Both the position numbers and the translations under genes were made by a program. A DNA stretch of 64,000 bases from a bacterium (lineage in GTDB: Bacteria > Myxococcota > UBA727 > JAUIJE01), in assembly GCA_030431455.1 (NCBI GenBank), contig JAUIJE010000019.1, positions 62,001 to 126,000 on the forward strand. Direction: 5' to 3'. Below the pieces are notes generated by a model. That model was not told the origin of the DNA. It saw only the letters and a program-made list of their open reading frames with translations, and did not search any database. The stretch's first letter is position 1; every line of letters begins with the position of its first letter. This document shows positions 1 to 64,000 of the stretch, piece after piece.

Positions 1-1172
1 ACCATTTGTTCGCGGTCGACCGGGGCGTACGCAACCACATTGCCGGAGGCCTGCGCGGTCTGTTGCCAGGGCAGCGCGAGCAGGCCGGGGGCGAGCACAA
101 ACCACAGCAGCAACCGGCGGGCGCTCCGCCCGTCGGCGGCGCTGGCTCGCTGCCCGTCGTCACAGGTCTGGGACTGGAACTGCGCGTCGTCGTGGCCCGG
201 GACCTTGCTCAGCTTCGAGAACGACGCGTACATGTCGTACATCTTGGGCAGGACCTTGGTCAGCTTGAGCAGCGACGCGGACATCCCGGTGACGATGATC
301 TCGGCCGCCACCAGCTGGCCCAACGAGAGTTGGCCGTAGGCGACCAAGGACGCCCCGATGAGCACCACCGCGGTGGTGGCGAGGGCGCTGAGCACCACGA
401 GGGAACGGGACTGAAACAACACCAGCGAGAAGTGTTCCGCCCGGGCGGTGTACCAGCGCCCCAAGGCTTTTTCGAACGCGCCCAGGGGGGCGCGGGGGTC
501 GGGCAGAAGCTTGAGGTCGAGCTGCCTGAAGTTGTGCAGCTGCTCGGCGATGGCGTACTTGGCCGAGGACTCATCCACCGCGGTGCGCCGGCCCCGGGCA
601 AAGCCCACCGACAGCGCCAGCGTCGTCAACACCGTGACCAAAAACGCGAACAACAAAAACCAGCGATCGTACAGCGCGAGCAACACCAGGCCGAACAAAA
701 GCTGCAGCACGGCGCCGAGGCCGTTCATCAGCAGCGACGCCATGTTCTTCTCGATGGACACGACCTCGAAGAAGCGGTCCGCCCAGTGGGTGGTGTCGGT
801 GGGCACCGACCGGTGGGCCAACAACCGGCTCCCAAGGTCGCGGGCGATGCGGAGGAAGATGTTGCGCGAGATCCACTCCACCGCCCGGATCTCGAGGATG
901 TGCAGCAGGCCGAGGTAGGCGAGGCAGACCAGCAGGACCCCGGACAGCACAAACACGGGGGGCAGCAGGGCCGAGGCGGTGAGGGTGCTGATCACGCCCT
1001 GGGCGATGACCGGCGCGGCCAGGGACAACAGGCCGATGCCGATGGAGACCAGCAGCACCCGACCGAACGTCCGCCGGTCGGTCTTCAACCAGTGCCGGAT
1101 CATGTCCCCCGGACCGGCGTCGGCGGTGGGGCGGAGCCCATCGGGGGTGGGCTGGGAGGGGAGTTCGGTCAT
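1..1172 (-). CDS. ABC-exporter membrane domain fused to HlyD-like adaptor (partial)
   Basis: The gene starts with ATG at 1172 and runs off the window, so the C-terminus is not seen; about 390 codons are visible. Residues 1-25 are polar. Residues 35-300 look like the six-helix membrane domain of a type I ABC exporter, with hydrophobic segments and a long cytoplasmic loop. No Walker A motif or ABC signature follows. The same frame continues into a single hydrophobic helix (ARRLLLWFVLAPGLLALPW) and then ASGNVVAYAPVDREQ, the typical start of a HlyD-type periplasmic adaptor. I followed the frame codon by codon across the junction at about 90-240 and found no stop or shift. It probably exports a peptide or protein together with a separate ATPase. 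A wHTH regulator gene is divergent. What the missing C-terminus adds is unknown. Confidence 0.75.
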   Translation of the reverse strand, partial: MTELPSQPTPDGLRPTADAGPGDMIRHWLKTDRRTFGRVLLVSIGIGLLSLAAPVIAQGVISTLTASALLPPVFVLSGVLLVCLAYLGLLHILEIRAVEWISRNIFLRIARDLGSRLLAHRSVPTDTTHWADRFFEVVSIEKNMASLLMNGLGAVLQLLFGLVLLALYDRWFLLFAFLVTVLTTLALSVGFARGRRTAVDESSAKYAIAEQLHNFRQLDLKLLPDPRAPLGAFEKALGRWYTARAEHFSLVLFQSRSLVVLSALATTAVVLIGASLVAYGQLSLGQLVAAEIIVTGMSASLLKLTKVLPKMYDMYASFSKLSKVPGHDDAQFQSQTCDDGQRASAADGRSARRLLLWFVLAPGLLALPWQQTAQASGNVVAYAPVDREQM

Positions 1173-1297
1173 AGGCCTTGGATGTCCAGGTTTCCCGGCT
1201 GGTTACCTGTTGAATGTTTCATGTAAATAGATGCTGGCAAGTTGAATCAAGAAAATAGACGCTTGAGAAACCAAGACAACCACGCCATGGTTCCCCC
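1173..1297. promoter_or_regulatory. divergent promoter region
   Basis: This is an AT-rich stretch (for example TGTTTCATGTAAATAGATG near 1215) between two divergent start codons, in otherwise very GC-rich DNA. It must hold the promoters of the exporter fusion and of the wHTH gene. I could not assign -35 and -10 boxes with confidence. Confidence 0.45.
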
Positions 1298-1603
1298 ATG
1301 AGCGGATCTTCCGGCGCCCACTGGACGTTTTTCACCAACCACGCCCACGTGTTGTTTTTGCTCGCCACCGACCCCAACGCCCGCATGCGTGATCTTGCTG
1401 CGGAGGTTGGCATCACCGAGCGGGCGGTACACCGAATTCTGCATGAGTTGAGCGAGGATGGGTACGTCGACATCGAGCGGGTGGGCCGGCGCAACGCCTA
1501 CCATGTGCACGTCGACCAGCCCCTGCGCCACGACGTCGAGTCGCACCTCACGGTGGGCGATCTGGTCCGCGCGCTCCGGCGCAAGCGGCGTCGCGTCTCC
1601 TGA
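1298..1603 (+). CDS. small winged-helix transcriptional regulator
   Basis: A 101-residue protein that is almost entirely one winged helix-turn-helix domain. The MRDLAAEVGITERAVHRILHEL segment (residues 29-50) is the HTH, followed by the wing GYVDIERVGRRNAYHVH. Small MarR-like single-domain regulators of this type begin with a similar WTFLTNHAHVLL segment. The C-terminus is basic (RALRRKRRRVS). It is transcribed away from the exporter fusion gene across a 125-bp AT-rich gap, so control of that gene or of itself is the simplest guess. No ligand-binding domain is present. Confidence 0.8.
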   Translation: MSGSSGAHWTFFTNHAHVLFLLATDPNARMRDLAAEVGITERAVHRILHELSEDGYVDIERVGRRNAYHVHVDQPLRHDVESHLTVGDLVRALRRKRRRVS

Positions 1604-1637
1604 TCCGCGCCCGGAGATCGACCGTCGGCCACCCCCG

Positions 1638-2522
1638 TCAGGTCAGCTGCAACCCGGCGCACACCGCGTCGGCCTCGGCGATGGACCGGGCCACGATGTC
1701 GCGCAGGCGCGGGGCGGGCAGGACCAGCCAGGGGGGCAGCTTGTGGGCCAAGGCCTCCAGCGCGGGCTCGCCCTCGTCGAGCAGCGAGGGGGTGCCGGGC
1801 ATCGCGGAGGGGAACATGGCCAGGTCCGCGACCCGCAGCAGGGCCACGATCTTGTCGACCTTGCGGGTGGGGCGCGGGGGCACGGGGTGGTGGTGTTCGC
1901 GCACCACGTGGGCCAGCTCGCTGGGCAAGCGCCACTTTTCGCAGGCCCGGGCCCCGAGCTCACTGTGGGTCAGACCACAGATCGCGCGCTCTTGGGCCAC
2001 GAGCTCCGCCGGGGAATGCCATTGCCCTTCGTCGACCGCGCGCAATGCCTCTGGAGCCTCCTGGAACATCACGAACCGGCCGATGTCGTGCAGCAGGCCC
2101 GCCGCGTACAGCTCGTCGGGGGCCAGCTCTTTGTCCCCCGCGTGCTGGGCCAGGGCCCGGGCCGCGATCGCCACCTGCAAGGCGTGCCGCCACAGGCTCT
2201 TTTCCCAATCGTCCCGGGGCACGAACACCCGGGTCACCGACGAGGCGAGCAAGAGGTTGGCCGCGGCCCGGCTGCCGAGGCGGGCGATGGCCGCGCCCAC
2301 GGTGGTGATGGGTTGGACCCCGGCGTGGGCCGCGCTGTTGGCGGTGGCGAGCAACCGCGCGGAGAAGTTGGGCGCGGATTCGATCAACGCCCGCACGTCG
2401 TCGAAGTAGGTGTCGCGGGCCGGGTCGAGGCCCATCAGCTTGACCACCACCGACGGCAGCGCGGGCAGCTCGTCGAGATGATGCTCCAGCTTCTTGCGCA
2501 GCTGGTGGCGTGGCGCGTCCAT
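1638..2522 (-). CDS. HDOD-domain protein
   Basis: HDOD proteins are HD-related regulators that usually lack full phosphohydrolase activity and act in signalling or motility circuits. The core opens with LDELPALPSVVVKLMGL and contains GLLHDIGRFVMFQ (the HD pair), CGLTHSELGARACEKW and a VADLAMF segment late in the domain. The ATG at 2522 was chosen because a G-rich Shine-Dalgarno (GGGGGGAC) lies just upstream, giving 294 residues. An in-frame ATG at 2618 would add 32 residues of unlikely composition. No receiver, GGDEF or membrane segment is attached. It is transcribed towards the wHTH gene. Confidence 0.85.
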   Translation of the reverse strand: MDAPRHQLRKKLEHHLDELPALPSVVVKLMGLDPARDTYFDDVRALIESAPNFSARLLATANSAAHAGVQPITTVGAAIARLGSRAAANLLLASSVTRVFVPRDDWEKSLWRHALQVAIAARALAQHAGDKELAPDELYAAGLLHDIGRFVMFQEAPEALRAVDEGQWHSPAELVAQERAICGLTHSELGARACEKWRLPSELAHVVREHHHPVPPRPTRKVDKIVALLRVADLAMFPSAMPGTPSLLDEGEPALEALAHKLPPWLVLPAPRLRDIVARSIAEADAVCAGLQLT

Positions 2523-2644
2523 GCCGTCCCCCCGCGGCCAGCTTGGCACGAGCGGCCACACGCCAGCAACGACGTCGGCCAGGGTCGCGGATGAGGGACA
2601 CGGGTGACCCAGTGCCATTGCACGGCCCGCGGCCGCCCGCGGGG

Positions 2645-3157
2645 TCAGCCCAACAGGCGAATGCCGTACTCGCGGCGGATGTCGGCCAGGGGCACGTCGA
2701 GGTAGCGTTCCCACCCGGTCCAGGGCCAGCGGCGGGTCATCTTGCGGGTCCGCCACCACACCCGGGGCATCACCCACAAAAACCCCACGAAGGTGGCCTT
2801 GAGAAAGCCCCACACCCCGATTTGTTTGAGCACGCTTTTGCCCTCTTCGGTCTTCACGAAGTCGAGGTAGTCGCGCCAGGTGATGGTGACCCCGAAGATG
2901 GTCCACAAGTCCTGCACCCCCTCGTCGATGAGGTCGGTGCTGGTGCCGAACACCACGTGGGTCACGTCGTGGTTGGAGAAGAAGGTCGCCCCCTCGGCCG
3001 AGGCGGACTGCGGGTCCACCAAGCCAGGGTTGGCGTCGTAGTATTCACGCAAGCCCTCGCGCAATGTGATTGTGCAGTCCTGGTCCTGGTACCGGCATCG
3101 TTTGACCGCGGCGCCGGGCATGGGCATGGGCATGGGCAGGGGGGTGGCGGCGTTCAT
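2645..3157 (-). CDS. small COQ4-like metal-site protein
   Basis: A 170-residue protein. It carries H63-D64-x2-H67-x11-E79 (NHDVTHVVFGTSTDLIDE), which matches exactly the HDxxHx11E metal-binding motif of the COQ4 family, proteins needed for ubiquinone synthesis. It is shorter than mitochondrial COQ4 and the rest of the sequence is divergent. The N-terminus is an odd Met-Pro run (PLPMPMPMPG). A hydrophobic segment near residues 112-128 (IGVWGFLKATFVGFLWVM) suggests membrane contact. The ATG overlaps the stop of the GbsR gene in an ATGA quartet and is preceded by GGAGGAACC, so the two are co-translated. A quinone or lipid role is inference. Confidence 0.55.
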   Translation of the reverse strand: MNAATPLPMPMPMPGAAVKRCRYQDQDCTITLREGLREYYDANPGLVDPQSASAEGATFFSNHDVTHVVFGTSTDLIDEGVQDLWTIFGVTITWRDYLDFVKTEEGKSVLKQIGVWGFLKATFVGFLWVMPRVWWRTRKMTRRWPWTGWERYLDVPLADIRREYGIRLLG

Positions 3158-3717
3158 GGTTCCTCCTCGCCGAAGAGCAACGCGTGCAGTCGGCGCTTGT
3201 CGGGTGTGCCCGCCTCGGTGAGGAGGGCGGAAAGCATGTCCGCGCTGCGCTCGATCACGGTCACGAACGCGTCGGTGCGGGCGGTGAGCACCGCGTGCTC
3301 GTCGGGGGGCAGCTCATCGGCCAGGCCCCCCATCGCCGCGGCCATGCCGCTGGCCACCGCGCGGGCCTCGGCCATCTCGGGAAGCAAGAACCGCTTGAGC
3401 CAAAACGCCAGCAATGTCACTGGGTCGGCCACCACCTCGTAGTGGTCGCGCCGGTCCTTGGGCAGGCGGAACCGGCGCACCGCCCCGAAGCCCTCGAGCT
3501 TGCGCAGGGCCACGCTGGTGGTCGACTTGGCGGTGCCCACCATGTCCGCGACCTCGGCGAGCGGCACCGGGCGCGGGCTGAGCAGCAGCGCCCCCCACAG
3601 CCGGCCGTAGAGCGGATTCATGCCGTACACCTGGCAGGCGGCGCCGAGGCCTTGGCCGACCTGGTCGCGCAGGGTGTGGTGCAACGGGGCGGGCGCAGGG
3701 ACGGCGGTCGATCTCAT
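3154..3717 (-). CDS. GbsR/MarR-family transcriptional regulator
   Basis: A 187-residue GbsR-like regulator. The HTH lies around residues 50-80 (VPLAEVADMVGTAKSTTSVALRKLEGFGAV), followed by a wing with KDRRDHYEV, then a long helical C-terminal half of the kind that dimerises in this family. GbsR proteins repress osmolyte or lipid genes in response to small molecules. The true start is the ATG at 3717. Longer frames reaching 4125 read through non-coding GC-rich DNA. The promoter and an 11-bp inverted repeat sit on top of this start codon, pointing to autorepression and possibly a leaderless mRNA. The COQ4-like gene follows with a 4-bp overlap. Confidence 0.85.
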   Translation of the reverse strand: MRSTAVPAPAPLHHTLRDQVGQGLGAACQVYGMNPLYGRLWGALLLSPRPVPLAEVADMVGTAKSTTSVALRKLEGFGAVRRFRLPKDRRDHYEVVADPVTLLAFWLKRFLLPEMAEARAVASGMAAAMGGLADELPPDEHAVLTARTDAFVTVIERSADMLSALLTEAGTPDKRRLHALLFGEEEP

Positions 3718-3754
3718 CGTTCTGACTATACCGAACGATGAGAACATTTGGCAA
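3712..3754 (-). promoter_or_regulatory. promoter and operator of the GbsR gene
   Basis: On the minus strand there is TTGCCA (3754-3749), an 18-bp spacer and TATAGT (3730-3725), a good sigma-70-type match. A perfect 11-bp inverted repeat, TCTCATCGTTC (3712-3722) and GAACGATGAGA (3733-3743), brackets the -10 box with a 10-bp gap. The left arm contains the start codon at 3717. Transcription should begin at about 3717-3718, leaving almost no leader. Confidence 0.75.
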
Positions 3755-4226
3755 CGGCCCGTGCGTCCTGATCCGGCGCGCGCGCTCGGGAAAACTTCCC
3801 TTGAGAAAACAACGGCTTCTGCCCGCCCGGGCCCGGCCGCCCGCACCTTCTGCGGGCGGGGTCCGGATGCAGAGGGGCGGGTGGACGTCCGGGCGCGCCG
3901 GAGCCCGGATGTCCGAAGCCGAAGACGCACGGGCGGCGCCGCGACCGCGGGGCCTCGGACCGGTCCATCGGGCGGGGGCGCGGGCGTTTTTCGGTGGGGG
4001 TGGGCCCGCCCCCTGTGAAGCGGCGTAAATAACCAATAAAAAACGGGAAATTGAGAATCCGTGCCCCTCCCCGGGGCGCTGCCCAGGCCCCCGTCGGGCG
4101 ATCGCCCGACCCCCGCGCCGGTCATGATCTCGCCGCCGCCCCCGTAGAAGACACAGAGCGTGGAACGCCCCCCACGGCCCGGCCCCGCGCCGGGCGAATG
4201 CGGCCCGCCGGCCGCGCGGAGGACAC
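3755..4226. other. non-coding stretch
   Basis: About 470 bp without a convincing gene. Most of it is extremely GC-rich with frames open only by composition. A short AT-rich patch at about 4024-4060 (AAATAACCAATAAAAAACGG) is the likely promoter region for the redoxin gene. GGAGGACAC at about 4217 is its Shine-Dalgarno. I see no tRNA or repeat here. Confidence 0.4.
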
Positions 4227-4820
4227 ATGCGTTTTCACCCCGGCGAGTCCGCCCCCGACTTCACGAAAGAGGCGGTGGGCCACGGGCCGATGACGTTGTC
4301 CGGGCTGCGGCCGCAGCGCGTCTGGCTCAGCTTTTTTCGCGACGCCAACTGTCCGCTGTGCATCGTGCGCAAGGAGCAGCTGGAGAAGGTCATGGCCACG
4401 CTCGAGCCGGGCGCGCTCACCTTGGTGGCGGTGTTCGAGTCGCCCGCGGCCGACGTCCGGGCCTGGCGCGACGTGCACCGGCCGGGGTTTTTGACCGTCG
4501 CCGACCCGGGCCGCACCCTCTACGAACAATACGGGGTCGCGACCTCGGTGCGCGCGGCCGTGCGCCTGCAGCCCTGGGTGCGCCTGATCGCGTCCAAGCG
4601 CCTGACCCGGGCCCACCTGCGGCCCCGCCGGCACGGGGCGATGACCCGGGTGCCGGCCGACTTTCTCATCGAGGGCAACGGCGTCATCCGCGACGCGTTT
4701 TATGGGCAGGACGTGGGCGATTGTATCCCCGCCGAACGCGTCGAGCGGTTCGTGGAGGTCACGTCGCTGTCAGGGTCGGGGGCGTTCATTCGTCCGTCGA
4801 CCAAGTTTGCCTGGGCTTGA
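4227..4820 (+). CDS. peroxiredoxin-like redoxin (AhpC/TSA type)
   Basis: A 197-residue thioredoxin-fold protein of the AhpC-TSA/redoxin type. The N-terminus has the family pattern GESAPDFTKEAV, then LSFFRDANCPLCIVRKEQLE. The Cys pair sits in CPLC, with the peroxidatic position as the first Cys. Later come GFLTVADPGRTLYEQYGV and ADFLIEGNGVIRDAFYG, the strands typical of peroxiredoxin-like FAD/FMN-independent oxidoreductases. No signal peptide is seen, so it is cytosolic. The ATG has GGAGGACAC just upstream. It stands alone between convergent and divergent neighbours. The substrate is unknown. Confidence 0.8.
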   Translation: MRFHPGESAPDFTKEAVGHGPMTLSGLRPQRVWLSFFRDANCPLCIVRKEQLEKVMATLEPGALTLVAVFESPAADVRAWRDVHRPGFLTVADPGRTLYEQYGVATSVRAAVRLQPWVRLIASKRLTRAHLRPRRHGAMTRVPADFLIEGNGVIRDAFYGQDVGDCIPAERVERFVEVTSLSGSGAFIRPSTKFAWA

Positions 4821-4847
4821 GCCGGCGGCCCGGACCCGGGGGTCGGC

Positions 4848-6098
4848 TCACGACAGGCGCAACCGCCCGTTGCTGTAGGCGGCGAGGTTGTCGCGCACCG
4901 CCGCGTCGAGGGCTTCGCCCGAGGTCGTGACCCCGATGGATTCGGGCAAGCCCCCCTCGAGGAAATACGCGTGGCTGAGGGCGCGGTCGGCGGCGATGCC
5001 CGCGGCGTAGTTGTGGGGCATGAGCAGCGACCCGGGGGCGTCGTTGTCGTCGTCCCAGGGCAATCCTGTGTCATTGGGGACCACGCTGGTGACGAACGCG
5101 GTGTTGGCCGCGGTGGCGCCGGTGCCGTGGCCGAAGTTGTCGCCTTCCCCGGCCACGGTGTCGTTGAAAAAGGTGAACAGCGCCGCGCCCACGGTGTCGT
5201 GGTGGGCAATGTTGGCCGACCACAGGGCGATGGCGGGGTCGGCGTCGACGATGGTGCCGCGGTCGGGACCGGTGTGGAGCAGGAGTTTCTCGGCAAAGGT
5301 GAACACCAAACGCAACCGACCGTGGATCTCCGCGCAGTAGTTCACGTCGACGAACTTCTCGTAGAAGGTCGCGGCCCGGTGGTGCAGGTGGTGGCGGCTG
5401 TCGTCGCGCAAAAACCCGATCGAGGACTTGAGGGCGAGGGTGTAGCCGGCGAGCACGTGGGCGGAGAGCCGGGGGAGGGAGACGATGTGATCCACCTCGG
5501 TGACCACGCGGGGGATCATCATCGGCCGTTGCCAGAGGTGGGGGCGGGGGTGGGTGGCCTCGATGTAGCCGTCGGTGAAGCCGTGGTCCTCGAAGAAATG
5601 GGGGGTAGCTCCGGCGCGGTCGATGGCGTCGAGGAGGAGGTTGCGCTCGAACATCTCCCGGGTCGATGAGAAGCGCTCCTCGTCGCGGGTGAGCCGCACC
5701 TGTTGCACCCCGGCTTGGTCGCCGACCAGCACCTCGCCCGCCCCCTGGGCGAACAACGCACCGGCCATGGCGGTGACCGCCGCGGGGTTGGTCACCGCGG
5801 GGTGGCGGTTGCCGGAGTTGGACGCGACCTTCACCAGCACCCGGTCACCCGGGCGCAGCCACGAGAAGTCCACCCCCTCGAGCACGCTGCGGCACGCGGC
5901 GACCCCATCGGCAAAGTCGCTCACGCGCACCAGGGACAAGCCCACCGCGTCGGGGGCGGCGTCCGCCGGGACATAGGGCGGGCCGCCGCAGCCCAGGTCG
6001 AGGACCAGGCCGGACAGGGGCAGGGCGGCGGCGGCGTGGGTGGCGTGGCGCAAAAAGCGGCGTCGCGAACGGCGGGCGGGGGACAGCGGGCGGGGCAT
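4848..6098 (-). CDS. Tat-exported DUF362-type protein
   Basis: A 416-residue protein starting with a twin-arginine signal (SRRRFLRHATHAAAALPLSGLVLDLGCGG). The body matches DUF362 proteins: GDRVLVKVASNSGNRHPAVTNPAAV near residue 85, VLVGDQAG, VDHIVSLPRLSAHVLAGYTLALKSSIGFLRDDSRHHLHH, then INAD-like TIVDADPAIAL. The family function is not established; some members are fused to ferredoxins, but no CxxC clusters are seen here. Tat export implies cofactor loading or folding before transport. It is divergent from the TPR lipoprotein-like gene at 6173 with a 74-bp gap that must hold both promoters. Confidence 0.75.
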   Translation of the reverse strand: MPRPLSPARRSRRRFLRHATHAAAALPLSGLVLDLGCGGPPYVPADAAPDAVGLSLVRVSDFADGVAACRSVLEGVDFSWLRPGDRVLVKVASNSGNRHPAVTNPAAVTAMAGALFAQGAGEVLVGDQAGVQQVRLTRDEERFSSTREMFERNLLLDAIDRAGATPHFFEDHGFTDGYIEATHPRPHLWQRPMMIPRVVTEVDHIVSLPRLSAHVLAGYTLALKSSIGFLRDDSRHHLHHRAATFYEKFVDVNYCAEIHGRLRLVFTFAEKLLLHTGPDRGTIVDADPAIALWSANIAHHDTVGAALFTFFNDTVAGEGDNFGHGTGATAANTAFVTSVVPNDTGLPWDDDNDAPGSLLMPHNYAAGIAADRALSHAYFLEGGLPESIGVTTSGEALDAAVRDNLAAYSNGRLRLS

Positions 6099-6172
6099 GG
6101 ACAGATTGTACGACGACGGTCGCGGTTTGGTTCGATGTGCGGTTTCGCGGTATTCGTGGCGTGGAGGTGGTG

Positions 6173-7621
6173 ATGGTGCGCGCAGGTGGGATGACCTTGG
6201 TGATGGCGCTGCTGGCCGGCCCCGTGGCCGCGGCCCCGACGGTGGTGGTGGCCCCGCTCACGACGAGCAGCGGCGGGGAGTATGGCTGGATCGGATCCGC
6301 GTTGGCCGCGAGCCTCACCGATCGGCTGGTGCAGGGGGGGCAAGCCAACGTCTTTTCGCAAAAACAATGGGCCGCGGTGTTGCGGGAGCGGGACATCGCC
6401 GCCCAGTCGGTGCGCGGCGATGACGACGCGTTGGTGGTGGCCCGGCAGCTCGGGGCCGACCAAGCCGTGGTCGGGGCCTACACCGCGCGCTGGCCCGACC
6501 TGCACATCCAGGCCCGGCGGGTCGCGGTGGCCGACGGCAAGGTCATCGCCGAGGCGTCCGCCGATGGGCACATCGAGGATCTGGTCGCGCTCGAGGCCAA
6601 GCTCGCCCGGGGCCTGTATGGCGCTGATCTCAAAAAAGCCGCCAAGGCCAGCGCGCCCTCTCGCAATGTCTATGCTTGGCACCATTTGGCCCGGTGCCGC
6701 GAGGCCTTGACCCTGCAGTCCTTGGGCGCCACCGCCCGGCTGTGGATCCCGGCCCCGGTGGCGGCCGCGGCCCGGGCGGACTGTGAGGCCGCGCAGAAGC
6801 TCGACAAGAAGGCCCGCGACGTGGCCGCGTTGCTGGCCCTGGCCGCCTTCGCCGAGGGGGACAAGGGCGCGGGCCCGGCCATCGACCGGGCGATCAAAAA
6901 GGACCCGTCCAGTGGCCTGGCCGAACAGATCGGGTTTTTTATCCACGCCAAGTCGGGCGAGATGGACAAGGCCATCGCCCTCCTCGACAAAGCGGTGAAA
7001 AAGCGGCCCGGCCTCTTGCACGCCCGCACCACGTTGGGCGAAGCCCACCTCGCCGCGGGGCGGTTTGACGACGCGGAGAAGGTGTTTCGCGCGTCGCTGC
7101 TGCGCACTGAGCGGCAGCCCTGGGTGTGGGTCCAGCTCTCGAAGGTCCATGCCCACCGGGGCGAAGCCGACGCGGCGCTGGCCGCGGTGAACAAAGCGGT
7201 GGAGATGGGCGGGGCCGATCCTGTGCTGCTCATGGAGAAGGCGAGCCGGCTCATCGACGCGAAGAAGTACAAAGAGGCCGAGGCCACCCTGCGCGCGGTG
7301 ATGCAAAAGGACCCGCGATTGGCCGCGGCCTATGTGCGGTTGGGCTACATCTACCTCGAGACCAATCAATTGACATTGGCGGGCCCCATCCTGCTCAAGG
7401 CGCTCTACGAAGCCGACCGGCCCAGCGAGCGCCGGGTCCGCGCCTATGCCCATTTTGACCTCGCCAAGCTCGCCGCCCGGCGCGGGGACAAAGCCGAGGC
7501 CCTGCGCCGGGTGGGGCTGGCGGTGGACGCGGGCTTCGACGACAAAGGCCGGTACGAACGCGATCCCGACCTCAAGGGGTTTGTCGACGAGGCGGCCCTG
7601 CGGGGCAAGTGGCGTTCGTGA
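6173..7621 (+). CDS. exported TPR protein
   Basis: A 482-residue protein with a signal peptide (VRAGGMTLVMALLAGPVAAAP). Residues 25-150 resemble the alpha/beta domain of periplasmic proteins that assemble host or guild complexes (VVVAPLTTSSGGEYGWIGSALAASLTDRL). TPR-type helix pairs follow: MDKAIALLDKAVKKRPGLLHARTTLGEAHLAAGRFDDAEKVFRAS and similar repeats to about residue 440. The ATG at 6173 was chosen over one at 6137 because GGAGG lies 5 bp upstream and the signal peptide begins cleanly. The partner is unknown. TPRs suggest a periplasmic scaffold. Confidence 0.75.
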   Translation: MVRAGGMTLVMALLAGPVAAAPTVVVAPLTTSSGGEYGWIGSALAASLTDRLVQGGQANVFSQKQWAAVLRERDIAAQSVRGDDDALVVARQLGADQAVVGAYTARWPDLHIQARRVAVADGKVIAEASADGHIEDLVALEAKLARGLYGADLKKAAKASAPSRNVYAWHHLARCREALTLQSLGATARLWIPAPVAAAARADCEAAQKLDKKARDVAALLALAAFAEGDKGAGPAIDRAIKKDPSSGLAEQIGFFIHAKSGEMDKAIALLDKAVKKRPGLLHARTTLGEAHLAAGRFDDAEKVFRASLLRTERQPWVWVQLSKVHAHRGEADAALAAVNKAVEMGGADPVLLMEKASRLIDAKKYKEAEATLRAVMQKDPRLAAAYVRLGYIYLETNQLTLAGPILLKALYEADRPSERRVRAYAHFDLAKLAARRGDKAEALRRVGLAVDAGFDDKGRYERDPDLKGFVDEAALRGKWRS

Positions 7622-7639
7622 GGGCGGGGGGCTGACGGG

Positions 7640-8080
7640 CTACAGGTGGGGGCGCCAGCGTGACTCTTCGGGGACCGCGCGGCGCAGGTCCGCGAGCAGG
7701 GCGGTGCGCTCGAATCCGGGGGCGAGCTCTTGCAGCCACGCGATGGCCTCGGTGAGGTCACGGAACGCGCGTTGGGTCCACGGGGGGGTGGGCGTGATCC
7801 AACCGATGGCGGTGTAGACCCCGTAGGCGATCAGAGAGTTGGTGGCGAAGGCGTGAAACGCGAGCCCGGCCCGGCCGTAGCCGGCTTGAAACGCCTCGGA
7901 GAGGGCGCGGCGTTGCTCGGGGTCGGGGCGGTCTGGATCCACCGGCACGGTGAGCATCATGTCCCCGGGGTCGGCGCTTCGCATCGCGTCGCGCACAAAC
8001 GATACGTAGGGGGCCCAGTCGGTGGGACCGTGCTGATAGACCCAATAACATTTGCCAGTTTTGCCCGTCCACAATGCCAT
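7640..8080 (-). CDS. conserved-looking small protein, function unknown
   Basis: A 146-residue protein without signal or membrane segments. It starts MALWTGKTGKCYWVYQHGPTDWAPYVSFVRDAMRSAD and has an alternating strand/helix pattern (GDMMLTVPVD, AGLAFHAFATNSLIAYGVYTAIGWIT). The layout loosely recalls the STAS-like protein encoded at 45260, but I cannot show homology by eye. A near-palindromic CAATGCCATGG copy of the dispersed motif overlaps its start codon. It could be the last gene of the Hsp70-led set, since only 8 bp separates it from the previous stop. Function not recognised. Confidence 0.6.
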   Translation of the reverse strand: MALWTGKTGKCYWVYQHGPTDWAPYVSFVRDAMRSADPGDMMLTVPVDPDRPDPEQRRALSEAFQAGYGRAGLAFHAFATNSLIAYGVYTAIGWITPTPPWTQRAFRDLTEAIAWLQELAPGFERTALLADLRRAVPEESRWRPHL

Positions 8081-8088
8081 GGCGCACT

Positions 8089-8850
8089 CTACTCCGAAGG
8101 GGCCGGGCCGGGCACCGAGACCGGATGGCTGGAGGGCGAAGCCACCGCGGGGCCGGGCCGGGCGCGGGGCGCGGGGACGTCGTCGCGCTGGCCGCCCGGG
8201 CCGAGCTCATCGTGGGCCGCGTCCAAGGCGTCGGCCAGGGCCACCAGGTGGCGCAGGTGGTCGGGCAGCGACGTCGGCGTGGCGTGGTCTTGGCGGGCCT
8301 CCAGGATGTTCATCTCGTCGAGGCTCACGTGCAGGCCGCGGTCCACGGGACCGAACCAGGTGCGCACCGCCGAGCGCACCCCGCCGTCCCCGAACAGCGC
8401 TTGGGCCGCCTCGGGCCGGTCCGCGTAGAGGTCAAAATCGAGATCAAAGGTGTGCTCACCGACCTCCACGTCGCGCCACCCAGCCGCATTGCGCAAAAGC
8501 GAGGCGTACCCGGCGCGCCCCAGGGTGAACGCGACCCGGCGCCCCGCGTCCACCGGGTGCACCGCCGCGGTCCAGTTGACCCAGCGCCGCCCGTGTTTGT
8601 CCTGCCGCGGGACCAAGGTCACGTCACAGCGCCGGGACCCCACCGCGAGCCAGAGTTGAACCCGGCCGGTCCGGCCCACGGTCACGTCCCGCACCGCGCC
8701 CACGGTGGCGAGCTCGGCGTCGAGGCCGGACAGCAGCGCCCGGCTTTGTTTGCGCATGTACCGCAGGCTGTAGGGCAGCGTGAGGGTCACGAACCCGACC
8801 ACGACCAACAGGGTGTACAGAACCAGGGTGCCGCCGGTGATGCCGTCCAT
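8089..8850 (-). CDS. single-pass membrane protein of the Hsp70 cluster
   Basis: A 253-residue protein: one N-terminal membrane helix (GGTLVLYTLLVVVGFVTLTLPY), then a soluble domain with RTGRVQLWLAVGSRRCDVTLVPRQDKHGRRWVNW and a charged Pro/Ala-rich tail. The start ATG at 8850 shares its A with the stop of the upstream gene (TGATG), showing translational coupling. Longer starts are not needed. I recognise no family. Its place directly after the 532-residue membrane protein and downstream of Hsp70 and J-like genes suggests a membrane-associated chaperone client or regulator. Confidence 0.6.
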   Translation of the reverse strand: MDGITGGTLVLYTLLVVVGFVTLTLPYSLRYMRKQSRALLSGLDAELATVGAVRDVTVGRTGRVQLWLAVGSRRCDVTLVPRQDKHGRRWVNWTAAVHPVDAGRRVAFTLGRAGYASLLRNAAGWRDVEVGEHTFDLDFDLYADRPEAAQALFGDGGVRSAVRTWFGPVDRGLHVSLDEMNILEARQDHATPTSLPDHLRHLVALADALDAAHDELGPGGQRDDVPAPRARPGPAVASPSSHPVSVPGPAPSE

Positions 8851-10448
8851 CAGCCCCCGCGGCACCCGATGTTGTCGAGATTGATGCGGGCCAGCTCAAT
8901 GTGATTGGTGCGCAGGCCTTCGACCGCACAGAACCGGAAAATGGCGTTGGCGAGCGAGTACTGTTGCCGGTCGTTCCACAGCCAACAGGCCCAGTCGGTG
9001 AGCTGGCTCCCGATCTGTGAATAGGCAAGCTCCCGTCCGTCGGCGGCGCTGCGCGCGACCCGGTCGTAGAGGTGCAGCATCACCGCGAACTCTTCGAACT
9101 CATCGACGGTGGGCAGCCGCCGGTTCGCGGCCACCCGGCCCGCGATCTGGCCCACGCACAGCTCCAGCGCCTCGACGCGCTGGTCCCGGACCTCCTCGGC
9201 GGCCATGGTCACCAACGTGCTCGGCTCGGCGATGTCCCGGCCCATGTCCACCTCGCCCACCAGGGCGGCGATGGCGTCGGTGACCTCACCCTCGATGCGT
9301 TCGAAGACCTGCTCGGGGTTGTTCACCCCCAGGGCGCGGGCCCGGCCCACCAGGGCGGCCCGGGTGTCGTCGCGGTAGAGCACGTCCTCCCAGGCGCGGC
9401 CGAAGCGGTGCAGCTCCACCGCCGAGGTCACCGGGCGGCTCTTCACAAAAAGGTGGGTGGTGACCGCGTCGGCGAGGGCGTCGCCGGTGGGGGCGGGGGC
9501 TTGGGCCCGTTTTTCGGTCGAAGCAGAGACCTCGTCGAGCACCGCTTGCCACTGTTCGCGGTGGGCGCAGCGCAAAAGGGCCAGCCGCAGGGACACGCCC
9601 GCGGGGGGGTGGGCGTCGCGCAGCGCGCGCTGGGCCACCGCCTCGGTGACCTCGAGCGCGGGCGAGCCGCCGAAGGCGGGGCGGGACCCGGTGGCCGCGA
9701 GCACCACGTCCAGGGTGCCGCGCGAGGCGGCCTGGGCGAGCTCGCTCACCGACACCCCGAGCTTTTGCAGCACCTTGGGGCCGGCCCAGAACAGCTTGGA
9801 CTCTCGGCGCCGGGCCACCGCCAGGGCCGCGCGCCAATGTTGTTGCTCAATGGCGCGGCAGGCCAACCACTCGCCCACCATGCGCCGGCCCACCGCGGGG
9901 CTGACCCGCCAGTCGAACCAGGCCGCGGCCTCCATGCGGCTTTGGCCCATTTCCCGGTCGTCGTCGTCCTCGTCGAGCAACACCGCCCAACCTGTGGCCG
10001 AGCCCCCGCGCAGCTCCTTGAGCTTTTCGTACCGGCCCCGCAGCCAGGCCCGGGTGCGCTCGGACTGCGGTCGTTGGCGAAAGGCCACCGTGGCCGCGAG
10101 CAGCGGGCCCCCGTACCGGTCGCGACCGAGCACGTACATCGACAGCCGCGCGATCCAGTACGTCATCCGCACAAGACCCAGTGGCATTGTGATGCGCCGG
10201 CACAGGGCCCAGGGCAGCATCACCGGGGTCAGGGCCAGCGCGGTGCCGAGCAACCAGGGGTTGAGATCGACGATGCCGCCCACCCAGCTGGCGAGCCACG
10301 CGGGCCCGAGCAGCACCCACAACAACAAAAACCCGAAGTCGCGTTCGATCCGGTCCCGCGGCTCCTGGCTGCCCAAGCCCCCGACGCCGATGGTGCCCAC
10401 CAGCACCCGGAGCACAAAAAACACGATGATGATCGCCGCGCCGCTCAT
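8850..10448 (-). CDS. large membrane-anchored protein of the Hsp70 cluster
   Basis: A 532-residue protein. The first 110 residues have three or four hydrophobic segments (AAIIIVFFVLRVLVG, LLLWVLLGPAWLASWVGGIV, LLGTALALTPVMLPWAL). The rest is soluble and alpha-helical, with TPR-like length and charge (GEWLACRAIEQQHWRAALAVARRRESKLFW, RDAHPPAGVSLRLALLRCAHREQWQAVLDEV). A DEDDDDRE stretch lies near residue 160. It follows the J-like gene by one base (TGA-C-ATG) and overlaps the next gene by one base. No known family recognised. The context points to a membrane partner of the Hsp70/J pair. Confidence 0.65.
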   Translation of the reverse strand: MSGAAIIIVFFVLRVLVGTIGVGGLGSQEPRDRIERDFGFLLLWVLLGPAWLASWVGGIVDLNPWLLGTALALTPVMLPWALCRRITMPLGLVRMTYWIARLSMYVLGRDRYGGPLLAATVAFRQRPQSERTRAWLRGRYEKLKELRGGSATGWAVLLDEDDDDREMGQSRMEAAAWFDWRVSPAVGRRMVGEWLACRAIEQQHWRAALAVARRRESKLFWAGPKVLQKLGVSVSELAQAASRGTLDVVLAATGSRPAFGGSPALEVTEAVAQRALRDAHPPAGVSLRLALLRCAHREQWQAVLDEVSASTEKRAQAPAPTGDALADAVTTHLFVKSRPVTSAVELHRFGRAWEDVLYRDDTRAALVGRARALGVNNPEQVFERIEGEVTDAIAALVGEVDMGRDIAEPSTLVTMAAEEVRDQRVEALELCVGQIAGRVAANRRLPTVDEFEEFAVMLHLYDRVARSAADGRELAYSQIGSQLTDWACWLWNDRQQYSLANAIFRFCAVEGLRTNHIELARINLDNIGCRGG

Positions 10449-10449
10449 G

Positions 10450-10761
10450 TCACCGCCACCACAGCGCGCCGAACAGGTCGGGGCCGGCGGCCTGCGCCGC
10501 GGCGCCGTCCACCGCGCGCGCCTTGGCCCAAATCTCGTCGAAGAACCGCTTCTCCGGCACCAGCAGGCGGGCCCGCGCGGCCCGGACCTTATCCACCGTG
10601 CGCGGCTTGTCCCCCGCCGGCGTGGGGTAGGTCGCGGCCTTCTCCACCCCGAGCTCGAGCATGCCGATGAGCTTGTCCGCTTGGCGCATCACGTCCATGC
10701 TCGTGCAGCCCACCTCGAGCTCGAGCACAAAAAAGGGGTTGTCGCCAAACCGATCGTCCAC
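10450..10761 (-). CDS. J-domain-like small protein
   Basis: A 103-residue protein that begins DNPFFVLELEVGCTSMDVMRQADKLIGMLELG and ends with VRAARARLLVPEKRFFDEIWAKA. The order (a dyad like NPF-x-VLEL, a helix, then a helix ending in KRFFDEIW) resembles the J-domain fold of DnaJ proteins, but the HPD tripeptide that activates Hsp70 is missing. It may be a degenerate J protein or an Hsp70 adaptor. The start is probably the GTG at 10761. It lies 48 bp downstream of the Hsp70 stop and one base before the next gene, so it is almost certainly co-transcribed. Confidence 0.55.
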   Translation of the reverse strand: MDDRFGDNPFFVLELEVGCTSMDVMRQADKLIGMLELGVEKAATYPTPAGDKPRTVDKVRAARARLLVPEKRFFDEIWAKARAVDGAAAQAAGPDLFGALWWR

Positions 10762-10809
10762 CCTCCGAGTGTAGCGCGCGGGCGCCGGGCGGTGAATCGC
10801 CCGGCCGGG

Positions 10810-13278
10810 TCAGCGCACGCCCGACAGATGGCTGCGCTGGCGCTTTTTGGCGTCGATGGGCAAAAGCCCCCAGAGCTGTTCGGTCAGGGGGCGCAGGGCC
10901 ATGTGATCGCCGCTGTCGATGATCGCGCGGCCTTTCTGCACCAGGGCCGCGGCCTTGGCCGGGTCGGTGGCCTCGTCGGCGCGGGCGGCGGCGAACTCGA
11001 ACTGGTGCCGCCACGACTCCGGGTGCCGGTAGTACGCGGCTTCCCCGAGGTTGCGCACCCGGCGCATGCGGCGGGCGAGCTGGCCGGCGTCCATCGCTTC
11101 CCGGGCCCGGTTGGCTTGGGCGATGGCCTGGTCGAGGAGCTTCTGTTCGGTCTCGGTCCCGAGGCTCGAGACCCATGACGCGGCGAACGCGATGTCGTCC
11201 ACCGCTTCGGAATCGATCTCGGGCCAGTCGCGGGTGAGCTCGAGCTGCACCACCCGGGCTTCGAGCTCAATGAGATTGCGCCGGGCCCGCTGCGCGGTCT
11301 CTTCGTCCCCGCCCCGGGCCGCGTCCAGGCCCCGCTCGGCGTCGTCGAGGTCGGGCATGAGCTTGTCGATCTCGGCGATGAGCTCGGGCATGCGCATGCG
11401 AAACGCGTCCGCCCGCAAGGCCTCGATGCGCTCGTGCATGGTGCGCAACTCGGCCTCGAGCACGTCGGGGGTGCAGGCCGGGACCAGGAGCTGGGCCACC
11501 CCTTCGAACACTTCTTTGATTCTGGGAACGTAGGCTTGAGCCGTCAGGTGCCCCCCGCGATCGAGCTCGAGGGTGACCTCGACCTGGGTCCCGGCGGGCA
11601 GCACCTCTTTGAGCACCCGGGCGGGCACGTCGAGGCTGCCCACCAACCGGCACAGGTGGGCGTCGTCGAACTCGCCCTGCACCAAGGGGATGACCAGCGC
11701 GTGGTCGTCTTCACCCGGCGCCACCGCGTCCACGGTGTGGTGCACAAACGTGCGCTTGGCCGGCAGCGGGGTGCCGCGCTCGAAATAGACCCGGACCCGG
11801 TCGTTGGCCAGCGCCACCCCCACCGAGCGGGACAGCGGGGGGTCGCCGATGGTGAGGCCGTGCACGATGGTGAACGCGCCCGGCTCGACGGTGACGGGGT
11901 CGCCGCCCTCGGCTTGGCCCATCAGGGAAAAGCGGTTGGCCCGGCGGGGCAGGAGCTCGAGCGAGATGGCGAAGCTCCCGTCCTCCTCGACGGTGGCGGG
12001 CTCGGACACGAACTTGTCGTCGTGGCGGGAGGCGATGACCTTGGACAGCCGCGCCCCGTCGTCGGCTTGGCCCACCACCCGGCCGATGACGAAGGGCGAC
12101 AGGTCGGTGCTCATCGACGGGTACTTGAGCAGCACCTTGTGGCCCCGCTCGTGCCGGACCGGCAACGACGCGGTCGCGCCTTGGGCGTCGAGCCCGGCCT
12201 GGGCCGCGAACAGCGCGGCCCCTTGCGCCACCAATGTCATGGGATCGTGCGGGTGCTCGGCGAGGGGGGCGAGGCGCTCCTGCACCCGGGCCCGCAGCGC
12301 GGGGATCATCGTCGGCCCCCCCACGAGCACCACCCGGTCGATGTCCGCCGCCCGCCGGTCGTGGGCGTCGAGCAGGCGCAGGCACACGTCGATGGAGCGG
12401 TCGAGCAAGGGCAACACCAACCGCTCGAAGGTGGCCCGGTCCAGCGGCACATCCACCTCGTGTTCTTCGCCGTCGACGACCAGGGGCTCGACGAGGGTGA
12501 TGGTGGTCTGTTCGCTCCGGGACAGCTCGATCTTGGCCTCTTCGGCCGCGGCCGCGAGGGTGCGCAGGGCGGCCCCGTGGGCGGGGTTGTCGCGCCGCAC
12601 GTCGCAGCCGTCGTCGCGCAGGGTGGTCAGCAACCAATCGACGATGGCGGTGTCGAAGTCCCGGCCCCCGAGGAAGTTGTCGCCGTCGTGTCCCTCCACG
12701 CGCAGCACCCCGTCTTGGGACGCGAGCAAGGTCACGTCGAAGGTGCCGCCCCCGAGGTCGTAGACCAACCAGGCCCCGGCGCTGTCCTCGGTCCAGCCCG
12801 CGGCGAGGGCGCTGGCCACCGGCTCTTGCACCAGCTCGATGGCTTCGAGCCCGGCGAGGGTGGCGGCCTCGGTGGTGGCCCGGGACTGCGGCAGCTCGAA
12901 CAACGCGGGCACGGTGATGACCGCGCGGGTGGGGGCAAAGCCGAACTGCCCGTCGACGTCGGCGATGAGGCTCTTGAGCACCTCGGCGGACAGCTCCTCG
13001 GGCCGGCGCTCCAGCCCGGCGGCGGGGAAGGCGAGGGTCTTGCCCGTGCCCATCAGCCGCTTGAACCCGGTGTGGGTGTTGTCGGCGTCCTTGTCCAAAA
13101 ACCGGCGCGCCTTGTGGCCCACCGACGTGGCGCCCTTCTTGGTGATGCGCACCACCGACGGCGTGAGTTGCCCGCCTTGGCTGGTGCGCACGACCTGCAC
13201 GGTTTCGCCGTCAAAAAACGCGGCCGCGGAGTTGGTGGTGCCGAGGTCAAAACCGACGTAACGCAAGGGATCGCTCAT
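10810..13278 (-). CDS. Hsp70 (DnaK-type) chaperone with long C-terminus
   Basis: An 822-residue Hsp70. The ATPase domain is clear: VGFDLGTTNSAAAFFDG at the N-terminus, VYDLGGGTFDVTLLASQ near residue 180, GRDFDTAIVDWLL, and VLVGGPTMIPALRARV near residue 325. It is about 180 residues longer than E. coli DnaK. The substrate-binding region is followed by a charged helical tail with no EEVD-like end. The ATG at 13278 has GGCGGAGG upstream; frames reaching 13812 are not coding. The operon continues with a J-like protein and two membrane proteins. It is probably a specialised chaperone, not the housekeeping DnaK, which normally sits with grpE or dnaJ. Confidence 0.9.
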   Translation of the reverse strand: MSDPLRYVGFDLGTTNSAAAFFDGETVQVVRTSQGGQLTPSVVRITKKGATSVGHKARRFLDKDADNTHTGFKRLMGTGKTLAFPAAGLERRPEELSAEVLKSLIADVDGQFGFAPTRAVITVPALFELPQSRATTEAATLAGLEAIELVQEPVASALAAGWTEDSAGAWLVYDLGGGTFDVTLLASQDGVLRVEGHDGDNFLGGRDFDTAIVDWLLTTLRDDGCDVRRDNPAHGAALRTLAAAAEEAKIELSRSEQTTITLVEPLVVDGEEHEVDVPLDRATFERLVLPLLDRSIDVCLRLLDAHDRRAADIDRVVLVGGPTMIPALRARVQERLAPLAEHPHDPMTLVAQGAALFAAQAGLDAQGATASLPVRHERGHKVLLKYPSMSTDLSPFVIGRVVGQADDGARLSKVIASRHDDKFVSEPATVEEDGSFAISLELLPRRANRFSLMGQAEGGDPVTVEPGAFTIVHGLTIGDPPLSRSVGVALANDRVRVYFERGTPLPAKRTFVHHTVDAVAPGEDDHALVIPLVQGEFDDAHLCRLVGSLDVPARVLKEVLPAGTQVEVTLELDRGGHLTAQAYVPRIKEVFEGVAQLLVPACTPDVLEAELRTMHERIEALRADAFRMRMPELIAEIDKLMPDLDDAERGLDAARGGDEETAQRARRNLIELEARVVQLELTRDWPEIDSEAVDDIAFAASWVSSLGTETEQKLLDQAIAQANRAREAMDAGQLARRMRRVRNLGEAAYYRHPESWRHQFEFAAARADEATDPAKAAALVQKGRAIIDSGDHMALRPLTEQLWGLLPIDAKKRQRSHLSGVR

Positions 13279-13417
13279 GAAGCCTCCGCCGGGGAATGTA
13301 CGGCCGGAGCGGGGGCAGGCCAAGACCGCGACGGCACACTGTACGCGGCTGTAGGTCGGCTGTATCGCCCTTGGCCCGGTGTGCGGGGACCAACCCGGGT
13401 TCGATAGATTGGGCGAC

Positions 13418-15487
13418 GTGTTCGTCGGTCCTCCGCCCACCGAGTCTGACCTGCCCCGCGAGGACGCGCTCGCCGCCGACATCAACCACGGTTTTGCGTT
13501 GTTCGACGACGGGCGACTGCCCGAGGCCTGGGCCTGCGCCGCCGCCACCGAGCGCGACCTGCGCCGGCTCGGCCCGGTGGGGCGCGGCACCTCCGTCGAC
13601 CAACTGCACATGGAGCTCGACCTGTTGCTCAGCCGGCTGGCGGTGTGCGAGCAGTTCGCCCCCGCGCTGCGGGCGCGCATTGTGCGCCGGAGCCTGGCCA
13701 TGGCCAAGCGCTCGATTCGCATCCTCGGGCCCATCGAGGGCCTGTACCACTGGACCAAGGCCTGGACCCAATGGACCTGCATTCGGCGCCAGACCGGCCG
13801 GCTCCGCCACAACCTGCGGGCCTTGGAGCTCGTGCGCGAACGGCTCTCGGCCCAGCTGTTCGTCGACGACTACCGGTACGTAGACACGTTTGAGCTGCTC
13901 TACGCCGAAGAGCTGTGCGTGCACCAAGCCAACGACAACGACGCCGGGGCCCAGGTGTCCGCGACCTGCGCGGTGGAGCTGGCCCGCATGCAGGTCGGCC
14001 GCCTCGGGGGCGAGGGCCGGTTCTTGCTCGCCCGGGCCCTGGCCCGGCGCGCCGAGGTCAACTGGAACGCGGCCCCCGACGACGCGGTCGCGGATTTGTC
14101 CACCGCCCAGGCGATGCTCGGCGAGATGTTGCACCAGGGCCAGGCGCACCGCTCCGCGGCCTATCTCGACACCTGCTGGCGCAAAGCCGCGCTCCTCATC
14201 GACACCGGAGCGCCCGACGTCGCCGAGGAGGTGCTCGAGGAGGGTCTTTTGTGTCACGAGGCCGGCCGCATCGAAGACACGTCCTACCTCGCGGTCCACA
14301 TGTACGAGGCCGCCGCCGCCATCGCCCTCGAGCGCGGCGCGCAGGCCACCGCGCTGCTCCGGGCGGAGCGGGGCTTGGCCCATCTTGTCGAGGCCGATCG
14401 CTGGAGCCAAATGACATTGGCACACGCCCTCGGCGGGGACAGCCCCCCGGGGCGGGACGTGTACATCGCGGTGCACGCCCAAGGCGCGGGCGGGGGCGAC
14501 GGCGGGGACGTGTACGACGACCAGCTCCGGGTGGTGGCCCGGGAGCTGTACGAGCGCAAGCTGTACCGCGCGGCCCGGGTGATGATCGACCAAGGGCGGA
14601 CAAGCCTCGCCGCCCACCACGACAACCAGTTCCGTCTGCTCAGCTATGCCCGGTTGTTGGTGTTGTCGCACCGGGTGCACATCGCGGTGGGAGCCCGGGA
14701 GGACGCGTACCGGGACCTCGGGGAAGCCATGGCATTGCTGGTGGCGGCGTTCGACGCCACCCATGACCCGGCCCTGTTGCCGGTGCTGGGCTGGGCCGAG
14801 CGCTCCCTCGCCGGCCTGCTCCACGAGGACCGGCGGAGCGCGGCCGCCCTCGACGTGTTGCGGCCCGGGTTCGCCCGGGTGTTTCTCGCCCTCGGCGACG
14901 ACGACGGGCTGTTGTGGCAGACGGTGCTGACCATGGGCTACGAGCTCGCCGGCCTCGCGCTCGAGACCCGGCAACACAAAGAAGCGGCCCAGGTCGGGGC
15001 CCGGCTGTGGGGGGCGTTGCAGCGGGGCCGCGACCTCGACGTGTCCGGGCGCCAGGATGCGCTCTACACCCTGGAGGCGGCCGCGCTCGCCCACATGGAG
15101 CTCGGCGAGCACGACCGCGCGGTCGAGCGGGCGGCCCAAGGGCGCGCCTTGTGCGCGGTCATCGCCGAGCACACCAGCGCGGCCTGGGCCGCGGCGAGCT
15201 TGTGGCAAGTGGAGGCCGAGGCCCGCTGGGCGATGCAAGACCAGCGGGCGGCCCCCGCGGTGCACCAGGCGTTGGACGCGTTGGAAATGGCATTGGACGT
15301 GCGCGTCGATGACCACGGCAAGCGGCTGGGACAGTATTGGTTGCCCCGCTGGACCGAAGCGAAGGACGGGACGGTCCGGGCCCGGGCCCGGGCGCTGCTC
15401 GGCAACATCCAGGAAGACCACTTCTTGCGGTGCGTCTCCCCCCCGCGGGCCGGTCAGGCCGAACGCGGTCCGCGCCCCGAAGGTTGA
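13418..15487 (+). CDS. TPR-like helical repeat protein
   Basis: A protein of about 689 residues made almost wholly of alpha-helical repeats rich in Ala, Leu and Arg (EDALAADINHGFALFDDGRLPEAWACAAATERD; LLRAERGLAHLVEADRW; AALAHMELGEHDRAVERAAQGRALC). No signal peptide or membrane segment, so it should be cytosolic. The GTG at 13418 was chosen, with TAGATT about 10 bp upstream as a possible -10 box. An in-frame GTG at 13379 is an alternative. It is divergent from the Hsp70 gene across about 140 bp. Similar long TPR-like proteins occur as scaffolds or tails of regulators, but no effector domain is seen here. Confidence 0.6.
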   Translation: MFVGPPPTESDLPREDALAADINHGFALFDDGRLPEAWACAAATERDLRRLGPVGRGTSVDQLHMELDLLLSRLAVCEQFAPALRARIVRRSLAMAKRSIRILGPIEGLYHWTKAWTQWTCIRRQTGRLRHNLRALELVRERLSAQLFVDDYRYVDTFELLYAEELCVHQANDNDAGAQVSATCAVELARMQVGRLGGEGRFLLARALARRAEVNWNAAPDDAVADLSTAQAMLGEMLHQGQAHRSAAYLDTCWRKAALLIDTGAPDVAEEVLEEGLLCHEAGRIEDTSYLAVHMYEAAAAIALERGAQATALLRAERGLAHLVEADRWSQMTLAHALGGDSPPGRDVYIAVHAQGAGGGDGGDVYDDQLRVVARELYERKLYRAARVMIDQGRTSLAAHHDNQFRLLSYARLLVLSHRVHIAVGAREDAYRDLGEAMALLVAAFDATHDPALLPVLGWAERSLAGLLHEDRRSAAALDVLRPGFARVFLALGDDDGLLWQTVLTMGYELAGLALETRQHKEAAQVGARLWGALQRGRDLDVSGRQDALYTLEAAALAHMELGEHDRAVERAAQGRALCAVIAEHTSAAWAAASLWQVEAEARWAMQDQRAAPAVHQALDALEMALDVRVDDHGKRLGQYWLPRWTEAKDGTVRARARALLGNIQEDHFLRCVSPPRAGQAERGPRPEG

Positions 15488-15580
15488 CCCGGCGCGGGGC
15501 CGTGACCCCGGCACGATTGTGCGGCGTTGGCCGCTTTTGGCCGCCGCGGTGGGGGAGTACCGTCTGGTCAGGAGGTGTGC

Positions 15581-17233
15581 ATGTCGCGCGTGTTCCCGTG
15601 GGCGGGGTTGTTGGTGTGCGGGTTGATGCTCTCGCTGGGTTGTCCGGCCGCGGATGGGGTCGACGCGGGGGACGGCGACGGTGACGGTGACGGCGGCTTG
15701 GAAGAACCGTCGGACGGCGGAGCCGCCGACGCCGGTTCTTCAGGCGACGGGGACGGCGATGGCGACGGTGACGGTGACGGCGACGGGGACGGGGACCCGG
15801 ACGGCGGAGCCGCCGACGCCGGTTCTTCAGGCGACGGTGACGGTGACGGTGACGGCGATGGCGATGGCGACGGTGACGGGGACGGCGATGGCGACGGGGA
15901 TGGGGACGGGGACCCGGACGGCGGAAGCGTCGACGCGGGCGACGGCGACGCGGGCGACGGCGACGGCGACGCGGGCGGGGACGGCGACGGCGATCCCGAC
16001 GATACTTGTGCAGGGGCATTGCCATTGGTGCCCCAGGCCGGCGGCACTGGTTACCTGGTGGGCGAGGGCACCATCGCCACTCCCGGTGACGTCGATTCTT
16101 ATGTGTACGAGGGCACCGTCGGCGAGACCCTCGTCGTGTCCTCGACCCCGGTGACGATGGGCGCCCCGCCCGAACTCCAGATCGTGGTTCGGGTCTACGA
16201 CCCCACCGGCACGACGTTGCTGGCCACGTTCCCCTACGATCCCGGTTACGCCCTCAGCAACATTCCGATCTACCGCATGGCCACCTCGTCGGTGTGCCTG
16301 CAGATCACCGACGCCACCGGCGCGGGCGGACCCACCTTCGACTATTTGTTCGGCGTGACCAACCCCGACTATGGCGAGCCCTACTTCACCGCCGAGGCCG
16401 AACCCAACGACGTGCTCGGTGACGCCACCGTGGCCAGCGCCTTCATCGACACCTTCTGGGGCGTCGGCCAGACCCAGGTCCACGGGCTGTTCGCCACCGC
16501 CGGCGACGTCGACCACTACCGCGTGCCCGTCCTCGCGCCCACCCTGGGCATGGGGGTGGGCGTGGCCCGGGGCGGTCCCGCGCACAACGGCAGCACCGCC
16601 CTGCCGAGCCGGGCCCGGCTTGTCGCCCTCGATGGCACGGTGATCGCCGCGCTCGACAACCCCGCGGACAGTACCCTCGGCCTGTTCGCCCCGATCCCGG
16701 CGCCGGGAGAGGTCGTGGTCGTGTTCGACGGGCCCGCGGGGGCGTTGGGGGCGAACCCATTTTACGCCGCAAACATCAACGCGGTCGGCTATCTCAATCC
16801 TCCCGAGACCGATGACGTCGCCAATGATACTGTGTCTGGCGCCGAGATCCCCACCGGCGACACCTTCCTCCAAACCACCAGCTACTTCTTCGGCGGCACC
16901 CTCGAAGATCCCGTCGATGCCGACTGGTACGCGATCCCCGTCAGCGCCGGAGACATCATTGGGCTCTCCTGCGCATCGTGGCGCATCGGCAGTGGCGTGC
17001 GCAGCATGTCGGTGGCGCTGTACGAAGACCCCCCCGGCTTCCCGGTGCAGGGCGACATCGAGAGCGGGACCCAAGACCTGTTGTGGGCCGACGGGCCCAC
17101 TGCCACTGCATCACCGATCACGGCCCCGGCGGCGTCAACCTACAACTTGCGGCTGTCCAACGACATCGAACCGTCCGACCCCAACGTCCAAAGTCGCTAC
17201 TACCAGTGCGGCGTGCACGTCGAGACGCCGTGA
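15581..17233 (+). CDS. lipoprotein with Gly-Asp linker and PPC-like domains
   Basis: A 550-residue protein. The signal peptide ends at LSLGC (residue 22), a slightly atypical lipobox. Residues 25-145 are a Gly-Asp linker interrupted by Ala/Ser/Pro. After CAGALPLV come beta-rich domains resembling bacterial pre-peptidase C-terminal (PPC) repeats: TPGDVDSYVYEGTVGETLVVSSTP, AGDVDHYRVPVLAPTLG and DPVDADWYAIPVSAGDIIGLSC, each with a GDVDxY-like signature. It is probably displayed on the outer surface. AGGAGG lies 6 bp before the ATG. It stands alone and converges on the AgmX-like gene with a 2-bp gap. No enzymatic domain is visible. Confidence 0.75.
   Translation: MSRVFPWAGLLVCGLMLSLGCPAADGVDAGDGDGDGDGGLEEPSDGGAADAGSSGDGDGDGDGDGDGDGDGDPDGGAADAGSSGDGDGDGDGDGDGDGDGDGDGDGDGDGDPDGGSVDAGDGDAGDGDGDAGGDGDGDPDDTCAGALPLVPQAGGTGYLVGEGTIATPGDVDSYVYEGTVGETLVVSSTPVTMGAPPELQIVVRVYDPTGTTLLATFPYDPGYALSNIPIYRMATSSVCLQITDATGAGGPTFDYLFGVTNPDYGEPYFTAEAEPNDVLGDATVASAFIDTFWGVGQTQVHGLFATAGDVDHYRVPVLAPTLGMGVGVARGGPAHNGSTALPSRARLVALDGTVIAALDNPADSTLGLFAPIPAPGEVVVVFDGPAGALGANPFYAANINAVGYLNPPETDDVANDTVSGAEIPTGDTFLQTTSYFFGGTLEDPVDADWYAIPVSAGDIIGLSCASWRIGSGVRSMSVALYEDPPGFPVQGDIESGTQDLLWADGPTATASPITAPAASTYNLRLSNDIEPSDPNVQSRYYQCGVHVETP
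15669..16003 (+). repeat. Gly-Asp coding repeat
   Basis: The linker of the lipoprotein gene at 15581 is built from GGN-GAC/GAT units. A 51-bp module encoding [18 protein letters not shown] appears twice, at about 15718 and 15808. Third codon positions vary while the protein repeat is kept, so selection acts on the peptide. Confidence 0.85.
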
Positions 17234-17235
17234 CC

Positions 17236-18417
17236 TCACCCGCCGTGGAGGGTCACCCGGGTCGAGACCTCGGTCCGCGTCTTGGCCTTGGGGAACCGCA
17301 ACCGCGGCAGCAACCCCGCGATGCAGCCTTGGGCCGCGGGCGGGCTGCCCGTGACCACGACCGCTTCGGGCCGGCCCCGGGTGGTGATGGCAAACCGGAT
17401 GTCGAACCCGGCGGACGCCCCCTTCGGCAATGAAGCTGCACACTTGGCGAACGCGCGGGTCCGGGCCCGCAACACCCGCTCGGTGCCGGGGACATCGAGG
17501 CCGTCGGCGACCAAGGCGTCCCACACCACGGTCTGGTCGGCGGCGGTGGTCGGCGTTCTTGGCGGGGCCCGGGCCTCGGTGCGGGCCCCCGGCGCCTCCT
17601 CCTCGGTCCCGGTGACCTGCACGCGCACGACGGCGCCCGCGCGCTGGGGGGTCGGCATCGCGATCTGTTCGAACCGGCCGGAAAAGCACTGCGCCACCCG
17701 CCGCCAGGCCTCAGACCCCGGGCCCGCGACGACCGTGACCTCCCCCGCGATGCCGTGCTCGTCGACGGGCCAGGCCATCGTGACCGTGCCGCGGGGCCGG
17801 GGGCCGAGCATCATCCCGCACACGCCGAGGGTTCGCCCTTCGCGTTCGAGCACTTTTGAGGTCCAACGCAATTCGGCATCGTCGCTCTCGACCGGGCCGA
17901 AGGTGAGCTTGGTCTTCGGCTCTTCCTTGCCGATGAGCCCGAGCAGGCCTTGGCCCTTTGTGCCGCTCAGCCGCTCTTTGACCTCGGCCCGTCGCCGCGC
18001 GGCCGCGGCCGCTTGGGCCCGGCGTTCGGCGTTTTTGTCGCCGGGGTTTTTTCGGATGAAGGCCGCGACCTCGTCGAAGACCTTGACCGGGCCGAACACG
18101 TCGCGTCCCGGTTGTGCTTGCCCCTTTTGCAGCGGGGCCCGCATCGTGACCCGGACCCGCAACCGGTCCAGGTCCTGGGTCACAAACCACACCGAATCGC
18201 TCTCGAAGGACGTCGCGGGTTTGTGCGGGGCCAGCACCTTGGCCTCGCTGGCCAGGGCGCGGCCGTCTTTGTCGACGATGGCCACCGCCTGCACCACCCC
18301 CCGGGGCAGGTCCTCGACCGCGATGGTCAAGCCGCTGACTTGGTCGGCCTGCAGCAGGGTCGCGTGGGGACCGGCGGCCACGAACGACGACAGCGCGACG
18401 AGCGCGGCGCCGATCAA
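17236..18417 (-). CDS. AgmX/PglI-type TonB C-terminal protein
   Basis: The coding start is most likely the TTG at 18417, which overlaps the stop of the DsbD-like gene (AGTTGA) and begins a signal-like IGAALVALSSFVAAG. This gives 393 residues; the longer frame is non-coding. The end (residues about 310-393: GFDIRFAITTRGRPEAVVVTGSPPAAQGCIAGLLPRLRFP) matches the AgmX/PglI C-terminal domain of myxobacterial gliding and TonB-like proteins, with its paired Cys and RFP ending. The middle has a charged Ala/Arg helix (RRAQAAAAARRRAEVKERL). It is likely periplasmic. Translational coupling to the DsbD-like thiol reductase suggests its disulphide is maintained by that protein. Confidence 0.7.
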   Translation of the reverse strand: MIGAALVALSSFVAAGPHATLLQADQVSGLTIAVEDLPRGVVQAVAIVDKDGRALASEAKVLAPHKPATSFESDSVWFVTQDLDRLRVRVTMRAPLQKGQAQPGRDVFGPVKVFDEVAAFIRKNPGDKNAERRAQAAAAARRRAEVKERLSGTKGQGLLGLIGKEEPKTKLTFGPVESDDAELRWTSKVLEREGRTLGVCGMMLGPRPRGTVTMAWPVDEHGIAGEVTVVAGPGSEAWRRVAQCFSGRFEQIAMPTPQRAGAVVRVQVTGTEEEAPGARTEARAPPRTPTTAADQTVVWDALVADGLDVPGTERVLRARTRAFAKCAASLPKGASAGFDIRFAITTRGRPEAVVVTGSPPAAQGCIAGLLPRLRFPKAKTRTEVSTRVTLHGG

Positions 18418-19676
18418 CTCGCGCTCTTGAGCTTGTCGCCCGCGGCCGCGAGCCGGTCGGCCACGAGCTGGGCGGTGATCGCCACCGGCAACACATCGAT
18501 CTCCCCGTCGGGGAACACGATGGCGTAGGCGGGGATCGCGCTGCGGCCGACTTTTTTCAGCCACTTGTCCATCACTGCATTTTCATTGGTCATGTCCACC
18601 TTCATGGGCAGGACATTGTGATCGACCAACGCCGACCGCACGGTGTCGGTCTCCAAGAACAGCTTCTCGTTGGTCTTGCAGTTGGCGCACCAGTCGGCGG
18701 TGTAGTCCAAGAACACCAGCCGGCCCTTCTCGGACACGCTGAGCAAGGTCGGCTCGTCGAACGGGGCCCAGTTGATGCGGCCGTCCTTGACGATGGTGCC
18801 GGGGTCGACCTGGACCTCGGCCGCCACCGCTTTGCCGTCGAGGGTGACGTAGAAGACCCCGCACAGGGCGGCCATCAGCACCGCGCCCCCGCGCACGCTC
18901 CAGCGCCGCAGGGGCGTGTGGCGCAGCGCCGCGAACTTGCCGATGGCCCAGGCCGCGAGGGCGATGACAAACAGGAACACCAAAAACCGCGTGGCCGAGT
19001 CCGCGGTGACCTGGTTGAGCAACACCGAGTAGAGCCACACCGCGGTGCCCAACAGGGAAAAGCCCATGATCTGCTTGAACGTCTCCATCCACGCCCCCGG
19101 GCGCGGCAACATCTTGCCCAGCCGGGGCACAAACCCGATCAGGGTATAGGGGAAAGCGAGACCGAGACCGATCACGGCAAACAACAGCATTGTTTGCCAC
19201 GCGGGGGTGTCCTGGGCGAGGGCAAAGCCGGCCGCGGTCCCCAAAAACGGCGCCGAGCAGGGGGTCGACATCACCGCGGCGAAGATGCCGGTCAAAAACC
19301 CGCCCAGCAGCCCGTCGGTCTTTTGCGGCCCTTGGGCGGCGATGAAAAACTCAAACACCCCGAGGGCGTTGAGCCCGAGCACGAAGGTGAGCGCGACCAT
19401 GGTGGCCACGAACGCGGGGTTGCGGAAGTGCATGCCCCAGCCGAGCACCTCGCCCGACGCGCGCAGCACCACCACCAACGCGGCCAGCGCCAAGAAGAAC
19501 ACCACCGTGCCCAAGGTGTAGGCCAGGGCCTGCGCCTTTTGGTTGCTGTGCTCCTCGGAGTACGACTCGATGGTGTGGAACACCTTCAGGGTGAGCACCG
19601 GCAACACGCAGGGCATGACGTTCAAAATGACGCCACCGACAAAGGCCAGTCCCAAGGTTCCGAACAGCTCCGCCAT
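18414..19676 (-). CDS. DsbD-like thiol:disulfide transporter with C-terminal thioredoxin domain
   Basis: A 420-residue protein that moves reducing power across the inner membrane to periplasmic thiols. Eight or so membrane helices are visible. The first contains VMPCVLPVLTLK and the fourth VMSTPCSAPFLG, giving the two membrane Cys of DsbD/CcdA. After a periplasmic segment comes a thioredoxin domain, VFLDYTADWCANCKTNEKLFL, with a CANC active site and a cis-Pro in SAIPAYAI. The N-terminal DsbD-alpha domain of E. coli DsbD is missing, so this is the short beta-gamma form. The AgmX-like gene follows with a 4-bp overlap. Confidence 0.9.
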   Translation of the reverse strand: MAELFGTLGLAFVGGVILNVMPCVLPVLTLKVFHTIESYSEEHSNQKAQALAYTLGTVVFFLALAALVVVLRASGEVLGWGMHFRNPAFVATMVALTFVLGLNALGVFEFFIAAQGPQKTDGLLGGFLTGIFAAVMSTPCSAPFLGTAAGFALAQDTPAWQTMLLFAVIGLGLAFPYTLIGFVPRLGKMLPRPGAWMETFKQIMGFSLLGTAVWLYSVLLNQVTADSATRFLVFLFVIALAAWAIGKFAALRHTPLRRWSVRGGAVLMAALCGVFYVTLDGKAVAAEVQVDPGTIVKDGRINWAPFDEPTLLSVSEKGRLVFLDYTADWCANCKTNEKLFLETDTVRSALVDHNVLPMKVDMTNENAVMDKWLKKVGRSAIPAYAIVFPDGEIDVLPVAITAQLVADRLAAAGDKLKSAS

Positions 19677-19795
19677 CGCCCCATCCTAACAAACCGACCG
19701 CGCAGATCGGCATTTCCACACCCGGCCCCGCGCTGGGCCACAGCGAACAAAACGGGCCGGGGCCGGTTTTTGTTTCCCCCGCGGGCGATCGACGG

Positions 19796-20632
19796 TCACA
19801 GCCCCCGGCCGCGCAGCTCGCGGGCGATGTGGGTCAGGACCATGGCCGGGTCGCCGCGTTTGGACCACCCGATTTCGCCCCAGTGGTCGGCGTCGACCTC
19901 GAGCAAGACTTCGCCCCAGCGCTGGCTGTCGACGGGGACCAGCCCGTCGCTGGGGCCGCTTTTGGAGAGCAGCTTGTGCACCGGCCGCAGCAGCGGGTTG
20001 GCGTGGTCGGTGCGCCCCACCACGCTGCCGTAGAACACGGTTTTGTCGTCGAGGGTGGCCTGGTTGAACGCGCGGGACCGCTCGCGGGACAGGTCGCGGA
20101 ACGCCTCCACGTCGAGACCGATGCGTTTGAGCAGGGCGATGATGCCGCCGGCCCCGGGCACCGCCGCGAGGTCGGCCAGCGGGGTGCCGCGGTGGGGGGT
20201 GCCGATGGTGATCAAAGACGCGACGTGGGGGGCGAGGCCGAGGTGGCGGATGGCGTACCGTGCGTCGAGCCCGCCCATCGAGTGGGCCACGAGGTTGAAG
20301 CGGGTGTGGCCGGTGGTGTGCGACAGCTCGACGAGCTGGGTCGCGAGCGCGTCGGCCCGGCGCTGCACCGACGCGAACGCGGGCACCTTGGGGCGGAACA
20401 CGACCAGGCCGTGCGCCTCGATCACACGCTCCAGGCCCTTGAAATACGCCGCGCCCGCCACCGGCAGCTGATCGAACCCCGCCACCCCGTGCAGCAACAC
20501 GATGGGGTGGCGCGGGTTGATGCGGCCTTCGCGGAGCAGCCACCACCGGCGCAGGCGGGGGTAGCGCCGGACGAGCACCGCCGCGGCGGCCCCGCCACCG
20601 AGCACGAACAGGCCGAGCAGGACCCACCCCAT
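19796..20632 (-). CDS. LipA-type triacylglycerol lipase-like hydrolase
   Basis: A 278-residue alpha/beta hydrolase. The N-terminus has one membrane helix (MGWVLLGLFVLGGGAAAAVLV), so it is probably anchored in the inner membrane or exported. Family motifs are PIVLLHGVAGFD near residue 45 (oxyanion region), NLVAHSMGGLDARY (nucleophile Ser), GPSDGLVPVDS (catalytic Asp) and DADHWGEIG (catalytic His). These match secreted bacterial lipases of the Pseudomonas family I type. No lipase-specific foldase gene is nearby. It is divergent from the thioredoxin-lipoprotein gene. Confidence 0.85.
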   Translation of the reverse strand: MGWVLLGLFVLGGGAAAAVLVRRYPRLRRWWLLREGRINPRHPIVLLHGVAGFDQLPVAGAAYFKGLERVIEAHGLVVFRPKVPAFASVQRRADALATQLVELSHTTGHTRFNLVAHSMGGLDARYAIRHLGLAPHVASLITIGTPHRGTPLADLAAVPGAGGIIALLKRIGLDVEAFRDLSRERSRAFNQATLDDKTVFYGSVVGRTDHANPLLRPVHKLLSKSGPSDGLVPVDSQRWGEVLLEVDADHWGEIGWSKRGDPAMVLTHIARELRGRGL

Positions 20633-20713
20633 GGCACGGTGGTGAAGGACCGGGTCGTCGTCGTCAAGCGGTCAGGGCGCGCAGTGGGTAAGATGCGGGC
20701 GGAGGTGGCAGCG

Positions 20714-21181
20714 GTGGGCAAGGCGTGGATGTTCTCGGTGGCGTTGGCCGGGGCTTTGGGGTGTCAGGCGGCCGAGCCCGCGGCGACCAAAGCCCCGCGG
20801 GCGCCGGTGTCGCTGCGCTGGGTCACCGTCGGCAAGGAGCTCGGGGCCCGGCGCGTGTTCGACAAGACCTTGGCCCAGGCCAAAAAAGATCGCCGCCCGG
20901 TGTTCGTCGACTTTCGCGCGGATTGGTGTGTGGCCTGCAACGAGCTGGACAAGCACGTGTTCACCCAGGGGCCGGTCAAGGCCGCGCTGTCCAAGTTTGT
21001 GCTCGTGCGCGTCGACGCCACCGAAGAGACCGCCGACATCATGGCGCTGATGAAGCGCTACAGCGTGCTCAGCCTGCCGACGCTGATGGTGATCGACGCC
21101 GGCGGTCAGGTGCAAAAAGACCCGCGCATCGAAAGCTACGTCGAGGCCGACGAGCTGTTGGCCGCGTTGGCCAAGTTGTAG
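20714..21181 (+). CDS. thioredoxin-like lipoprotein
   Basis: A 155-residue protein. The GTG at 20714 was chosen because GGAGG lies 8 bp upstream and a Lys-containing signal segment follows (VGKAWMFSVALAGALGC), with the lipid Cys at ALGC. ATGs at 20693 and 20729 are alternatives. The mature part is a thioredoxin domain: VFDKTLAQAKKDRRPVFVDFRADWCVACNELDKHVF with a CVAC active site, VLVRVDATEE, and the cis-Pro loop VLSLPTLMVID. It resembles the gamma domain of DsbD. It likely works in the periplasm as reductant or acceptor for the DsbD-like protein encoded nearby at 18414. Confidence 0.8.
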   Translation: MGKAWMFSVALAGALGCQAAEPAATKAPRAPVSLRWVTVGKELGARRVFDKTLAQAKKDRRPVFVDFRADWCVACNELDKHVFTQGPVKAALSKFVLVRVDATEETADIMALMKRYSVLSLPTLMVIDAGGQVQKDPRIESYVEADELLAALAKL

Positions 21182-21384
21182 GGCCGCGGCTTGCGCCCAA
21201 AGGGCGCCTCGTCACGGCACCCTCGCGCATCCGCGTCTTTTCGCGCGGTCCCGCACGCAACGCGTGAGGATTGGGCAAAATCGCGCAAGAGCCCGATATT
21301 TCATTGGTTCTGAACCCTCACGGTGGTTGCACCCCGCCCCCGAGGGTGTATTGCCGTCCCGCATCGTTCACCGGGAGGTCTGTC

Positions 21385-22737
21385 GTGACACGTGCGCTCA
21401 TCGTTTCGCTTCTGCTCTGCTCTTTGCCCGCCTTTGCCCAGTCCGTCGACGCCGACGGCGTGCCCGACGACACCGCGGCCGCGGCCAAAGAACAGGCGGG
21501 CAAGGTCGACCCCGGCGCGGACAAAAACGCCGAGGTCACCGCCGAGGACGCGAAGAAGGCGACCGACATCGCCAAGGAGCTGCGCGCCAAGGCCGACGCC
21601 CAAGTCAAAGAAGCGGACGCCGCCGAGGCCGAGGCCAAACGCTTGGCCGACGTCGTGGCCCGCCGCGGCTTTTGGTGGACCAAGAGCCTCAACGTCGGGG
21701 TGACGAGCTCGCTGCTGTTCTCGGACAGCTTTGTGGGCCAGACCGACGGTTGGACCGCGCAGGCCGGCCTGTTGATGAACGGCGGGTTTGTCCTCGGGTA
21801 CAACGGGTTCGAGCTGCGCAACGCCGGCCGGCTCAACGAGAGCTTCATCTCGACCCCGGCCATCGGCAGCTGGGCCATCGACGACTTCTCCCCGGTGTTC
21901 CTCAAAGCCGCCGACGTGGCCGAGTGGGAGACCGTCGCGCTCTACACATTTCCTGGCTTTCCCTACGTGGGACCGTACGCCCGCGGCAAAGCCTCGAGCC
22001 AAGCCCTCCCCGGCTATACCTATTTCGCCGACACCACCAGCGTGAGCCAACCCGGCGCCGGCTCCGAAGGCAGCCCCTGCGGCCCCCTCGGCGAAGGCGG
22101 CACCAGCCCCAAGATCTGCACCTACGACGGCGGGGTCAAAGCCGATCGCCTCAATCTCACCTCGATGTTTGAGCCGCTCATTCTCGAACAAGCGGTGGGC
22201 GCGGTCATCCTCCCCCCCGCCTTCCCCCCGTGGATCAACTACGACTTCAAGCTCGGTCTCGGCGCGCGCCAGGTCGTGGCCCGCGACTTCTTCTTCCTCG
22301 AGGGCCAGGGCGGCTACGTCATCTCCGACGACGCCGGCACCCCCGAGGTCGACCTCAAGCAACTGTTCTCGGTGGCCAGCGCCGGTCTCGAGGGCAAAGC
22401 CGCGGCCGGGGGCCAGGTGTTCGATCGCTTGAGCTGGAACGTCGGCCTCTCGCTCTACTACCCGCTGGCCGCCTACAGCCAGCCCGACGGCGCGTACTTC
22501 CCCGGCTTCGACGCGGAGAAGGGCGCCGCCATCGCCCCCATTGGCATTGGGCCGGTGGAGTTCGAGAACCAACTGCTCGGGCCCCTGCACGTCGACTTTG
22601 AGTCGTTGCTGGGCCTCAAGCTCACCGAGTGGTTGACCATCAACTGGTCCAACCGCCTGCGCCGCGAGCCCTTCGTGCTCACCAAGTTCCAGTTCCAAAG
22701 CCAACTGCTCGTCGCGGTGGGCTACAGCCTGTTCTGA
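21385..22737 (+). CDS. outer-membrane beta-barrel protein
   Basis: A 450-residue protein. The GTG at 21385 has GGGAGG upstream and begins a clean signal peptide (VTRALIVSLLLCSLPAFAQS). Residues 25-100 are a charged Ala/Lys/Glu/Asp coiled-coil-like segment (DAKKATDIAKELRAKADAQVKEADAAEAEAKRL split across the region). The rest alternates short aromatic beta strands and ends in LLVAVGYSLF, a terminal Phe typical of BAM-assembled barrels. The coiled-coil part may span the periplasm, like peptidoglycan-contacting porins. A cluster of strong hairpins follows the stop. Confidence 0.7.
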   Translation: MTRALIVSLLLCSLPAFAQSVDADGVPDDTAAAAKEQAGKVDPGADKNAEVTAEDAKKATDIAKELRAKADAQVKEADAAEAEAKRLADVVARRGFWWTKSLNVGVTSSLLFSDSFVGQTDGWTAQAGLLMNGGFVLGYNGFELRNAGRLNESFISTPAIGSWAIDDFSPVFLKAADVAEWETVALYTFPGFPYVGPYARGKASSQALPGYTYFADTTSVSQPGAGSEGSPCGPLGEGGTSPKICTYDGGVKADRLNLTSMFEPLILEQAVGAVILPPAFPPWINYDFKLGLGARQVVARDFFFLEGQGGYVISDDAGTPEVDLKQLFSVASAGLEGKAAAGGQVFDRLSWNVGLSLYYPLAAYSQPDGAYFPGFDAEKGAAIAPIGIGPVEFENQLLGPLHVDFESLLGLKLTEWLTINWSNRLRREPFVLTKFQFQSQLLVAVGYSLF

Positions 22738-22744
22738 TTGTTTG

Positions 22745-22837
22745 GGGGGGCTGTCCCAGCCCCCCGGTTCACTCGCGCGCGCGAGCGCTCGTGAACCTCC
22801 CCCGATGTCGGCCCGCCAGGGCTTCGCCGGCGGGCCG
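22745..22837 (+). other. three consecutive strong hairpins after the barrel gene
   Basis: Hairpins: 22745-22752/22758-22765 (GGGGGGCT/AGCCCCCC, 5-nt loop); 22766-22772/22791-22797 (GGTTCAC/GTGAACC, with a TCGCGCGCGCGA palindrome inside); 22809-22817/22829-22837 (CGGCCCGCC/GGCGGGCCG, with an inner GGC-TTC-GCC). None has a T-tract, so they may protect or shape the 3' UTR and need not terminate it. Confidence 0.65.
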
Positions 22838-22838
22838 G

Positions 22839-22901
22839 GTCGTATGCGATCGGCCATTCCGAAGGAATGGCCCAGCAACGAAAGCGTTGCCGGCATACGA
22901 C
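22839..22901 (+). ncRNA. predicted three-way-junction RNA element
   Basis: Perfect helices form a closed three-way junction. P1 is GTCGTATGC (22839-22847) with GCATACGAC (22893-22901). P2 is GGCCATTCC (22852-22860) with GGAATGGCC (22864-22872), loop GAA. P3 is GCAACG (22875-22880) with CGTTGC (22885-22890), loop AAAG. Linkers are only 4, 2 and 2 nt. It lies 52 bp before the MscS start codon, so it could be a leader element for that gene, part of the barrel 3' UTR, or a small palindromic mobile repeat. I see no second copy in the window. Confidence 0.55.
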
Positions 22902-22953
22902 GCGCTGGGGATCTGTCGTCGTCGTTTGACCATTTGCACAGAAGGAGTTCAGC

Positions 22954-23769
22954 ATGGACATCCAAAAGACCATCGAAGACCTCATGCCCGTCCTCACCAC
23001 CTGGGGCATCCGCATCATCGGCGCGCTGGTCGCGCTCATCATCACCTGGATCGTGGCCGCGTGGATCCGCGGTGCCACCCGCAAAGGGCTGAACAAGGCG
23101 GGGGTGGACGCGACCCTCACCAAGTTCTTCTCCAATGTCGCCCGCTATGCGGTGTTGGCCGCGGCGGTGGTCGCCATCCTCGGCATCTTCGGCATCGAGA
23201 CCACCAGCTTCGCCGCCATCCTCGGCGCCGCCGGCCTCGCCATCGGCCTAGCGTTCCAAGGGACATTGGGTCACCTCGCCAGCGGGGTGATGCTGCTCAT
23301 CTTCCGGCCGTTCAAGGTCGGGGACGTGGTCCGGGCCGCGGGGGAGACCGGCAAGGTCGATGAAATTTCATTGTTTGTGACCACCATCGACACCCCCGAC
23401 AACCGCCGCATCATCATCCCCAACAGCGCGGTGGCAGGGGGCGTGATCGAGAACATCACCCACCACCCCAAACGCCGCTGCGACGTCGACGTGGGCACCG
23501 ACTACGGCGCGGACCTGCAGAAGACCCGCGAGGTGCTCGAGACCGCGATCCGGGCCACCGACAACCTCCTCGACGGCGAGACCCACTCGGTGGTGCTCAC
23601 CGGGCTGGGCGACTCCAGCATCAACTGGAGCGTCCGGGTGATGGTCGCCACCGGCGACTTCTGGGGGGTCAAGGAGCAGCTCACCGCCAACGTGAAGAAC
23701 AAACTCGACGAGGCCGGCATCGGGATTCCGTTCCCGCAAATGGACGTGCATCTCGACCAGGTCAAGTGA
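22954..23769 (+). CDS. MscS-type small-conductance mechanosensitive channel
   Basis: A 271-residue MscS. Three N-terminal membrane helices are visible. The pore helix is AAILGAAGLAIGLAFQGTLGHLASGVMLLIFRPFKVGDVV, with the Gly/Ala pattern of TM3 and the family GLAFQ-x-xL segment. The cytoplasmic beta domain (GKVDEISLFVTTIDTPDNRRIIIPNSAV) and vestibule domain (VDVGTDYGADLQKTREVLETAI) follow. The length is close to E. coli MscS (286). AAGGAG lies 7 bp before the ATG. It opens on membrane tension during osmotic downshock. A structured RNA precedes it and a Rho-independent terminator follows. A paralogue is encoded at 31952. Confidence 0.93.
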   Translation: MDIQKTIEDLMPVLTTWGIRIIGALVALIITWIVAAWIRGATRKGLNKAGVDATLTKFFSNVARYAVLAAAVVAILGIFGIETTSFAAILGAAGLAIGLAFQGTLGHLASGVMLLIFRPFKVGDVVRAAGETGKVDEISLFVTTIDTPDNRRIIIPNSAVAGGVIENITHHPKRRCDVDVGTDYGADLQKTREVLETAIRATDNLLDGETHSVVLTGLGDSSINWSVRVMVATGDFWGVKEQLTANVKNKLDEAGIGIPFPQMDVHLDQVK

Positions 23770-23786
23770 CCGGCTTGGCACAAAAA

Positions 23787-23814
23787 AGCCCTCCCCCCGG
23801 AGGGCTCTTTTTTT
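23787..23814 (+). terminator. Rho-independent terminator of the MscS gene
   Basis: Stem AGCCCTCC (23787-23794), loop CCCC, stem GGAGGGCT (23799-23806), then CTTTTTTT. An A-run (AAAAAA) precedes the stem, so it could also work on the opposite strand. It starts 18 bp after the MscS stop. Confidence 0.9.
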
Positions 23815-24077
23815 GGTCCGCGCGGGTGTCCGCGCCGCCGGTCACGGCGCGGTGGCGCGGGCTTCGCGGTCGAACGCGTCGGGGGGCAGCTCGGTGTTGG
23901 GGGGCAGCAGCACGAACGGGCCGTATTGTTTGATGTAGGACAACGTAGGTATCGCGAGCACCTTTTGCGCGGTTGCGGGACCGCGGGCCAAAAACCTCAG
24001 GTGGCGCCAAAAACTCGTAAGAGATTGAAATATATGGATAAATGTTGGCGGCCAGGGTCAGAACCTGGCGCCCCATG
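23815..24077. other. intergenic stretch, possible gene remnant
   Basis: No complete gene. A minus-strand frame from about 24057 to 23842 is open for about 71 codons and ends in KQYGPFVLLPPNTELPPDAF and a stop, but has no good start. It contains an AT-rich patch at 24005-24045 (GAAATATATGGATAAATG). It may be the decayed 3' end of a gene. Confidence 0.3.
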
Positions 24078-24746
24078 TCACAGCATGAGATCTGCCGGCC
24101 GGCCCGCCGGGGGGCCGGGCACAAGTCGCGCGCCCGCGGCCAAGGCCGCCGCCCATGCGTCTGCATTGGTCATCGCGTCCCCCATCTCCGCGCGCGGCGG
24201 CAGGTCGAAGCGCAGGTGGTGGGGCGCGCGGCCGGCATCCAACGTGCGGGGACCGGGCGCGCTGACTTCCCAGGCCATGCTCGAGGTCTCCACCCGGCGG
24301 TGGCCGTCGGCGTCTTCGAGGGCAAGCGCCAGGGCCGGGGCCTCGTTCCCTTGGGCCACCAACAAAGAAAGCGCGCACAGGTCACCGGGCAGCTCGAGCC
24401 GTTCGTGCAGGAGCGTGGGTTCGCCGGCGGCGAGCTCGATCACCACGGGGACAAAATCGGTGGGGGCATCGTGCGCGGGGTGGTGGGCGTGGGCCACCCC
24501 GATGGGGGACAACCACCGAAGCGCGTCCGCCACGCCCGAGACCGGCTCGTCACAATAAGCGACGGTGAGGCCGGCGATGCGCACCTGGAGCGAGGCCACC
24601 GTGAGCGCGCCCGCCTCACCCGCCCCGACCCGGTGGGCGTCGTCGAGGGGGGCGACCCAGACCGAGAGCTGGGTGAGGGCGCTTTGGTCCTCGAAGGCGC
24701 AGCCGGTCGCGGCCAGGGCCCAGAGCACGCCAGCGAGACGTGTCAC
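24078..24746 (-). CDS. lipoprotein of the MbnP/MbnH cluster
   Basis: A 222-residue protein. The GTG at 24746 overlaps the stop of the MbnH-like gene as GTGA. It has a short signal peptide and the lipid Cys in LAATGC. The mature part is predicted beta-rich with no motif I recognise (ALTQLSVWVAPLDDAHRVG, ASLQVRIAGLTVAYCDEPVSG, PTDFVPVVIELAAGEPTLLHERLELPG). The overall strand pattern recalls the MbnP-like protein in the same operon, which also has a PxxxxPVxIxL-like core, but this is only an impression. It is the last gene of a six-gene operon. Role unknown. Confidence 0.65.
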   Translation of the reverse strand: MTRLAGVLWALAATGCAFEDQSALTQLSVWVAPLDDAHRVGAGEAGALTVASLQVRIAGLTVAYCDEPVSGVADALRWLSPIGVAHAHHPAHDAPTDFVPVVIELAAGEPTLLHERLELPGDLCALSLLVAQGNEAPALALALEDADGHRRVETSSMAWEVSAPGPRTLDAGRAPHHLRFDLPPRAEMGDAMTNADAWAAALAAGARLVPGPPAGRPADLML

Positions 24747-25897
24747 GGCCAAGGGTCCGAGAGGTCGGCGCGGGTGAGAAAGGTCTCGTCGGTGAGGGCG
24801 TCGAAGAAGGCGTGCAGGTCGGCGCGTTCTTGGTCGGTGAGCACAAAGCCGGAGACGAAGCCGCTCTTGATGGGGTTGTCCTTGCCGTCACCGGCGTTGG
24901 GCCCGTCTTCGGTCAACGTGCCCCCGCGGGCGTAGTGATCGAGCACGTCGTCGAGGGTGGCGAGGCTGCCATCGTGCATGTAGGGGGCGGTGACCGCGAT
25001 GTTGCGCAGCGAGGGCGCCTTGAAGCGGCCCATGTCCTCGGGGTGGCCGGTGACCTTGAACAGCCCGGTGTCCGCGGCGGGGTACGCGCCGTCCTCATCG
25101 AGGTTGTACAGGCCGTTGTTGTGGAAAAAGACCTCGTCGAACACGGTGTTCTCGTGGGTGGTGGTGTCGGTGAACAGGTACCCGCCGTGGCAGTGGAAAC
25201 ACTCCAGGCGCTCGCCTTGGAACAGGGCCAAGCCGCGCCGGGCCGACTCGCTCATCGCGGTCTGGTCCCCGCCGTAGATCGCGCGGTCGTAGGCGCTGTC
25301 GAACGAGATCAGCGCCCGCTCAAAGGTGGCGATGGCGTCCACAATGCTCTTGAGCGTGATCTGGTCCCGATCGGGGAAGGCGTCGGCGAACAGGTCCGGG
25401 TATTCGTCGTCGTCGCGGAAGCGCTGCACGAGCTCGTCCTCGGCCCCGGAAAAGCCGAGCTCCACCGGGTCTTCGCCGAACAGCGGGAGCAGGGCCTGGT
25501 CCTCGAGCACGCGCACCACCGGCGAGGCCCAGGTCAAGGTCCCCGCGAAGGCCACGTTGGTGAGCGACATCGAGCTGCGGAAGTGGAACTGCCCGGTGGA
25601 GCCTTCGGCCAGCGCCAACCCATCGGTGAAGGCGCGCGCTTGCTCATGGCAGGACCCGCAGGACTGGGTCTGGTTGCGCGAGAGCCGCTTGTCATAAAAA
25701 ACCCGCCGGCCGAGGGCGATCTTGGCCTCGGTCAGCGGGTTGTCCTCGGGGATCACCGGGAGGGGGAGAATCTCGGGGACCCCGAGCAGGGTGCGGACAT
25801 CGGTGGGCGCCGGCCCCGCGTCCATGCCCGGTCCCTGCCCGGGGCAGCCGAGGGCCAGCCCGAGGAGCGACAACAGGGCGACGAAGGGCCGGGTCAT
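24743..25897 (-). CDS. MbnH-like dihaem cytochrome c peroxidase family protein
   Basis: A 384-residue dihaem protein. The signal ends in LGLALGC, suggesting a lipoprotein. Two c-type haem sites are seen: SCGSCHEQARAFTDG near residue 80 and CFHCHGGYLFTD near residue 227. Other family motifs are ALGRRVFYDKRLSRN, SLTNVAFAGTLTWASP, and FKAPSLRNIAVTAPYMHDGSLATLDDVLDHYARGG near residue 285 (MHDG is the distal Met/His-like region). MbnH proteins oxidise a Trp of their MbnP partner to kynurenine. The MbnP-like gene lies immediately upstream with a 4-bp gap. A conventional peroxide-reducing role is the alternative. Confidence 0.85.
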   Translation of the reverse strand: MTRPFVALLSLLGLALGCPGQGPGMDAGPAPTDVRTLLGVPEILPLPVIPEDNPLTEAKIALGRRVFYDKRLSRNQTQSCGSCHEQARAFTDGLALAEGSTGQFHFRSSMSLTNVAFAGTLTWASPVVRVLEDQALLPLFGEDPVELGFSGAEDELVQRFRDDDEYPDLFADAFPDRDQITLKSIVDAIATFERALISFDSAYDRAIYGGDQTAMSESARRGLALFQGERLECFHCHGGYLFTDTTTHENTVFDEVFFHNNGLYNLDEDGAYPAADTGLFKVTGHPEDMGRFKAPSLRNIAVTAPYMHDGSLATLDDVLDHYARGGTLTEDGPNAGDGKDNPIKSGFVSGFVLTDQERADLHAFFDALTDETFLTRADLSDPWP

Positions 25898-25901
25898 GCC
25901 T

Positions 25902-26786
25902 TCACTGCACCGAGAAGAAGGTCTGGGCACCGGGGTTGGTGCCGTCGTGGGCGAGGTTGATCTTGGTGAACACCGCGGTGCAGTCGGGGTCGTCGGGGCT
26001 CGACATACAGCCCGGGGGGGTGTCGACGGTGTTGGCGTTGACGTCGGTGTCCGCGTACAGCGCGGCGGGGTCGGCCACGATGGTGTCGGTGGTGGGGTCG
26101 AAGCCGGAGAGCGCGAAGACGGGGCGGTTTTCGTTGGTGCAGGCGGTGACGTTGCCCATCATGTCCCCGTCGCACCCGGTGCTGCCGAGGTGGAAGTTGT
26201 AGCTCGGCACGTTCTCGGTCTCGAAGTCCATGCGAATGAACTTGTAGCCCCCCTGCCAGTTCCAGAACAGGGCGCTGAGGTTGAGGGGGCTCTCTGCAGC
26301 GGCATTGTCCTGGTGGTTGGCGTCAAAGGGCACCCCCAGGGTGAACTTGATGCCGTCGTACGTGCCCGCGGGGGCGGTCCCGACCACGGTGGAGCGGGTC
26401 TCGGCGGTGCCGTTGATGCAGGTGCCGGTGTTGTTCTCGAAATCGAGCAGGGCGACGTCGTCCGATTGCCACGCCCCGTCGTTGGTGAGGGCGAGGGGCA
26501 CGTCGTTGCCCGCGTCGTCGACCAGCATCACGTTGTGCACATAGAAGCGGAAGTCGAGCGGGTTGGCCGCGGTGGCGCCGCTGCCCAAGGTGTAGCTGCC
26601 ATCGCAGGCAAAATCCTCCGCCCCCACCTGGGCGGCGAACTGGATGGTGAACGTCTCGTCCTCGTCCCCGTCGCCATCCCCGTCCCCGTCCCCGTCCCCG
26701 TCCCCGGTGTCGGCCGGGCAGCCCCCGGTCAGGGGGAGCGCCAACAACAATCCTGTGCACAACACCATCGAACCGATCCGCAGCAT
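25902..26786 (-). CDS. MbnP-like (metallo-mystery pair, four-Cys) lipoprotein
   Basis: A 294-residue lipoprotein. AAGGAG precedes the ATG at 26786. The signal ends at LTGGC, followed by a short (GD)8-type linker. The body matches MbnP-like proteins: FTIQFAAQVGAEDFACDGSY, DFRFYVHNVMLVDDAG, TYDGIKFTLGVPFDANHQD, then SALFWNWQGGYKFIRMDFE, containing the Trp region that MbnH modifies in the methanobactin systems. At least six Cys follow the lipid Cys, several near the end (PPGCMSSPDDPDCTAVF). Known members bind copper. It is translated just before the dihaem partner. Binding of copper here is inferred from family and partner. Confidence 0.85.
   Translation of the reverse strand: MLRIGSMVLCTGLLLALPLTGGCPADTGDGDGDGDGDGDGDEDETFTIQFAAQVGAEDFACDGSYTLGSGATAANPLDFRFYVHNVMLVDDAGNDVPLALTNDGAWQSDDVALLDFENNTGTCINGTAETRSTVVGTAPAGTYDGIKFTLGVPFDANHQDNAAAESPLNLSALFWNWQGGYKFIRMDFETENVPSYNFHLGSTGCDGDMMGNVTACTNENRPVFALSGFDPTTDTIVADPAALYADTDVNANTVDTPPGCMSSPDDPDCTAVFTKINLAHDGTNPGAQTFFSVQ
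26655..26708 (-). repeat. short Gly-Asp linker repeat in the MbnP-like gene
   Basis: Reads as about eight Gly-Asp units followed by Glu-Asp-Glu on the minus strand, directly after the lipid Cys. It is the shortest of four such linkers in the window. Confidence 0.8.
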
Positions 26787-26882
26787 GCGATTTCTCCTTG
26801 CAGGTCCACACACCCTATCCAGCCAAGCCGCGGCGTCGACGCGACATGATGTCGCGCCCCCCGCGCGCGGCCATGGTCCCGT

Positions 26883-27755
26883 TTACAGGTCCAGCACGAC
26901 CCCGGCGGTGAGCGACGGGCCCGACCGCAGCCGGTCGTCCGCCTCCCACACCGGCGCCCGGCTGGTCAGGGTCACGAGCACGTCGGTCCACACCGACCAG
27001 GCCAACACCACGGTGGCTGTCACCAGTACGCTTCGATCGCGCAGAAGGTTCGGCGCGTGGGCCTCGACCCGGCCTTCGGCCCCGCCCATCACCGCCACAT
27101 CGCTTCGCGGCTGAAACGCCACCAAGCCAGATCCGTGCACGGCGGGGCCAAAGACGCGGCCGTCCTCCGCGAGCGCCCCCGCTTCGACCCGGCCCGAGGC
27201 AAACACGCTCAACGGGGCGCGCCCCCCGACGTAGAGCCCGCCCAGCGCGGCCCGGTGCGCGCCCAGGCTCGGGTCCGCGCCCAATGCCAATGGTCGTCCC
27301 TTCTTGTCGCGCGGATGGAGGGCAGGGGGCGCGCTCACCGCGCCGGTCACCGACGCCCGGTGCCACAGGCCGGCCCAGCGAGCGGTCAGCACCTCGTAGC
27401 GGGCCTCCAGGGACGTGTCCAACGGTCCCAGGGTGTACAGCACCGGGCCCACCGTCTGGGTGCGGCGTTGGCCGAGCCCGCCGCTGAGCGTGAGGGTGAA
27501 CCCGTCGACGGGGGTCACGGCCACCGCCACCCGCTCGTCAAACCCGATGGTGCCAGGCGAAAACCGCCCCACGTCGGGGTAGCGCTCGCTGCGCAGCTCG
27601 ACGCTGGTGAACAACCGGACCCGCCCGGCAAACGACTGCCCGGTGCCGAGGGTGGTCAGGGTGTTGTCCCCGCAGGCGCAGGCCGCGCACGCCACCGCCG
27701 GTGGGGCCGCGGCGGCAGCGAGACAAATCGAGAACAGCAGGATGCGAAGGGTCAT
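26883..27755 (-). CDS. outer-membrane protein with N-terminal Cys motif, MbnP/MbnH cluster
   Basis: A 290-residue protein. Signal peptide MTLRILLFSICLAAAAAPPAVA, then CAACACGDNTLTTLG, a compact four-Cys motif immediately after cleavage that could bind a metal. The rest is beta-strand rich (RVRLFTSVELRSERYPD, GFTLTLSGGLGQRR, SLEARYEVLTARWAGLWHRASVTGAV) and ends VLVTLTSRAP...TAGVVLDL, consistent with a small outer-membrane barrel. It is 96 bp upstream of the MbnP-like gene and 16 bp downstream of the response regulator. A channel or sensor for the metal handled by MbnP is the natural guess. Confidence 0.65.
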   Translation of the reverse strand: MTLRILLFSICLAAAAAPPAVACAACACGDNTLTTLGTGQSFAGRVRLFTSVELRSERYPDVGRFSPGTIGFDERVAVAVTPVDGFTLTLSGGLGQRRTQTVGPVLYTLGPLDTSLEARYEVLTARWAGLWHRASVTGAVSAPPALHPRDKKGRPLALGADPSLGAHRAALGGLYVGGRAPLSVFASGRVEAGALAEDGRVFGPAVHGSGLVAFQPRSDVAVMGGAEGRVEAHAPNLLRDRSVLVTATVVLAWSVWTDVLVTLTSRAPVWEADDRLRSGPSLTAGVVLDL

Positions 27756-27771
27756 CGTCGCGGGGCCGCGG

Positions 27772-28314
27772 CTATTTCTTGGGCGGGTACTTCTGCAGCT
27801 TGCGCTGGAGGGTGCGGCGGTGCAGGCCCAACCGCTCGGCCGCGTGGGTGATGTTGCCGTCACATTCCGCGAGCACGCGCTGGATGTAGTCCCATTCGTG
27901 CCGGGCCAACGAGGGGATGTCGTCGTCACCGGGCGCGTCGGGGGCGACGGCGCCGGCGCCAAACAGCGCGGCCTCGACCTGGGCCGCGGTGGTGGGCTTT
28001 TGCAAATAGTGGCGAGCGCCCGCGTGCACCGCCTCCACCGCGGTGTCGATGGTGCCGAACCCGGTGAGCACCACCATCCACAGCCCGGGGGCTTTCTGGT
28101 GCAGCGCGCGCACGACATCGAGTCCGCTCATGTGGGGCATGCGCAGATCGATCACCGCGTGGGTGACCGTCGCGGGGTCAAACCGGTCGAGGGCCTCGGG
28201 ACCGGATGCGGCGGTGAGCACCCGGTGGCCGCGGTCGGCGAAGGCCCGGGCCAGGCGCTCGCGGAAGACATCATCGTCGTCGACGAACAGGATCGTGACC
28301 GGGGCGTCGCTCAT
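27772..28314 (-). CDS. RegA/ActR/PrrA-like response regulator
   Basis: A 180-residue two-domain response regulator. The receiver has the acidic cluster FVDDDDVF, the phospho-acceptor Asp in HAVIDLRMPHMSG (near residue 56), VLTGFGT and the Lys in YLQKPTT. A short linker leads to a Fis-type HTH, DGNITHAAERLGLHRRTLQRKLQK, which is the RegA signature. The ATG overlaps the kinase stop by 4 bp. RegA homologues switch genes in response to the redox state of the quinone pool. The downstream genes in the same operon encode the MbnP/MbnH pair. Confidence 0.9.
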   Translation of the reverse strand: MSDAPVTILFVDDDDVFRERLARAFADRGHRVLTAASGPEALDRFDPATVTHAVIDLRMPHMSGLDVVRALHQKAPGLWMVVLTGFGTIDTAVEAVHAGARHYLQKPTTAAQVEAALFGAGAVAPDAPGDDDIPSLARHEWDYIQRVLAECDGNITHAAERLGLHRRTLQRKLQKYPPKK

Positions 28315-29573
28315 GCCGCCGCCGCGGCGGGGAACGCCAAGGTCACGGTGGTGGCGCCGTCTGTGTTCGCGAAATGCAGCTGCACCCCGAAGCGGTCGAA
28401 CAGCGAACGCGCCAAAAACACGCCCAAGCCCATGCCCCCTTTGGTGGTCACGAACGGTTCGCCCAGGCGGTCGAGCACGTCCGCGGGGATGCCCGGCCCG
28501 GTGTCGCGCACCTCGAGCCGGGCGCGATCGCCGTCGCGAAACGCGCGCACGGTGACGGTGCCGCCGTGCTCGGCGGTGGCGTCGAGGGCGTTTTGCACCA
28601 GCGCGCGCAGCGCTTGGGCGAAGCCTTCCACCGGGCCATAGACGGCTTCGTCGTCGGTGATGTCCACCGCGAGTTGACCTTCCGCGGGGGCGAGCAGAGC
28701 GGTGGCGCGCTCGACGAGCTGGGACAGGGGGACGGCCCGGGGCACCTCGCCGAGGGTGGCGCCGGCGTCGGCCGAGAGCCGCTGCAGCACCTGGTGGCAG
28801 CGACCCACCTCGTCGAGAAGCAGGCCGAGATCGTCGAGCACCGCGGGGGGCGCGTGCTGGGCGGTGAGGGCCCCTTGGAGCTCAGCTGCGATCACAGAAA
28901 TGGTGGACAGCGGGGTGTTCAGCTCGTGGGCGGCCCCGCTGGCCAGGGTGCCGAGCGCGGCCAGCCGCTCGGCGCGCTCGGTGGCGAGCCGGGCTTGGTG
29001 CAAGGCCTCGGTCTGTTCGCGCAGGGCCCGGGCGAGGCGCCCGACGAAGCCGACGATGAGCGCGGCGCTGAGCACGTACGCGAACCACATGCCGCGCAGG
29101 TGCAGGGTCATGGTCGCGGCGTGGTGGGTGTGGTCGTCGCCCGCGAGCAAAAACAGGCCGGCGTAAAGCAACGCGGCGAGGCCGGTGAGGCCGACGGTGG
29201 CGGGCAAGGGCAGGACCACCGCGGCCACCGCCACGTGCACCACGTAAAGCACCGCGAAGGGATTTTGTGCGCCCCCGGTGAGCACGAGCAAGCCGGTGAG
29301 GATCAACAGGTCGGTGCCGAGCACCAGCGCCACCAACCACGAGGACGTCCGCACCCCCCGGCGCACGGCGAGCGCAAAGGCTTGATTGCTCACCGCCTCC
29401 AAGCCGAGCAACACCGCCACCGCGGGCCACGACGTGACCACCCCCGGGGCGAGCCACGCCACCACCGCGAGCAGCGCGAGCAACCCGGCGAACACCCCCC
29501 AGCGCATGCGCAGCACCCAGGAGAGGGTGAGCGTGTGGTGGCTCTCGGGGGGCGTGACCGGCGCGGGGACCAT
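28311..29573 (-). CDS. RegB/PrrB-like redox sensor histidine kinase
   Basis: A 420-residue membrane kinase. Six hydrophobic segments occupy residues 20-190. Between two of them is LTGGAQNPFAVLYVVHV, the GGxxNPF quinone-sensing motif of RegB. The dimerisation helix is LAALGTLASGAAHELNTPLSTISVIA with the phospho-His. A conserved Cys lies in DEVGRCHQVLQRL, at the position of the RegB redox Cys. The ATPase domain shows VQNALDA (N box), RDTGPGIP (G1) and TTKGGMGLGVFLA (G2). It starts the operon that ends with the MbnP/MbnH genes. Confidence 0.92.
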   Translation of the reverse strand: MVPAPVTPPESHHTLTLSWVLRMRWGVFAGLLALLAVVAWLAPGVVTSWPAVAVLLGLEAVSNQAFALAVRRGVRTSSWLVALVLGTDLLILTGLLVLTGGAQNPFAVLYVVHVAVAAVVLPLPATVGLTGLAALLYAGLFLLAGDDHTHHAATMTLHLRGMWFAYVLSAALIVGFVGRLARALREQTEALHQARLATERAERLAALGTLASGAAHELNTPLSTISVIAAELQGALTAQHAPPAVLDDLGLLLDEVGRCHQVLQRLSADAGATLGEVPRAVPLSQLVERATALLAPAEGQLAVDITDDEAVYGPVEGFAQALRALVQNALDATAEHGGTVTVRAFRDGDRARLEVRDTGPGIPADVLDRLGEPFVTTKGGMGLGVFLARSLFDRFGVQLHFANTDGATTVTLAFPAAAAA

Positions 29574-29632
29574 GCCTTGTCCCTATCAAGCCGGACCGGG
29601 GCCGGCCCGCGGCAAATGGTCGCGGCGCAGGG

Positions 29633-30088
29633 TCAGCGCGGGGGGCGTTCGGACACGTACATGTTAATGTCGGCGTGCACGACCTCGACCCCGGCGGTGT
29701 CGAGCACGGACACGGGGATGACGTTGTCCCCCACCGCGAAGTCCCCGTCGAGCTGACACACCGCGCGCAGGTCGGTGCCGGCCTTCTTCAGGTATTGCAC
29801 GGTCATGCCCTTGGGAATCCAGCGCAGGTGCTTGGGCAGGCTGGCCTCGATCATGACCCCGCAGGCCATCTCGCACATGTTGCAGCAAGCGATGGCGTGA
29901 ACTGTTCCAATGTGATTGTGTACCGCACGGTGTTTCTTGACCGTGACCTCGCAGCGGCCGCGCTCCAGGTGTTCGACCCGGGGGGCGATCGACGAAAAAT
30001 AAGGCGCCCGCATACACACCACTTTGGTGAACAGCGCGCGCCCGCCAGGGTAGCGACTCATCTTTTGGTACGTGGCGAGGATGTCCAT
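29633..30088 (-). CDS. hotdog-fold thioesterase-like protein (DUF4442 type)
   Basis: A 151-residue protein. The ATG at 30088 was chosen because GGAGGCGGAAC lies upstream; longer frames are poor. The sequence YPGGRALFTKVVCMRAPYFSSIAPRVEHLERGRCEVTVKKHRAVHNHIGTVHAIACCNMCEMACGVMIEASLP follows the DUF4442 pattern of a single hotdog domain, with HNHIGTVHAIACCNMCE as the central helix region where thioesterases carry their catalytic acid. The substrate, probably an acyl-CoA or acyl-carrier thioester, cannot be told. The next genes on the same strand upstream form the Asp23 module, 71 bp away. Confidence 0.75.
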   Translation of the reverse strand: MDILATYQKMSRYPGGRALFTKVVCMRAPYFSSIAPRVEHLERGRCEVTVKKHRAVHNHIGTVHAIACCNMCEMACGVMIEASLPKHLRWIPKGMTVQYLKKAGTDLRAVCQLDGDFAVGDNVIPVSVLDTAGVEVVHADINMYVSERPPR

Positions 30089-30159
30089 GGGTTCCGCCTC
30101 CGGCGAAACCATGCCACGGACAAGGACCCGCGACCATGGCCGCGGGCGCCGCGCGGAGG

Positions 30160-30687
30160 CTACTTGAGCTCGCGCACCTCGCCGGCCTTTTTCGAGCCGT
30201 TCGCCCCGCTGTCTTCGAACCACAGGTCGACCACGTCGACGTTGATCTCCTTGAGGGTCAAACCGGTCTGGGGCTCGATGCCCTCGACCAACGCCGAACG
30301 GATGTCGCGGGCCACGGTGGGGATGGACGCGCCGTAGTCGACGACCACGCGGCAGTCGATGGCCGCTTCCACCGTGCCGATCTCGACGTTGACCCCGAAA
30401 TCACGGGGCAGGTCGGAGTCGTCGCTGAAGCTGCGGGCGAACTTGCTCAGTCGTTGGGACGCGCCCACCGGGGCCAGCGCATGTACGCCGTCGACATCGC
30501 GGATGATCAGGCTCGCCATCTTGGCCAGCACCTCGAGGCTGAGGTGGGTCATGCCGCGCTGTCCGTCGGAGTTGAGCGCGATGTGGCCAGGCTTGTTGAC
30601 CGCGGTGAGGGAACGGGTGTCGTTGTTCCCCCCGTCGCTGGTGACGCGTTTGCTGGGGGTGGCGGTTTGGGTGTTGGCGGTGGCCAT
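30160..30687 (-). CDS. Asp23/Gls24-family protein
   Basis: A 175-residue protein. The Asp23 core spans residues 50-160: LSLEVLAKMASLIIRDVDGVHALAP, then IDCRVVVDYGASIPTVARDIRSALVEGIEPQTGLTLKEINVDVVDLWF. In Firmicutes and Actinobacteria, Asp23 is an abundant membrane-associated envelope-stress protein held by the AmaP anchor. AAAGGAG precedes the ATG. The first 40 residues are polar and probably disordered. The operon order is AmaP-like, small membrane protein, Asp23, all on the minus strand. Confidence 0.88.
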   Translation of the reverse strand: MATANTQTATPSKRVTSDGGNNDTRSLTAVNKPGHIALNSDGQRGMTHLSLEVLAKMASLIIRDVDGVHALAPVGASQRLSKFARSFSDDSDLPRDFGVNVEIGTVEAAIDCRVVVDYGASIPTVARDIRSALVEGIEPQTGLTLKEINVDVVDLWFEDSGANGSKKAGEVRELK

Positions 30688-30720
30688 GGGGTCTCCTTTC
30701 GTCAGGTGAGAGGGGGCCGC

Positions 30721-31038
30721 TCAGCCCAGAGGGGGCGGAAACGAGGCGGTCCCCGGGGAGGGTCGGCGAGGCCGGTCGGTGGTCTCGGCCGAGGAGAAGA
30801 AAAGTCTATGCAGAAGCATTCCGGCGCCGCCGCCGATGGCGGCGGTGGCGAGGGCGTACAGGGTCTCGGCGAAGGCGCCGAGCAAAGCCGCGGTGAACAG
30901 CAGCCCCACCAACGCCCCCCCCGCGACGAACACCGCGGGGCGGCGCAGGTCCTCCCGCAACGTGGGCTGCGGCGGTGGGTAGGCCTGCCGGCGGGGGGGC
31001 AGGTCGGGCATGTCGGCGAAGGGGTCTCCGGGTCCCAT
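30721..31038 (-). CDS. small membrane protein of the Asp23 module
   Basis: A 105-residue protein: a Pro-rich N-terminus (PFADMPDLPPRRQAYPPPQPTLREDLRRP), then two hydrophobic helices (AVFVAGGALVGLLFTAALLGAFAETLYAL and ATAAIGGGAGMLLHRLFF) and a polar Pro-rich tail. It occupies the place of the DUF2273-type small protein that often sits between amaP and asp23, though I cannot confirm sequence homology. The ATG at 31038 is preceded by AAGGA. The gaps to both neighbours are 18-33 bp. Confidence 0.7.
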   Translation of the reverse strand: MGPGDPFADMPDLPPRRQAYPPPQPTLREDLRRPAVFVAGGALVGLLFTAALLGAFAETLYALATAAIGGGAGMLLHRLFFSSAETTDRPRRPSPGTASFPPPLG

Positions 31039-31056
31039 CACAAAATCCTTTCTCGC

Positions 31057-31668
31057 TCAGCGCAGGTGACGGCCGTGGGTGGGGCGGCGGTGATAGGCGG
31101 TGTTGACGTCGAGCCGGGCCACCGCGATCCCGGTGGCGAAGTCGAGGGCTTCGAGGGCCCGGCGCCGCGAACGGGCGGCGGCGTCGACGAGGGGCACCCC
31201 GGGCTTGAGGTACAAGCGGGCCGCGGCGCGCCACCCGTCGTCGTCCCGGTCGATGTCGACGTCGACGTCTTGCACCTCGGCGTCCTCCAGGCAGGCCCGG
31301 GCCACGATGCTCTCCAACACCGAGCGGTCGGCCACGATGCGCCCCTCGCCGTAGCCGGGGTCGTCGGCGAGCACGAACGCGCCGGGCACCGGGCGCAACC
31401 CCGCGAACGCGACCCGCACACACAACACCCCGCCGAGCACAAACAAAAGCCCGGCGACAATGGTGAACAGCAGACCGAGCAGGGAGTTTTCCACCAGGGC
31501 GGCGGCCATCGACCAGCCGGGACCGTCGATGCGCACAAAACCGTTCGTCCAGAAGTACAGCACCAGGGCTGCGGCCCCGCACGCCATCATCGCCAAGCCG
31601 AGCACCGCGGTGAGCACCCGGCGGGCACGGTGACGAGCGGGAGCCAGCGCAACCGGGGACGAGGTCAT
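31057..31668 (-). CDS. AmaP-like membrane anchor protein
   Basis: A 203-residue protein with two N-terminal membrane helices (RVLTAVLGLAMMACGAAALVLYF and NSLLGLLFTIVAGLLFVLGGVLCVRVAF), then a small alpha/beta domain (DRSVLESIVARACLEDAEVQDVDVDIDRDDDGWRAAARLYLKPGVPLVD...). Two helices followed by an Asp23-like domain is the layout of AmaP, which tethers Asp23 to the membrane. AAAGG lies 8 bp before the ATG at 31668. It is the first gene of the Asp23 operon and is divergent from the second MscS gene, with a 283-bp gap holding both promoters. Confidence 0.8.
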   Translation of the reverse strand: MTSSPVALAPARHRARRVLTAVLGLAMMACGAAALVLYFWTNGFVRIDGPGWSMAAALVENSLLGLLFTIVAGLLFVLGGVLCVRVAFAGLRPVPGAFVLADDPGYGEGRIVADRSVLESIVARACLEDAEVQDVDVDIDRDDDGWRAAARLYLKPGVPLVDAAARSRRRALEALDFATGIAVARLDVNTAYHRRPTHGRHLR

Positions 31669-31951
31669 GGGCAAACCTTTCGCGAAGGGTGAACACCCCT
31701 CTGCAGTGCCAAATCAATGCCAGGCGACAAAACCCACTGGATGGGTCCGCGATCTGTCGCAAAGTGTCCCACCTGGACAAGATCTGGGACGAGATCGCCA
31801 CGATCGAGGCGGGACCCGACGACGCCGGAGCGGACACGGCGGACGCCGAAACGGGATGTATGCTGCGCCCGCGCGCGGGACCTGACGTGCCGGCGCATGG
31901 CGCGGTGTTCGCATCTGCCGCCACACATCTGCCGCCACCAAGGAGGGCCGC

Positions 31952-32866
31952 ATGGACCACGCCGTCGAGACCATCGCCATCGGGCAACGCCTGCTCGACA
32001 AGTTGATCAGCTGGGCCGAACAAGGCGTGGCCCTGCTCCCCAATATTGCAGTGGCATTGATCATCCTCCTCCTCACCTGGGTGCTCGCCGGCCTGCTCGC
32101 GCGCCTGGCCGAACGCGCGATCAAACGCATCGTGACCCACCCCCAGCTCAACTGGTTGCTGGTCACCACCGTGCGCCTGTCGATCTGGGCCGGCGGGGTG
32201 TTCATGGCCCTCGACGTGGTCAAGCTCGACAAGACCGTGACCTCGATGCTCGCGGGCCTCGGCATCCTCGGTCTCGCCCTCGGCTTTGCCTTTCAGGACC
32301 TCGCCACCAACTTCATGGCCGGGGTGATGCTCGCCCTCCGCCAACCCTTCAAGAACGAAGACATCATCAAGACCGGCGATCACATGGGCGTGGTCCAAGG
32401 CACCGACCTGCGCGCGGTGAAGATCAAGCTGTTCACCGGCGAGATCGTGATCGTGCCCAACAAGGACGTGTTTCAAAGCGCGCTCATCAACTACAACGCC
32501 TTGCCCCACCGGCGGGTCGACATCGAGGTGGGCGTGTCCTACGGCGACGACCTCGAGGCCGCACGCGCCGCTGTCACCCGGGCCCTCGAGGGGGTGCCGG
32601 CCCGCTTGGCCCACAAAGACCCCGAGGTGTTTTTCACCGGCTTCGGCGACAGCTCCATCGACCTCGTGGCCCGGTTTTGGATCGACTACGACGTCCAGCC
32701 CGACTATCTGTCCGCCCGCTCGGACGCGGTCATCGCGATCAAGCGCGCCCTCGACGAGGCCGACATCACCATCCCGTTCCCGATCCGGACCCTCGATTTC
32801 GGCATCAAGGGCGGCGAGACCCTCCGCACCCAACTCCCGTCGGGCCCGCGCGCCCTCGCCTCCTGA
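31952..32866 (+). CDS. MscS-type mechanosensitive channel (second paralogue)
   Basis: A 304-residue MscS protein. The pore helix is VTSMLAGLGILGLALGFAFQDLATNFMAGVMLALRQPFKNEDIIKTGD, with the GFAFQDLA signature. The beta domain carries AVKIKLFTGEIVIVPNKDVFQSALINYN. The vestibule segment is VDIEVGVSYGDDLEAARAAV. AAGGAGGGCCGC precedes the ATG. It is only loosely similar to the copy at 22954, so the two probably have different thresholds. The C-terminus ends in a short basic/Ala tail. It is placed with the membrane phosphatase gene, 58 bp downstream. Confidence 0.93.
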   Translation: MDHAVETIAIGQRLLDKLISWAEQGVALLPNIAVALIILLLTWVLAGLLARLAERAIKRIVTHPQLNWLLVTTVRLSIWAGGVFMALDVVKLDKTVTSMLAGLGILGLALGFAFQDLATNFMAGVMLALRQPFKNEDIIKTGDHMGVVQGTDLRAVKIKLFTGEIVIVPNKDVFQSALINYNALPHRRVDIEVGVSYGDDLEAARAAVTRALEGVPARLAHKDPEVFFTGFGDSSIDLVARFWIDYDVQPDYLSARSDAVIAIKRALDEADITIPFPIRTLDFGIKGGETLRTQLPSGPRALAS

Positions 32867-32924
32867 CGTCGTCGCGCACCGGGACGCATCTTGACGGAAA
32901 GCGCCCCGCCCGCCAGGAAGAGGC

Positions 32925-33641
32925 GTGCGCTACGTCTTGTTCTTCAGCGGCATCGCCTCCGCCGAGGCCATCTTCGCCTGGCGACTGCCCCTGCTGGCAG
33001 CGGCATTGGGGGTGCCCTTGTCCCCGTGGTGGGGGCTGTTGCTGGTGTGGCCGTCGGTGTCGACGTTCGTGGTCGCCTTCGCCTACCACCGGCGGGTGGG
33101 CAGCCTGTACGGCAAGCGCACCGACGGCACCTTGCCCCGGGCCCGGGAGTTCATCTTTTTGCCCTGGCTGGTGGCCTACCGCACCGGGTGGTGGGCGGTC
33201 CGCTGGTGGCGCAATGAAAATGCATACGACGAAGTGTGCGACGGGGTCCTGGTCGGCCGCCGCCTGCTCGACCACGAGGTCCCCAGCGGCATCGACCACG
33301 TCATCGACCTGACCTCGGAGTTCGTCGAGGCCGACCGGCTGCGGTCGTTGCCCGGCTACCACGTGTTCCCCACCCTCGACGGGACCGCGGTGAGCGACGC
33401 CCACCTCGAGGAGATCGCCGCGCTGGTCGACCGGCTCGACGGCACCACCTACGTGCACTGCGCCGAAGGGCATGGCCGGGCGGGCATGGTGGTGGTGCTG
33501 ATCTTGTTGCTGCGCGGGCTGGCCGAGGACGTCGCCGCGGGCGAGCGCTTGGCCCAAAAGGCCCGGCCCCGCATCCACCTCGGGACCGACCAGCGCGCCC
33601 GGTTGGAGCGCTTTTGGGCACAGCGGGCGGACGCGGCGTGA
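32925..33641 (+). CDS. membrane-anchored dual-specificity phosphatase-like protein
   Basis: A 238-residue protein starting at the GTG at 32925 (AGGAAGAGG upstream). Two N-terminal membrane segments (RYVLFFSGIASAEAIFAW and LSPWWGLLLVWPSVSTFVVAFAYH) precede a soluble phosphatase domain. The P-loop is VHCAEGHGRAG near residue 178, a full CX5R motif, and the general-acid region is probably FPTLDGTAVSD. Related fused proteins in other bacteria dephosphorylate phosphatidylglycerol phosphate or protein tyrosines. A membrane lipid substrate is plausible here. A tiny HTH-like gene overlaps its stop. Confidence 0.82.
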   Translation: MRYVLFFSGIASAEAIFAWRLPLLAAALGVPLSPWWGLLLVWPSVSTFVVAFAYHRRVGSLYGKRTDGTLPRAREFIFLPWLVAYRTGWWAVRWWRNENAYDEVCDGVLVGRRLLDHEVPSGIDHVIDLTSEFVEADRLRSLPGYHVFPTLDGTAVSDAHLEEIAALVDRLDGTTYVHCAEGHGRAGMVVVLILLLRGLAEDVAAGERLAQKARPRIHLGTDQRARLERFWAQRADAA

Positions 33642-33877
33642 GCACCGATCCGCGTGCCCACCGCGCGCAGATTCAGCGCCAGCGCATCCTCGACGTGCTC
33701 TTTTCGTTCGGTTGGCTCACCCTCAAAGAGCTCGCCTTCTACACCGACCTCGACCCCGCCGTGCTCCTCGCCCACCTCGACGAGGGCGCCGAAGGCCTCG
33801 TGCCCTCGGGCCGGGTCGCCCGCCGGCGCCGCAAGGGCGAGACCAAAGTGTTCGAGTACACCGTCGACCCCTACTGA
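33638..33877 (+). CDS. small HTH-like protein coupled to the phosphatase
   Basis: A 79-residue basic protein. The GTG at 33638 overlaps the phosphatase stop as GTGA. The sequence ILDVLFSFGWLTLKELAFYTDLDPAVLLAHLDEG looks like a compact winged-helix start, and VARRRRKGETKVFEYTVDPY like its wing. No partner domain is present. It ends by overlapping the convergent cytochrome-lipoprotein gene by 7 bp. A DNA-binding role is inference. Confidence 0.6.
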   Translation: MSTDPRAHRAQIQRQRILDVLFSFGWLTLKELAFYTDLDPAVLLAHLDEGAEGLVPSGRVARRRRKGETKVFEYTVDPY

Positions 33878-34350
33878 TCTGTTTGTCGCGGTGAGGTGAA
33901 CGCCCCCCCCAGGCGCGCGAAGCAGGCTTCGCCGCGGCAGCCCGTGGGCGGGGTCACCACCGGGTCGGCGGCGGGGCGGTCCCGTTGGGTGGGCGGAAAC
34001 CCGCGCGGGTCTGTGTCCCGGGCCGCCAGCTCGGCGCGAAAATAGGCCCGAAGCGCCGAGAGCTCGTCGTCGGGCGGGCGCTGTTCGTCGAACCGGCGGT
34101 GGGCCTCCGCGAGCTGGGCGTCGCTCAACCCCCGCAACGGGTCGGGCTCGCTGAGGTCGTACACCGCGAGGGCGCCGGGGAGCGCGTCGGGGCTGTCCGG
34201 CCGGTGACATTGCCCGCAATACAGCTCAAACAGTCCACGCACCGGCTCGAACCGGGCCGCGCCGCCGGGGCCCGCCGCCGACCGGGGACAGCCGGCGAGC
34301 AGGGCCAAGCCGACCCCCGCCCCCACCCACGTTCTCCTCGTCGCGGCCAT
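33871..34350 (-). CDS. small c-type cytochrome-like lipoprotein
   Basis: A 159-residue protein. Signal MAATRRTWVGAGVGLALLAGC with a standard lipobox. One haem-binding motif, ELYCGQCHRPDSPDALPG (CGQCH near residue 48). A possible axial Met is not obvious. The end has a Cys pair in TGCRGEACFARLGGAF. It is divergent from the toroid protein gene at 34470, which also has a CxxCH motif. The two could form an electron-transfer pair in the periplasm. Confidence 0.75.
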   Translation of the reverse strand: MAATRRTWVGAGVGLALLAGCPRSAAGPGGAARFEPVRGLFELYCGQCHRPDSPDALPGALAVYDLSEPDPLRGLSDAQLAEAHRRFDEQRPPDDELSALRAYFRAELAARDTDPRGFPPTQRDRPAADPVVTPPTGCRGEACFARLGGAFTSPRQTDQ

Positions 34351-34469
34351 CACCGGGCCAGCGTCCCACAACCGCGGACCCGGGCCGGCCATTCCCGGCG
34401 TTTTCGGTCCGCGCCGAGATCGATCCCGGCGGTCGGCCGTTCTCACCCCGCACACGACCGGAGAACGCC

Positions 34470-36302
34470 ATGACCCGACCCCTTCTGTTCGCCCTCGCCA
34501 TCCTCTGCGCCACCTCTGCGCTGGCCGCAGACAAAAACGTCAAAGCACGCATCGGGGCCCAAAAGGGCCTCGACTTCCTCGTGCAGCAATCCGACGCCTG
34601 GTCGTCGGGGCACGCCTGCTACGGCTGCCACGTGCACGCGGTGACCCTGGAGGCGTTCGTGATCGGCAAGGCCAACCAATACGACATCGGCCACGCCCCC
34701 CTCGACCGCATGATCCGCGCGATGACCGTGGGCGAGGGCGGGACCCGGGGCCAAGGCGGCCTCAGCTACCACCAGACGTCGCTGCTCGCGCCGTCCAAAG
34801 CCTTCGGCGGGGCCGCGTTCGCCCACTACGACGCGCACATCCGGGGCGACGCCCGCGACGACCTCATCCAGACCGGCCGCGAGCTGCTCGCGTTCCAGGT
34901 CGCCGACGGCCGGCTCAAGGGCGACTACAGCAACGGCCCGGTGGCGGTGGGCGACACCCAATCCACCTACCAAGCGGTGCAGACCTGGCGTCAAATCTAC
35001 GCCCGCACCGCCGACGACAAGTGGCTGTCCCCCATTCGCAAAGCCGAGGCCTACTTGACCGGCCTGGCCACCGGCTATTCCCAAAATCCCCCGTCCAATC
35101 TGCAAGAACTCAACTACGCCGCCCTGGGGCTGGTGGAGGCGGGCGCGGGCTTGTCCGAGCCCACCGTGCACGCCCTGCGCGGCGAGATCCTCGAGCGGCA
35201 AAACCCCGACGGCGGCTTCAGCTTCGACAAAGGCCGGCCCTCGGCGGCGTTCGCCACCGGCCAAGCGGTCTACACCTTGCGCCGGTTGGGCATGGCCGAC
35301 AAGGACCGCGCGGTGCAAAAGGGCACCGCGTGGCTGCTCGGACACCAGCAGAAAGACGGCGGCTGGTCCCACGCGGGCTCGTCCAAAGCCGAGGCGATGT
35401 GGGGCGTGCTCGGCCTGGTGTCCCTCGACGTGGTGAGCATCGAGGTCGCGGGCCTGCGCGACGGCATGCACGTCGACGACGTGGGCCCGATCAAGGTGCG
35501 GGCCGACGACAACCAGGCCGCGGGCATTCAGAAGATCACCGTGCTCCTCGACGACAACCCCATCGCCTCCGGCGCCACCCCCACCCTCGACGTCAAGCTC
35601 CCCCAGACCTGGCGCCGCGAGGGGCTGCACTTCGTCGAGGTCGAGGCCACCAACAAAAAAGGCAAAACCGCTCGTCGCCGTTTTGCCCTCTACGTCGGCG
35701 ACGCCATCCTCACCGAGCTCGGCTCCCAATACCAAGCGGGCAAAACCACCGTCACCTACCGTGACATCGGGCCCGCGGGCAAGACCGGCTACGTCGACCT
35801 CAACATCTACGCGACCTCGACCAAAGACGGGCTCGCCGGCCGGGGCAAGCTGATCAAGACCTCCCGGCAGCCCCGAAAGCCGGGCCCCGGCCTCGTGGTC
35901 TGGGACGGCAAAACCGACGCGGGCAAAACTGTGAAGAGCGGGCGCTACTATGCCGAGCTGGTCTACAAAGACGGCGCGGGCAAGACCCGCCACTCCGTCG
36001 AGCAGCTGTTCGCCCACGAGAGCGAAGCCGACGCCAAGAAGCGCTACGGGGCGGTCACCGGGAGCCTGAAGGGCGCGGGGCGGGCCATGGCCAACACCGA
36101 GGTCGAGCTCGTGGACAAGCTGGGCAACGTGGTGCAGCGGACCCGGAGCACCGACCAAGGCCAGTACCGGTTTAAGAACGTCGACGAGGGCGAGTACCAG
36201 GTGCGCATCAAAAAAGAGGGCTGGAACGCGCCCGCCGCGGCCCCGGTGCAGAGCGTGGCCGGCGAAGAAGCCGAGGCCGACGCGGAGTTGCGGCGCGAGT
36301 GA
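34470..36302 (+). CDS. exported toroid (terpene-cyclase-like) protein with a haem motif
   Basis: A 610-residue protein with a signal peptide (MTRPLLFALAILCATSALAAD). Residues 25-320 form alpha/alpha-toroid repeats like those of squalene-hopene cyclase and prenyltransferases: GHACYGCHVHAVTLEAFVIG, LERQ-type ILERQNPDGGFSFDKGRPSAAFATGQAVYTLRRLG and LLGHQQKDGGWSHAGSSKAEAMWGVLG (QW-like motifs). CYGCH (near residue 50) is a c-type haem site, and DxDD is not seen, so cyclase activity is unlikely. Residues 320-420 look Ig-like, 420-520 FlgD-like (DGKTDAGKTVKSGRYYAELVYKDG) and 530-610 a carboxypeptidase regulatory-like fold. Confidence 0.72.
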   Translation: MTRPLLFALAILCATSALAADKNVKARIGAQKGLDFLVQQSDAWSSGHACYGCHVHAVTLEAFVIGKANQYDIGHAPLDRMIRAMTVGEGGTRGQGGLSYHQTSLLAPSKAFGGAAFAHYDAHIRGDARDDLIQTGRELLAFQVADGRLKGDYSNGPVAVGDTQSTYQAVQTWRQIYARTADDKWLSPIRKAEAYLTGLATGYSQNPPSNLQELNYAALGLVEAGAGLSEPTVHALRGEILERQNPDGGFSFDKGRPSAAFATGQAVYTLRRLGMADKDRAVQKGTAWLLGHQQKDGGWSHAGSSKAEAMWGVLGLVSLDVVSIEVAGLRDGMHVDDVGPIKVRADDNQAAGIQKITVLLDDNPIASGATPTLDVKLPQTWRREGLHFVEVEATNKKGKTARRRFALYVGDAILTELGSQYQAGKTTVTYRDIGPAGKTGYVDLNIYATSTKDGLAGRGKLIKTSRQPRKPGPGLVVWDGKTDAGKTVKSGRYYAELVYKDGAGKTRHSVEQLFAHESEADAKKRYGAVTGSLKGAGRAMANTEVELVDKLGNVVQRTRSTDQGQYRFKNVDEGEYQVRIKKEGWNAPAAAPVQSVAGEEAEADAELRRE

Positions 36303-36332
36303 GGCCGCGCGGGTGACCGGTCTCGGGGTCGC

Positions 36333-36989
36333 TCAGGCGGCGCCGAGGCGTTCGCGCACCCGTTGCCGGCTTTGCTTGGCCGCGGCGAAGTCGGGGGCCA
36401 CCCGGAGCAGGTCGTCGAGCACGGCGAGGCACTCCTGGTCGCGGTTGGCCGCGGCCAGCGCCGCGGCCTTGTTGTACAGCGCGGGCAGGTGGGTGCCGTC
36501 GAGGGCCAGGGCGCGGTCGAAGGCGAGCAAGGCCTCGGGGATGCGCCCTGCCAATGTCAGTGCACGTCCGTGGTTGGCGTAGACCTCGGGGAGCTTGGGG
36601 TGCTCGGTGGCGGCGGCGGACAGGAGGGCCAGGGCTTGGTCGAGGTCCTGTTGGGCGGGATCGGACGAGAGCCCGTCGGGACCATGTCGCTGCACACGCT
36701 CGAGATAGGCGGCGCCGAGGTTGCTCTTCATCTCCGCGATCTCGGGCTCGAGGTCCACCGCCTTCTGCAGGGCTTCGATGCCCTCGTCGAGGCGGCCTTT
36801 GCGGACCAACAGCGCCCCCCGGGCGTAGTGATACGTCCCGATGGTGTGGGTGGGCGCGGGGGCTTGCTCGAGGGTGGCGAGGGCGGCGTCGGGGTCGCCG
36901 GATTGTTCTTGGGTGCGGGCTTTGTCGAGGACCCCCGCGAGCACATCGGCGAGTTCGGCCTCGAGGGCGTTGTTGTCCGTGGCTGCCAT
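36333..36989 (-). CDS. TPR protein
   Basis: A 218-residue all-helical protein with five or so TPR units: GTYHYARGALLVRKGRLDEGIEALQKAVDLEPEIAEMKSNLGAAYLERV, PEVYANHGRALTLAGRIPEALLAFDRALALDGTHLPALYNKAAAL. No signal peptide. The ATG at 36989 shares its last base region with the stop of the phospholipase D-like gene (TGATG), so the two are translated together. It probably serves as an adaptor for that enzyme. A copy of the dispersed CATTG motif lies at 36552. Confidence 0.8.
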   Translation of the reverse strand: MAATDNNALEAELADVLAGVLDKARTQEQSGDPDAALATLEQAPAPTHTIGTYHYARGALLVRKGRLDEGIEALQKAVDLEPEIAEMKSNLGAAYLERVQRHGPDGLSSDPAQQDLDQALALLSAAATEHPKLPEVYANHGRALTLAGRIPEALLAFDRALALDGTHLPALYNKAAALAAANRDQECLAVLDDLLRVAPDFAAAKQSRQRVRERLGAA

Positions 36990-38464
36990 CAGAACGTCCA
37001 GGCCATGGTGGACAGCGCCCACTGCTTGAGGTTGGTGAAGAAGCCTTCCTGGGCGAGGGTCTTCTCGGTGATTTGTTCGCACTCGGCGATGCCCGAGGCG
37101 AACCGCTGGTCGAGCGATTGGGCGATGCCGGGGTCGTTGGTGGCCATGATCGACTCGGAGTCGCGCGAGTCGGAGCGGCCGTTGAGGTTGTGCGAGCCCA
37201 CCAGCGAGTACTTCCCGTCGAACGACGCGGTCTTGCTGTGGATGGTCCCGCCCTGCTTTTCATAGATTTTGCAGCCCGCTTCGAGCAGCTCGTCGAAGAA
37301 GTAGCGCGCGGCGTCGGACACAAACCCGAGGTCGTTGGACGCCCGGGAGTTGGTCATGATCTGTACGTCCACCCCGCGCTCGGCGGCCTCGACCAGGGCT
37401 TGGCGAATCTCCGGCGGGGGCAGGAAGTAGGCGTTCTCGATCACGATGCTCGATTGGGCGGCGTTGATGCTGTGGATGTACAGCTGCATGGTGTGGTCGT
37501 CGCCGTCCTCGTCGGGACGGTGCTGCACGAACCGCACGGTGGGGCCGCCTTCGACCTCTTGGGCATCCGAGAACAGCCCCTGGGCGCCTTCGGGGATGGG
37601 CTCGCCCAGCTCGGCCCAGTTCTTCATGAAGCCGCGCTGGGCGTCGTGCACCGCGGGGCCTTCGATGCGCATGTCCGCGTCGCGCCACGCCTCGGTGCTC
37701 TTGCGGCCGCCCCCGGGGAGCAGCTGCCGGCCCGAGCCGCCGAAGGCGTACTCGTCCGCGATGTTCATGCCGCCTTCGATGGAGATTTGCCCGTCGACGA
37801 TCAGGTGCTTTTCGTGCCACCGGTCGTTGATGTCCCAGAACTGGGTGAGCATGTCCCCGTAGCCCCGGACCTCGACCCCGGCCTCGCGCATGAAGTCGAA
37901 GATCTTCTCGTCGGAGCGGTTGGATCCCAGCTTGTCATAGATGACGCGCACATCGAGGCCTTCTTCGGCCTTGGACGCGAGCAGCCGGGCGAGCTCCCAG
38001 CCGGTCTCGTCGTCGGTGAAGATGAAGGTCTGCAGGTGCACCGACTCTTTGGCTTCGCTGATGATCTTGTTGCGCTCTTCGAAGCTGTTCACCCCGTCGA
38101 ACAACATGGCGGTGGTGTTGCCGGTGCGCGCGGCCGAGCCGGTGGTGCGGTCGAGCAACCGCTCGAACTGCGCGGTGCCGAAGGTGGGGCGGATGTCGGC
38201 CCCGCCGGACAGGCGCACGCCGAACACGCTGGAGCCCTTGGACACCGACCCGGTCTTGACCGGCGCCTGGCCGGTCTTGGTCGCGGGCAATTGCCCAAAG
38301 CCGTCCGCGGGGGTGCCGGGGGCCTTTGGGGTGGGCCCGGGCCCGTCGATCTTCTGTTGTTGCTGAACCTGGGCCCCGCCGACCTTTTTCCCGCCGCCCA
38401 GGTTGGGCCGCTTGTCGATGGGGCTTTGTTGTCGGGGACGCGGGGAAGAGCGACGGACGACCAT
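36989..38464 (-). CDS. phospholipase D-like / cardiolipin synthase-family protein
   Basis: A 491-residue protein of the PLD superfamily. Two HKD motifs are intact: HEKHLIVDGQISIEGGMN (near residue 220) and HSKTASFDGKYSLVGSHNLNGRSDSRDSE (near residue 408). The first 90 residues are a basic Pro/Gln-rich low-complexity segment without a signal or membrane helix, unlike typical cardiolipin synthases, which have N-terminal helices. The enzyme may hydrolyse or transfer phosphatidyl groups at the membrane surface, or be secreted by another route. The ATG at 38464 has AGAGGT upstream. The TPR gene follows with a one-base overlap. Confidence 0.85.
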   Translation of the reverse strand: MVVRRSSPRPRQQSPIDKRPNLGGGKKVGGAQVQQQQKIDGPGPTPKAPGTPADGFGQLPATKTGQAPVKTGSVSKGSSVFGVRLSGGADIRPTFGTAQFERLLDRTTGSAARTGNTTAMLFDGVNSFEERNKIISEAKESVHLQTFIFTDDETGWELARLLASKAEEGLDVRVIYDKLGSNRSDEKIFDFMREAGVEVRGYGDMLTQFWDINDRWHEKHLIVDGQISIEGGMNIADEYAFGGSGRQLLPGGGRKSTEAWRDADMRIEGPAVHDAQRGFMKNWAELGEPIPEGAQGLFSDAQEVEGGPTVRFVQHRPDEDGDDHTMQLYIHSINAAQSSIVIENAYFLPPPEIRQALVEAAERGVDVQIMTNSRASNDLGFVSDAARYFFDELLEAGCKIYEKQGGTIHSKTASFDGKYSLVGSHNLNGRSDSRDSESIMATNDPGIAQSLDQRFASGIAECEQITEKTLAQEGFFTNLKQWALSTMAWTF

Positions 38465-38602
38465 GGACACCTCTCGACTCAAGTACCCGCCACCGCTCCA
38501 TTTTGGCCCCGACGGATCGACAATGTCAGGCTAGAAGACCGATGCCCGGCCGTAAAGTTGCCCGGCGCACACCCACCCACACCCGGGGAGCCGGCGAAGC
38601 GC

Positions 38603-39475
38603 ATGCCAGACGAGAGCCAGCCAGCCCCTGACCGCGCCAATCTCATCGTGCGCGCCTCGCTCGCGGCCAACGCGCTTTTTTTGGTGGCCGCGGCGGTGGT
38701 CTACAGCCTGAGCGGGAGCCAGCTGGTGCTCGCCCAGGGCGCCGATTCGCTCATGGACGTGGCCGCCGGCGCGATCCTCGCGTACAGCGTGGCGGTGGCC
38801 CGCCGGCCCCGGGACGAGGACCACCCCTTCGGCCACCAGCGGGCCGAGCCCATCGGGGCCTTGATCACCGCCGTGCTCGCCGGCGTGCTGGGGTTCGCGG
38901 TGCTGCGCAGCGGGGTCATGGCCCTGTGGGCGGCCGAGACCCCCCGCCTCGACGCGGCCGTGGCCTGGCTCCTGGGTGCCAAAATGATGTTTAAAATCGG
39001 GCTCTTACTGGTCATTTGGCGCACCCGGAGCAAGGGCCCGGCGCTCGACGCGGCGCGGGTCGACGCGCGCAACGACGTGCTCGCCAACGGCAGCTCGCTC
39101 GCGGGGGTAGCGCTGTTTCACGCGGGCTTCACCTGGGCCGACGCCGGGCTCGCGCTGCCGGTGGGGGCGTACATCATCGTCAGCGGGGTGGGCCTGGCCC
39201 TGGAAAACCTCGCGCTGTTGATGGGCGAAAGCCCCGACGACGACGTGCTCGCCCGCATCCGGGCCCGGGCCGCCGAGGTCGCGGGGGTGATCCGGGTGGA
39301 GAGCCTGCGGGCGCAGTACCTCGGGCCGCGGTTGCATGTGGAGATCGCAATCGTGGTGTCCGGCGACCGCAGCGTCACCGAGGGCCACGACATCTCCGTC
39401 GACGTGCAGCGGCGCATCGAAGAGCTCGACGAGGTGGTCGAGGTGTTTGTGCACGTCGACAGCGACGACCCCTGA
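38603..39475 (+). CDS. cation diffusion facilitator family transporter
   Basis: A 290-residue CDF transporter. Hydrophobic segments fit six membrane helices. The first metal-site helix contains LVLAQGADSLMDVAAG (DxxxD-type), followed by PRDEDHPFGHQRAEPIGALI, the HPFGH family motif. The second site helix contains DARVDARNDVLANGSSLAG. The C-terminal domain (residues 205-290) is a small ferredoxin-like fold with no His-rich stretch (ESLRAQYLGPRLHVEIAIVVSG). Substrates are usually Zn, Fe or Mn. Divergent from the phospholipase D-like gene. Confidence 0.9.
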   Translation: MPDESQPAPDRANLIVRASLAANALFLVAAAVVYSLSGSQLVLAQGADSLMDVAAGAILAYSVAVARRPRDEDHPFGHQRAEPIGALITAVLAGVLGFAVLRSGVMALWAAETPRLDAAVAWLLGAKMMFKIGLLLVIWRTRSKGPALDAARVDARNDVLANGSSLAGVALFHAGFTWADAGLALPVGAYIIVSGVGLALENLALLMGESPDDDVLARIRARAAEVAGVIRVESLRAQYLGPRLHVEIAIVVSGDRSVTEGHDISVDVQRRIEELDEVVEVFVHVDSDDP

Positions 39476-39568
39476 GCCGCGTGCGTTCGCTCACAGATCA
39501 CGACCGGGCTTTTTCCTCCCGGGGGCCAGCTTTGTCTAAAGCCCGAATGCGCTTGCCACGGAGGAACG

Positions 39569-40744
39569 ATGCTGCGCTTGTCCACATGGGTCTCGGTTTT
39601 TGCTCTTGGTCTGTCGGGGTTGGTCGTCGGGTGCGACGGCGGCGCGGGCGGGTATGACGACGCGCTGCTCGCGGAATACAAACGCGCCTTGCCCCAAAAG
39701 GACGTGCTCCGGCCGGGCACCCCGGGCAACGCGGCGGCGATGGCCATGGCGGTGGGCGAGCCCGCCGAGTATCCGCCGATGGGCATCGAGCCCACCCAGC
39801 ACATCGTGCGCACCGTCGAGGACATGATCGACATTCTCGAGGCGGTCACCGCCACCGAGCCCACGGTGTACAAAAGCGAGACCAAAGAGTTCGTGTGGGG
39901 GCCCTTCGCCGACGAGGACAACGACCGCGACCACGTCGAGGGCGGGCAGGTCTTGGTCTACATCAAAGACCAGGGCGAAGAGGGCGATCACGACTTCCGC
40001 TATGTGTATGCATTGGGTCGGATGGTGGACGATGACCTGTCGAGCCTGCGCCCGGTGATCTGGGGCGGCACCAACGTCGACGACGAAGAGCTCGGCCACG
40101 GCTCGGGCATCACCCTGTGGGATTTTGAAGCCAACCGCGACTTCGTCGCCGCCCACAACCCCGACCCCGAGTACCTCACCGAGGGTCGGTTCGTCGCGGT
40201 GTACGGCAAGGGCCCGGCCGAGGACAACCCCGACGTCACCCACACCATCGTCGCCGCCACCTTCCGCAACTTCCGCGACCGCGAAGATGACCAAGCCGCC
40301 AACCTCGACCACCTCTACGGGCGGGTCGAGGACGGGGAAAACACCGTGGACTTCATCAGCATGGAGCTGACCGCGGACATGTTCCCCGAGGGCAGCAACG
40401 GCGAGACCGAGGCCGAGCTCCTCAGCATCGACATGGCCTTCTTCAACGAGGGCGCGGGCCGGGCCGAGGTCAGCGTGGTCGGCGGCGAGCTCGACACCTC
40501 CAACGAAGTGAGCACCATGCTCGGCGAAGAGTGCTGGGACCCGGCCCTCAACCGCCTCTACTTCGATGTCACCGCCATCACCCCCAACGGCGACGAGGTC
40601 ACCGCCGAGAACGAGGGCGCGGAGATCGACTGCGGCTTCTTCGCCCTCGACCTCGACACCCTGGGCGTGCCCAGCCTCGAGGCCATCGACCCCGCGCACC
40701 GCGCGGCCCTGGCCGACGTCGCCGAGAACGGCATCGGCAACTGA
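39569..40744 (+). CDS. acidic surface lipoprotein, function unknown
   Basis: A 391-residue protein. Signal MLRLSTWVSVFALGLSGLVVGC with a standard lipobox (VVGC). The mature part is strongly acidic (many Asp/Glu) and has the opening HIVRTVEDMIDILEAVTATEPTVYKSETKEFVWGPFADEDNDRDHVEGG, then beta-strand rich segments (TLWDFEANRDF, VTHTIVAATFRNFRDRED). I recognise no family. GGAGGAACG precedes the ATG and a strong terminator follows the stop, so it is a single-gene unit. Confidence 0.7.
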   Translation: MLRLSTWVSVFALGLSGLVVGCDGGAGGYDDALLAEYKRALPQKDVLRPGTPGNAAAMAMAVGEPAEYPPMGIEPTQHIVRTVEDMIDILEAVTATEPTVYKSETKEFVWGPFADEDNDRDHVEGGQVLVYIKDQGEEGDHDFRYVYALGRMVDDDLSSLRPVIWGGTNVDDEELGHGSGITLWDFEANRDFVAAHNPDPEYLTEGRFVAVYGKGPAEDNPDVTHTIVAATFRNFRDREDDQAANLDHLYGRVEDGENTVDFISMELTADMFPEGSNGETEAELLSIDMAFFNEGAGRAEVSVVGGELDTSNEVSTMLGEECWDPALNRLYFDVTAITPNGDEVTAENEGAEIDCGFFALDLDTLGVPSLEAIDPAHRAALADVAENGIGN

Positions 40745-40788
40745 GACAATGCTCCTGAGCGGGTGGGCGACACCCCACGTGTGCGCGG

Positions 40789-40816
40789 CGCGCCCTTCGG
40801 GGCGCGTCTTTTTTTT
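40789..40816 (+). terminator. Rho-independent terminator
   Basis: Stem CGCGCCC (40789-40795), TTCG loop, stem GGGCGCG (40800-40806), then TCTTTTTTTT. It ends the lipoprotein gene at 39569. Confidence 0.92.
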
Positions 40817-40839
40817 GATGCCAAGCGACGGCTCACCGA

Positions 40840-41652
40840 TCAGGGCATCAACGGGCGGAACCAAACCTGGCGGCTGATGGTGCTGAAGGTGTCGACACAA
40901 TCGAGGTACCACCGGTCGCCGATGCCCACCGGGAACATGCTGTCCTGGTGGTAGTTGTGCGCGTCGCCGGGGGCGGCGTAGCGGTGGACGGAGACGCGAC
41001 CCACGAGGGAAAACCCCGTCTGCCCCGCGGGCTCGACGTAGGCGGCGCAGTAGCCGCGCCCCGTGTTCACGTTCGCGTCGAGCACCACCGTGACCATGCC
41101 GTTGCTGGTCGCGGTCAGGGGGTTGGCGTTGTCGGTGGCGAGGGCGGCGGCGGTGATGTCGGAGAGGCCGCCCCACAAGCTGCTGCCCGCGCTCACCTCG
41201 GCGCCCGGCGCGATCTGCAACCCGCCCTGGACCGCGAGCTGGCCGGTGACGGTGAAGTCGGTGCCGCGGCCGGCCCGGGTGGCCTGGGGCAGGGCCCAGA
41301 TTTGTTGCCGTCCGGCCAGGGGGGTGCCGTCGACGTCGATGGCCACGAACAGCTCGGCCGCGGAGAACACCGCGTCGGGCAGTGCAGTGCCATTCTGGCC
41401 GAGCACCACCGCAAAGTCGCCGTTGGCCACGTCCACGGTGAGGGGCTCGGTGTGCAACGCGGCGCCCGCCACCGGGTCGTCGAAGATGGTGAAGGTCATG
41501 TCGATCTGCGCGTTGACCGCGACGCCGTTGAGGTCGAGGTGGCCGCGGTAGGGGATGCCCCGGGCGGGCGGGCCGTCGCCGGCGGCGTGGACCAGGGCGG
41601 CGATGAGGATCGCGGCGGCGATGACGAGCACGGGCATTTTTGTACGAGGCAT
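40840..41652 (-). CDS. exported protein, tandem paralogue A
   Basis: A 270-residue protein with a signal-like N-terminus (MPRTKMPVLVIAAAILIAALVHAAGD). The next about 120 residues (GIPYRGHLDLNGVAVNAQIDMTFTIFDD...GDFAVVLGQNGTALPDAVFSAAELFVAIDVDGTPLAGRQQIWALPQATRAG) are nearly identical to the neighbour at 41792, and so is the C-terminal block (GDRWYLDCVDTFSTISRQVWFRPLMP). The middle (GGLQIAPGAEVSAGSSLWGGLSDITAAALAT) differs. The first block resembles the start of tail-fibre-like or collagen-like secreted proteins. Two Cys (GYCAAYV and YLDCVD) may form a disulphide. Function unknown. Confidence 0.7.
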   Translation of the reverse strand: MPRTKMPVLVIAAAILIAALVHAAGDGPPARGIPYRGHLDLNGVAVNAQIDMTFTIFDDPVAGAALHTEPLTVDVANGDFAVVLGQNGTALPDAVFSAAELFVAIDVDGTPLAGRQQIWALPQATRAGRGTDFTVTGQLAVQGGLQIAPGAEVSAGSSLWGGLSDITAAALATDNANPLTATSNGMVTVVLDANVNTGRGYCAAYVEPAGQTGFSLVGRVSVHRYAAPGDAHNYHQDSMFPVGIGDRWYLDCVDTFSTISRQVWFRPLMP

Positions 41653-41791
41653 GTGGGGCTCCAAGCGACGACACGGAGTCTAGCGCGAATGGAGGCCGCG
41701 CCCCGCCCCCGATGGCACGAGCCCTCGCGACGGGGCGGCTCCCCGTCGAACGAGGCCGGCCCGCGCGTCGGTGGCGCCGGATGTCACCGGC

Positions 41792-42763
41792 TCAGGGCAT
41801 GAAGGGGCGGAACCAGACCGTTCGCTCGATGGTGCTGAACGTATTCACGCAGTCGACGTACCAGCGGTCGCCCGCGCCCACGGGGAAACTCGCGTCCGCA
41901 TAATAGATGTGGGCGTCCCCGGTGCTCGACGTGTACCGGTGGACCGCGGCGCGGCCCGCGACCTCAAAGCCGCCCGTCCCGCCGGTTTGAATGTAAGCGA
42001 TGCAGTAGCCGCGCGATCCGTTGATGGCGGCTTCGAGCGACACCGTGACCACGCCGTTGGTGCCGGCGGTGATGGGCGCCCCCGCGGTGGCGTTGATGGC
42101 GGCGGTGGTGGTGTCGTTCCGTTCGCCCCACACGCTGGTCAGCGCGCTGACCTGCCGGCCGGGGCCGATCTGCATCACCGCCGCGTCCCCGAACCCGTCG
42201 GTGGAGGCGCCGTCGGTGAAAAACCGGATCGGCGCGTTGTTGGTGACAATGCGAATGTGTTCGTTGGGGTTGCCGGAATAGAGGCCGAGGTCGGGGAAGG
42301 TCATCGACGGCGGCGTCCCTTTGTAGACCGCCCCGCCTTGGACCTCGAGCTGCCCGGTGACGGTGAACTGGGTGCCGTGGCCGGCCCGGGTGGCCTGGGG
42401 CAAAGCCCAGATCTGTTGGCGGCCGGTCAGCGGGGTGCCGTCGACCTCGATGGCCACGAACAGCTCCGCGGCGGAGAACACCGCGTCGGGCAGTGCAGTG
42501 CCATTTTGACCGAGCACCACCGCAAAATCCCCGTTGGCCACGTCCACCAGCAGGGTCTCGGTGTGCAGGGGGGTACCGGCCACCGCGTCGTCGAAGATGG
42601 TGAACGCGATGTCGATCTGGGTGTTGACCCCGACGCCGTTGAGGTCGAGGTGGGCGCGGTAGGGGATGCCCCGGGCGGGGGGACCGTCGCCGGCGGCGTG
42701 GACGAGCGCGGTGATGAGGATCGCGGCGGCGATGACGAGGACGGGCAACTTCGTACGAGGCAT
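41792..42763 (-). CDS. exported protein, tandem paralogue B
   Basis: A 323-residue protein, paralogue of the gene at 40840. The signal and first 120 residues are almost the same (MPRTKLPVLVIAAAILITALVHAAGD...), and even the leader (CGCTTGGAGC before the ATG) is shared. It carries an extra middle segment of about 55 residues (TPPSMTFPDLGLYSGNPNEHIRIVTNNAPIRFFTDGAS split), which looks like a beta-helix or tail-fibre insert, and a related C-terminal domain (RGYCIAYIQTGGTGGFEVAGRAAVHRY). It appears to be a recent tandem duplication with a swapped or inserted centre. Confidence 0.7.
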   Translation of the reverse strand: MPRTKLPVLVIAAAILITALVHAAGDGPPARGIPYRAHLDLNGVGVNTQIDIAFTIFDDAVAGTPLHTETLLVDVANGDFAVVLGQNGTALPDAVFSAAELFVAIEVDGTPLTGRQQIWALPQATRAGHGTQFTVTGQLEVQGGAVYKGTPPSMTFPDLGLYSGNPNEHIRIVTNNAPIRFFTDGASTDGFGDAAVMQIGPGRQVSALTSVWGERNDTTTAAINATAGAPITAGTNGVVTVSLEAAINGSRGYCIAYIQTGGTGGFEVAGRAAVHRYTSSTGDAHIYYADASFPVGAGDRWYVDCVNTFSTIERTVWFRPFMP

Positions 42764-42873
42764 TTCGAGCTCCAAGCGACGGTTTGGAGTCTACCGCGAC
42801 AACCAGATCCGGCGCTGGCTCACGCCGCGGCTGTCTCACGGGTCGTGGTCGAGTGAGCACAGGAGGATGGGAC

Positions 42874-43455
42874 ATGAAGATTTGGGCCATGGGGGTGGTG
42901 TTGGCCGCCGGTCTTGTCGCGGGACCGGCCGCGGCCCAGCAAGCGAAATGTACCCGTGCGTACGGCCAGACCGCGTGCGGCTACGACTGCACGGCCGCCT
43001 ACGGCCAAATCAAGTGCGCCCAGACCCCGGCCGGGGTGTGCGAGGCCCGCGCGGGGCAAATCACCTGCTGGGACCCCCCGGGCGACGTCGGGTGGCAACG
43101 CCGCGTGCCCAAGGCGAGCTGCACCCGCGCCTATGGGCAGACCGCGTGTGGCTATCACTGCAAAGCCGCGTACGGCCAACTGAAGTGTGCGCAGACACCC
43201 CAGGGGGTGTGCCAAGCCCAGTACGGGCAACTGTCGTGTTGGGACCCGCCCCCGTCGCGCCGCGCGCCCGCGGGCCGGGTGGGCCGGGGCCGGTCTCGAC
43301 GGGGCCAAGCCCCGGTGCAGGCGGAGTGCAAAAGCGCGTACGGCAAGACCGCGTGTGGCTACGGTTGCGTGGCCGCGTACGGCGACCTGCAATGCGCGTC
43401 GCATCCCGGGGGGGTGTGCACCGCGGCCTATGGCAAAATTGTGTGCAGCGGCTGA
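42874..43455 (+). CDS. secreted protein with three cysteine-rich repeats
   Basis: A 193-residue protein. Signal MKIWAMGVVLAAGLVAGPAAAQQ. The mature protein consists of three units, starting near residues 26, 80 and 150, of the pattern C-x2-AYG-x2-ACGY-x-C-x-AAYG-x3-CA-x2-P-x-GVC-x4-G-x3-C. Each unit has six Cys. The last two are separated by a basic Arg/Pro/Gly linker (RRAPAGRVGRGRSRRGQAP). AGGAGG precedes the ATG. The regular Cys spacing suggests disulphides in the periplasm or outside. No enzymatic motif; function unknown. Confidence 0.8.
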   Translation: MKIWAMGVVLAAGLVAGPAAAQQAKCTRAYGQTACGYDCTAAYGQIKCAQTPAGVCEARAGQITCWDPPGDVGWQRRVPKASCTRAYGQTACGYHCKAAYGQLKCAQTPQGVCQAQYGQLSCWDPPPSRRAPAGRVGRGRSRRGQAPVQAECKSAYGKTACGYGCVAAYGDLQCASHPGGVCTAAYGKIVCSG

Positions 43456-43459
43456 GCGC

Positions 43460-44431
43460 TCAGGCCGCGGGCGCGGCGGCCTCGACGGGGGCGAGGCCTT
43501 CCCGGTCCGCGGTCAAAAACGGCAACGCCGCGTCGAGGAACGCCCCGGGGTTGTCGACGTGGGCGAAGTGGGACGCGCGCTCGAGCCACACCATGTCCGC
43601 GCCGGGCACGAGGGCGGAAAGGCGCTTGCCCACCACCGGCGGCACCATCGGGTCGCGCCGGGCGTAGATCAGCTGGAGCGGGACCGGGAAGGCCTCGCCC
43701 CCGTCCCGGCGTCGACGAAGCCGGGCTTCAAAGGTGGCCAGCCCCGACACGCTCATGGTCTCCCGCAGGTACTTGTACAGGCCGCGGCGCCCGGCGGCGG
43801 TGCGCAATGGAGCTGCATACTGGGCGTGCTCCTCGCGCGACTTGAGCGTCTCGTCGTAGTAGTGCACGTTGGTGTGCACCCACCGCTCCACGTCACGCCG
43901 GACCAGCGCGTCGAAGAGCGCGGCGCTCCCGGGCAGACCCAGCGCCCCCTTGAGCGCGTAGAGCCGGGGCAACGGCACCGCGGGACCATGCAACTGCACG
44001 AGCCGCGACATGTCGACCCCGTCGAGCGCGGCCTGCATCGCGAGGTATCCGCCCATGCTGTTGCCCACCACCGCGCAGCCGGCGATCCCCAGGCCGTCCA
44101 TGACGTCGCCCAGCCAGCGCCCGAGCCGGGCCGGGGTGTAGACCTCGTCGAGAACAACTTCGGACGCGCCGTTGCTGGGGAGGTCGGGGGCGTAGACGGT
44201 GAAGTGTTCGGCCAGGGGCTTGTAGACGTAACGCCACGAGTAGTTGGACGTCATCAGGCCGTGCAGCAACAGCAGCGGCGGCCCTTTGCCCAGGGTGCGC
44301 ACCGCGACGTGCATGCCCGGGCCGAAGGGCACGTGAATGGTCTTTTCCGTGGTCGCGTCGAAGCCGTGCGGTACCCGGGGATGGTCGGGCACGTCGGCCA
44401 GCGGCAACTGGTCGAAAGGGGCGCGGTCCAT
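43460..44431 (-). CDS. alpha/beta hydrolase
   Basis: A 323-residue alpha/beta-hydrolase. LLLLHGLMTSNYSWRYV (oxyanion HG), VYAPDLPSNGASEV, the nucleophile elbow AVVGNSMGGYLAM (Ser near residue 133), LIYARRDPMVP (Asp near residue 262) and ERASHFAHVDNPGAF (His near residue 290) make a full triad. No signal peptide, so cytosolic. The cap region is basic and Leu-rich. This pattern covers haloalkane dehalogenase-like and ester hydrolases. The substrate cannot be told. It converges on the cysteine-rich gene with a 4-bp gap. Confidence 0.85.
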   Translation of the reverse strand: MDRAPFDQLPLADVPDHPRVPHGFDATTEKTIHVPFGPGMHVAVRTLGKGPPLLLLHGLMTSNYSWRYVYKPLAEHFTVYAPDLPSNGASEVVLDEVYTPARLGRWLGDVMDGLGIAGCAVVGNSMGGYLAMQAALDGVDMSRLVQLHGPAVPLPRLYALKGALGLPGSAALFDALVRRDVERWVHTNVHYYDETLKSREEHAQYAAPLRTAAGRRGLYKYLRETMSVSGLATFEARLRRRRDGGEAFPVPLQLIYARRDPMVPPVVGKRLSALVPGADMVWLERASHFAHVDNPGAFLDAALPFLTADREGLAPVEAAAPAA

Positions 44432-44522
44432 GTGGTCGAGGTACCATGGTCACCGGGGCCGACAACGCCCCTTGCCACCGTTGTCACCATCCGTCATGAA
44501 CGCGGCAGAGAGAGGGAGAACC

Positions 44523-45188
44523 ATGAAGTCCAATGTTGCAGTTGTCGCGTTGCTCGGTTTGTTCGTCGGGGCGCCGGCCCACGCCGCCGGTTGGGAGCTC
44601 ACCACCACCAAGGGTTCGTTGAAAATCTACAAACGCGAAAAGGCCGGCTCCGAGGTCAAAGAGGTCAAGGCCGTGGGCATCATCAAGGCCCCCGCCCACG
44701 CGGCGAAGAATGTGCTCGACGACCTCGAGCACTACCCGGACTTCATGCCCTACGTCGAGACGGCCAAGATTCTCAAGCGCAACGGCCGGACCATCATCAA
44801 CTACCAGTACCTCGACACCCCGCTCATCGCCGACCGGGACTACGTGATCGAGCGGCATGACGAGTCGAGCTGGGGCAAAGACGGCAAGCCCATTTACAAG
44901 TTGCGGTGGACGTCGGCCAAGCCCGGGGTGGGACCCAAGCCCACCGACGACGCGGTCCGCTTGACCACCGTCAACGGCTCTTGGCTGCTCGAGCCCATCG
45001 ACGACAACACCACCAAGGGCACGTATTACCTGCACACCGATCCGGGCGGCTCGTTGCCCGGCTTCGTGGTCAACATGGCCAACGGCAAGGCCATCCCCGG
45101 CGTGTTCGAAGCGGTCGAAAAACAAGCCAACAAAGAGAAGTACAAGTCCAAGACCCCCGCCTATCCCGAGGCGTCGGCCAAGCCCTGA
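44523..45188 (+). CDS. exported START/SRPBCC-domain lipid-binding-like protein
   Basis: A 221-residue protein with a signal peptide (MKSNVAVVALLGLFVGAPAHAA). The body has the START-type order: GWELTTTKGSLKIYKREKAGSEVKEVKAVGIIKAPAHAAKNVLDDLEHYPDFMPYVETAKILKRN, then LIADRDYVIERHDES and RLTTVNGSWLLEPIDDNTTKGTYYLHTDPGGSLPGFVVNMANGKAIPGVFEAV. Similar exported START proteins of proteobacteria are thought to carry lipids or hydrophobic ligands in the periplasm. The C-terminus is Lys-rich (ANKEKYKSKTPAYP). The nearby genes give no clear context. Confidence 0.85.
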   Translation: MKSNVAVVALLGLFVGAPAHAAGWELTTTKGSLKIYKREKAGSEVKEVKAVGIIKAPAHAAKNVLDDLEHYPDFMPYVETAKILKRNGRTIINYQYLDTPLIADRDYVIERHDESSWGKDGKPIYKLRWTSAKPGVGPKPTDDAVRLTTVNGSWLLEPIDDNTTKGTYYLHTDPGGSLPGFVVNMANGKAIPGVFEAVEKQANKEKYKSKTPAYPEASAKP

Positions 45189-45259
45189 GCCCCGGTGCGC
45201 GGTGACCCGCCCCGGGTCACCGGGTTCGAGATCTCGCCGCCAGTGGCGATGATGGGGTG

Positions 45260-45760
45260 ATGACCGGTAGGTTCCCTCCGGACCCGCTTTCGGAGACCGC
45301 ACCGTTGGACATTCAGCTGAGCGACAGCGACGTGGTCGTCGCCCATCGAGAGCGAAGTCTGATCGTGGTGTGGCGAGGCGAGACGCGGGCCTCGTTTGTG
45401 GACGACATCCACACCTGGCTGGCGGCGCAAAGGCGCCGCGACGGCGATGAGCTGTTCGCCATGACCGCGGTGTTCGAGGCCACGGTCAAACCGCCCAAGG
45501 GCGAGATGCGTAAGCTTTGGGCCGATTCGATGAAACGCACCGACCCTTGCCTGGCCATGCTGGTCAACTGCCTGCCCGCCACCGGGTTCAAAGCGGCCAT
45601 GGTGCGCAGCGCGTTTTCCGCGATCAACTTGATGCAAAAGCCGCCCTTCGAAGCGCACGTCACCGCGAAGATCGGCGAGTCGGCGCTGTTGGTGGCCCGC
45701 AAGTTTCATGTGGACGCCAACGGCGTGGCCCTGGACATCGAGCGCGCGCGCAAAGCCTGA
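45260..45760 (+). CDS. STAS-like domain protein
   Basis: A 166-residue protein without signal or membrane segments. The core VAHRERSLIVVWRGETRASFVDDIHTWLAAQRRRDGDELFAMTAVFEATVKPPKGEMRKLWADSMKRTDPCLAMLVNCLPATGFKAAMVRSAFSAINLMQKPPFEAHVTAKIGESALLVARKF alternates strands and helices like the STAS/SpoIIAA-like proteins of Myxococcota. Such domains usually act in protein-protein switching. No phosphorylatable Ser motif of SpoIIAA is evident. The ATG at 45260 was chosen; a GTG lies 3 bp upstream. Function unknown. Confidence 0.6.
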   Translation: MTGRFPPDPLSETAPLDIQLSDSDVVVAHRERSLIVVWRGETRASFVDDIHTWLAAQRRRDGDELFAMTAVFEATVKPPKGEMRKLWADSMKRTDPCLAMLVNCLPATGFKAAMVRSAFSAINLMQKPPFEAHVTAKIGESALLVARKFHVDANGVALDIERARKA

Positions 45761-45917
45761 CCGCGGGTCGCGTCGACGGGCGACCGACATCAACCACCAG
45801 GTCATGACACGCACGAGGTCCACCCACCTCCGCGCACCGACCGACGGCGGCGGGGTGGGCTTTCGGTCGGCAAAGCGGTACACCTAGCCGCATACGCCCT
45901 AGATTCGGAAGGCACGC

Positions 45918-48062
45918 ATGCTCAAATCATTTGCTTGGATCAGAACCCTATCTTTGATGATGGCTCTCACTGGCTTCGGCATGGTCACGACCACCGGCTG
46001 CCCGACCGACACCGGAGACGGTGACGGCGACGGCGATGGCGATGGCGACGGAGACGGTGACGGGGATGGCGACGGTGACGGCGACGGCGACGGTGACGGT
46101 GACGGGGACGGTGATGGTGACGGGGACGGTGATGGCGACGGGGATGGCGACGGGGATGGCGATGGTGACGGAGACGGCGACGGCGACGGTGACGGCGACG
46201 GAGATGGCGACGGGGACGGCGACGGTGACGGTGACGGAGATGGCGACGGTGACGGAGATGGCGACGGCGACGGCGATGCCTGTTCGGGGGCGATGACCGT
46301 GACGCTGCCGTTTGCGGTGTCCGGCGATGACTTTGATGCGGACTTCCCGGACAACGGGACGATCATGGGCACGGATTGTTCGACGGTGTCGAGCACCCCG
46401 GGGACCAAACCCGAAGCGGTGTTTGCGTTCGACCTGTTGGCTGGCCAAAACGTGGTCGCCTACGAGAACAACACCGGCCTCGACCTCGTGATCCACCTGT
46501 TGGGCGCCTGCATGAGCGACAACGAGACCTGTCTCGGCAGCCTCGACTTCGGCGAGGACCAAGGCGTGTCCCTCACCGCCGACGCCGACGGGACCTACTA
46601 CGCGGTGTTCGAGAGCTGGGGCAACGCCACCGGCACCGCCCGGGCCTACGACATCCACATCGCGAGCCCCGAGTGCGGCAACGGCAACGTCGAGCCCGGC
46701 GAGGCCTGCGACGACGGCAACACCGCCGCGGGCGACGGCTGTGACGACGTGTGCGGCGCGGTCGAAGACGGGTACGCGTGCGACACCACCGTGCAGCCCA
46801 CCGACTGCCGCCAAATCGTGTGCGGCGACGGGTACGTCGACGGGGACGAGGTATGCGACGATGGCAACGCGGTGGACGGAGACGGCTGCAATGAGCTGTG
46901 CGACACCATCGAGGACGGGTACTACTGCGACGTGGAGATGTCCCCCACGCTGTGCACCGCCATCGTGGTGCTCAACAACGGTGACGCCTGTGACCCCGAC
47001 GACCCGATCAACATCTGCGACGTCGACGCGGGGGCCTTCTGTTTGGAGACCGCGCCGGACAGCGGGACGTTCACCTGCGAAAACCCCGCCGCCGAGGCCT
47101 GCGCCAACCAGCTGTTGATCGCCACCACCGGAGACAACGTCGGCGACCTCACCGGGGCCACCGACGACTTCGGCGCCGGTTGCAGCACGAGCACGTTGCC
47201 CCGCACCGGTCGTCCCGACGACGTGTGGGAGTACAGCGTGGTCGGCGACAACGTGAACGTGCGGTTCGAAGAGACCGGTTCGTTGGACGCGGTCTTTGCG
47301 GTCCGCACCACCTGCGAGCTGGCCAGCACCAACCTTCACTGCGCGGACTTCCCCGAGGAGTACAACGCGGTGGGGGCGCGCAACGGCGACGTCTTCTACA
47401 TCATCATGGACCGCTGGAGCGGCACCTCCACGGTGGTGGACTACGTGCTGACCATCACCGAGATTCCGATCCTGAGCGAAGGCGACGCCTGCGTGGTGGG
47501 TGACGAGGACTCCATCTGTGAGGACGGCCTGGTCTGCTACCAAGACGTGTGCACTGCCATTGTGTACCTCAACGAGGGCGACGCCTGCGTGGACGACAAC
47601 CCCGCCGAGCTGTGCACCGCGCCGCTCGAGTGCGTCAACAACGTCTGCACCGACCTCGCGGCCGAGACCTGCAACGCCGCCATCGTGCTCACCGGCACCG
47701 GCGGGACCGAGACCGGCACCGCGACCTACGGTGGCCTCAACGCCGAGGCGTACGAGACCCCGGACAATGAGTGCACCACCTACTCGTCCACCGGCAACGA
47801 GCAGGTGTTCGAGGTGACGGTGCCCGCGGGCCAAACCCTGACCGCGACCATGGGCAACAACGGCGGCGCCATCGACGCGGCCATCTACCTGCTCGACGGT
47901 TGCCCGGGGACCACCTGCCTGATCGGCACCGACGACGGCCAGGACGAGACGTTGACCTGGACCAACAACGACGCGAACCCGGTCACGGTGTTCATCGTGG
48001 CGGACCGCTTCCTCAACGTGGGAGTGGAGTACGACTACGAGATGACGTGGTCGATCCAATAA
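45918..48062 (+). CDS. large lipoprotein with Gly-Asp linker and Cys-rich (DUF4215-like) repeats
   Basis: A 714-residue protein. Signal ends at TTTGC (residue 28). Residues 33-120 are about 43 Gly-Asp units, a strongly acidic flexible stalk. Residues 120-250 form a beta domain ([17 protein letters not shown]...). Around residue 253 come two Myxococcus-type Cys-rich repeats ([54 protein letters not shown]), the DUF4215 signature. More Cys-paired segments lead to a C-terminal domain near residues 575-714. It is probably a cell-surface protein. A terminator follows 24 bp after the stop. Confidence 0.85.
46010..46277 (+). repeat. long Gly-Asp coding repeat
   Basis: About 43 units of GGN-GAY in one uninterrupted block, the longest in the window. 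Codon third positions vary (GGC, GGT, GGG, GGA; GAC, GAT), so the peptide is conserved at the protein level. Such tracts can also change length by slippage. Confidence 0.9.
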
Positions 48063-48085
48063 CCGTGTAGAGCGGTGAGACCGAA

Positions 48086-48116
48086 AAGGGGCCCTGGCGA
48101 CGGGGCCCTTTTTCTT
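48086..48116 (+). terminator. Rho-independent terminator
   Basis: Stem GGGCCC (48089-48094) with GGGCCC (48103-48108), flanked by A/T pairs, then TTTTTCTTTT. It closes the lipoprotein gene at 45918. Confidence 0.85.
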
Positions 48117-48149
48117 TTGCCCTGGCCCGGTCACGCCGGGCGGGCGGGG

Positions 48150-48446
48150 TCAGCCCACCAGCTCCCAGGTCTCGAGCGACGGGAACGACCCTTCGACGCG
48201 CACCACGCGCCCATCGAGGTTGCCCAGCCGCGCGTAAAGCTCGGCCGCGGCCCGGGTCAGGTCACTGCCCCAGTTGCGTCCCACAAAGACGTGGGCCGCG
48301 GGCTCGGTGAGGTCATCGATGCTGAAGGTGACGTCGGCATCCGACCGGTAGACGGTGAGGGTTCCGTTGGTGCGGTCGTAGACCACACGGTCACCTTTGC
48401 GCGGTTGGTCGAGGACGCCGTCCGCGAAGACATTTCGAAATTGCAT
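48150..48446 (-). CDS. small protein, function unknown
   Basis: A 98-residue protein with no signal or membrane segment. The sequence QPRKGDRVVYDRTNGTLTVYRSDADVTFSIDDLTEPAAHVFVGRNWGSDLTRAAAELYARLGNLDGRVVRVEG reads as a small mixed alpha/beta fold. I do not recognise a family. It is divergent from the six-gene transglutaminase/ATP-grasp operon, with a gap of about 260 bp. It could be a regulator or accessory of that operon, but nothing in the sequence proves it. Confidence 0.55.
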   Translation of the reverse strand: MQFRNVFADGVLDQPRKGDRVVYDRTNGTLTVYRSDADVTFSIDDLTEPAAHVFVGRNWGSDLTRAAAELYARLGNLDGRVVRVEGSFPSLETWELVG

Positions 48447-48490
48447 AGGGCATTGGCTCCGATCGGATTACGGGCCAGGTCAAAAAGTGT

Positions 48491-48709
48491 GTGCCGGGCG
48501 CGCGGTTGCCGGTGCCGCAGATCTGTGAGCAGCGGGGCGCCACGCGCAAAAACTGCGGGTTTTTCAAATGTCGCTGGACAATCCGCACACACGCGGCGGG
48601 ACCCGCCGTAACCCAGGTTGAACTCATTTTTTGGATTTGTGACATGAACACCAGCGCGAAAAGCGCCGGCGGGGCGTCGTGTTGTCTCCGCCCGAGAGGT
48701 CAGCCGTGA
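48491..48709 (+). CDS. possible short Cys-containing leader ORF
   Basis: Open frame of 72 codons from a GTG at 48491. Its stop (TGA, 48707-48709) overlaps the GTG of the 7TM-transglutaminase gene as GTGA, a pattern typical of coupled genes. It contains QICEQRGATRKNCGFFKCRW and a later Cys pair (GASCC). The start is weak and the codon use is not clearly that of a gene. It may be a leader peptide, part of the operon or a chance frame. An ATG at 48643 would leave only 21 codons. Confidence 0.3.
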   Translation: MPGARLPVPQICEQRGATRKNCGFFKCRWTIRTHAAGPAVTQVELIFWICDMNTSAKSAGGASCCLRPRGQP

Positions 48710-50271
48710 CCACGGTTCACCGGGTCATGGTGTGGGGCATGGTGGCGCTGGCCACGGTGCTCAGCCTGGTTCGACTCAACGCCATCGGCTTCAACCAGGA
48801 CTACATCCTCCCCAAACGTGTGTGGCAGGTGGACATCCTGCAGACGGTGAGCGACGCGTCGGGGGGCGCGGAGGTCTCGGCGCTGCTCCCGACCACCACC
48901 TCGCGGCAAAACATCCTCGATGCGGCCAACCTGTCGCCGGACTTTGACCATGTGGCCGAGCCCGACGGCCCCAACCTCGTCGGGCGCTGGCGCTTGCAGC
49001 CGCGCAAGGACGGGGGACAGATCAAATACACCGTGCGGGTGCAGCCCGAGGCGGTGCGCTTCGACATCGATCCCGACATTCGGCTGAGCGACGATGTCCC
49101 CGCGGGGCTTCAGGCCTTCGTCGCCGCCACCGACGAGATTCAGGTGGACGCGGCGGACGTGCGGGAGTTGGCCACGTCCCTGCGCCCCGACTCGGGGAGC
49201 GTGCTCCGCTATGCACAGTCCGCCTTCGATCATGTGCAGGGGTTCCAGTTTCGCCCGTTCAAAGGCACCACCAGCGCGCTCACCGCGCTTCGGCTCGGGG
49301 AGGCCAGTTGCAATGGCCGCAGCCGGCTGTTGGTCGCGCTGTTCCGCGCCCAGAACATCCCCGCGCGGCTGGTGGGCGGGGTCATCCTCGAGGAGGGCAG
49401 CAAGCGCACGTCGCACCAGTGGATGGAGGCGTTCATCGCCGGGCGCTGGGTGCCGTTCGACGCGCTCAACCATCACTTTGCCCAGATCCCCGCCCACTAC
49501 CTCGAGCTGTACCGGGGTGACCTCGCGGAGTTCAAACACACGTCGGGCATCACCTACCGTTACGAGTTCAAGATGCGGCCCGAGCTGGTGCCCCCGTCGA
49601 CCATCGCGGAGAAGCGTGACGCGTTGGGGGTGTGGTCGATCTTCGAGCAGCTCGGCTTGTCGCTGGATCTGCTGCGCATCCTGATCATGATGCCGCTGGG
49701 CGCGATGGTCATCGTCATCTTCCGCAACGTGGTGGGGTTGAAGACCTTTGGCACGTTCCTGCCCACGCTGATCGCGGCCGCGAGCACCAACACCGGGTTT
49801 TGGTCGGGGGTGTTCGGCTTTGTGGTCATCGTGTTGCTCACGTCTCTGGTCCGCCGGGCCATCGCCCCGCTGCAGCTGCTCCACTCTCCACAGTTGGCCA
49901 TCCTGTTGACCACCACGGTGTCCTTGATGGTGGTGCTGACGTTTGTGGGTGCTCAGTTTGGGTTGTCCGGTCTCACCCGCATCACGCTGTTCCCCATTGC
50001 TGTTCTCGCCATCACCGCGGAGCGCTTCGTGCTCATGGAGGCGGAGGAGGGCGCGGTGGAGGCGCTGCGCACCTTGGCCTGGACCGTGGTGGTGGTGTTT
50101 TTCTGCTACCTCGCGATCAGCTCGGTGGCGCTTCAGTTGTTGTTGCTGAGTTTCCCCGAGCTGTTGCTGGTGGTGGTGGCGGTGGACATCTGGCTGGGCC
50201 GGTGGCTCGGCCTGCGCGTCACCGAGTGGGCCCGGTTCCGGCCGGTGTTGGCCGCGGCGGAGATCCGATGA
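48706..50271 (+). CDS. transglutaminase domain fused to seven membrane helices (Transglut_i_TM/7TM_transglut type)
   Basis: A 521-residue protein. The GTG at 48706 (AGAGGT upstream) begins a signal-anchor helix (RVMVWGMVALATVLSLVRL). Residues 40-330 are extracytoplasmic, with a transglutaminase-like core. The core has Cys202 in EASCNGRSRLLVALFRAQNIPARLVGG, His237 in SHQWMEAFI and Asp252 in VPFDALN, the right order and spacing for a Cys-His-Asp triad. Residues 335-510 hold about seven membrane helices. Databases usually call this family inactive transglutaminase fused to 7TM. The ATP-grasp gene follows with a 4-bp overlap, the usual partnership of this family. Confidence 0.9.
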   Translation: MTTVHRVMVWGMVALATVLSLVRLNAIGFNQDYILPKRVWQVDILQTVSDASGGAEVSALLPTTTSRQNILDAANLSPDFDHVAEPDGPNLVGRWRLQPRKDGGQIKYTVRVQPEAVRFDIDPDIRLSDDVPAGLQAFVAATDEIQVDAADVRELATSLRPDSGSVLRYAQSAFDHVQGFQFRPFKGTTSALTALRLGEASCNGRSRLLVALFRAQNIPARLVGGVILEEGSKRTSHQWMEAFIAGRWVPFDALNHHFAQIPAHYLELYRGDLAEFKHTSGITYRYEFKMRPELVPPSTIAEKRDALGVWSIFEQLGLSLDLLRILIMMPLGAMVIVIFRNVVGLKTFGTFLPTLIAAASTNTGFWSGVFGFVVIVLLTSLVRRAIAPLQLLHSPQLAILLTTTVSLMVVLTFVGAQFGLSGLTRITLFPIAVLAITAERFVLMEAEEGAVEALRTLAWTVVVVFFCYLAISSVALQLLLLSFPELLLVVVAVDIWLGRWLGLRVTEWARFRPVLAAAEIR

Positions 50272-51176
50272 CCGCACGAAGCTGGTGGGACGCGGTGTGC
50301 GGGGTGTCGCGCGACGTGCTCGGGCTCAACCGGCGCAACCTCGAGTACGTGTATCCGCTCAACCCGCGCTGGGCCTACGTGCTCGCGGACGACAAGCGGC
50401 GGGCAAAGGCCGAGCTCACCGCCCACGGCCTCCCCACCGCCCCCACATTGGCGTGTTTTGATCGCTTCGAACAGCTCGCCCGTCTCGACGACACCCTTCG
50501 CGCTCACGACGAATTCGTGGTCAAGCCCGCGCACGGGCGCGCGGGGCGGGGCGTGCTGGTGATCGTGTCCCGGGCGGGCGACGGCTTTGTCACCGCGGGG
50601 GGGCGGCGGCTGAGCTTGGACCACTTGCGCCGGCACATCGCGGACATCGTGTTCGGGGTGTTCAGCCTCGATCGGGCCGACGCGGCGTTGGTCGAACCTC
50701 GTTTGGTGCCGAGCGGGTTCTTTGCCGCGTTGGCCCCGGCCGGCCTGGCCGACATCCGGATCATCACCGTCGACGGCGTGCCCAAGGCGGCGATGATCCG
50801 CGCCCCCACGGTGGCGTCCGACGGCCGGGCGAACATCCACCAGGGCGCGGTGGGCATCGCGGTGGACCTCGCCACCGGTGCGCTGCGCGGGGGCTGGCAC
50901 CGCCGGTCGCGGGTGGCCGAGCACCCGGACACCGGACACCCGCTCAGTGGCATTGGCATCCCCGGGTGGGCCGGCATCGTCGACATCGCGCGGCGTGTGA
51001 GCGCGGTCTTGCCCCTGCGGTACCTCGGGCTCGACATCATCGTGGACGCGGCGCGCGGCCCTCTGATCCTCGAGTTCAACGCGCGCCCGGGACTGGAAAT
51101 CCAAAACGTACTCGGCGTCCCCCTCGGGCGGGCGTTGGGCCCGGTGGGGCCGGGCCGGGCGGGGGCGCGGGCATGA
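50268..51176 (+). CDS. ATP-grasp alpha-L-glutamate ligase-like protein
   Basis: A 302-residue ATP-grasp enzyme. Residues 20-80 form the N-terminal fold (LGLNRRNLEYVYPLNPRWAYVLADDKRRAKAELTAHGLPTAPT). Then come FVVKPAHGRAGRGVLVI (ATP-binding Lys and Gly-rich loop), EPRLVPSGF and LGLDIIVDAARGPLILEFNARPGLEIQN, with the metal-binding Glu and Asn of the family. RimK-like relatives join amino acids through an amide bond using ATP. The substrate is unknown. The ATG overlaps the preceding stop (ATGA), as does the next gene's ATG. Cytosolic. Confidence 0.9.
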   Translation: MTARSWWDAVCGVSRDVLGLNRRNLEYVYPLNPRWAYVLADDKRRAKAELTAHGLPTAPTLACFDRFEQLARLDDTLRAHDEFVVKPAHGRAGRGVLVIVSRAGDGFVTAGGRRLSLDHLRRHIADIVFGVFSLDRADAALVEPRLVPSGFFAALAPAGLADIRIITVDGVPKAAMIRAPTVASDGRANIHQGAVGIAVDLATGALRGGWHRRSRVAEHPDTGHPLSGIGIPGWAGIVDIARRVSAVLPLRYLGLDIIVDAARGPLILEFNARPGLEIQNVLGVPLGRALGPVGPGRAGARA

Positions 51177-53251
51177 ACATGCAAGGGTCGTTTGTCCCCG
51201 TGCTCTTGGTGCTGGCGATGTTCATCGTGTCCGCGCGCTGGCTCGACGACGCGGCCGAACGCGCGGCCGAGCGCGAGACCGTGATCAAGCTCTCGAGCGT
51301 GGCCCGGACCTGGCGCTTCGACGAACAAGACGCGCTCATCGAGCTGCCCACCGAGGAACTCGACGACCAGGCCGCGCCCCACCCCGCGGTGCAGGAAGCA
51401 CAAACATTGCGCGCGGCCGGTCACATCGGGGCCGCGGTGGACCGCCTCGAGGCCGCGCTCCAGCAGGACGAGGGCTTGGTTCCGGTGCGCATCGCCTTGT
51501 GCCGCCTTCACCTCGCCCGGGACCAGGCGGCGCGCGGGCTGGAGGCGCTGAACCACCCGTCGGTGGCCGACGACGTCAGCGCGATGTTCCTGCAGGGGTT
51601 GGCGCTCACCCGCCTGGGCAAGGTGGACGAGGCCGCCCAGCGGTACCGCGCGGTGGTGCGGACCACGCCCAGCCACTTCGAGGCCAACTACAACCTGGGG
51701 CTCCTCCTGCTCGAGGGCCGGCGCCCCACCGAGGCGATCCCCGTGCTCCAGACCGCCAGCGAAGCGGCCGGGGGCCGCCGCAAGGCCCGGGCCCTGTTCG
51801 CCCTCGGCAGCGCCTACCGGCGCAACCGCCTGCACACCCAAGCCGAGGACGCCTACCTGCGCGCCATCGAGTTCGCCCCCGACTACCTTTTGCCCCGGGT
51901 GAACCTCGCGCTGCTGTACGGCACCGACAAGCGCGAACAGGCCGAGGCGGTCCTCGACGAGGCGCTCCGGCTGCGCCCCGATTTCGCCCCCGCGTATTTT
52001 CTCAAGGCCCGGCTCGCCTCGCGGGCGAACGAGCCCGAGCGCGCCCTGCGTCTTTACGAGCGGGCGGCCAAGCTCGACCCGGGGTTTTACAAGGCCCGGT
52101 ACAACATCGGCATCCTCCGGCTCGAGGCCGGGCGGATGGCCGCGGCCCAGTCCGCGTTTGAAGCACTGACATTGTCGTTTCCCGACCGGCCCGAGCCGTG
52201 GTTCAACCTCGGGCGCATCGCCTACCGCCGCGACGATCTCGAGCTCGCCCGGGCCCACTACGAACAAGCCCTGACCGCCAGCGCCGGGGATTACCCCGAG
52301 GCCACCCTCAACCTCGCTCTTGTCGACCGTCGCCAGAAGAAGCTCAAGAAGGCGCTGGCCCGGCTCAACCGCTTGCTGCAGCAACATGGGGACTACGCCG
52401 CGGCCTACGTCAACCGCGGCACCGTGCACCAGCGCCGGGGGGACCTCGACAAGGCCATCGAGGACTTTCACACCGCGCTCACCCTGCAGCCGAAATCGGT
52501 GAGCGCGACCTACAACCTCGCCCGGGCCCACGCCGCCGCCGGTCACCAAGACCTCGCGGTCGAGACCTACCGCGCGGTGCTCGCGCTCCGGCCGTCGCAC
52601 GAACGCGCCGCGGTCAACCTCGGCATCACCCTGGTGGACGCCGGCGACCTCGACGGGGCCGAAGCCGTGTTTCGCCAGGCCCTCGACGCGCACCCCCACG
52701 CGGTGAAGGCCAACTTTCACCTCGGCCGGCTCGAGCTCAAAACCGGCCGAACCGCCGCCGCCCTCGAGCACCTCCAGGCGGTGTTGGCGGTGGACCCCGA
52801 CCACATCACCGCCCGGCGGCTGATGGGCCTCGGCTATGCACGGTTGGACCGCTACCCCGAAGCGATCGAGGCCTACGAAGCCACCCTGGAGCGCAAGCCG
52901 AGCTTGCGGTCGGTGCGCTACAACCTGGCCCTGGCGCACAAACGGCAAGGCGCGGTGGACAAAGCCGATCGCGAGCTCACCCGGTGCCTGCGGCTCGACG
53001 CCGACTACGCCCCGTGTCTGCTCTCCAAAGCCCTGCTCGCGGTGGAGGCGGGGGCGCCCGACCGCGCCCTCGCCGTGCTCGAGGGCCGGGTCGACGACCA
53101 CTCCGCCGCGGGCTTGCAGGCGGTGTATGCCCGCGCCCTCGCGGACCAAGGCCACGCCGACCGGGCCCGCGTCTGGCTTCGCCTCGCAGAGGCCCAAGAC
53201 CCCGATGACGAGGACGTACGTGCCGCCCTCGCCTCGCTCAACCCTGAATGA
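51173..53251 (+). CDS. membrane-anchored TPR protein
   Basis: A 692-residue protein: one N-terminal helix (GSFVPVLLVLAMFIVSARWL), then about 16 TPR units to the end (for example FEANYNLGLLLLEGRRPTEAIPVLQTASEA, FKARYNIGILRLEAGRMAAAQSAFEALTLSFPDRPEPWFNLGRIAYRRDDLELARAHYEQAL, VSATYNLARAHAAAGHQDLAVETYRAVLALRPSHERA). It should be anchored in the inner membrane with the TPR array in the periplasm, a likely scaffold for the neighbouring enzymes. It overlaps the ATP-grasp gene by 4 bp, and the next gene starts 13 bp after its stop. Confidence 0.9.
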   Translation: MNMQGSFVPVLLVLAMFIVSARWLDDAAERAAERETVIKLSSVARTWRFDEQDALIELPTEELDDQAAPHPAVQEAQTLRAAGHIGAAVDRLEAALQQDEGLVPVRIALCRLHLARDQAARGLEALNHPSVADDVSAMFLQGLALTRLGKVDEAAQRYRAVVRTTPSHFEANYNLGLLLLEGRRPTEAIPVLQTASEAAGGRRKARALFALGSAYRRNRLHTQAEDAYLRAIEFAPDYLLPRVNLALLYGTDKREQAEAVLDEALRLRPDFAPAYFLKARLASRANEPERALRLYERAAKLDPGFYKARYNIGILRLEAGRMAAAQSAFEALTLSFPDRPEPWFNLGRIAYRRDDLELARAHYEQALTASAGDYPEATLNLALVDRRQKKLKKALARLNRLLQQHGDYAAAYVNRGTVHQRRGDLDKAIEDFHTALTLQPKSVSATYNLARAHAAAGHQDLAVETYRAVLALRPSHERAAVNLGITLVDAGDLDGAEAVFRQALDAHPHAVKANFHLGRLELKTGRTAAALEHLQAVLAVDPDHITARRLMGLGYARLDRYPEAIEAYEATLERKPSLRSVRYNLALAHKRQGAVDKADRELTRCLRLDADYAPCLLSKALLAVEAGAPDRALAVLEGRVDDHSAAGLQAVYARALADQGHADRARVWLRLAEAQDPDDEDVRAALASLNPE

Positions 53252-53264
53252 TTCGGAGGACCCG

Positions 53265-54710
53265 ATGAAGCAATGGCATTTGCGTTTGATGTTGATGTGG
53301 CTCGCTCTTTCGCTCGCCGGCTGCCCTGGCCTGGCCGTGGACCCCGGGACCGATGCCGGCACCCCCATCGGTGACGGAGACGGCGACGGCGACGGTGACG
53401 GTGACGGTGACGGGGACGGTGACGGGGACGGTGACGGGGACGGTGACGGTGACGGTGACGGTGACGGGGACGGGGACATCGATCCCAACAGCGCCGACGA
53501 GATGGCGTTTCAGGCCGCGCTCGCGCTCTTCGACGCGGGCGACTATGTCGAGGCCCAAGCCGCGTTCGAACAACACGCGGCCGATTACCCTGCGAGCCCG
53601 CGCCACGACAATGTCAGCTACCTGGTCGGGCGCTGTCAGTACGAGCGAGAGCTGTATGTGGAGGCCCGCACCACCTTCGGGGCGTTCCTGGCCACGTTCG
53701 CGGACTCGGTCCTGCGCGATGACGCGAGCTACTACCGCGCGATGTGCAGCTACCAGACCGCCGACTACAGCACCGCGTCGACCGAGCTGGACAGCGTGGT
53801 GACCGATTTCCCGTCGAGCGCACGCATCGACGACTGCCGCTACTTCGGGGGACGGGCCTACTTCGAACTGAACCAGTTCGAGACCGCCCGGGCGCGGTTC
53901 GACGACGTCGTGGCCGACGCCACCAGCTCGTTCCGCGACGGCTCGGTGTACTACGCCGGCCGATCGGACTACGCCCGGGCCAAGCTCGACCCGGTGGTGC
54001 CGTCGCCCTTCGTGGCCCAGGCCGAGGGCATGTTCGAGCTGTTGTTCAACGACTACCCCGACGGGGTCTACGAGGACCAGGGCCGCTACTACTACGGCCT
54101 GGCCGCGTTGCAGGGCGACGCCTTCGCCACCGCCGCGACCCGCTTCGACTACATCGTGAGCAACTTCCCCGCCAGCATCTACTACGACAACGCCAACTAC
54201 TTCGGCGGCTATGCCCGATATCGCGATGGCCAGTACGACGCCGCGATCAATGACCTCGATGACTTCATCACCAACCCATCGTTCACCACCAGCATCTTCC
54301 TCGACAACGCCACCTACTACGCGGGCCGGTCCTATCAACGGCGCGACAATGGGATCCAAGATCTCAACACCGCGCTGACCCGCTTCGACACCGTGATCAC
54401 CACCTTCGCCGGGTCCAACTACGTCGACAACGCCACCTACTACCGGGGCCGGGTCTACTACGCCCGCGCGCCCCAGGGGGCCAACGCCACCGCCGACTAC
54501 GCCGCCGCGGTGACCGATTTCGAAACCGTGGAGAGCACCTACGCCACCAGCACGTTCGTGGACAACGCCTACCTTTACGAGGTGCGCACCCACGTCGACA
54601 ACAACGACTGCGCCGAGGCGTCGACCACCCTGGGGGCGTTCTCTGCCGCTCAACCCCAAAGCCCGCTGTTGACCACCGCCCAGGACTACGCCTCCGCCAA
54701 TGGTTGCTGA
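53265..54710 (+). CDS. lipoprotein with Gly-Asp linker and YbgF/BamD-like TPR repeats
   Basis: A 481-residue lipoprotein. GGAGGACCC precedes the ATG. The signal ends at LSLAGC, followed by residues 36-73, a Gly-Asp linker. The rest is TPR/YbgF-like: DEMAFQAALALFDAGDYVEAQAAFEQHAADYPASPRHDNVSYLVGRCQYERELYVEARTTFGAFLATFADSVLRDDASYYRAMCSYQ and further repeats of the type SIYYDNANYFGGYARYRDGQYDAAINDLDDF. The repeats carry many Tyr and Asp. This looks like a periplasmic or outer-membrane scaffold. Its gene overlaps the next by 11 bp. Confidence 0.85.
   Translation: MKQWHLRLMLMWLALSLAGCPGLAVDPGTDAGTPIGDGDGDGDGDGDGDGDGDGDGDGDGDGDGDGDGDGDIDPNSADEMAFQAALALFDAGDYVEAQAAFEQHAADYPASPRHDNVSYLVGRCQYERELYVEARTTFGAFLATFADSVLRDDASYYRAMCSYQTADYSTASTELDSVVTDFPSSARIDDCRYFGGRAYFELNQFETARARFDDVVADATSSFRDGSVYYAGRSDYARAKLDPVVPSPFVAQAEGMFELLFNDYPDGVYEDQGRYYYGLAALQGDAFATAATRFDYIVSNFPASIYYDNANYFGGYARYRDGQYDAAINDLDDFITNPSFTTSIFLDNATYYAGRSYQRRDNGIQDLNTALTRFDTVITTFAGSNYVDNATYYRGRVYYARAPQGANATADYAAAVTDFETVESTYATSTFVDNAYLYEVRTHVDNNDCAEASTTLGAFSAAQPQSPLLTTAQDYASANGC
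53371..53484 (+). repeat. Gly-Asp coding repeat in the operon lipoprotein
   Basis: About 19 Gly-Asp units directly after the lipid Cys region of the lipoprotein gene at 53265. It has the same design as the linkers at 15669, 26655 and 46010. The codons vary, the peptide does not. Confidence 0.85.
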
Positions 54711-56220
54711 ACCCCCGCGTCACCCCCTCCGGTGGGGCTGTCTCCTCGTCGGGCTCGTGGCCGCCTGTGCCCCCGGGCCGGACCCCGACGAGGAGGCCTT
54801 GTCCCAGCTCTTGGCCGCGGCCGCGGAGGGCCGCTGCCAGCAGGTGTTCGACATCACCGCCGAGGGGTTCGTGGCGTCGACCACCCTGCGCGCGGACGCG
54901 GCCCAGGTGGCCGTCGGGCGGTGCGAGTACCGGGCGGATGAGTTCGCGGACGCCGCGGTTCGCCTCGAGACCCCCGCGGACCGCGACCCCGCCAATGTCT
55001 ATACCCCGCGCGCGCTCTACTACCGGTCGCGCGCGCTGCAGCGGGGGGGCCGGCCGGTGGAGGCCGAGCTTTCCTTTCGGCACCTCGCGCGACGGTTCAG
55101 CCACACCAGCTACCACGACGACGGCCTGTACCATCACGGCCGGGTGCTGTTGAGCATGGACCTTCCCGAGGAGGCGGCGGATCGGTTCGTGACGTTGGGG
55201 GGCCTGCCCGCGCTCAAGCCGTCGATGGAGGCCAAGGCGCAGTACGGGCAGGGGCGCGCCCACGAGCTCGCGGGTGCGCTGACCGCCGTCGACCAACGCT
55301 ACGACAGCGCGTTGTCCTTCTACCAGCGGGTGCTCGCCGAGCACGGCGCCGAGGCGGTCGCGGACAACGCGCTGTACCGCATCGGAAAAGTGCACCAGGC
55401 CCGCGCCGACTTCGGCGGGGCCATCGCCGCGTTCGACGCGTTGATCGCCGACTATCCACAGTCCGGCCTGGTCGCGGCCGCGGCCTACCAGCGCGCCCGG
55501 TCGTTGTTGTCCACCGGAGATTTCCGGGGCGCGGACCAGGCCTTTGATGCGTTTTTGGCCGCCTACCCGGACAGCGTGTTCGCGGACAATGCCATGTACC
55601 GAAAAGGGCGCAGCCTCTACGAAGCCGCGGCGGGGGCGGGGGACGAGCCCGCGTTGCTCGGGGCCGCCGACCTCGCGTTCTCCTCGTTGTTCGCCACCTA
55701 TCCGGACAGCCTGTTCGGCTTGTCGGCCAGCTACTTCAGCGGTCGGGCCCGCTACCGGCTCGGCAACGACACCGGCGCGGCCCAGCGATTTCAAGACACA
55801 TTGGCCCGGGGGCCGTCCGGCTACGACGACAACGCCCGCTACTACTTGGCCATGACCAGCTACCACCTCGCCAGCGACGAACCTTCGTACCTCGGCGCGG
55901 TGGCCCAGTTCGACGTCGTGCGCGCGTTGCACCCGGACAGCGGCTACTTGGACAATGCCATGTACTTCCGGGCCCGTTCGCTTCAGCGGGCGGGTCACCT
56001 CGAGGAGGCCCGTGACGCGTTCTTGGCGTTTGTGGGTGAGTTTCCGGACAGCAGCTACGCCGACAACGCCCTGTACCGCCGGGTGTTGGTGTTGCTCGCC
56101 CTCGGTGATTGTGCCGAAGCCGCGTCCACCGGGCAGTGGTTGCACTTTGCCCACCCTGCGTCCCCCTATGGACTCGACGCCCAGACCGCCATCGACGCGG
56201 CCTGTGGCGGGGGCCTGTGA
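54700..56220 (+). CDS. second TPR lipoprotein of the operon
   Basis: A 506-residue protein. The ATG at 54700 overlaps the previous gene by 11 bp and begins MVAEPPRHPLRWGCLLVGLVAAC with a lipobox (VAAC). The mature protein is TPR/YbgF-like: VYTPRALYYRSRALQRGGRPVEAELSFRHLARRFSHTSYHDDGLYHHGRVLLSMDLPEEAADRFVTLGG, GGAIAAFDALIADYPQSGLVAAAAYQRARSLLSTGDFRGADQAFDAFLAAYPDSVFADNAMYRKGRSLYEAA. It is a sister of the protein at 53265 without the Gly-Asp linker. A periplasmic scaffold role for the enzymes upstream is inferred from the operon. Confidence 0.85.
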   Translation: MVAEPPRHPLRWGCLLVGLVAACAPGPDPDEEALSQLLAAAAEGRCQQVFDITAEGFVASTTLRADAAQVAVGRCEYRADEFADAAVRLETPADRDPANVYTPRALYYRSRALQRGGRPVEAELSFRHLARRFSHTSYHDDGLYHHGRVLLSMDLPEEAADRFVTLGGLPALKPSMEAKAQYGQGRAHELAGALTAVDQRYDSALSFYQRVLAEHGAEAVADNALYRIGKVHQARADFGGAIAAFDALIADYPQSGLVAAAAYQRARSLLSTGDFRGADQAFDAFLAAYPDSVFADNAMYRKGRSLYEAAAGAGDEPALLGAADLAFSSLFATYPDSLFGLSASYFSGRARYRLGNDTGAAQRFQDTLARGPSGYDDNARYYLAMTSYHLASDEPSYLGAVAQFDVVRALHPDSGYLDNAMYFRARSLQRAGHLEEARDAFLAFVGEFPDSSYADNALYRRVLVLLALGDCAEAASTGQWLHFAHPASPYGLDAQTAIDAACGGGL

Positions 56221-57659
56221 TGTCGTGGCGCGGCTGGCTGTTCGCCTTGTGGGCGGGCCTGTGGGCGTCGACGGCGGCGGCCGCGTCCCCGGGCGGCGAG
56301 ACGGTGGCGGCCCCGGGCGAGACCGTCGCGCCCGCGTCCGCCGAAGAAAGGGCCAAGCCCCCCAAGCCGAACAAGAAGGCGCGCAAAAAGAAGAAAAAAA
56401 AGAAGCGCAAGAAGAAGAAGCGCAAGAAGAAAAAGACCAAGCCGTGGCTGGTCCAGCCCGACCTCACCCGGCGGTGGGGGTGGCTGGCGGTGACCCCCGA
56501 GATGGGCGCCTTCGTCGAGGGCGGCATGGTTTACGGGCTGGGCATGCGCAACCCGTCGGGGGCACAGCTGGGCCTCGGGGTCGACGGCGGCTTTTTGTTG
56601 TCCGCCCCCTATGCGTGGTTCGAGCCCACCGTTCGCTATGCCCAAGTGCACACCTTCGGCTATCCACAGCCCCAACGTGACCTCGCGCTCGAGGCCGAAG
56701 CGGGCCTGGGCCCGTTCTGGGGCGCCAAGGGGTACAGCAAGGTCGGCTACCGCCGCATGTACCGGCCGGGCTGGAACGACCTCTACCAGCCCCTGGTCGA
56801 CGACAAGGGCGACCCCACCGGCGCGTTCACGCCCACCGATCGGTACAGCACCACCAGCGTCGCGGCCGAGGCCGGGCTCGATGTCGCCCACCCCCTGGGC
56901 GAGTCCGGCCTTTTCGTCGACGCGGCCCGGCGGCTGAACGACCATGACCCGGGGTTCGACCCCATCTTGGCCCCCAATCACTTGGTGCCCAACGACCGCA
57001 CCGAGGTGGGCGGGGGCGTGAAGACCAAGGGCGACCTGTGGGCCCGCCGCCTGCGGTACCGCGTTGCGGGCCACGTCGAATACCGCGCGTACGACCTTCG
57101 CCTCGCCCGCGACCACCACACCGGCAAGACCAACGCCTCCCCCGGCGGCCTCCCCCAAAACCCCCCGCTCAAAGAGTGGCGGGCCCAGCTTCGCAGCCGC
57201 CAGAGCTTTTGGGTCAAGTCGGCCAAGCTCCGGCTGAGCACGTCGGTGAGCTACACCTACAATCTCGATCTCTACGACGGCTACATGAGCTGGCACCGCG
57301 TGGTCGGCAAGATCGGTGCCCGCTGGCGCCCGCTGCGGGGCTTGGCCCTGTCCGCGTCCTGGCGGTCGGCGTTCCGGCTCTTTGAGGACACCGGCTACAA
57401 AGAGGGCGGGGCCCACCCCGCGCTTGACGACGAGTTTGTGTTCGGGCGGCGGCACGACGAGGCGCACACCCTCGAGGCCGAGGCCGCGTACGCGATCTTC
57501 AAGGGCCTGGTCGAGTTCTACGCGGGGACCGAGATGTCCGCCCGGTTCACCAACTTCCCCGACTACACCCCCTACACGTTCCCGGCCCGGCGGGCGTATT
57601 CGCTCGACCGCGACGTCCGCTTGTTCACCGCGTATCTCGGCCTGCGGGTGCAGATGTAG
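56220..57659 (+). CDS. outer-membrane protein with poly-lysine segment
   Basis: A 479-residue protein. The ATG shares a base with the previous stop (TGATG). Signal MSWRGWLFALWAGLWASTAAAA. Residues 45-74 are almost only Lys and Arg (KKARKKKKKKKRKKKKRKK). The rest is beta-strand rich and aromatic (LGVDGGFLLSAPYAWFEPTVRYAQVHTFGYP, LRYRVAGHVEYRAYDLRLARDH, FWVKSAKLRLSTSVSYTYNLDLYDGYMSWHRVVGKIGARW) and ends DVRLFTAYLGLRVQM, in the manner of an outer-membrane barrel. The Lys tract would lie in the periplasm. It could be the amine donor for the transglutaminase-like protein of the operon, or bind acidic polymers. Confidence 0.75.
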   Translation: MSWRGWLFALWAGLWASTAAAASPGGETVAAPGETVAPASAEERAKPPKPNKKARKKKKKKKRKKKKRKKKKTKPWLVQPDLTRRWGWLAVTPEMGAFVEGGMVYGLGMRNPSGAQLGLGVDGGFLLSAPYAWFEPTVRYAQVHTFGYPQPQRDLALEAEAGLGPFWGAKGYSKVGYRRMYRPGWNDLYQPLVDDKGDPTGAFTPTDRYSTTSVAAEAGLDVAHPLGESGLFVDAARRLNDHDPGFDPILAPNHLVPNDRTEVGGGVKTKGDLWARRLRYRVAGHVEYRAYDLRLARDHHTGKTNASPGGLPQNPPLKEWRAQLRSRQSFWVKSAKLRLSTSVSYTYNLDLYDGYMSWHRVVGKIGARWRPLRGLALSASWRSAFRLFEDTGYKEGGAHPALDDEFVFGRRHDEAHTLEAEAAYAIFKGLVEFYAGTEMSARFTNFPDYTPYTFPARRAYSLDRDVRLFTAYLGLRVQM

Positions 57660-57768
57660 CCCGCGCGGTGTCGATCCCGGGAATGGCCAGCCCCGTCCCC
57701 GCGGTTGACCTGTCTTGGGTCCGGTTCAGACCCCAACAAAAACAACCACATAAGGCGCGGCGCACCCC

Positions 57769-57796
57769 TTGACGCGGGGTGGGCGGTGCATATGCT
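57769..57796 (+). promoter_or_regulatory. promoter of the Gld-type ABC transporter operon
   Basis: TTGACG (57769-57774), a 16-bp spacer and TATGCT (57791-57796). It lies 110 bp after the stop of the outer-membrane gene and about 80 bp before the ATPase start. The match to the sigma-70 consensus is good for such GC-rich DNA. Confidence 0.7.
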
Positions 57797-57873
57797 CGGC
57801 GGCGCGAGTGTGAGACGGGGGTGGACCTTTCACGCTGCCCCGCAACAGTTTTTCGCCAATGGAGGAGAGCCGA

Positions 57874-58830
57874 ATGACCGCTCCCATGATCGCCATTGAG
57901 AATCTCAAGAAGAACTACGGTGAGACCCAAGCGCTCGCCGGGATCAGCTTCCATGTGCCCAAGGGGCAGGTGGTGGGCTTTCTCGGGCCCAACGGCGCGG
58001 GCAAGTCCACGACGATGAAGATCCTCACCGGGTACATCGAGCCCTCCGCGGGGTCGGTGCAGGTGGGGGGCATCAACGTCGAGCACGACCCCGTGGCCGC
58101 GCGCAAGCGCATTGGGTACCTGCCGGAGTCAAACCCGCTCTACGACGAGATGATGGTCCAGGAGTACCTCGAGTACTGCGCGGACATGCGCGAGATTCCG
58201 CGCAGCGAGCGCCAGTCGCGCATCCAGGGCGCGGTGGACCGTTGCGGGCTGGGGCCGGTGCGGCACAAAGACATTGCCGAGCTGTCCAAGGGTTTTCGCC
58301 AGCGGGTGGGTCTGGCCCAGGCGATTCTGCACGATCCCGACCTGCTCATCCTCGACGAGCCCACCACCGGTCTCGACCCCAACCAGGTCATTGAGATCCG
58401 CAACCTGATCAAGGAGCTCGGCCAGGAAAAGACCGTGCTCATGAGCACCCACATTCTGCCCGAGGTGCAAGCGACCTGTTCGCGGGTGCTCATCGTCAGC
58501 AACGGCCAAGTGGTCGCCGACGACGCGCCGGAAAAGCTCGTCGAGAGCGGCGGCCAGATCCAGGTCGAGCTGTGCCCGCGCACCGACACCGCGATCTCCG
58601 GCCAGGACGTGCGGGAGATGCTCACCGGCCTCCCCGGGGTGTCGGACGTGGTCGCGGCCGAGCCCCAAGAGGACGGGGGCCAAGCCTATTTGTTGCGCAT
58701 CGGCGAGACCGACCCCCGCCGGGCGTTGTTTGACGCCGCGGTCGACGCGGGCCTCATCATCATGCGGTTGGAGCAACAGCGCGTGTCCCTCGAGGACACC
58801 TTCCGCCGTCTCACCACCAAAGAAGGCTGA
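57874..58830 (+). CDS. ABC transporter ATP-binding protein (GldA-like)
   Basis: A 318-residue ATPase. Walker A is GFLGPNGAGKSTTMKILTG (near residue 40), the Q loop is in YLPESNPLY, the signature is ELSKGFRQRVGLAQAIL, Walker B is LLILDEPTTGLDP, and the H loop is in MSTHILPEV. The C-terminal 90 residues resemble the DUF4162-like tail of GldA/YhaQ-type ATPases (VSLEDTFRRLTTKEG). The ATG at 57874 with GGAGGAG upstream was chosen. It powers the permease encoded next, 8 bp downstream. Confidence 0.93.
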   Translation: MTAPMIAIENLKKNYGETQALAGISFHVPKGQVVGFLGPNGAGKSTTMKILTGYIEPSAGSVQVGGINVEHDPVAARKRIGYLPESNPLYDEMMVQEYLEYCADMREIPRSERQSRIQGAVDRCGLGPVRHKDIAELSKGFRQRVGLAQAILHDPDLLILDEPTTGLDPNQVIEIRNLIKELGQEKTVLMSTHILPEVQATCSRVLIVSNGQVVADDAPEKLVESGGQIQVELCPRTDTAISGQDVREMLTGLPGVSDVVAAEPQEDGGQAYLLRIGETDPRRALFDAAVDAGLIIMRLEQQRVSLEDTFRRLTTKEG

Positions 58831-58838
58831 GGGACACC

Positions 58839-61256
58839 ATGAACAACGTTTTGTCCATCGCTCGCCGAGAGTTCGCCACCTACTTCAATTCGGCCATGGC
58901 CTACACCGTGCTCGGCTTCTACCTCACGGTGGCGGGCGCGATCTTCTTCTTCACCCTGCTCGGGCCGGGTCTGTTCGTGGCCGGCAACGCGTCGATGCGG
59001 GCGTTCTTCGAGTTTTCGCCCTGGCTGCTCATGATTGTGGTGCCGGCGGTGACCATGCGCCTCATCGCCGAGGAGCGCAAAAGCGGCACCCTCGAGGTGT
59101 TGATGACGCTGCCGGTGCGAGAGCTCGACATCGTGCTCGGCAAATACATCGGCGCGATGGCGATGATGGGCGTCGGTCTGCTCTTCACCCTGCCCATCCC
59201 GGTGGTGTTGTCTGGCCTGGTCGCCGAGGGCTTCTCGTTCGACTGGGGCACGACCTTCACCGGCTACGTGGGCATGTTCTTCTTGGTGTCCGCGTTCGTG
59301 GCCGTGGGCATGTGGATCTCGTCGATGGCCAAGAACCAAATCTCGGCCTTCATCATCGCGTTCATGGTCTGCGCGGTGCTCAACCTGCTCCGGTTCGTGA
59401 CCGTGTTTTTGCCCGAGAGCATCGGCCCCATCTTCCAGAACCTCTCCACCTTTACCCACTTCGAGAACGTCTCCCGCGGCGTGCTCGACAGCCGCGACGT
59501 CATCTACTACGTGGCCATCACCTTCATGGGCTTGGCGTTCTCGGTGTGGGGCCTGCGCTCGGAGGTCCGGTTGGGATTGCGCCGCAGCCTCATCGGCCGG
59601 TTGTCCATCACCGGCGAGCGCGCCGCCGGCGAAGGCATGAGCGCGCGTCGGCGGGCGTCGTTGGCCATCACCACCCTGTCCCTGCTTGGCTCCCTGGTGT
59701 GCCTCAATCTCCTCTCGGTCAACCACTTCGTCCGCGTCGATTTCACCGCCGACAATGTGTACACATTGTCGGACGCGTCCCGCACCACCATGACCGACCT
59801 CGAAGACCCGGTGACGGTGACCGCCTACTTCTCCGGTGACCTCCCCACCCAGTTCGAGCCCATCCGGCGCTACGTCAAGGACCTCCTCGAGGAGTACCGG
59901 GCCGCGTCCAAGGGCAACCTCTCCTTCGAGTTCATCGATCCCACCACCCAAGAGACGGACGAGGACAAAGAGCTCAAAAAAGAGGTCAAGCAAGACATCT
60001 TCGGTCGCCGCGTCCGCGAGCGCACCTCGGTGGAGACCGAGCTCCAAGGCCTCGGCATCCAGCCGGTGGAGATGCGCGTCATCGAAGATGACAACGCCAC
60101 CACCAAGCGGGGCTACATGGGCATTGTCGTCCGGTACCAAGAGGAGACCGAGGTCATCCCCGTGGTCCAGGACATCGGCAGCATCGAGTACGACCTCACC
60201 ACCATGATCCGGCGGCTCACCCGGACCCGGGTGCCGGTGCTCGGGTTGCTCCAGGGCAAAGGCGAGCCCACCCTCGATGAAGGCCTGGCCCGGCTCAAGC
60301 CCCTGCTCGAGCAGAACTACGAGCTCAAGGCCATCGACCTGTCCAAGACCGGCGAGTCCGACATCAAGCTCGATGACCAAATCGACGCCCTGCTCGTCAT
60401 CGGCAACAGCAGCGCCTACAGCGAGAGCGAGAAAAAGCGCATCGATGAGTGGCTGATGACCGGTCGCTCGGCCGCGTTCATGGTCAACCTCGTCGATGTG
60501 GACCTCAAGACCTTCCAGCCGGTCGAGGTCGATCATGGTTGGGACGATCTGCTCAGCGCCTACGGCATCGAGATCGGGGACAAGCTGGTGGCGGACGTGG
60601 AGTGCGCGAGCCTGTCGATTCAGGAAAAGCGCGGGTTCATGATCGTGCAGATGCCGAAGAAGTATCCGTTCATTCCCCAGCTCAAGCTCCTCGAGGGCGA
60701 GTCCCCGGTGACCCGGGGCATCACCGACATGCCGTTGCCGTTCGTGTCGCCGCTGTTTTTGAAGACCGACCTGCCCAACGTCACGGTGCAGTCGCTGGCC
60801 AAGTCGAGCGAGAAGAGCTGGCTCGAGGACGCCGACCCCGCGAAGATGGACCCGCGGCGCGATTGGAGCCAAGAGGACATCGCCATCACCGGCCCGTATG
60901 ACCTCATGGCCGCGGCCGAGGGCAAGCTGCCCTCGCGCTACACCGAAGGCCAGACCGCGGAGAAAGACGCGCGGGTGATGGTGCTCGGCACCGGAGGCAT
61001 CACCCAAGAAGAGTTCTTGGGGCCGCAGAGCGCCACGTTGTTGCTCAACATGGTGGACTGGATGCTGCTCGACCGCGCCCTGCTCGAGATGCGGTCCCGG
61101 GGCATGAGCGTGGCCCCCATCGACCCCGAGCTCACCGACAGCACCCGGGTGGCGGTGAAGTGGGCATTGACATTGGGGGTGCCGTTCTTGCTCGCCCTGT
61201 ACGGTTTTGTTCGTCGCGCGATGCGCTCGGCCCGTCGCAAAGCTTTGGCCGCCTGA
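58839..61256 (+). CDS. ABC-2 permease fused to GldG-like domain
   Basis: An 805-residue fusion. Residues 1-245 are a six-helix ABC-2 permease (IARREFATYFNSAMAYTVLGFYLTVAGAIFFFTLL, MRLIAEERKSGTLEVLMTLPVRELDIVLGKY), like GldF. Residues 270-800 are GldG-like: a helix, FTADNVYTLSDASRTTMTDLEDPVTVTAYFSGDLP, a ThuA-like alpha/beta core (VPVLGLLQGKGEPTLDEGL, DALLVIGNSSAYSESEKKRIDEWLMTGR), and a C-terminal helix (WALTLGVPFLLALYGFVRRAMRSARR). In Bacteroidetes gldF and gldG are separate genes needed for gliding. Here they are joined. A 24-bp palindrome lies at 59750. The substrate is unknown. Confidence 0.92.
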   Translation: MNNVLSIARREFATYFNSAMAYTVLGFYLTVAGAIFFFTLLGPGLFVAGNASMRAFFEFSPWLLMIVVPAVTMRLIAEERKSGTLEVLMTLPVRELDIVLGKYIGAMAMMGVGLLFTLPIPVVLSGLVAEGFSFDWGTTFTGYVGMFFLVSAFVAVGMWISSMAKNQISAFIIAFMVCAVLNLLRFVTVFLPESIGPIFQNLSTFTHFENVSRGVLDSRDVIYYVAITFMGLAFSVWGLRSEVRLGLRRSLIGRLSITGERAAGEGMSARRRASLAITTLSLLGSLVCLNLLSVNHFVRVDFTADNVYTLSDASRTTMTDLEDPVTVTAYFSGDLPTQFEPIRRYVKDLLEEYRAASKGNLSFEFIDPTTQETDEDKELKKEVKQDIFGRRVRERTSVETELQGLGIQPVEMRVIEDDNATTKRGYMGIVVRYQEETEVIPVVQDIGSIEYDLTTMIRRLTRTRVPVLGLLQGKGEPTLDEGLARLKPLLEQNYELKAIDLSKTGESDIKLDDQIDALLVIGNSSAYSESEKKRIDEWLMTGRSAAFMVNLVDVDLKTFQPVEVDHGWDDLLSAYGIEIGDKLVADVECASLSIQEKRGFMIVQMPKKYPFIPQLKLLEGESPVTRGITDMPLPFVSPLFLKTDLPNVTVQSLAKSSEKSWLEDADPAKMDPRRDWSQEDIAITGPYDLMAAAEGKLPSRYTEGQTAEKDARVMVLGTGGITQEEFLGPQSATLLLNMVDWMLLDRALLEMRSRGMSVAPIDPELTDSTRVAVKWALTLGVPFLLALYGFVRRAMRSARRKALAA
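59750..59773. repeat. 24-bp perfect palindrome inside the GldF-GldG gene
   Basis: The core ACAATGTGTACACATTGT is extended by CCG on the left and CGG on the right, 12 + 12 bp without spacer. It encodes ADNVYTLS of the GldG part. It contains CAATG and CATTG halves, like the dispersed motif, but six bases apart. Base composition here is unusually AT-rich for this gene. Confidence 0.9.
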
Positions 61257-61272
61257 GGCAGGAGGAGAAATC

Positions 61273-62829
61273 ATGAGCACGCAATCGAATGCACAAGGAT
61301 TGTCGCGGGCGGCGCTGATTTCGCTCGTGGGGTTTGGCGCGCTGTTGGCGCTCACGGCGGTGGACCTGTCCGCCAACCGCACCGTGCGGGTGGGCATCCG
61401 GGAGCTGTCGTTGCCCAGCGTGGACAAAGACAAGGTCACCCGGGTGGAGATCGGCGGGAAGTTCAAGGCCATCCTCGACAAAGAGGCCGGCGGCTGGGTG
61501 GTGTCCGACCCCGAGAAGCCCGACGCCAAGTTCGCCGCCGACGAGGAGTCGGTGACGCGGGTCCTGGACGCGCTGGGCACCCTGGAGACGGGGGCGTTTG
61601 TCACCGGGCGGAGCGAAAAGCACAAGGACCTGGAGATCGACGACGAGTCCGGCACGGTGTTGACGATCAAGGCCAGCAGCGGGCCTTCGTTGTCGGTGGT
61701 GCTCGGCCGGTACGCCAAAGGCGGCGGCAACTACCTCCGGCTGCAAGGCAGCGACGAGGTGTTTGTGGGCAAGGGCACCCTCGCGGGCGCGGTCCGCAAA
61801 AACGCCGACCAATGGCGGAACAAGAAGCTGGTGGCGCTCAAGGCCGATGACATCAATGAAATTGCAGTGACCCCCGCAGGCGGCGGCGGCTACGTGCTGA
61901 CCAAGACCACGACAAAAGAGGGCGAGGGCGACGATGCCCCGTCCCAGGACGTGTGGACGGTGCAGGATGCAAGCGCATTGCCGGCCGGGTTCAAGCTCGA
62001 CGAGGCGGCCCTGTCCCGGGTGGCGCGCAGCGTGGCCAACCTCCGGGCCAGCGATTTCGTCGACGAGAAAAAACCCGCGGCCGAGACCGGGCTCGGGGCG
62101 TCCGCCCGCACGGTCACGGCCAAGACCGCGGCGGGTCAGTCGGTGACGATCCAGTTCGGCACCGAGAAGGACAACAAAGTGTACGCCCAGGTGGAGGGCA
62201 ATCCCCAGCCCTACCAAGTGTCCAAGTACAGCGCCGACGGGGTGACCAAGGCGCTCACCGAGTTCCGGGACCTGTCGCTGTTCGATGTGCAGACCAATGA
62301 CATTGTGGCGGTGGATTGGGCCGGCACCGGGCTGACCGCGTCGTTGAAAAAGGACGAACAGGGGACCTGGACCTTCACGTCCAACCCCGCCGGGGCCGAG
62401 TTCGACCCCAACACGGTGGGCGGCAAGCTCGCCGGCCTCACCCGGTTGCGCGCGGCCCGCTACCTGGGCGCCCAGGGCGCGGTGCCCATCGACCTCGGCG
62501 ACAAGCTCACGATTTCGCTCACCCTGCAGGACGGCACCCAACAGGTCGTGACCTTCGGGGCGGCCGCGCCCGAGGGCGAGGCGGGCACCGGGAAGAACCA
62601 AGTGTTCGTGCGCAACGGCGACGGGCACGTGTACGCCATCGCCGCGTTCCAAAAGGAGCGGTACAAAAAGCCCGCCGACCTGTTCCAGCCCGCGGCCCCG
62701 CCGCCGGGCATGGGCGGCCCCGGGGGCATGCCGGGGGGCATGGGGGGCATGCAAGGCCTGGAAAACCTCCCGCCCGAGATTCGCAAACAGCTCGAGGCGC
62801 AGCTCAAGGCCGGCAATTTCGGCCAGTGA
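61273..62829 (+). CDS. DUF4340 protein of the Gld-type transporter
   Basis: A 518-residue protein, third gene of the transporter operon, with GGAGGAG before the ATG. One N-terminal helix (ALISLVGFGALLALTAVDL) anchors a long extracytoplasmic part typical of DUF4340: VDKDKVTRVEIGGKFKAILDKEAGGWVVSDPEKPDAKFAADEESVTRVLDALGTLE near residue 45 and later similar domains (DWAGTGLTASLKKDEQGTWTFTSNPAGAEFD). The C-terminus is Gly/Met/Pro-rich (PPPGMGGPGGMPGGMGGMQG) followed by PPEIRKQLEAQLKAGNFGQ. DUF4340 genes often follow GldG-like genes. A terminator follows. The only perfect CAATGACATTG in the window lies at 62295. Confidence 0.88.
   Translation: MSTQSNAQGLSRAALISLVGFGALLALTAVDLSANRTVRVGIRELSLPSVDKDKVTRVEIGGKFKAILDKEAGGWVVSDPEKPDAKFAADEESVTRVLDALGTLETGAFVTGRSEKHKDLEIDDESGTVLTIKASSGPSLSVVLGRYAKGGGNYLRLQGSDEVFVGKGTLAGAVRKNADQWRNKKLVALKADDINEIAVTPAGGGGYVLTKTTTKEGEGDDAPSQDVWTVQDASALPAGFKLDEAALSRVARSVANLRASDFVDEKKPAAETGLGASARTVTAKTAAGQSVTIQFGTEKDNKVYAQVEGNPQPYQVSKYSADGVTKALTEFRDLSLFDVQTNDIVAVDWAGTGLTASLKKDEQGTWTFTSNPAGAEFDPNTVGGKLAGLTRLRAARYLGAQGAVPIDLGDKLTISLTLQDGTQQVVTFGAAAPEGEAGTGKNQVFVRNGDGHVYAIAAFQKERYKKPADLFQPAAPPPGMGGPGGMPGGMGGMQGLENLPPEIRKQLEAQLKAGNFGQ
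62295..62305. repeat. perfect copy of the dispersed CAATGNCATTG motif
   Basis: CAATGACATTG within the DUF4340 gene (encodes T-N-D-I-V). It is the best of about 25 copies with at most one mismatch that I located by eye. Other examples are at 2610, 3062, 3412, 8897, 10179, 12232, 14409, 16017, 22539, 27282, 29908, 32049, 36552, 47552, 50945, 52164, 53271, 61165 and 61854. Confidence 0.8.
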
Positions 62830-62848
62830 GCGCGCCCCCGCACCAACC

Positions 62849-62872
62849 AGGGCCCCGACCGGGGCCCTTTTT
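62849..62872 (+). terminator. Rho-independent terminator of the Gld-type operon
   Basis: Stem AGGGCCCC (62849-62856), loop GACC, stem GGGGCCCT (62861-62868), T-run to 62872. An outer pair CACCAA/TTGGTG extends the hairpin. Confidence 0.93.
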
Positions 62873-62904
62873 GGTGCCACATCAATAAACGAGCGCCCGT
62901 TTAT

Positions 62905-63426
62905 TTATTTTTCAACCACCGGCAGACCCCGCGCCCGGCCCGCGCGGCGCAACCGCGCGAGCAGGGGCTGGAGCTGGCCGCGCGCGCGGCGCACATCGGG
63001 GTGGGTCAGGGGCCGGGGCACGACCCGCAGGGTCTCGGCCACCGCGTGCAGCGCATCGCGCAGCGCGCCCGGGGGGGCGCGGGGGGCGGCGAGGGTCGCC
63101 TGGGCCCGCAGCGCGAACCAGTCGCGCGCGAGGTCAAAGGCCGCGAACATCGCCGCGGGCTCGTCGAGGTCGCGCCAGCTTCGGCCCCCAAAGAGCGTCT
63201 GGGTCACGTACTGGCCCGCGCCGTGGCACGAGTAGGCCGCGCACCCGCCATAGCCCTGGGCATGCAGCGCCGGGTGGATGCGGCACCGGTCCGCGCGCGA
63301 CAGGTGGGCGCAGGCGACATGCGCGGGTTTGTTGTGGGCAAAGGCGGGGCCCGCGTCGAAGGCGAGGGCGATGCAGCACAGGCCGCTGCACCGCGGGCAG
63401 TCGGGCGACAGCTCGTCGGGAAGCAT
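62905..63426 (-). CDS. cysteine-cluster protein, function unknown
   Basis: A 173-residue protein with the ATG at 63426. The first 75 residues hold CPRCSGLCCIALAF, then CAHLSRADRCRIHPALHAQGYGGCAAYSCHGAGQYVTQTLFGG. The CxxCxGxCC, CxH...CxIH and GCxxYxCxGAG blocks match a family of Cys-cluster proteins in Actinobacteria and Myxococcota that are sometimes joined to pentapeptide repeats. No pentapeptide repeats are seen here. The C-terminal half is Arg/Ala-rich helical. It could bind a metal or Fe-S cluster. A striking array of hairpins lies just upstream of its start. Confidence 0.75.
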   Translation of the reverse strand: MLPDELSPDCPRCSGLCCIALAFDAGPAFAHNKPAHVACAHLSRADRCRIHPALHAQGYGGCAAYSCHGAGQYVTQTLFGGRSWRDLDEPAAMFAAFDLARDWFALRAQATLAAPRAPPGALRDALHAVAETLRVVPRPLTHPDVRRARGQLQPLLARLRRAGRARGLPVVEK

Positions 63427-63449
63427 GGGTTGTCCGAGGCAAAATGAAA

Positions 63450-63549
63450 GCGGCCCCGGAGGGCCGCAAAAAAAAATCGGTCCCCGGGGGGACCGCCCGC
63501 CGAAAGGTTCGGCGCCCAAAAACAAAACGGTCCCCTGCAGAGGGACCGT
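63450..63549 (-). terminator. array of four hairpins, three terminator-like
   Basis: On the minus strand, in order of transcription: ACGGTCCC/GGGACCGT (63549-63527) then TTTTGTTTTT; CGCCGAA/TTCGGCG (63514-63498); CGGTCCCC/GGGGACCG (63495-63478) then ATTTTTTTTT; GCGGCCC/GGGCCGC (63467-63450) then CTTTCATTTT. The first and third share CGGTCCC. They sit between the neighbouring + gene and the Cys-cluster gene, so they form either a leader with attenuation or the end of a short transcript. Confidence 0.75.
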
Positions 63550-63645
63550 GGCCCGAGCCTAGCCGACAATTAAGTCATCTGGCCAGCCGATTAAGCGGCA
63601 CCGGAACGGGGCGCGTGGTTCGATGGGGCATCGAGGAGGTTCGAC

Positions 63646-64000
63646 ATGGGGCGGAAGCACGGCGTGTTTTGGGTGGGGGTGTTGGCGGTGGGCGTGGGCT
63701 GCGGGGTGCCGCCGACCACGGAGGACCCCACCGGGGTGACCAGCGAAAGTGCGCTGCGCGGGCCGGCGATGGTGTTGACCACGGATTGGGAGTTCGAGGA
63801 GGGGGTCGCGTTCGACCGGCAGGCGGTGTTGCGGTGGCCGCGGGCCACGTACGACGGCGTCGACATGAGCCAATACGACGAGGTCGACGTGTGGCTCACG
63901 AGCAGCCGGCACGCGGTGCTGAGTGCCCCGACCGCGCTCGGGGCCGGGGTCTGTCTGCTCGAGGGCCGGTTTGACGACGTGAGCGAGATGCCGAGCGACG
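63646..64000 (+). CDS. lipoprotein, partial
   Basis: Starts with ATG at 63646 (GAGGAGG upstream) and runs off the window; 118 codons are visible. Signal MGRKHGVFWVGVLAVGVGC with the lipid Cys at residue 19. The mature part begins GVPPTTEDPTGVTSESALRGPAMVLTTDWEFEEGVAFDRQAVLRWPRATYDGVDMSQYDEVDVWLTSSRHAVLSAP. It appears to be a beta-rich surface protein. Too little is seen to name a family. Confidence 0.7.
   Translation, partial: MGRKHGVFWVGVLAVGVGCGVPPTTEDPTGVTSESALRGPAMVLTTDWEFEEGVAFDRQAVLRWPRATYDGVDMSQYDEVDVWLTSSRHAVLSAPTALGAGVCLLEGRFDDVSEMPSD

Follow-up and report, generated by a model that had tools for sequence, protein, structure and literature searches.

A coupled transglutaminase, ATP-grasp ligase, TPR and outer-membrane barrel gene set: a possible trans-envelope sister of the Pseudomonas Rlo system

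The window, by which we mean the whole 64,000-nucleotide stretch of myxococcotal DNA analysed here, encodes at positions 48706–57659 six closely coupled genes (g1–g6), all on the plus strand as judged from its translation. We put at roughly 45% the probability that this operon specifies one trans-envelope system, working by the steps proposed below and sister to the Rlo system of Pseudomonas. In Pseudomonas aeruginosa, Rlo consists of a retropepsin (RloA), an inactive transglutaminase-7TM protein (RloB) and an ATP-grasp protein (RloC) (PMC12239564). By analogy, the best reading of our operon is that a catalytic transglutaminase replaces the Rlo retropepsin and that a route of TPR and barrel proteins to the outer membrane has been added. 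The six genes are as follows.

g1, 48706..50271, plus strand: N-terminal membrane helix, periplasmic beta-domain and transglutaminase domain, then a 7TM_transglut domain
g2, 50268..51176, plus strand: ATP-grasp amide ligase, RimK/RloC-like (PF14397)
g3, 51173..53251, plus strand: TPR protein with a single N-terminal membrane segment
g4, 53265..54710, plus strand: TPR lipoprotein with YbgF/BamD-like repeats and a (GD)n linker
g5, 54700..56220, plus strand: second TPR lipoprotein, of the g4 type
g6, 56220..57659, plus strand: predicted outer-membrane beta-barrel with a signal peptide and a Lys/Arg-rich periplasmic tail

An ATGA is common to g1 and g2 and another to g2 and g3, a gap of 13 bp separates g3 from g4, g4 and g5 overlap by 11 bp, and g5 passes into g6 through TGATG. 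An earlier note, made from the sequence alone, had listed exactly these six genes and five junctions, and its list of parts agrees with Pfam for g1–g5 and with a structure model for the g6 barrel. Its placement of parts in the cytosol, both membranes and the periplasm likewise matches the locations predicted here. Promoter and terminator scans returned one promoter-like site, at chance level and outside the operon.

The gene order is conserved well beyond this genome. When g1–g6 were compared by tblastn with the 80 loci of g2 relatives, the order g1, g2, g3, TPR lipoprotein(s), barrel was found in Myxococcota at L006, L009, L011, L013, L015 and L016, and also at L017, L020, L023, L033, L037 and L045, while two further Myxococcota loci (L021, L049) have the set without a TPR lipoprotein. 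Overlapping starts and stops recur as well (9977/9974 and 10888/10885 at L016; 10864/10861 and 12753/12750 at L010; 10834/10831 and 13101/13098 at L035). The genes 5' of g1 and 3' of the barrel vary between loci, and the conserved block therefore ends where the window's block ends. A DUF4215 lipoprotein-like gene upstream (45918–48062) and ABC transporter genes downstream (57859–61256) were not found at the corresponding positions in relatives and were rejected as members of the set. A four-gene core of g1, g2, g3 and barrel also occurs in Gammaproteobacteria, Nitrosomonadales, Bacteroidota and Calditrichota, where g6 has a relative in fourth place, a protein of ~370–420 residues whose start resembles a signal peptide (profile search E 6e-12; hhalign probability 99%). 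Thus the six-gene set of the earlier note stands as a coupled and conserved unit, although its conserved core comprises four genes and not six.

The g1 protein matches Transglut_core (PF01841, E 2.4e-14) and 7TM_transglut (PF14402, E 8e-46), with no Pfam match to Transglut_i_TM (PF14400). It scored 123 bits against the RloB model NF052267 of NCBIfam, under a cut-off of 900 bits (E 1e-35 over residues 195–515). Alignment with its relatives showed that g1 retains the catalytic Cys202, His237 and Asp252, a Cys-His-Asp triad in a papain-like fold. In its structure model (pLDDT 89.6), residues 37–296 best match 3ISR, a putative cysteine protease (Z 24.2 over 252 residues), followed by transglutaminases and TgpA (Z 9.9 for the latter); the fold that the modelled domain appears to have in common with 3ISR and the transglutaminases is no proof of function. 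The 7TM domain also matches NqrD (Z 8.8), at a level typical of common helical arrangements, and we claim no relation between the two.

The relatives of g1 fall into two groups in the alignment: those that retain both Cys and His, here called active-type, and those that have lost one or the other, here called degenerate-type. In the active type, the Cys lies in GEASCNGKS and the His in KRTSHQWVE, both residues being kept in ~55 relatives, while the third position of the triad is Asp, Cys or Gly; with 20 of 55 having Cys or Gly there, catalysis by active-type g1 is not certain. This division is closely followed by the neighbouring genes. Among active-type loci with ~4 kb or more of sequence downstream, the TPR gene (g3) was present in 42 of 42, as opposed to none of 18 other loci (p 1e-15), and the barrel in 36 of 42 as opposed to one of 18, counts that are not fully independent of the g3 and barrel profiles, which were built partly from the counted loci. 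The census genomes and plain tblastn with the window proteins agree with these counts. The one exception among the 18 (L043) has a barrel and no longer has the Cys or the TPR gene. Conversely, active-type loci without a detectable barrel are four from Kangiella, L022 and L040, together with the genome G193, so that the barrel is either not always needed or has diverged. Retropepsin relatives adjoin three degenerate-type loci (L039, L052, L062) and no active-type locus. An active-looking transglutaminase thus goes with the TPR protein and barrel almost without exception, and a degenerate one with a retropepsin or with neither.

Two genome censuses gave the same picture. Among 195 Myxococcota genomes, full-length active-type g1 (profile score >700 bits) was found in 16 and the barrel (g6 profile >370 bits) in 13, all of them within those 16; that is, 13 of 16 genomes with g1 versus 0 of 179 without it (Fisher p 9e-18). 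Eleven of the 13 g1–barrel pairs lie on one contig within ~7 kb, while in G010 and G075 the two genes are on separate contigs. As for the g1 genomes without a barrel, G193 has the TPR gene and no detectable barrel, the contig of G086 ends just past the TPR gene, and G076 is a 66% complete genome. Among 369 Gammaproteobacteria, the barrel was present in eight of nine genomes with active-type g1, in every case within ~4.5 kb of it, versus one of 360 others (p 1e-14), the single case being a barrel relative in G364. These two independent censuses and the changing flanks lead us to reject chance adjacency of the six genes. The earlier note had proposed, as its own test, that the last four genes be conserved beside the first two, and both the kept order and the censuses answer it in the affirmative.

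The ligase partner, g2, matches ATPgrasp_ST (PF14397, E 1e-57) and scored 246.7 bits (E 3e-73) against TIGR02291, the model for alpha-L-glutamate ligase-like proteins of the RloC group, under the curated cut-off of 314.2 bits. Its ATP-grasp residues K86, R164, D256, E269 and N271, which include the ATP-binding lysine (K86) and the Mg-binding E269-x-N271, are conserved across the family, and from its sequence g2 is predicted to be an ATP-dependent amide-bond ligase with an intact site. At 21 loci g1 and g2 form a single open frame; this joins the ligase physically to the membrane protein, so that it would work at the membrane, and means that the 7TM domain ends in the cytosol. In a FastTree phylogeny of g2, almost all of the active-type loci fall apart from the rlo type in a single clade with support 0.995. 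This clade holds 55 of them along with L043 and L065, the g1 of the latter being cut off by a contig end.

The same genome also carries an Rlo-type pair (contig C16, 449869–452267). Its transglutaminase-7TM protein matches PF14400 and has a degenerate site, with Glu, Arg and Ser in place of the catalytic residues, and its ligase scores 357 bits against TIGR02291, above the cut-off. A divergent AstE/AspA-family deacylase gene adjoins this pair, and the sole PF05618 retropepsin match in the genome lies on contig C7, not beside g1–g6. The earlier note had identified g1 and g2 as the known Transglut_i_TM pair. That identification does not hold: g1 lacks PF14400 and keeps the catalytic Cys-His-Asp, both proteins fall under the relevant cut-offs (123 versus 900 bits for RloB, 247 versus 314 for TIGR02291), and the inactive pair sits elsewhere in the genome.

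The next three products are TPR proteins. That of g3 matches TPR families of Pfam, has a lone hydrophobic segment at residues 6–24, and is probably a periplasmic scaffold anchored in the inner membrane. Those of g4 (YfiO, E 2e-22; lipobox-like LAGC) and g5 (TPR_6, E 1e-18; lipobox-like VAAC) both score above the cut-off of the NCBIfam tol_pal_ybgF model. In most Myxococcota loci, g4 relatives come after g3 and before the barrel. The TPR lipoproteins number zero (L021, L049), one or two (L006, L016, L023) per Myxococcota locus, and in some others they are found upstream. TPR matches as such say little on function.

The g6 protein matched no family in Pfam or NCBIfam, and a profile sequence search of the PDB gave chance matches only. 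Its AlphaFold model is a barrel of ~16 strands (pLDDT 74, most strand residues >80), for which Foldseek found porins and AlgE among 414 matches in the PDB (E<=0.001), and VIA-align gave Z 18–22 to porins and CdiB; from this model we predict a closed transmembrane barrel of the outer membrane. Gammaproteobacterial and betaproteobacterial barrels are weakly similar to EpsL, a barrel of exopolysaccharide loci. The signal-peptide-like start of g6 is followed by a stretch with Lys or Arg at 23 of 30 positions (residues about 45–75), which is predicted to be periplasmic. Roughly half of the barrels from Myxococcota have the poly-Lys stretch, and none from other phyla do. The earlier note's 'poly-Lys barrel' therefore describes g6 correctly, while the poly-Lys character, being lineage-specific, was rejected as a core feature of the system.

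How might these parts work together? In Rlo, loss of the retropepsins is rescued when rloB or rloC is lost as well, and RloA cleaves polyglutamate in vitro (PMC12239564), which suggests that the product of the ligase–membrane pair needs processing in the periplasm. In our proposal, g2 would spend cytosolic ATP on amide bonds, making a short peptide or amino-acid product that may be rich in glutamate, by analogy with RimK and Rlo, and is possibly polyglutamate. This product would reach the 7TM domain of g1 or pass through it, and the periplasmic Cys-His transglutaminase domain of g1 would cut the product or transamidate it onto an acceptor, a step standing in for the secreted retropepsin of Rlo. 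The g3 protein and the TPR lipoproteins would span the periplasm, and at the outer membrane the g6 barrel would export or display the product, comparable to the part that TPR and barrel proteins play for alginate. The sequences thus fit the earlier note's model of polymer synthesis and anchoring, which stays a proposal. In its boldest form, the suggestion is that several bacterial groups have a new kind of envelope machine in which a peptide or an amino-acid polymer is made non-ribosomally by an ATP-grasp ligase, a membrane-fused catalytic transglutaminase processes or transfers it, and a TPR–barrel conduit delivers it to the surface; we hold this tentatively, as possible and no better than that. 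If true, it would be the peptide counterpart of exopolysaccharide secretion.

Other readings of the same parts deserve weighing. The first, which we consider rather doubtful, is that the operon modifies envelope proteins and exports no polymer, the transglutaminase joining the ligase product either to a lipoprotein or to the barrel's Lys-rich tail and so tying the outer membrane to other layers. Transglutaminases accept lysine amines, g6 and several of its relatives offer a Lys-rich segment that is predicted to be periplasmic, and the TPR lipoproteins are of the YbgF/CpoB type; however, the tail is missing from so many barrels, in Myxococcota and beyond, that it is not the general acceptor. 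It also seems unlikely that this is an Rlo stress system with a swapped protease, whose product would stay in the periplasm to tune turgor or the cell wall, the TPR and barrel proteins being structural or sensory. Such a role would accord with the osmotic, cell-shape, biofilm and antibiotic phenotypes of Rlo mutants (PMC12239564), with the effect of a related inactive transglutaminase-7TM gene on vesicle release in Shewanella vesiculosa (PMC12096838), and with the two-component regulators that adjoin some of our loci, rlo itself being under VxrB in Vibrio cholerae (PMC12239564), yet it leaves unexplained why the TPR and barrel genes accompany the active type almost always and the rlo type hardly ever. 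A flow in the opposite direction, with the barrel importing peptides, the transglutaminase-fold domain cutting them in the manner of a cysteine peptidase, and the ligase and membrane domain salvaging or recycling them, is less probable again: the barrel models do resemble uptake porins as well as export barrels, and the g1 domain has as its nearest solved relative a protein named putative cysteine protease, but a ligase that spends ATP on amide bonds suits synthesis better than uptake, and the six genes encode no binding protein or known transporter. That the six are ordinary neighbours with no common task we regard as highly improbable, for while dense packing is common in bacterial genomes, here order and coupling are kept across several groups as the flanks change, and the co-occurrence in both censuses (p 9e-18 and 1e-14) contradicts it.

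The earlier note had held the complete set to be undescribed, and we too found no description of it in the open-access papers searched, which yielded only the Rlo paper (PMC12239564) and a vesicle screen (PMC12096838). In a major pathogen, Rlo influences how cells tolerate osmotic stress, their shape, their biofilms and their sensitivity to antibiotics. A sister system with a common core, present in cultured environmental bacteria such as Anaeromyxobacter, therefore offers a second handle on the question of the Rlo product; should a ligase-made peptide be exported, it would also represent a new secretion route.

Several known systems are close to the operon. RimK and RimB, a ribosomal protein S6 glutamate ligase and a retropepsin, resemble it in the ATP-grasp fold and conserved ligase residues of g2, with a weak match to RimK itself, and differ in having no membrane, periplasmic or outer-membrane parts. 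TgpA, an essential inner-membrane transglutaminase-domain protein of Pseudomonas aeruginosa, is like g1 in its membrane-anchored periplasmic transglutaminase domain, the basis of the structural match noted above; to our knowledge it lacks a 7TM_transglut domain and is not partnered by a ligase, TPR protein or barrel. Synthase-dependent exopolysaccharide secretion (AlgK/AlgE, PgaA, BcsC; also EpsL of exosortase loci) likewise sets a periplasmic TPR scaffold and an outer-membrane barrel beside an inner-membrane and cytosolic biosynthetic part, and the likeness extends to the barrels, through the weak EpsL matches of g6 relatives and the AlgE match of the g6 model. In contrast, g1–g6 encode an amide-forming ligase and a transglutaminase-7TM protein, and Pfam revealed no glycosyltransferase-type synthase among the six. 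Closest is Rlo, in which likewise a transglutaminase-fold domain in the periplasm precedes a 7TM_transglut membrane domain and the neighbour is a RimK-like ATP-grasp ligase. Nonetheless, we rejected membership of g1–g6 in Rlo on four defining features: g1 keeps its catalytic Cys and His in place of a dead site, no retropepsin adjoins, and g1 and g2 each score under the NCBIfam cut-off, for RloB and TIGR02291, respectively. With its own clade in the ligase tree, a TPR scaffold and a predicted outer-membrane barrel, the operon would instead be a sister that has the membrane and ligase core of Rlo, plus an outer-membrane route and a catalytic site.

The window holds several features in and around the operon (g1-g6), which lies on the forward strand:

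46004-46300, long (GD)n stretch in a lipoprotein-like gene upstream of the operon
53370-53480 (+), long (GD)n stretch in the TPR lipoprotein g4
56352-56445 (+), Lys/Arg-rich tail of the barrel g6 (residues about 45-75; 23 of 30 residues Lys/Arg), predicted periplasmic
57859-61256, 3' of the operon, an ABC ATPase, then an ABC-2 permease that carries a fused ABC_transp_aux (GldG-like) domain

Roughly half of all Myxococcota barrels carry the Lys/Arg-rich tail; barrels from other phyla lack it. Opposite both (GD)n stretches, open frames read (SP)n and may trap ORF callers.

Among the active-type loci, whose g1 relatives keep the catalytic Cys and His, several have neighbouring two-component regulators, of the LytTR or OmpR type, together with sensor kinases:

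L035, 4022-8363
L018, 471-1220
L055, 3349-8101

No barrel was detectable at active-type loci L025, L028, L031, L041 (Kangiella) and L022 (Spirochaetia). At L022, a 224-residue protein encoded just after the TPR gene has a beta-rich-looking sequence and may be a smaller barrel.

At a third type of locus (L056, L057, L064, L066-L078; Sphingomonadales, Actinomycetota, Chloroflexota and Patescibacteria), the ATP-grasp ligase adjoins a 7TM_transglut domain with no recognisable transglutaminase domain, and neither TPR nor barrel is present.

In the g1 model, the 7TM region (residues 345-469; window 49738-50112) has broken helices and aligns over 123 residues with NqrD (Z 8.8, 3.1 A), from the sodium-pumping NADH:quinone oxidoreductase; this resemblance may be no more than a common helical arrangement.

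The same genome (G000) carries a second transglutaminase-7TM and ligase pair, of the Rlo type:

contig C16, 448650-452370 (= L094 5654-9367), pair with a degenerate transglutaminase site, and the deacylase gene beside it

No retropepsin lies next to this pair; a divergent AstE/AspA-family deacylase gene adjoins it, and its product may stand in for the protease.
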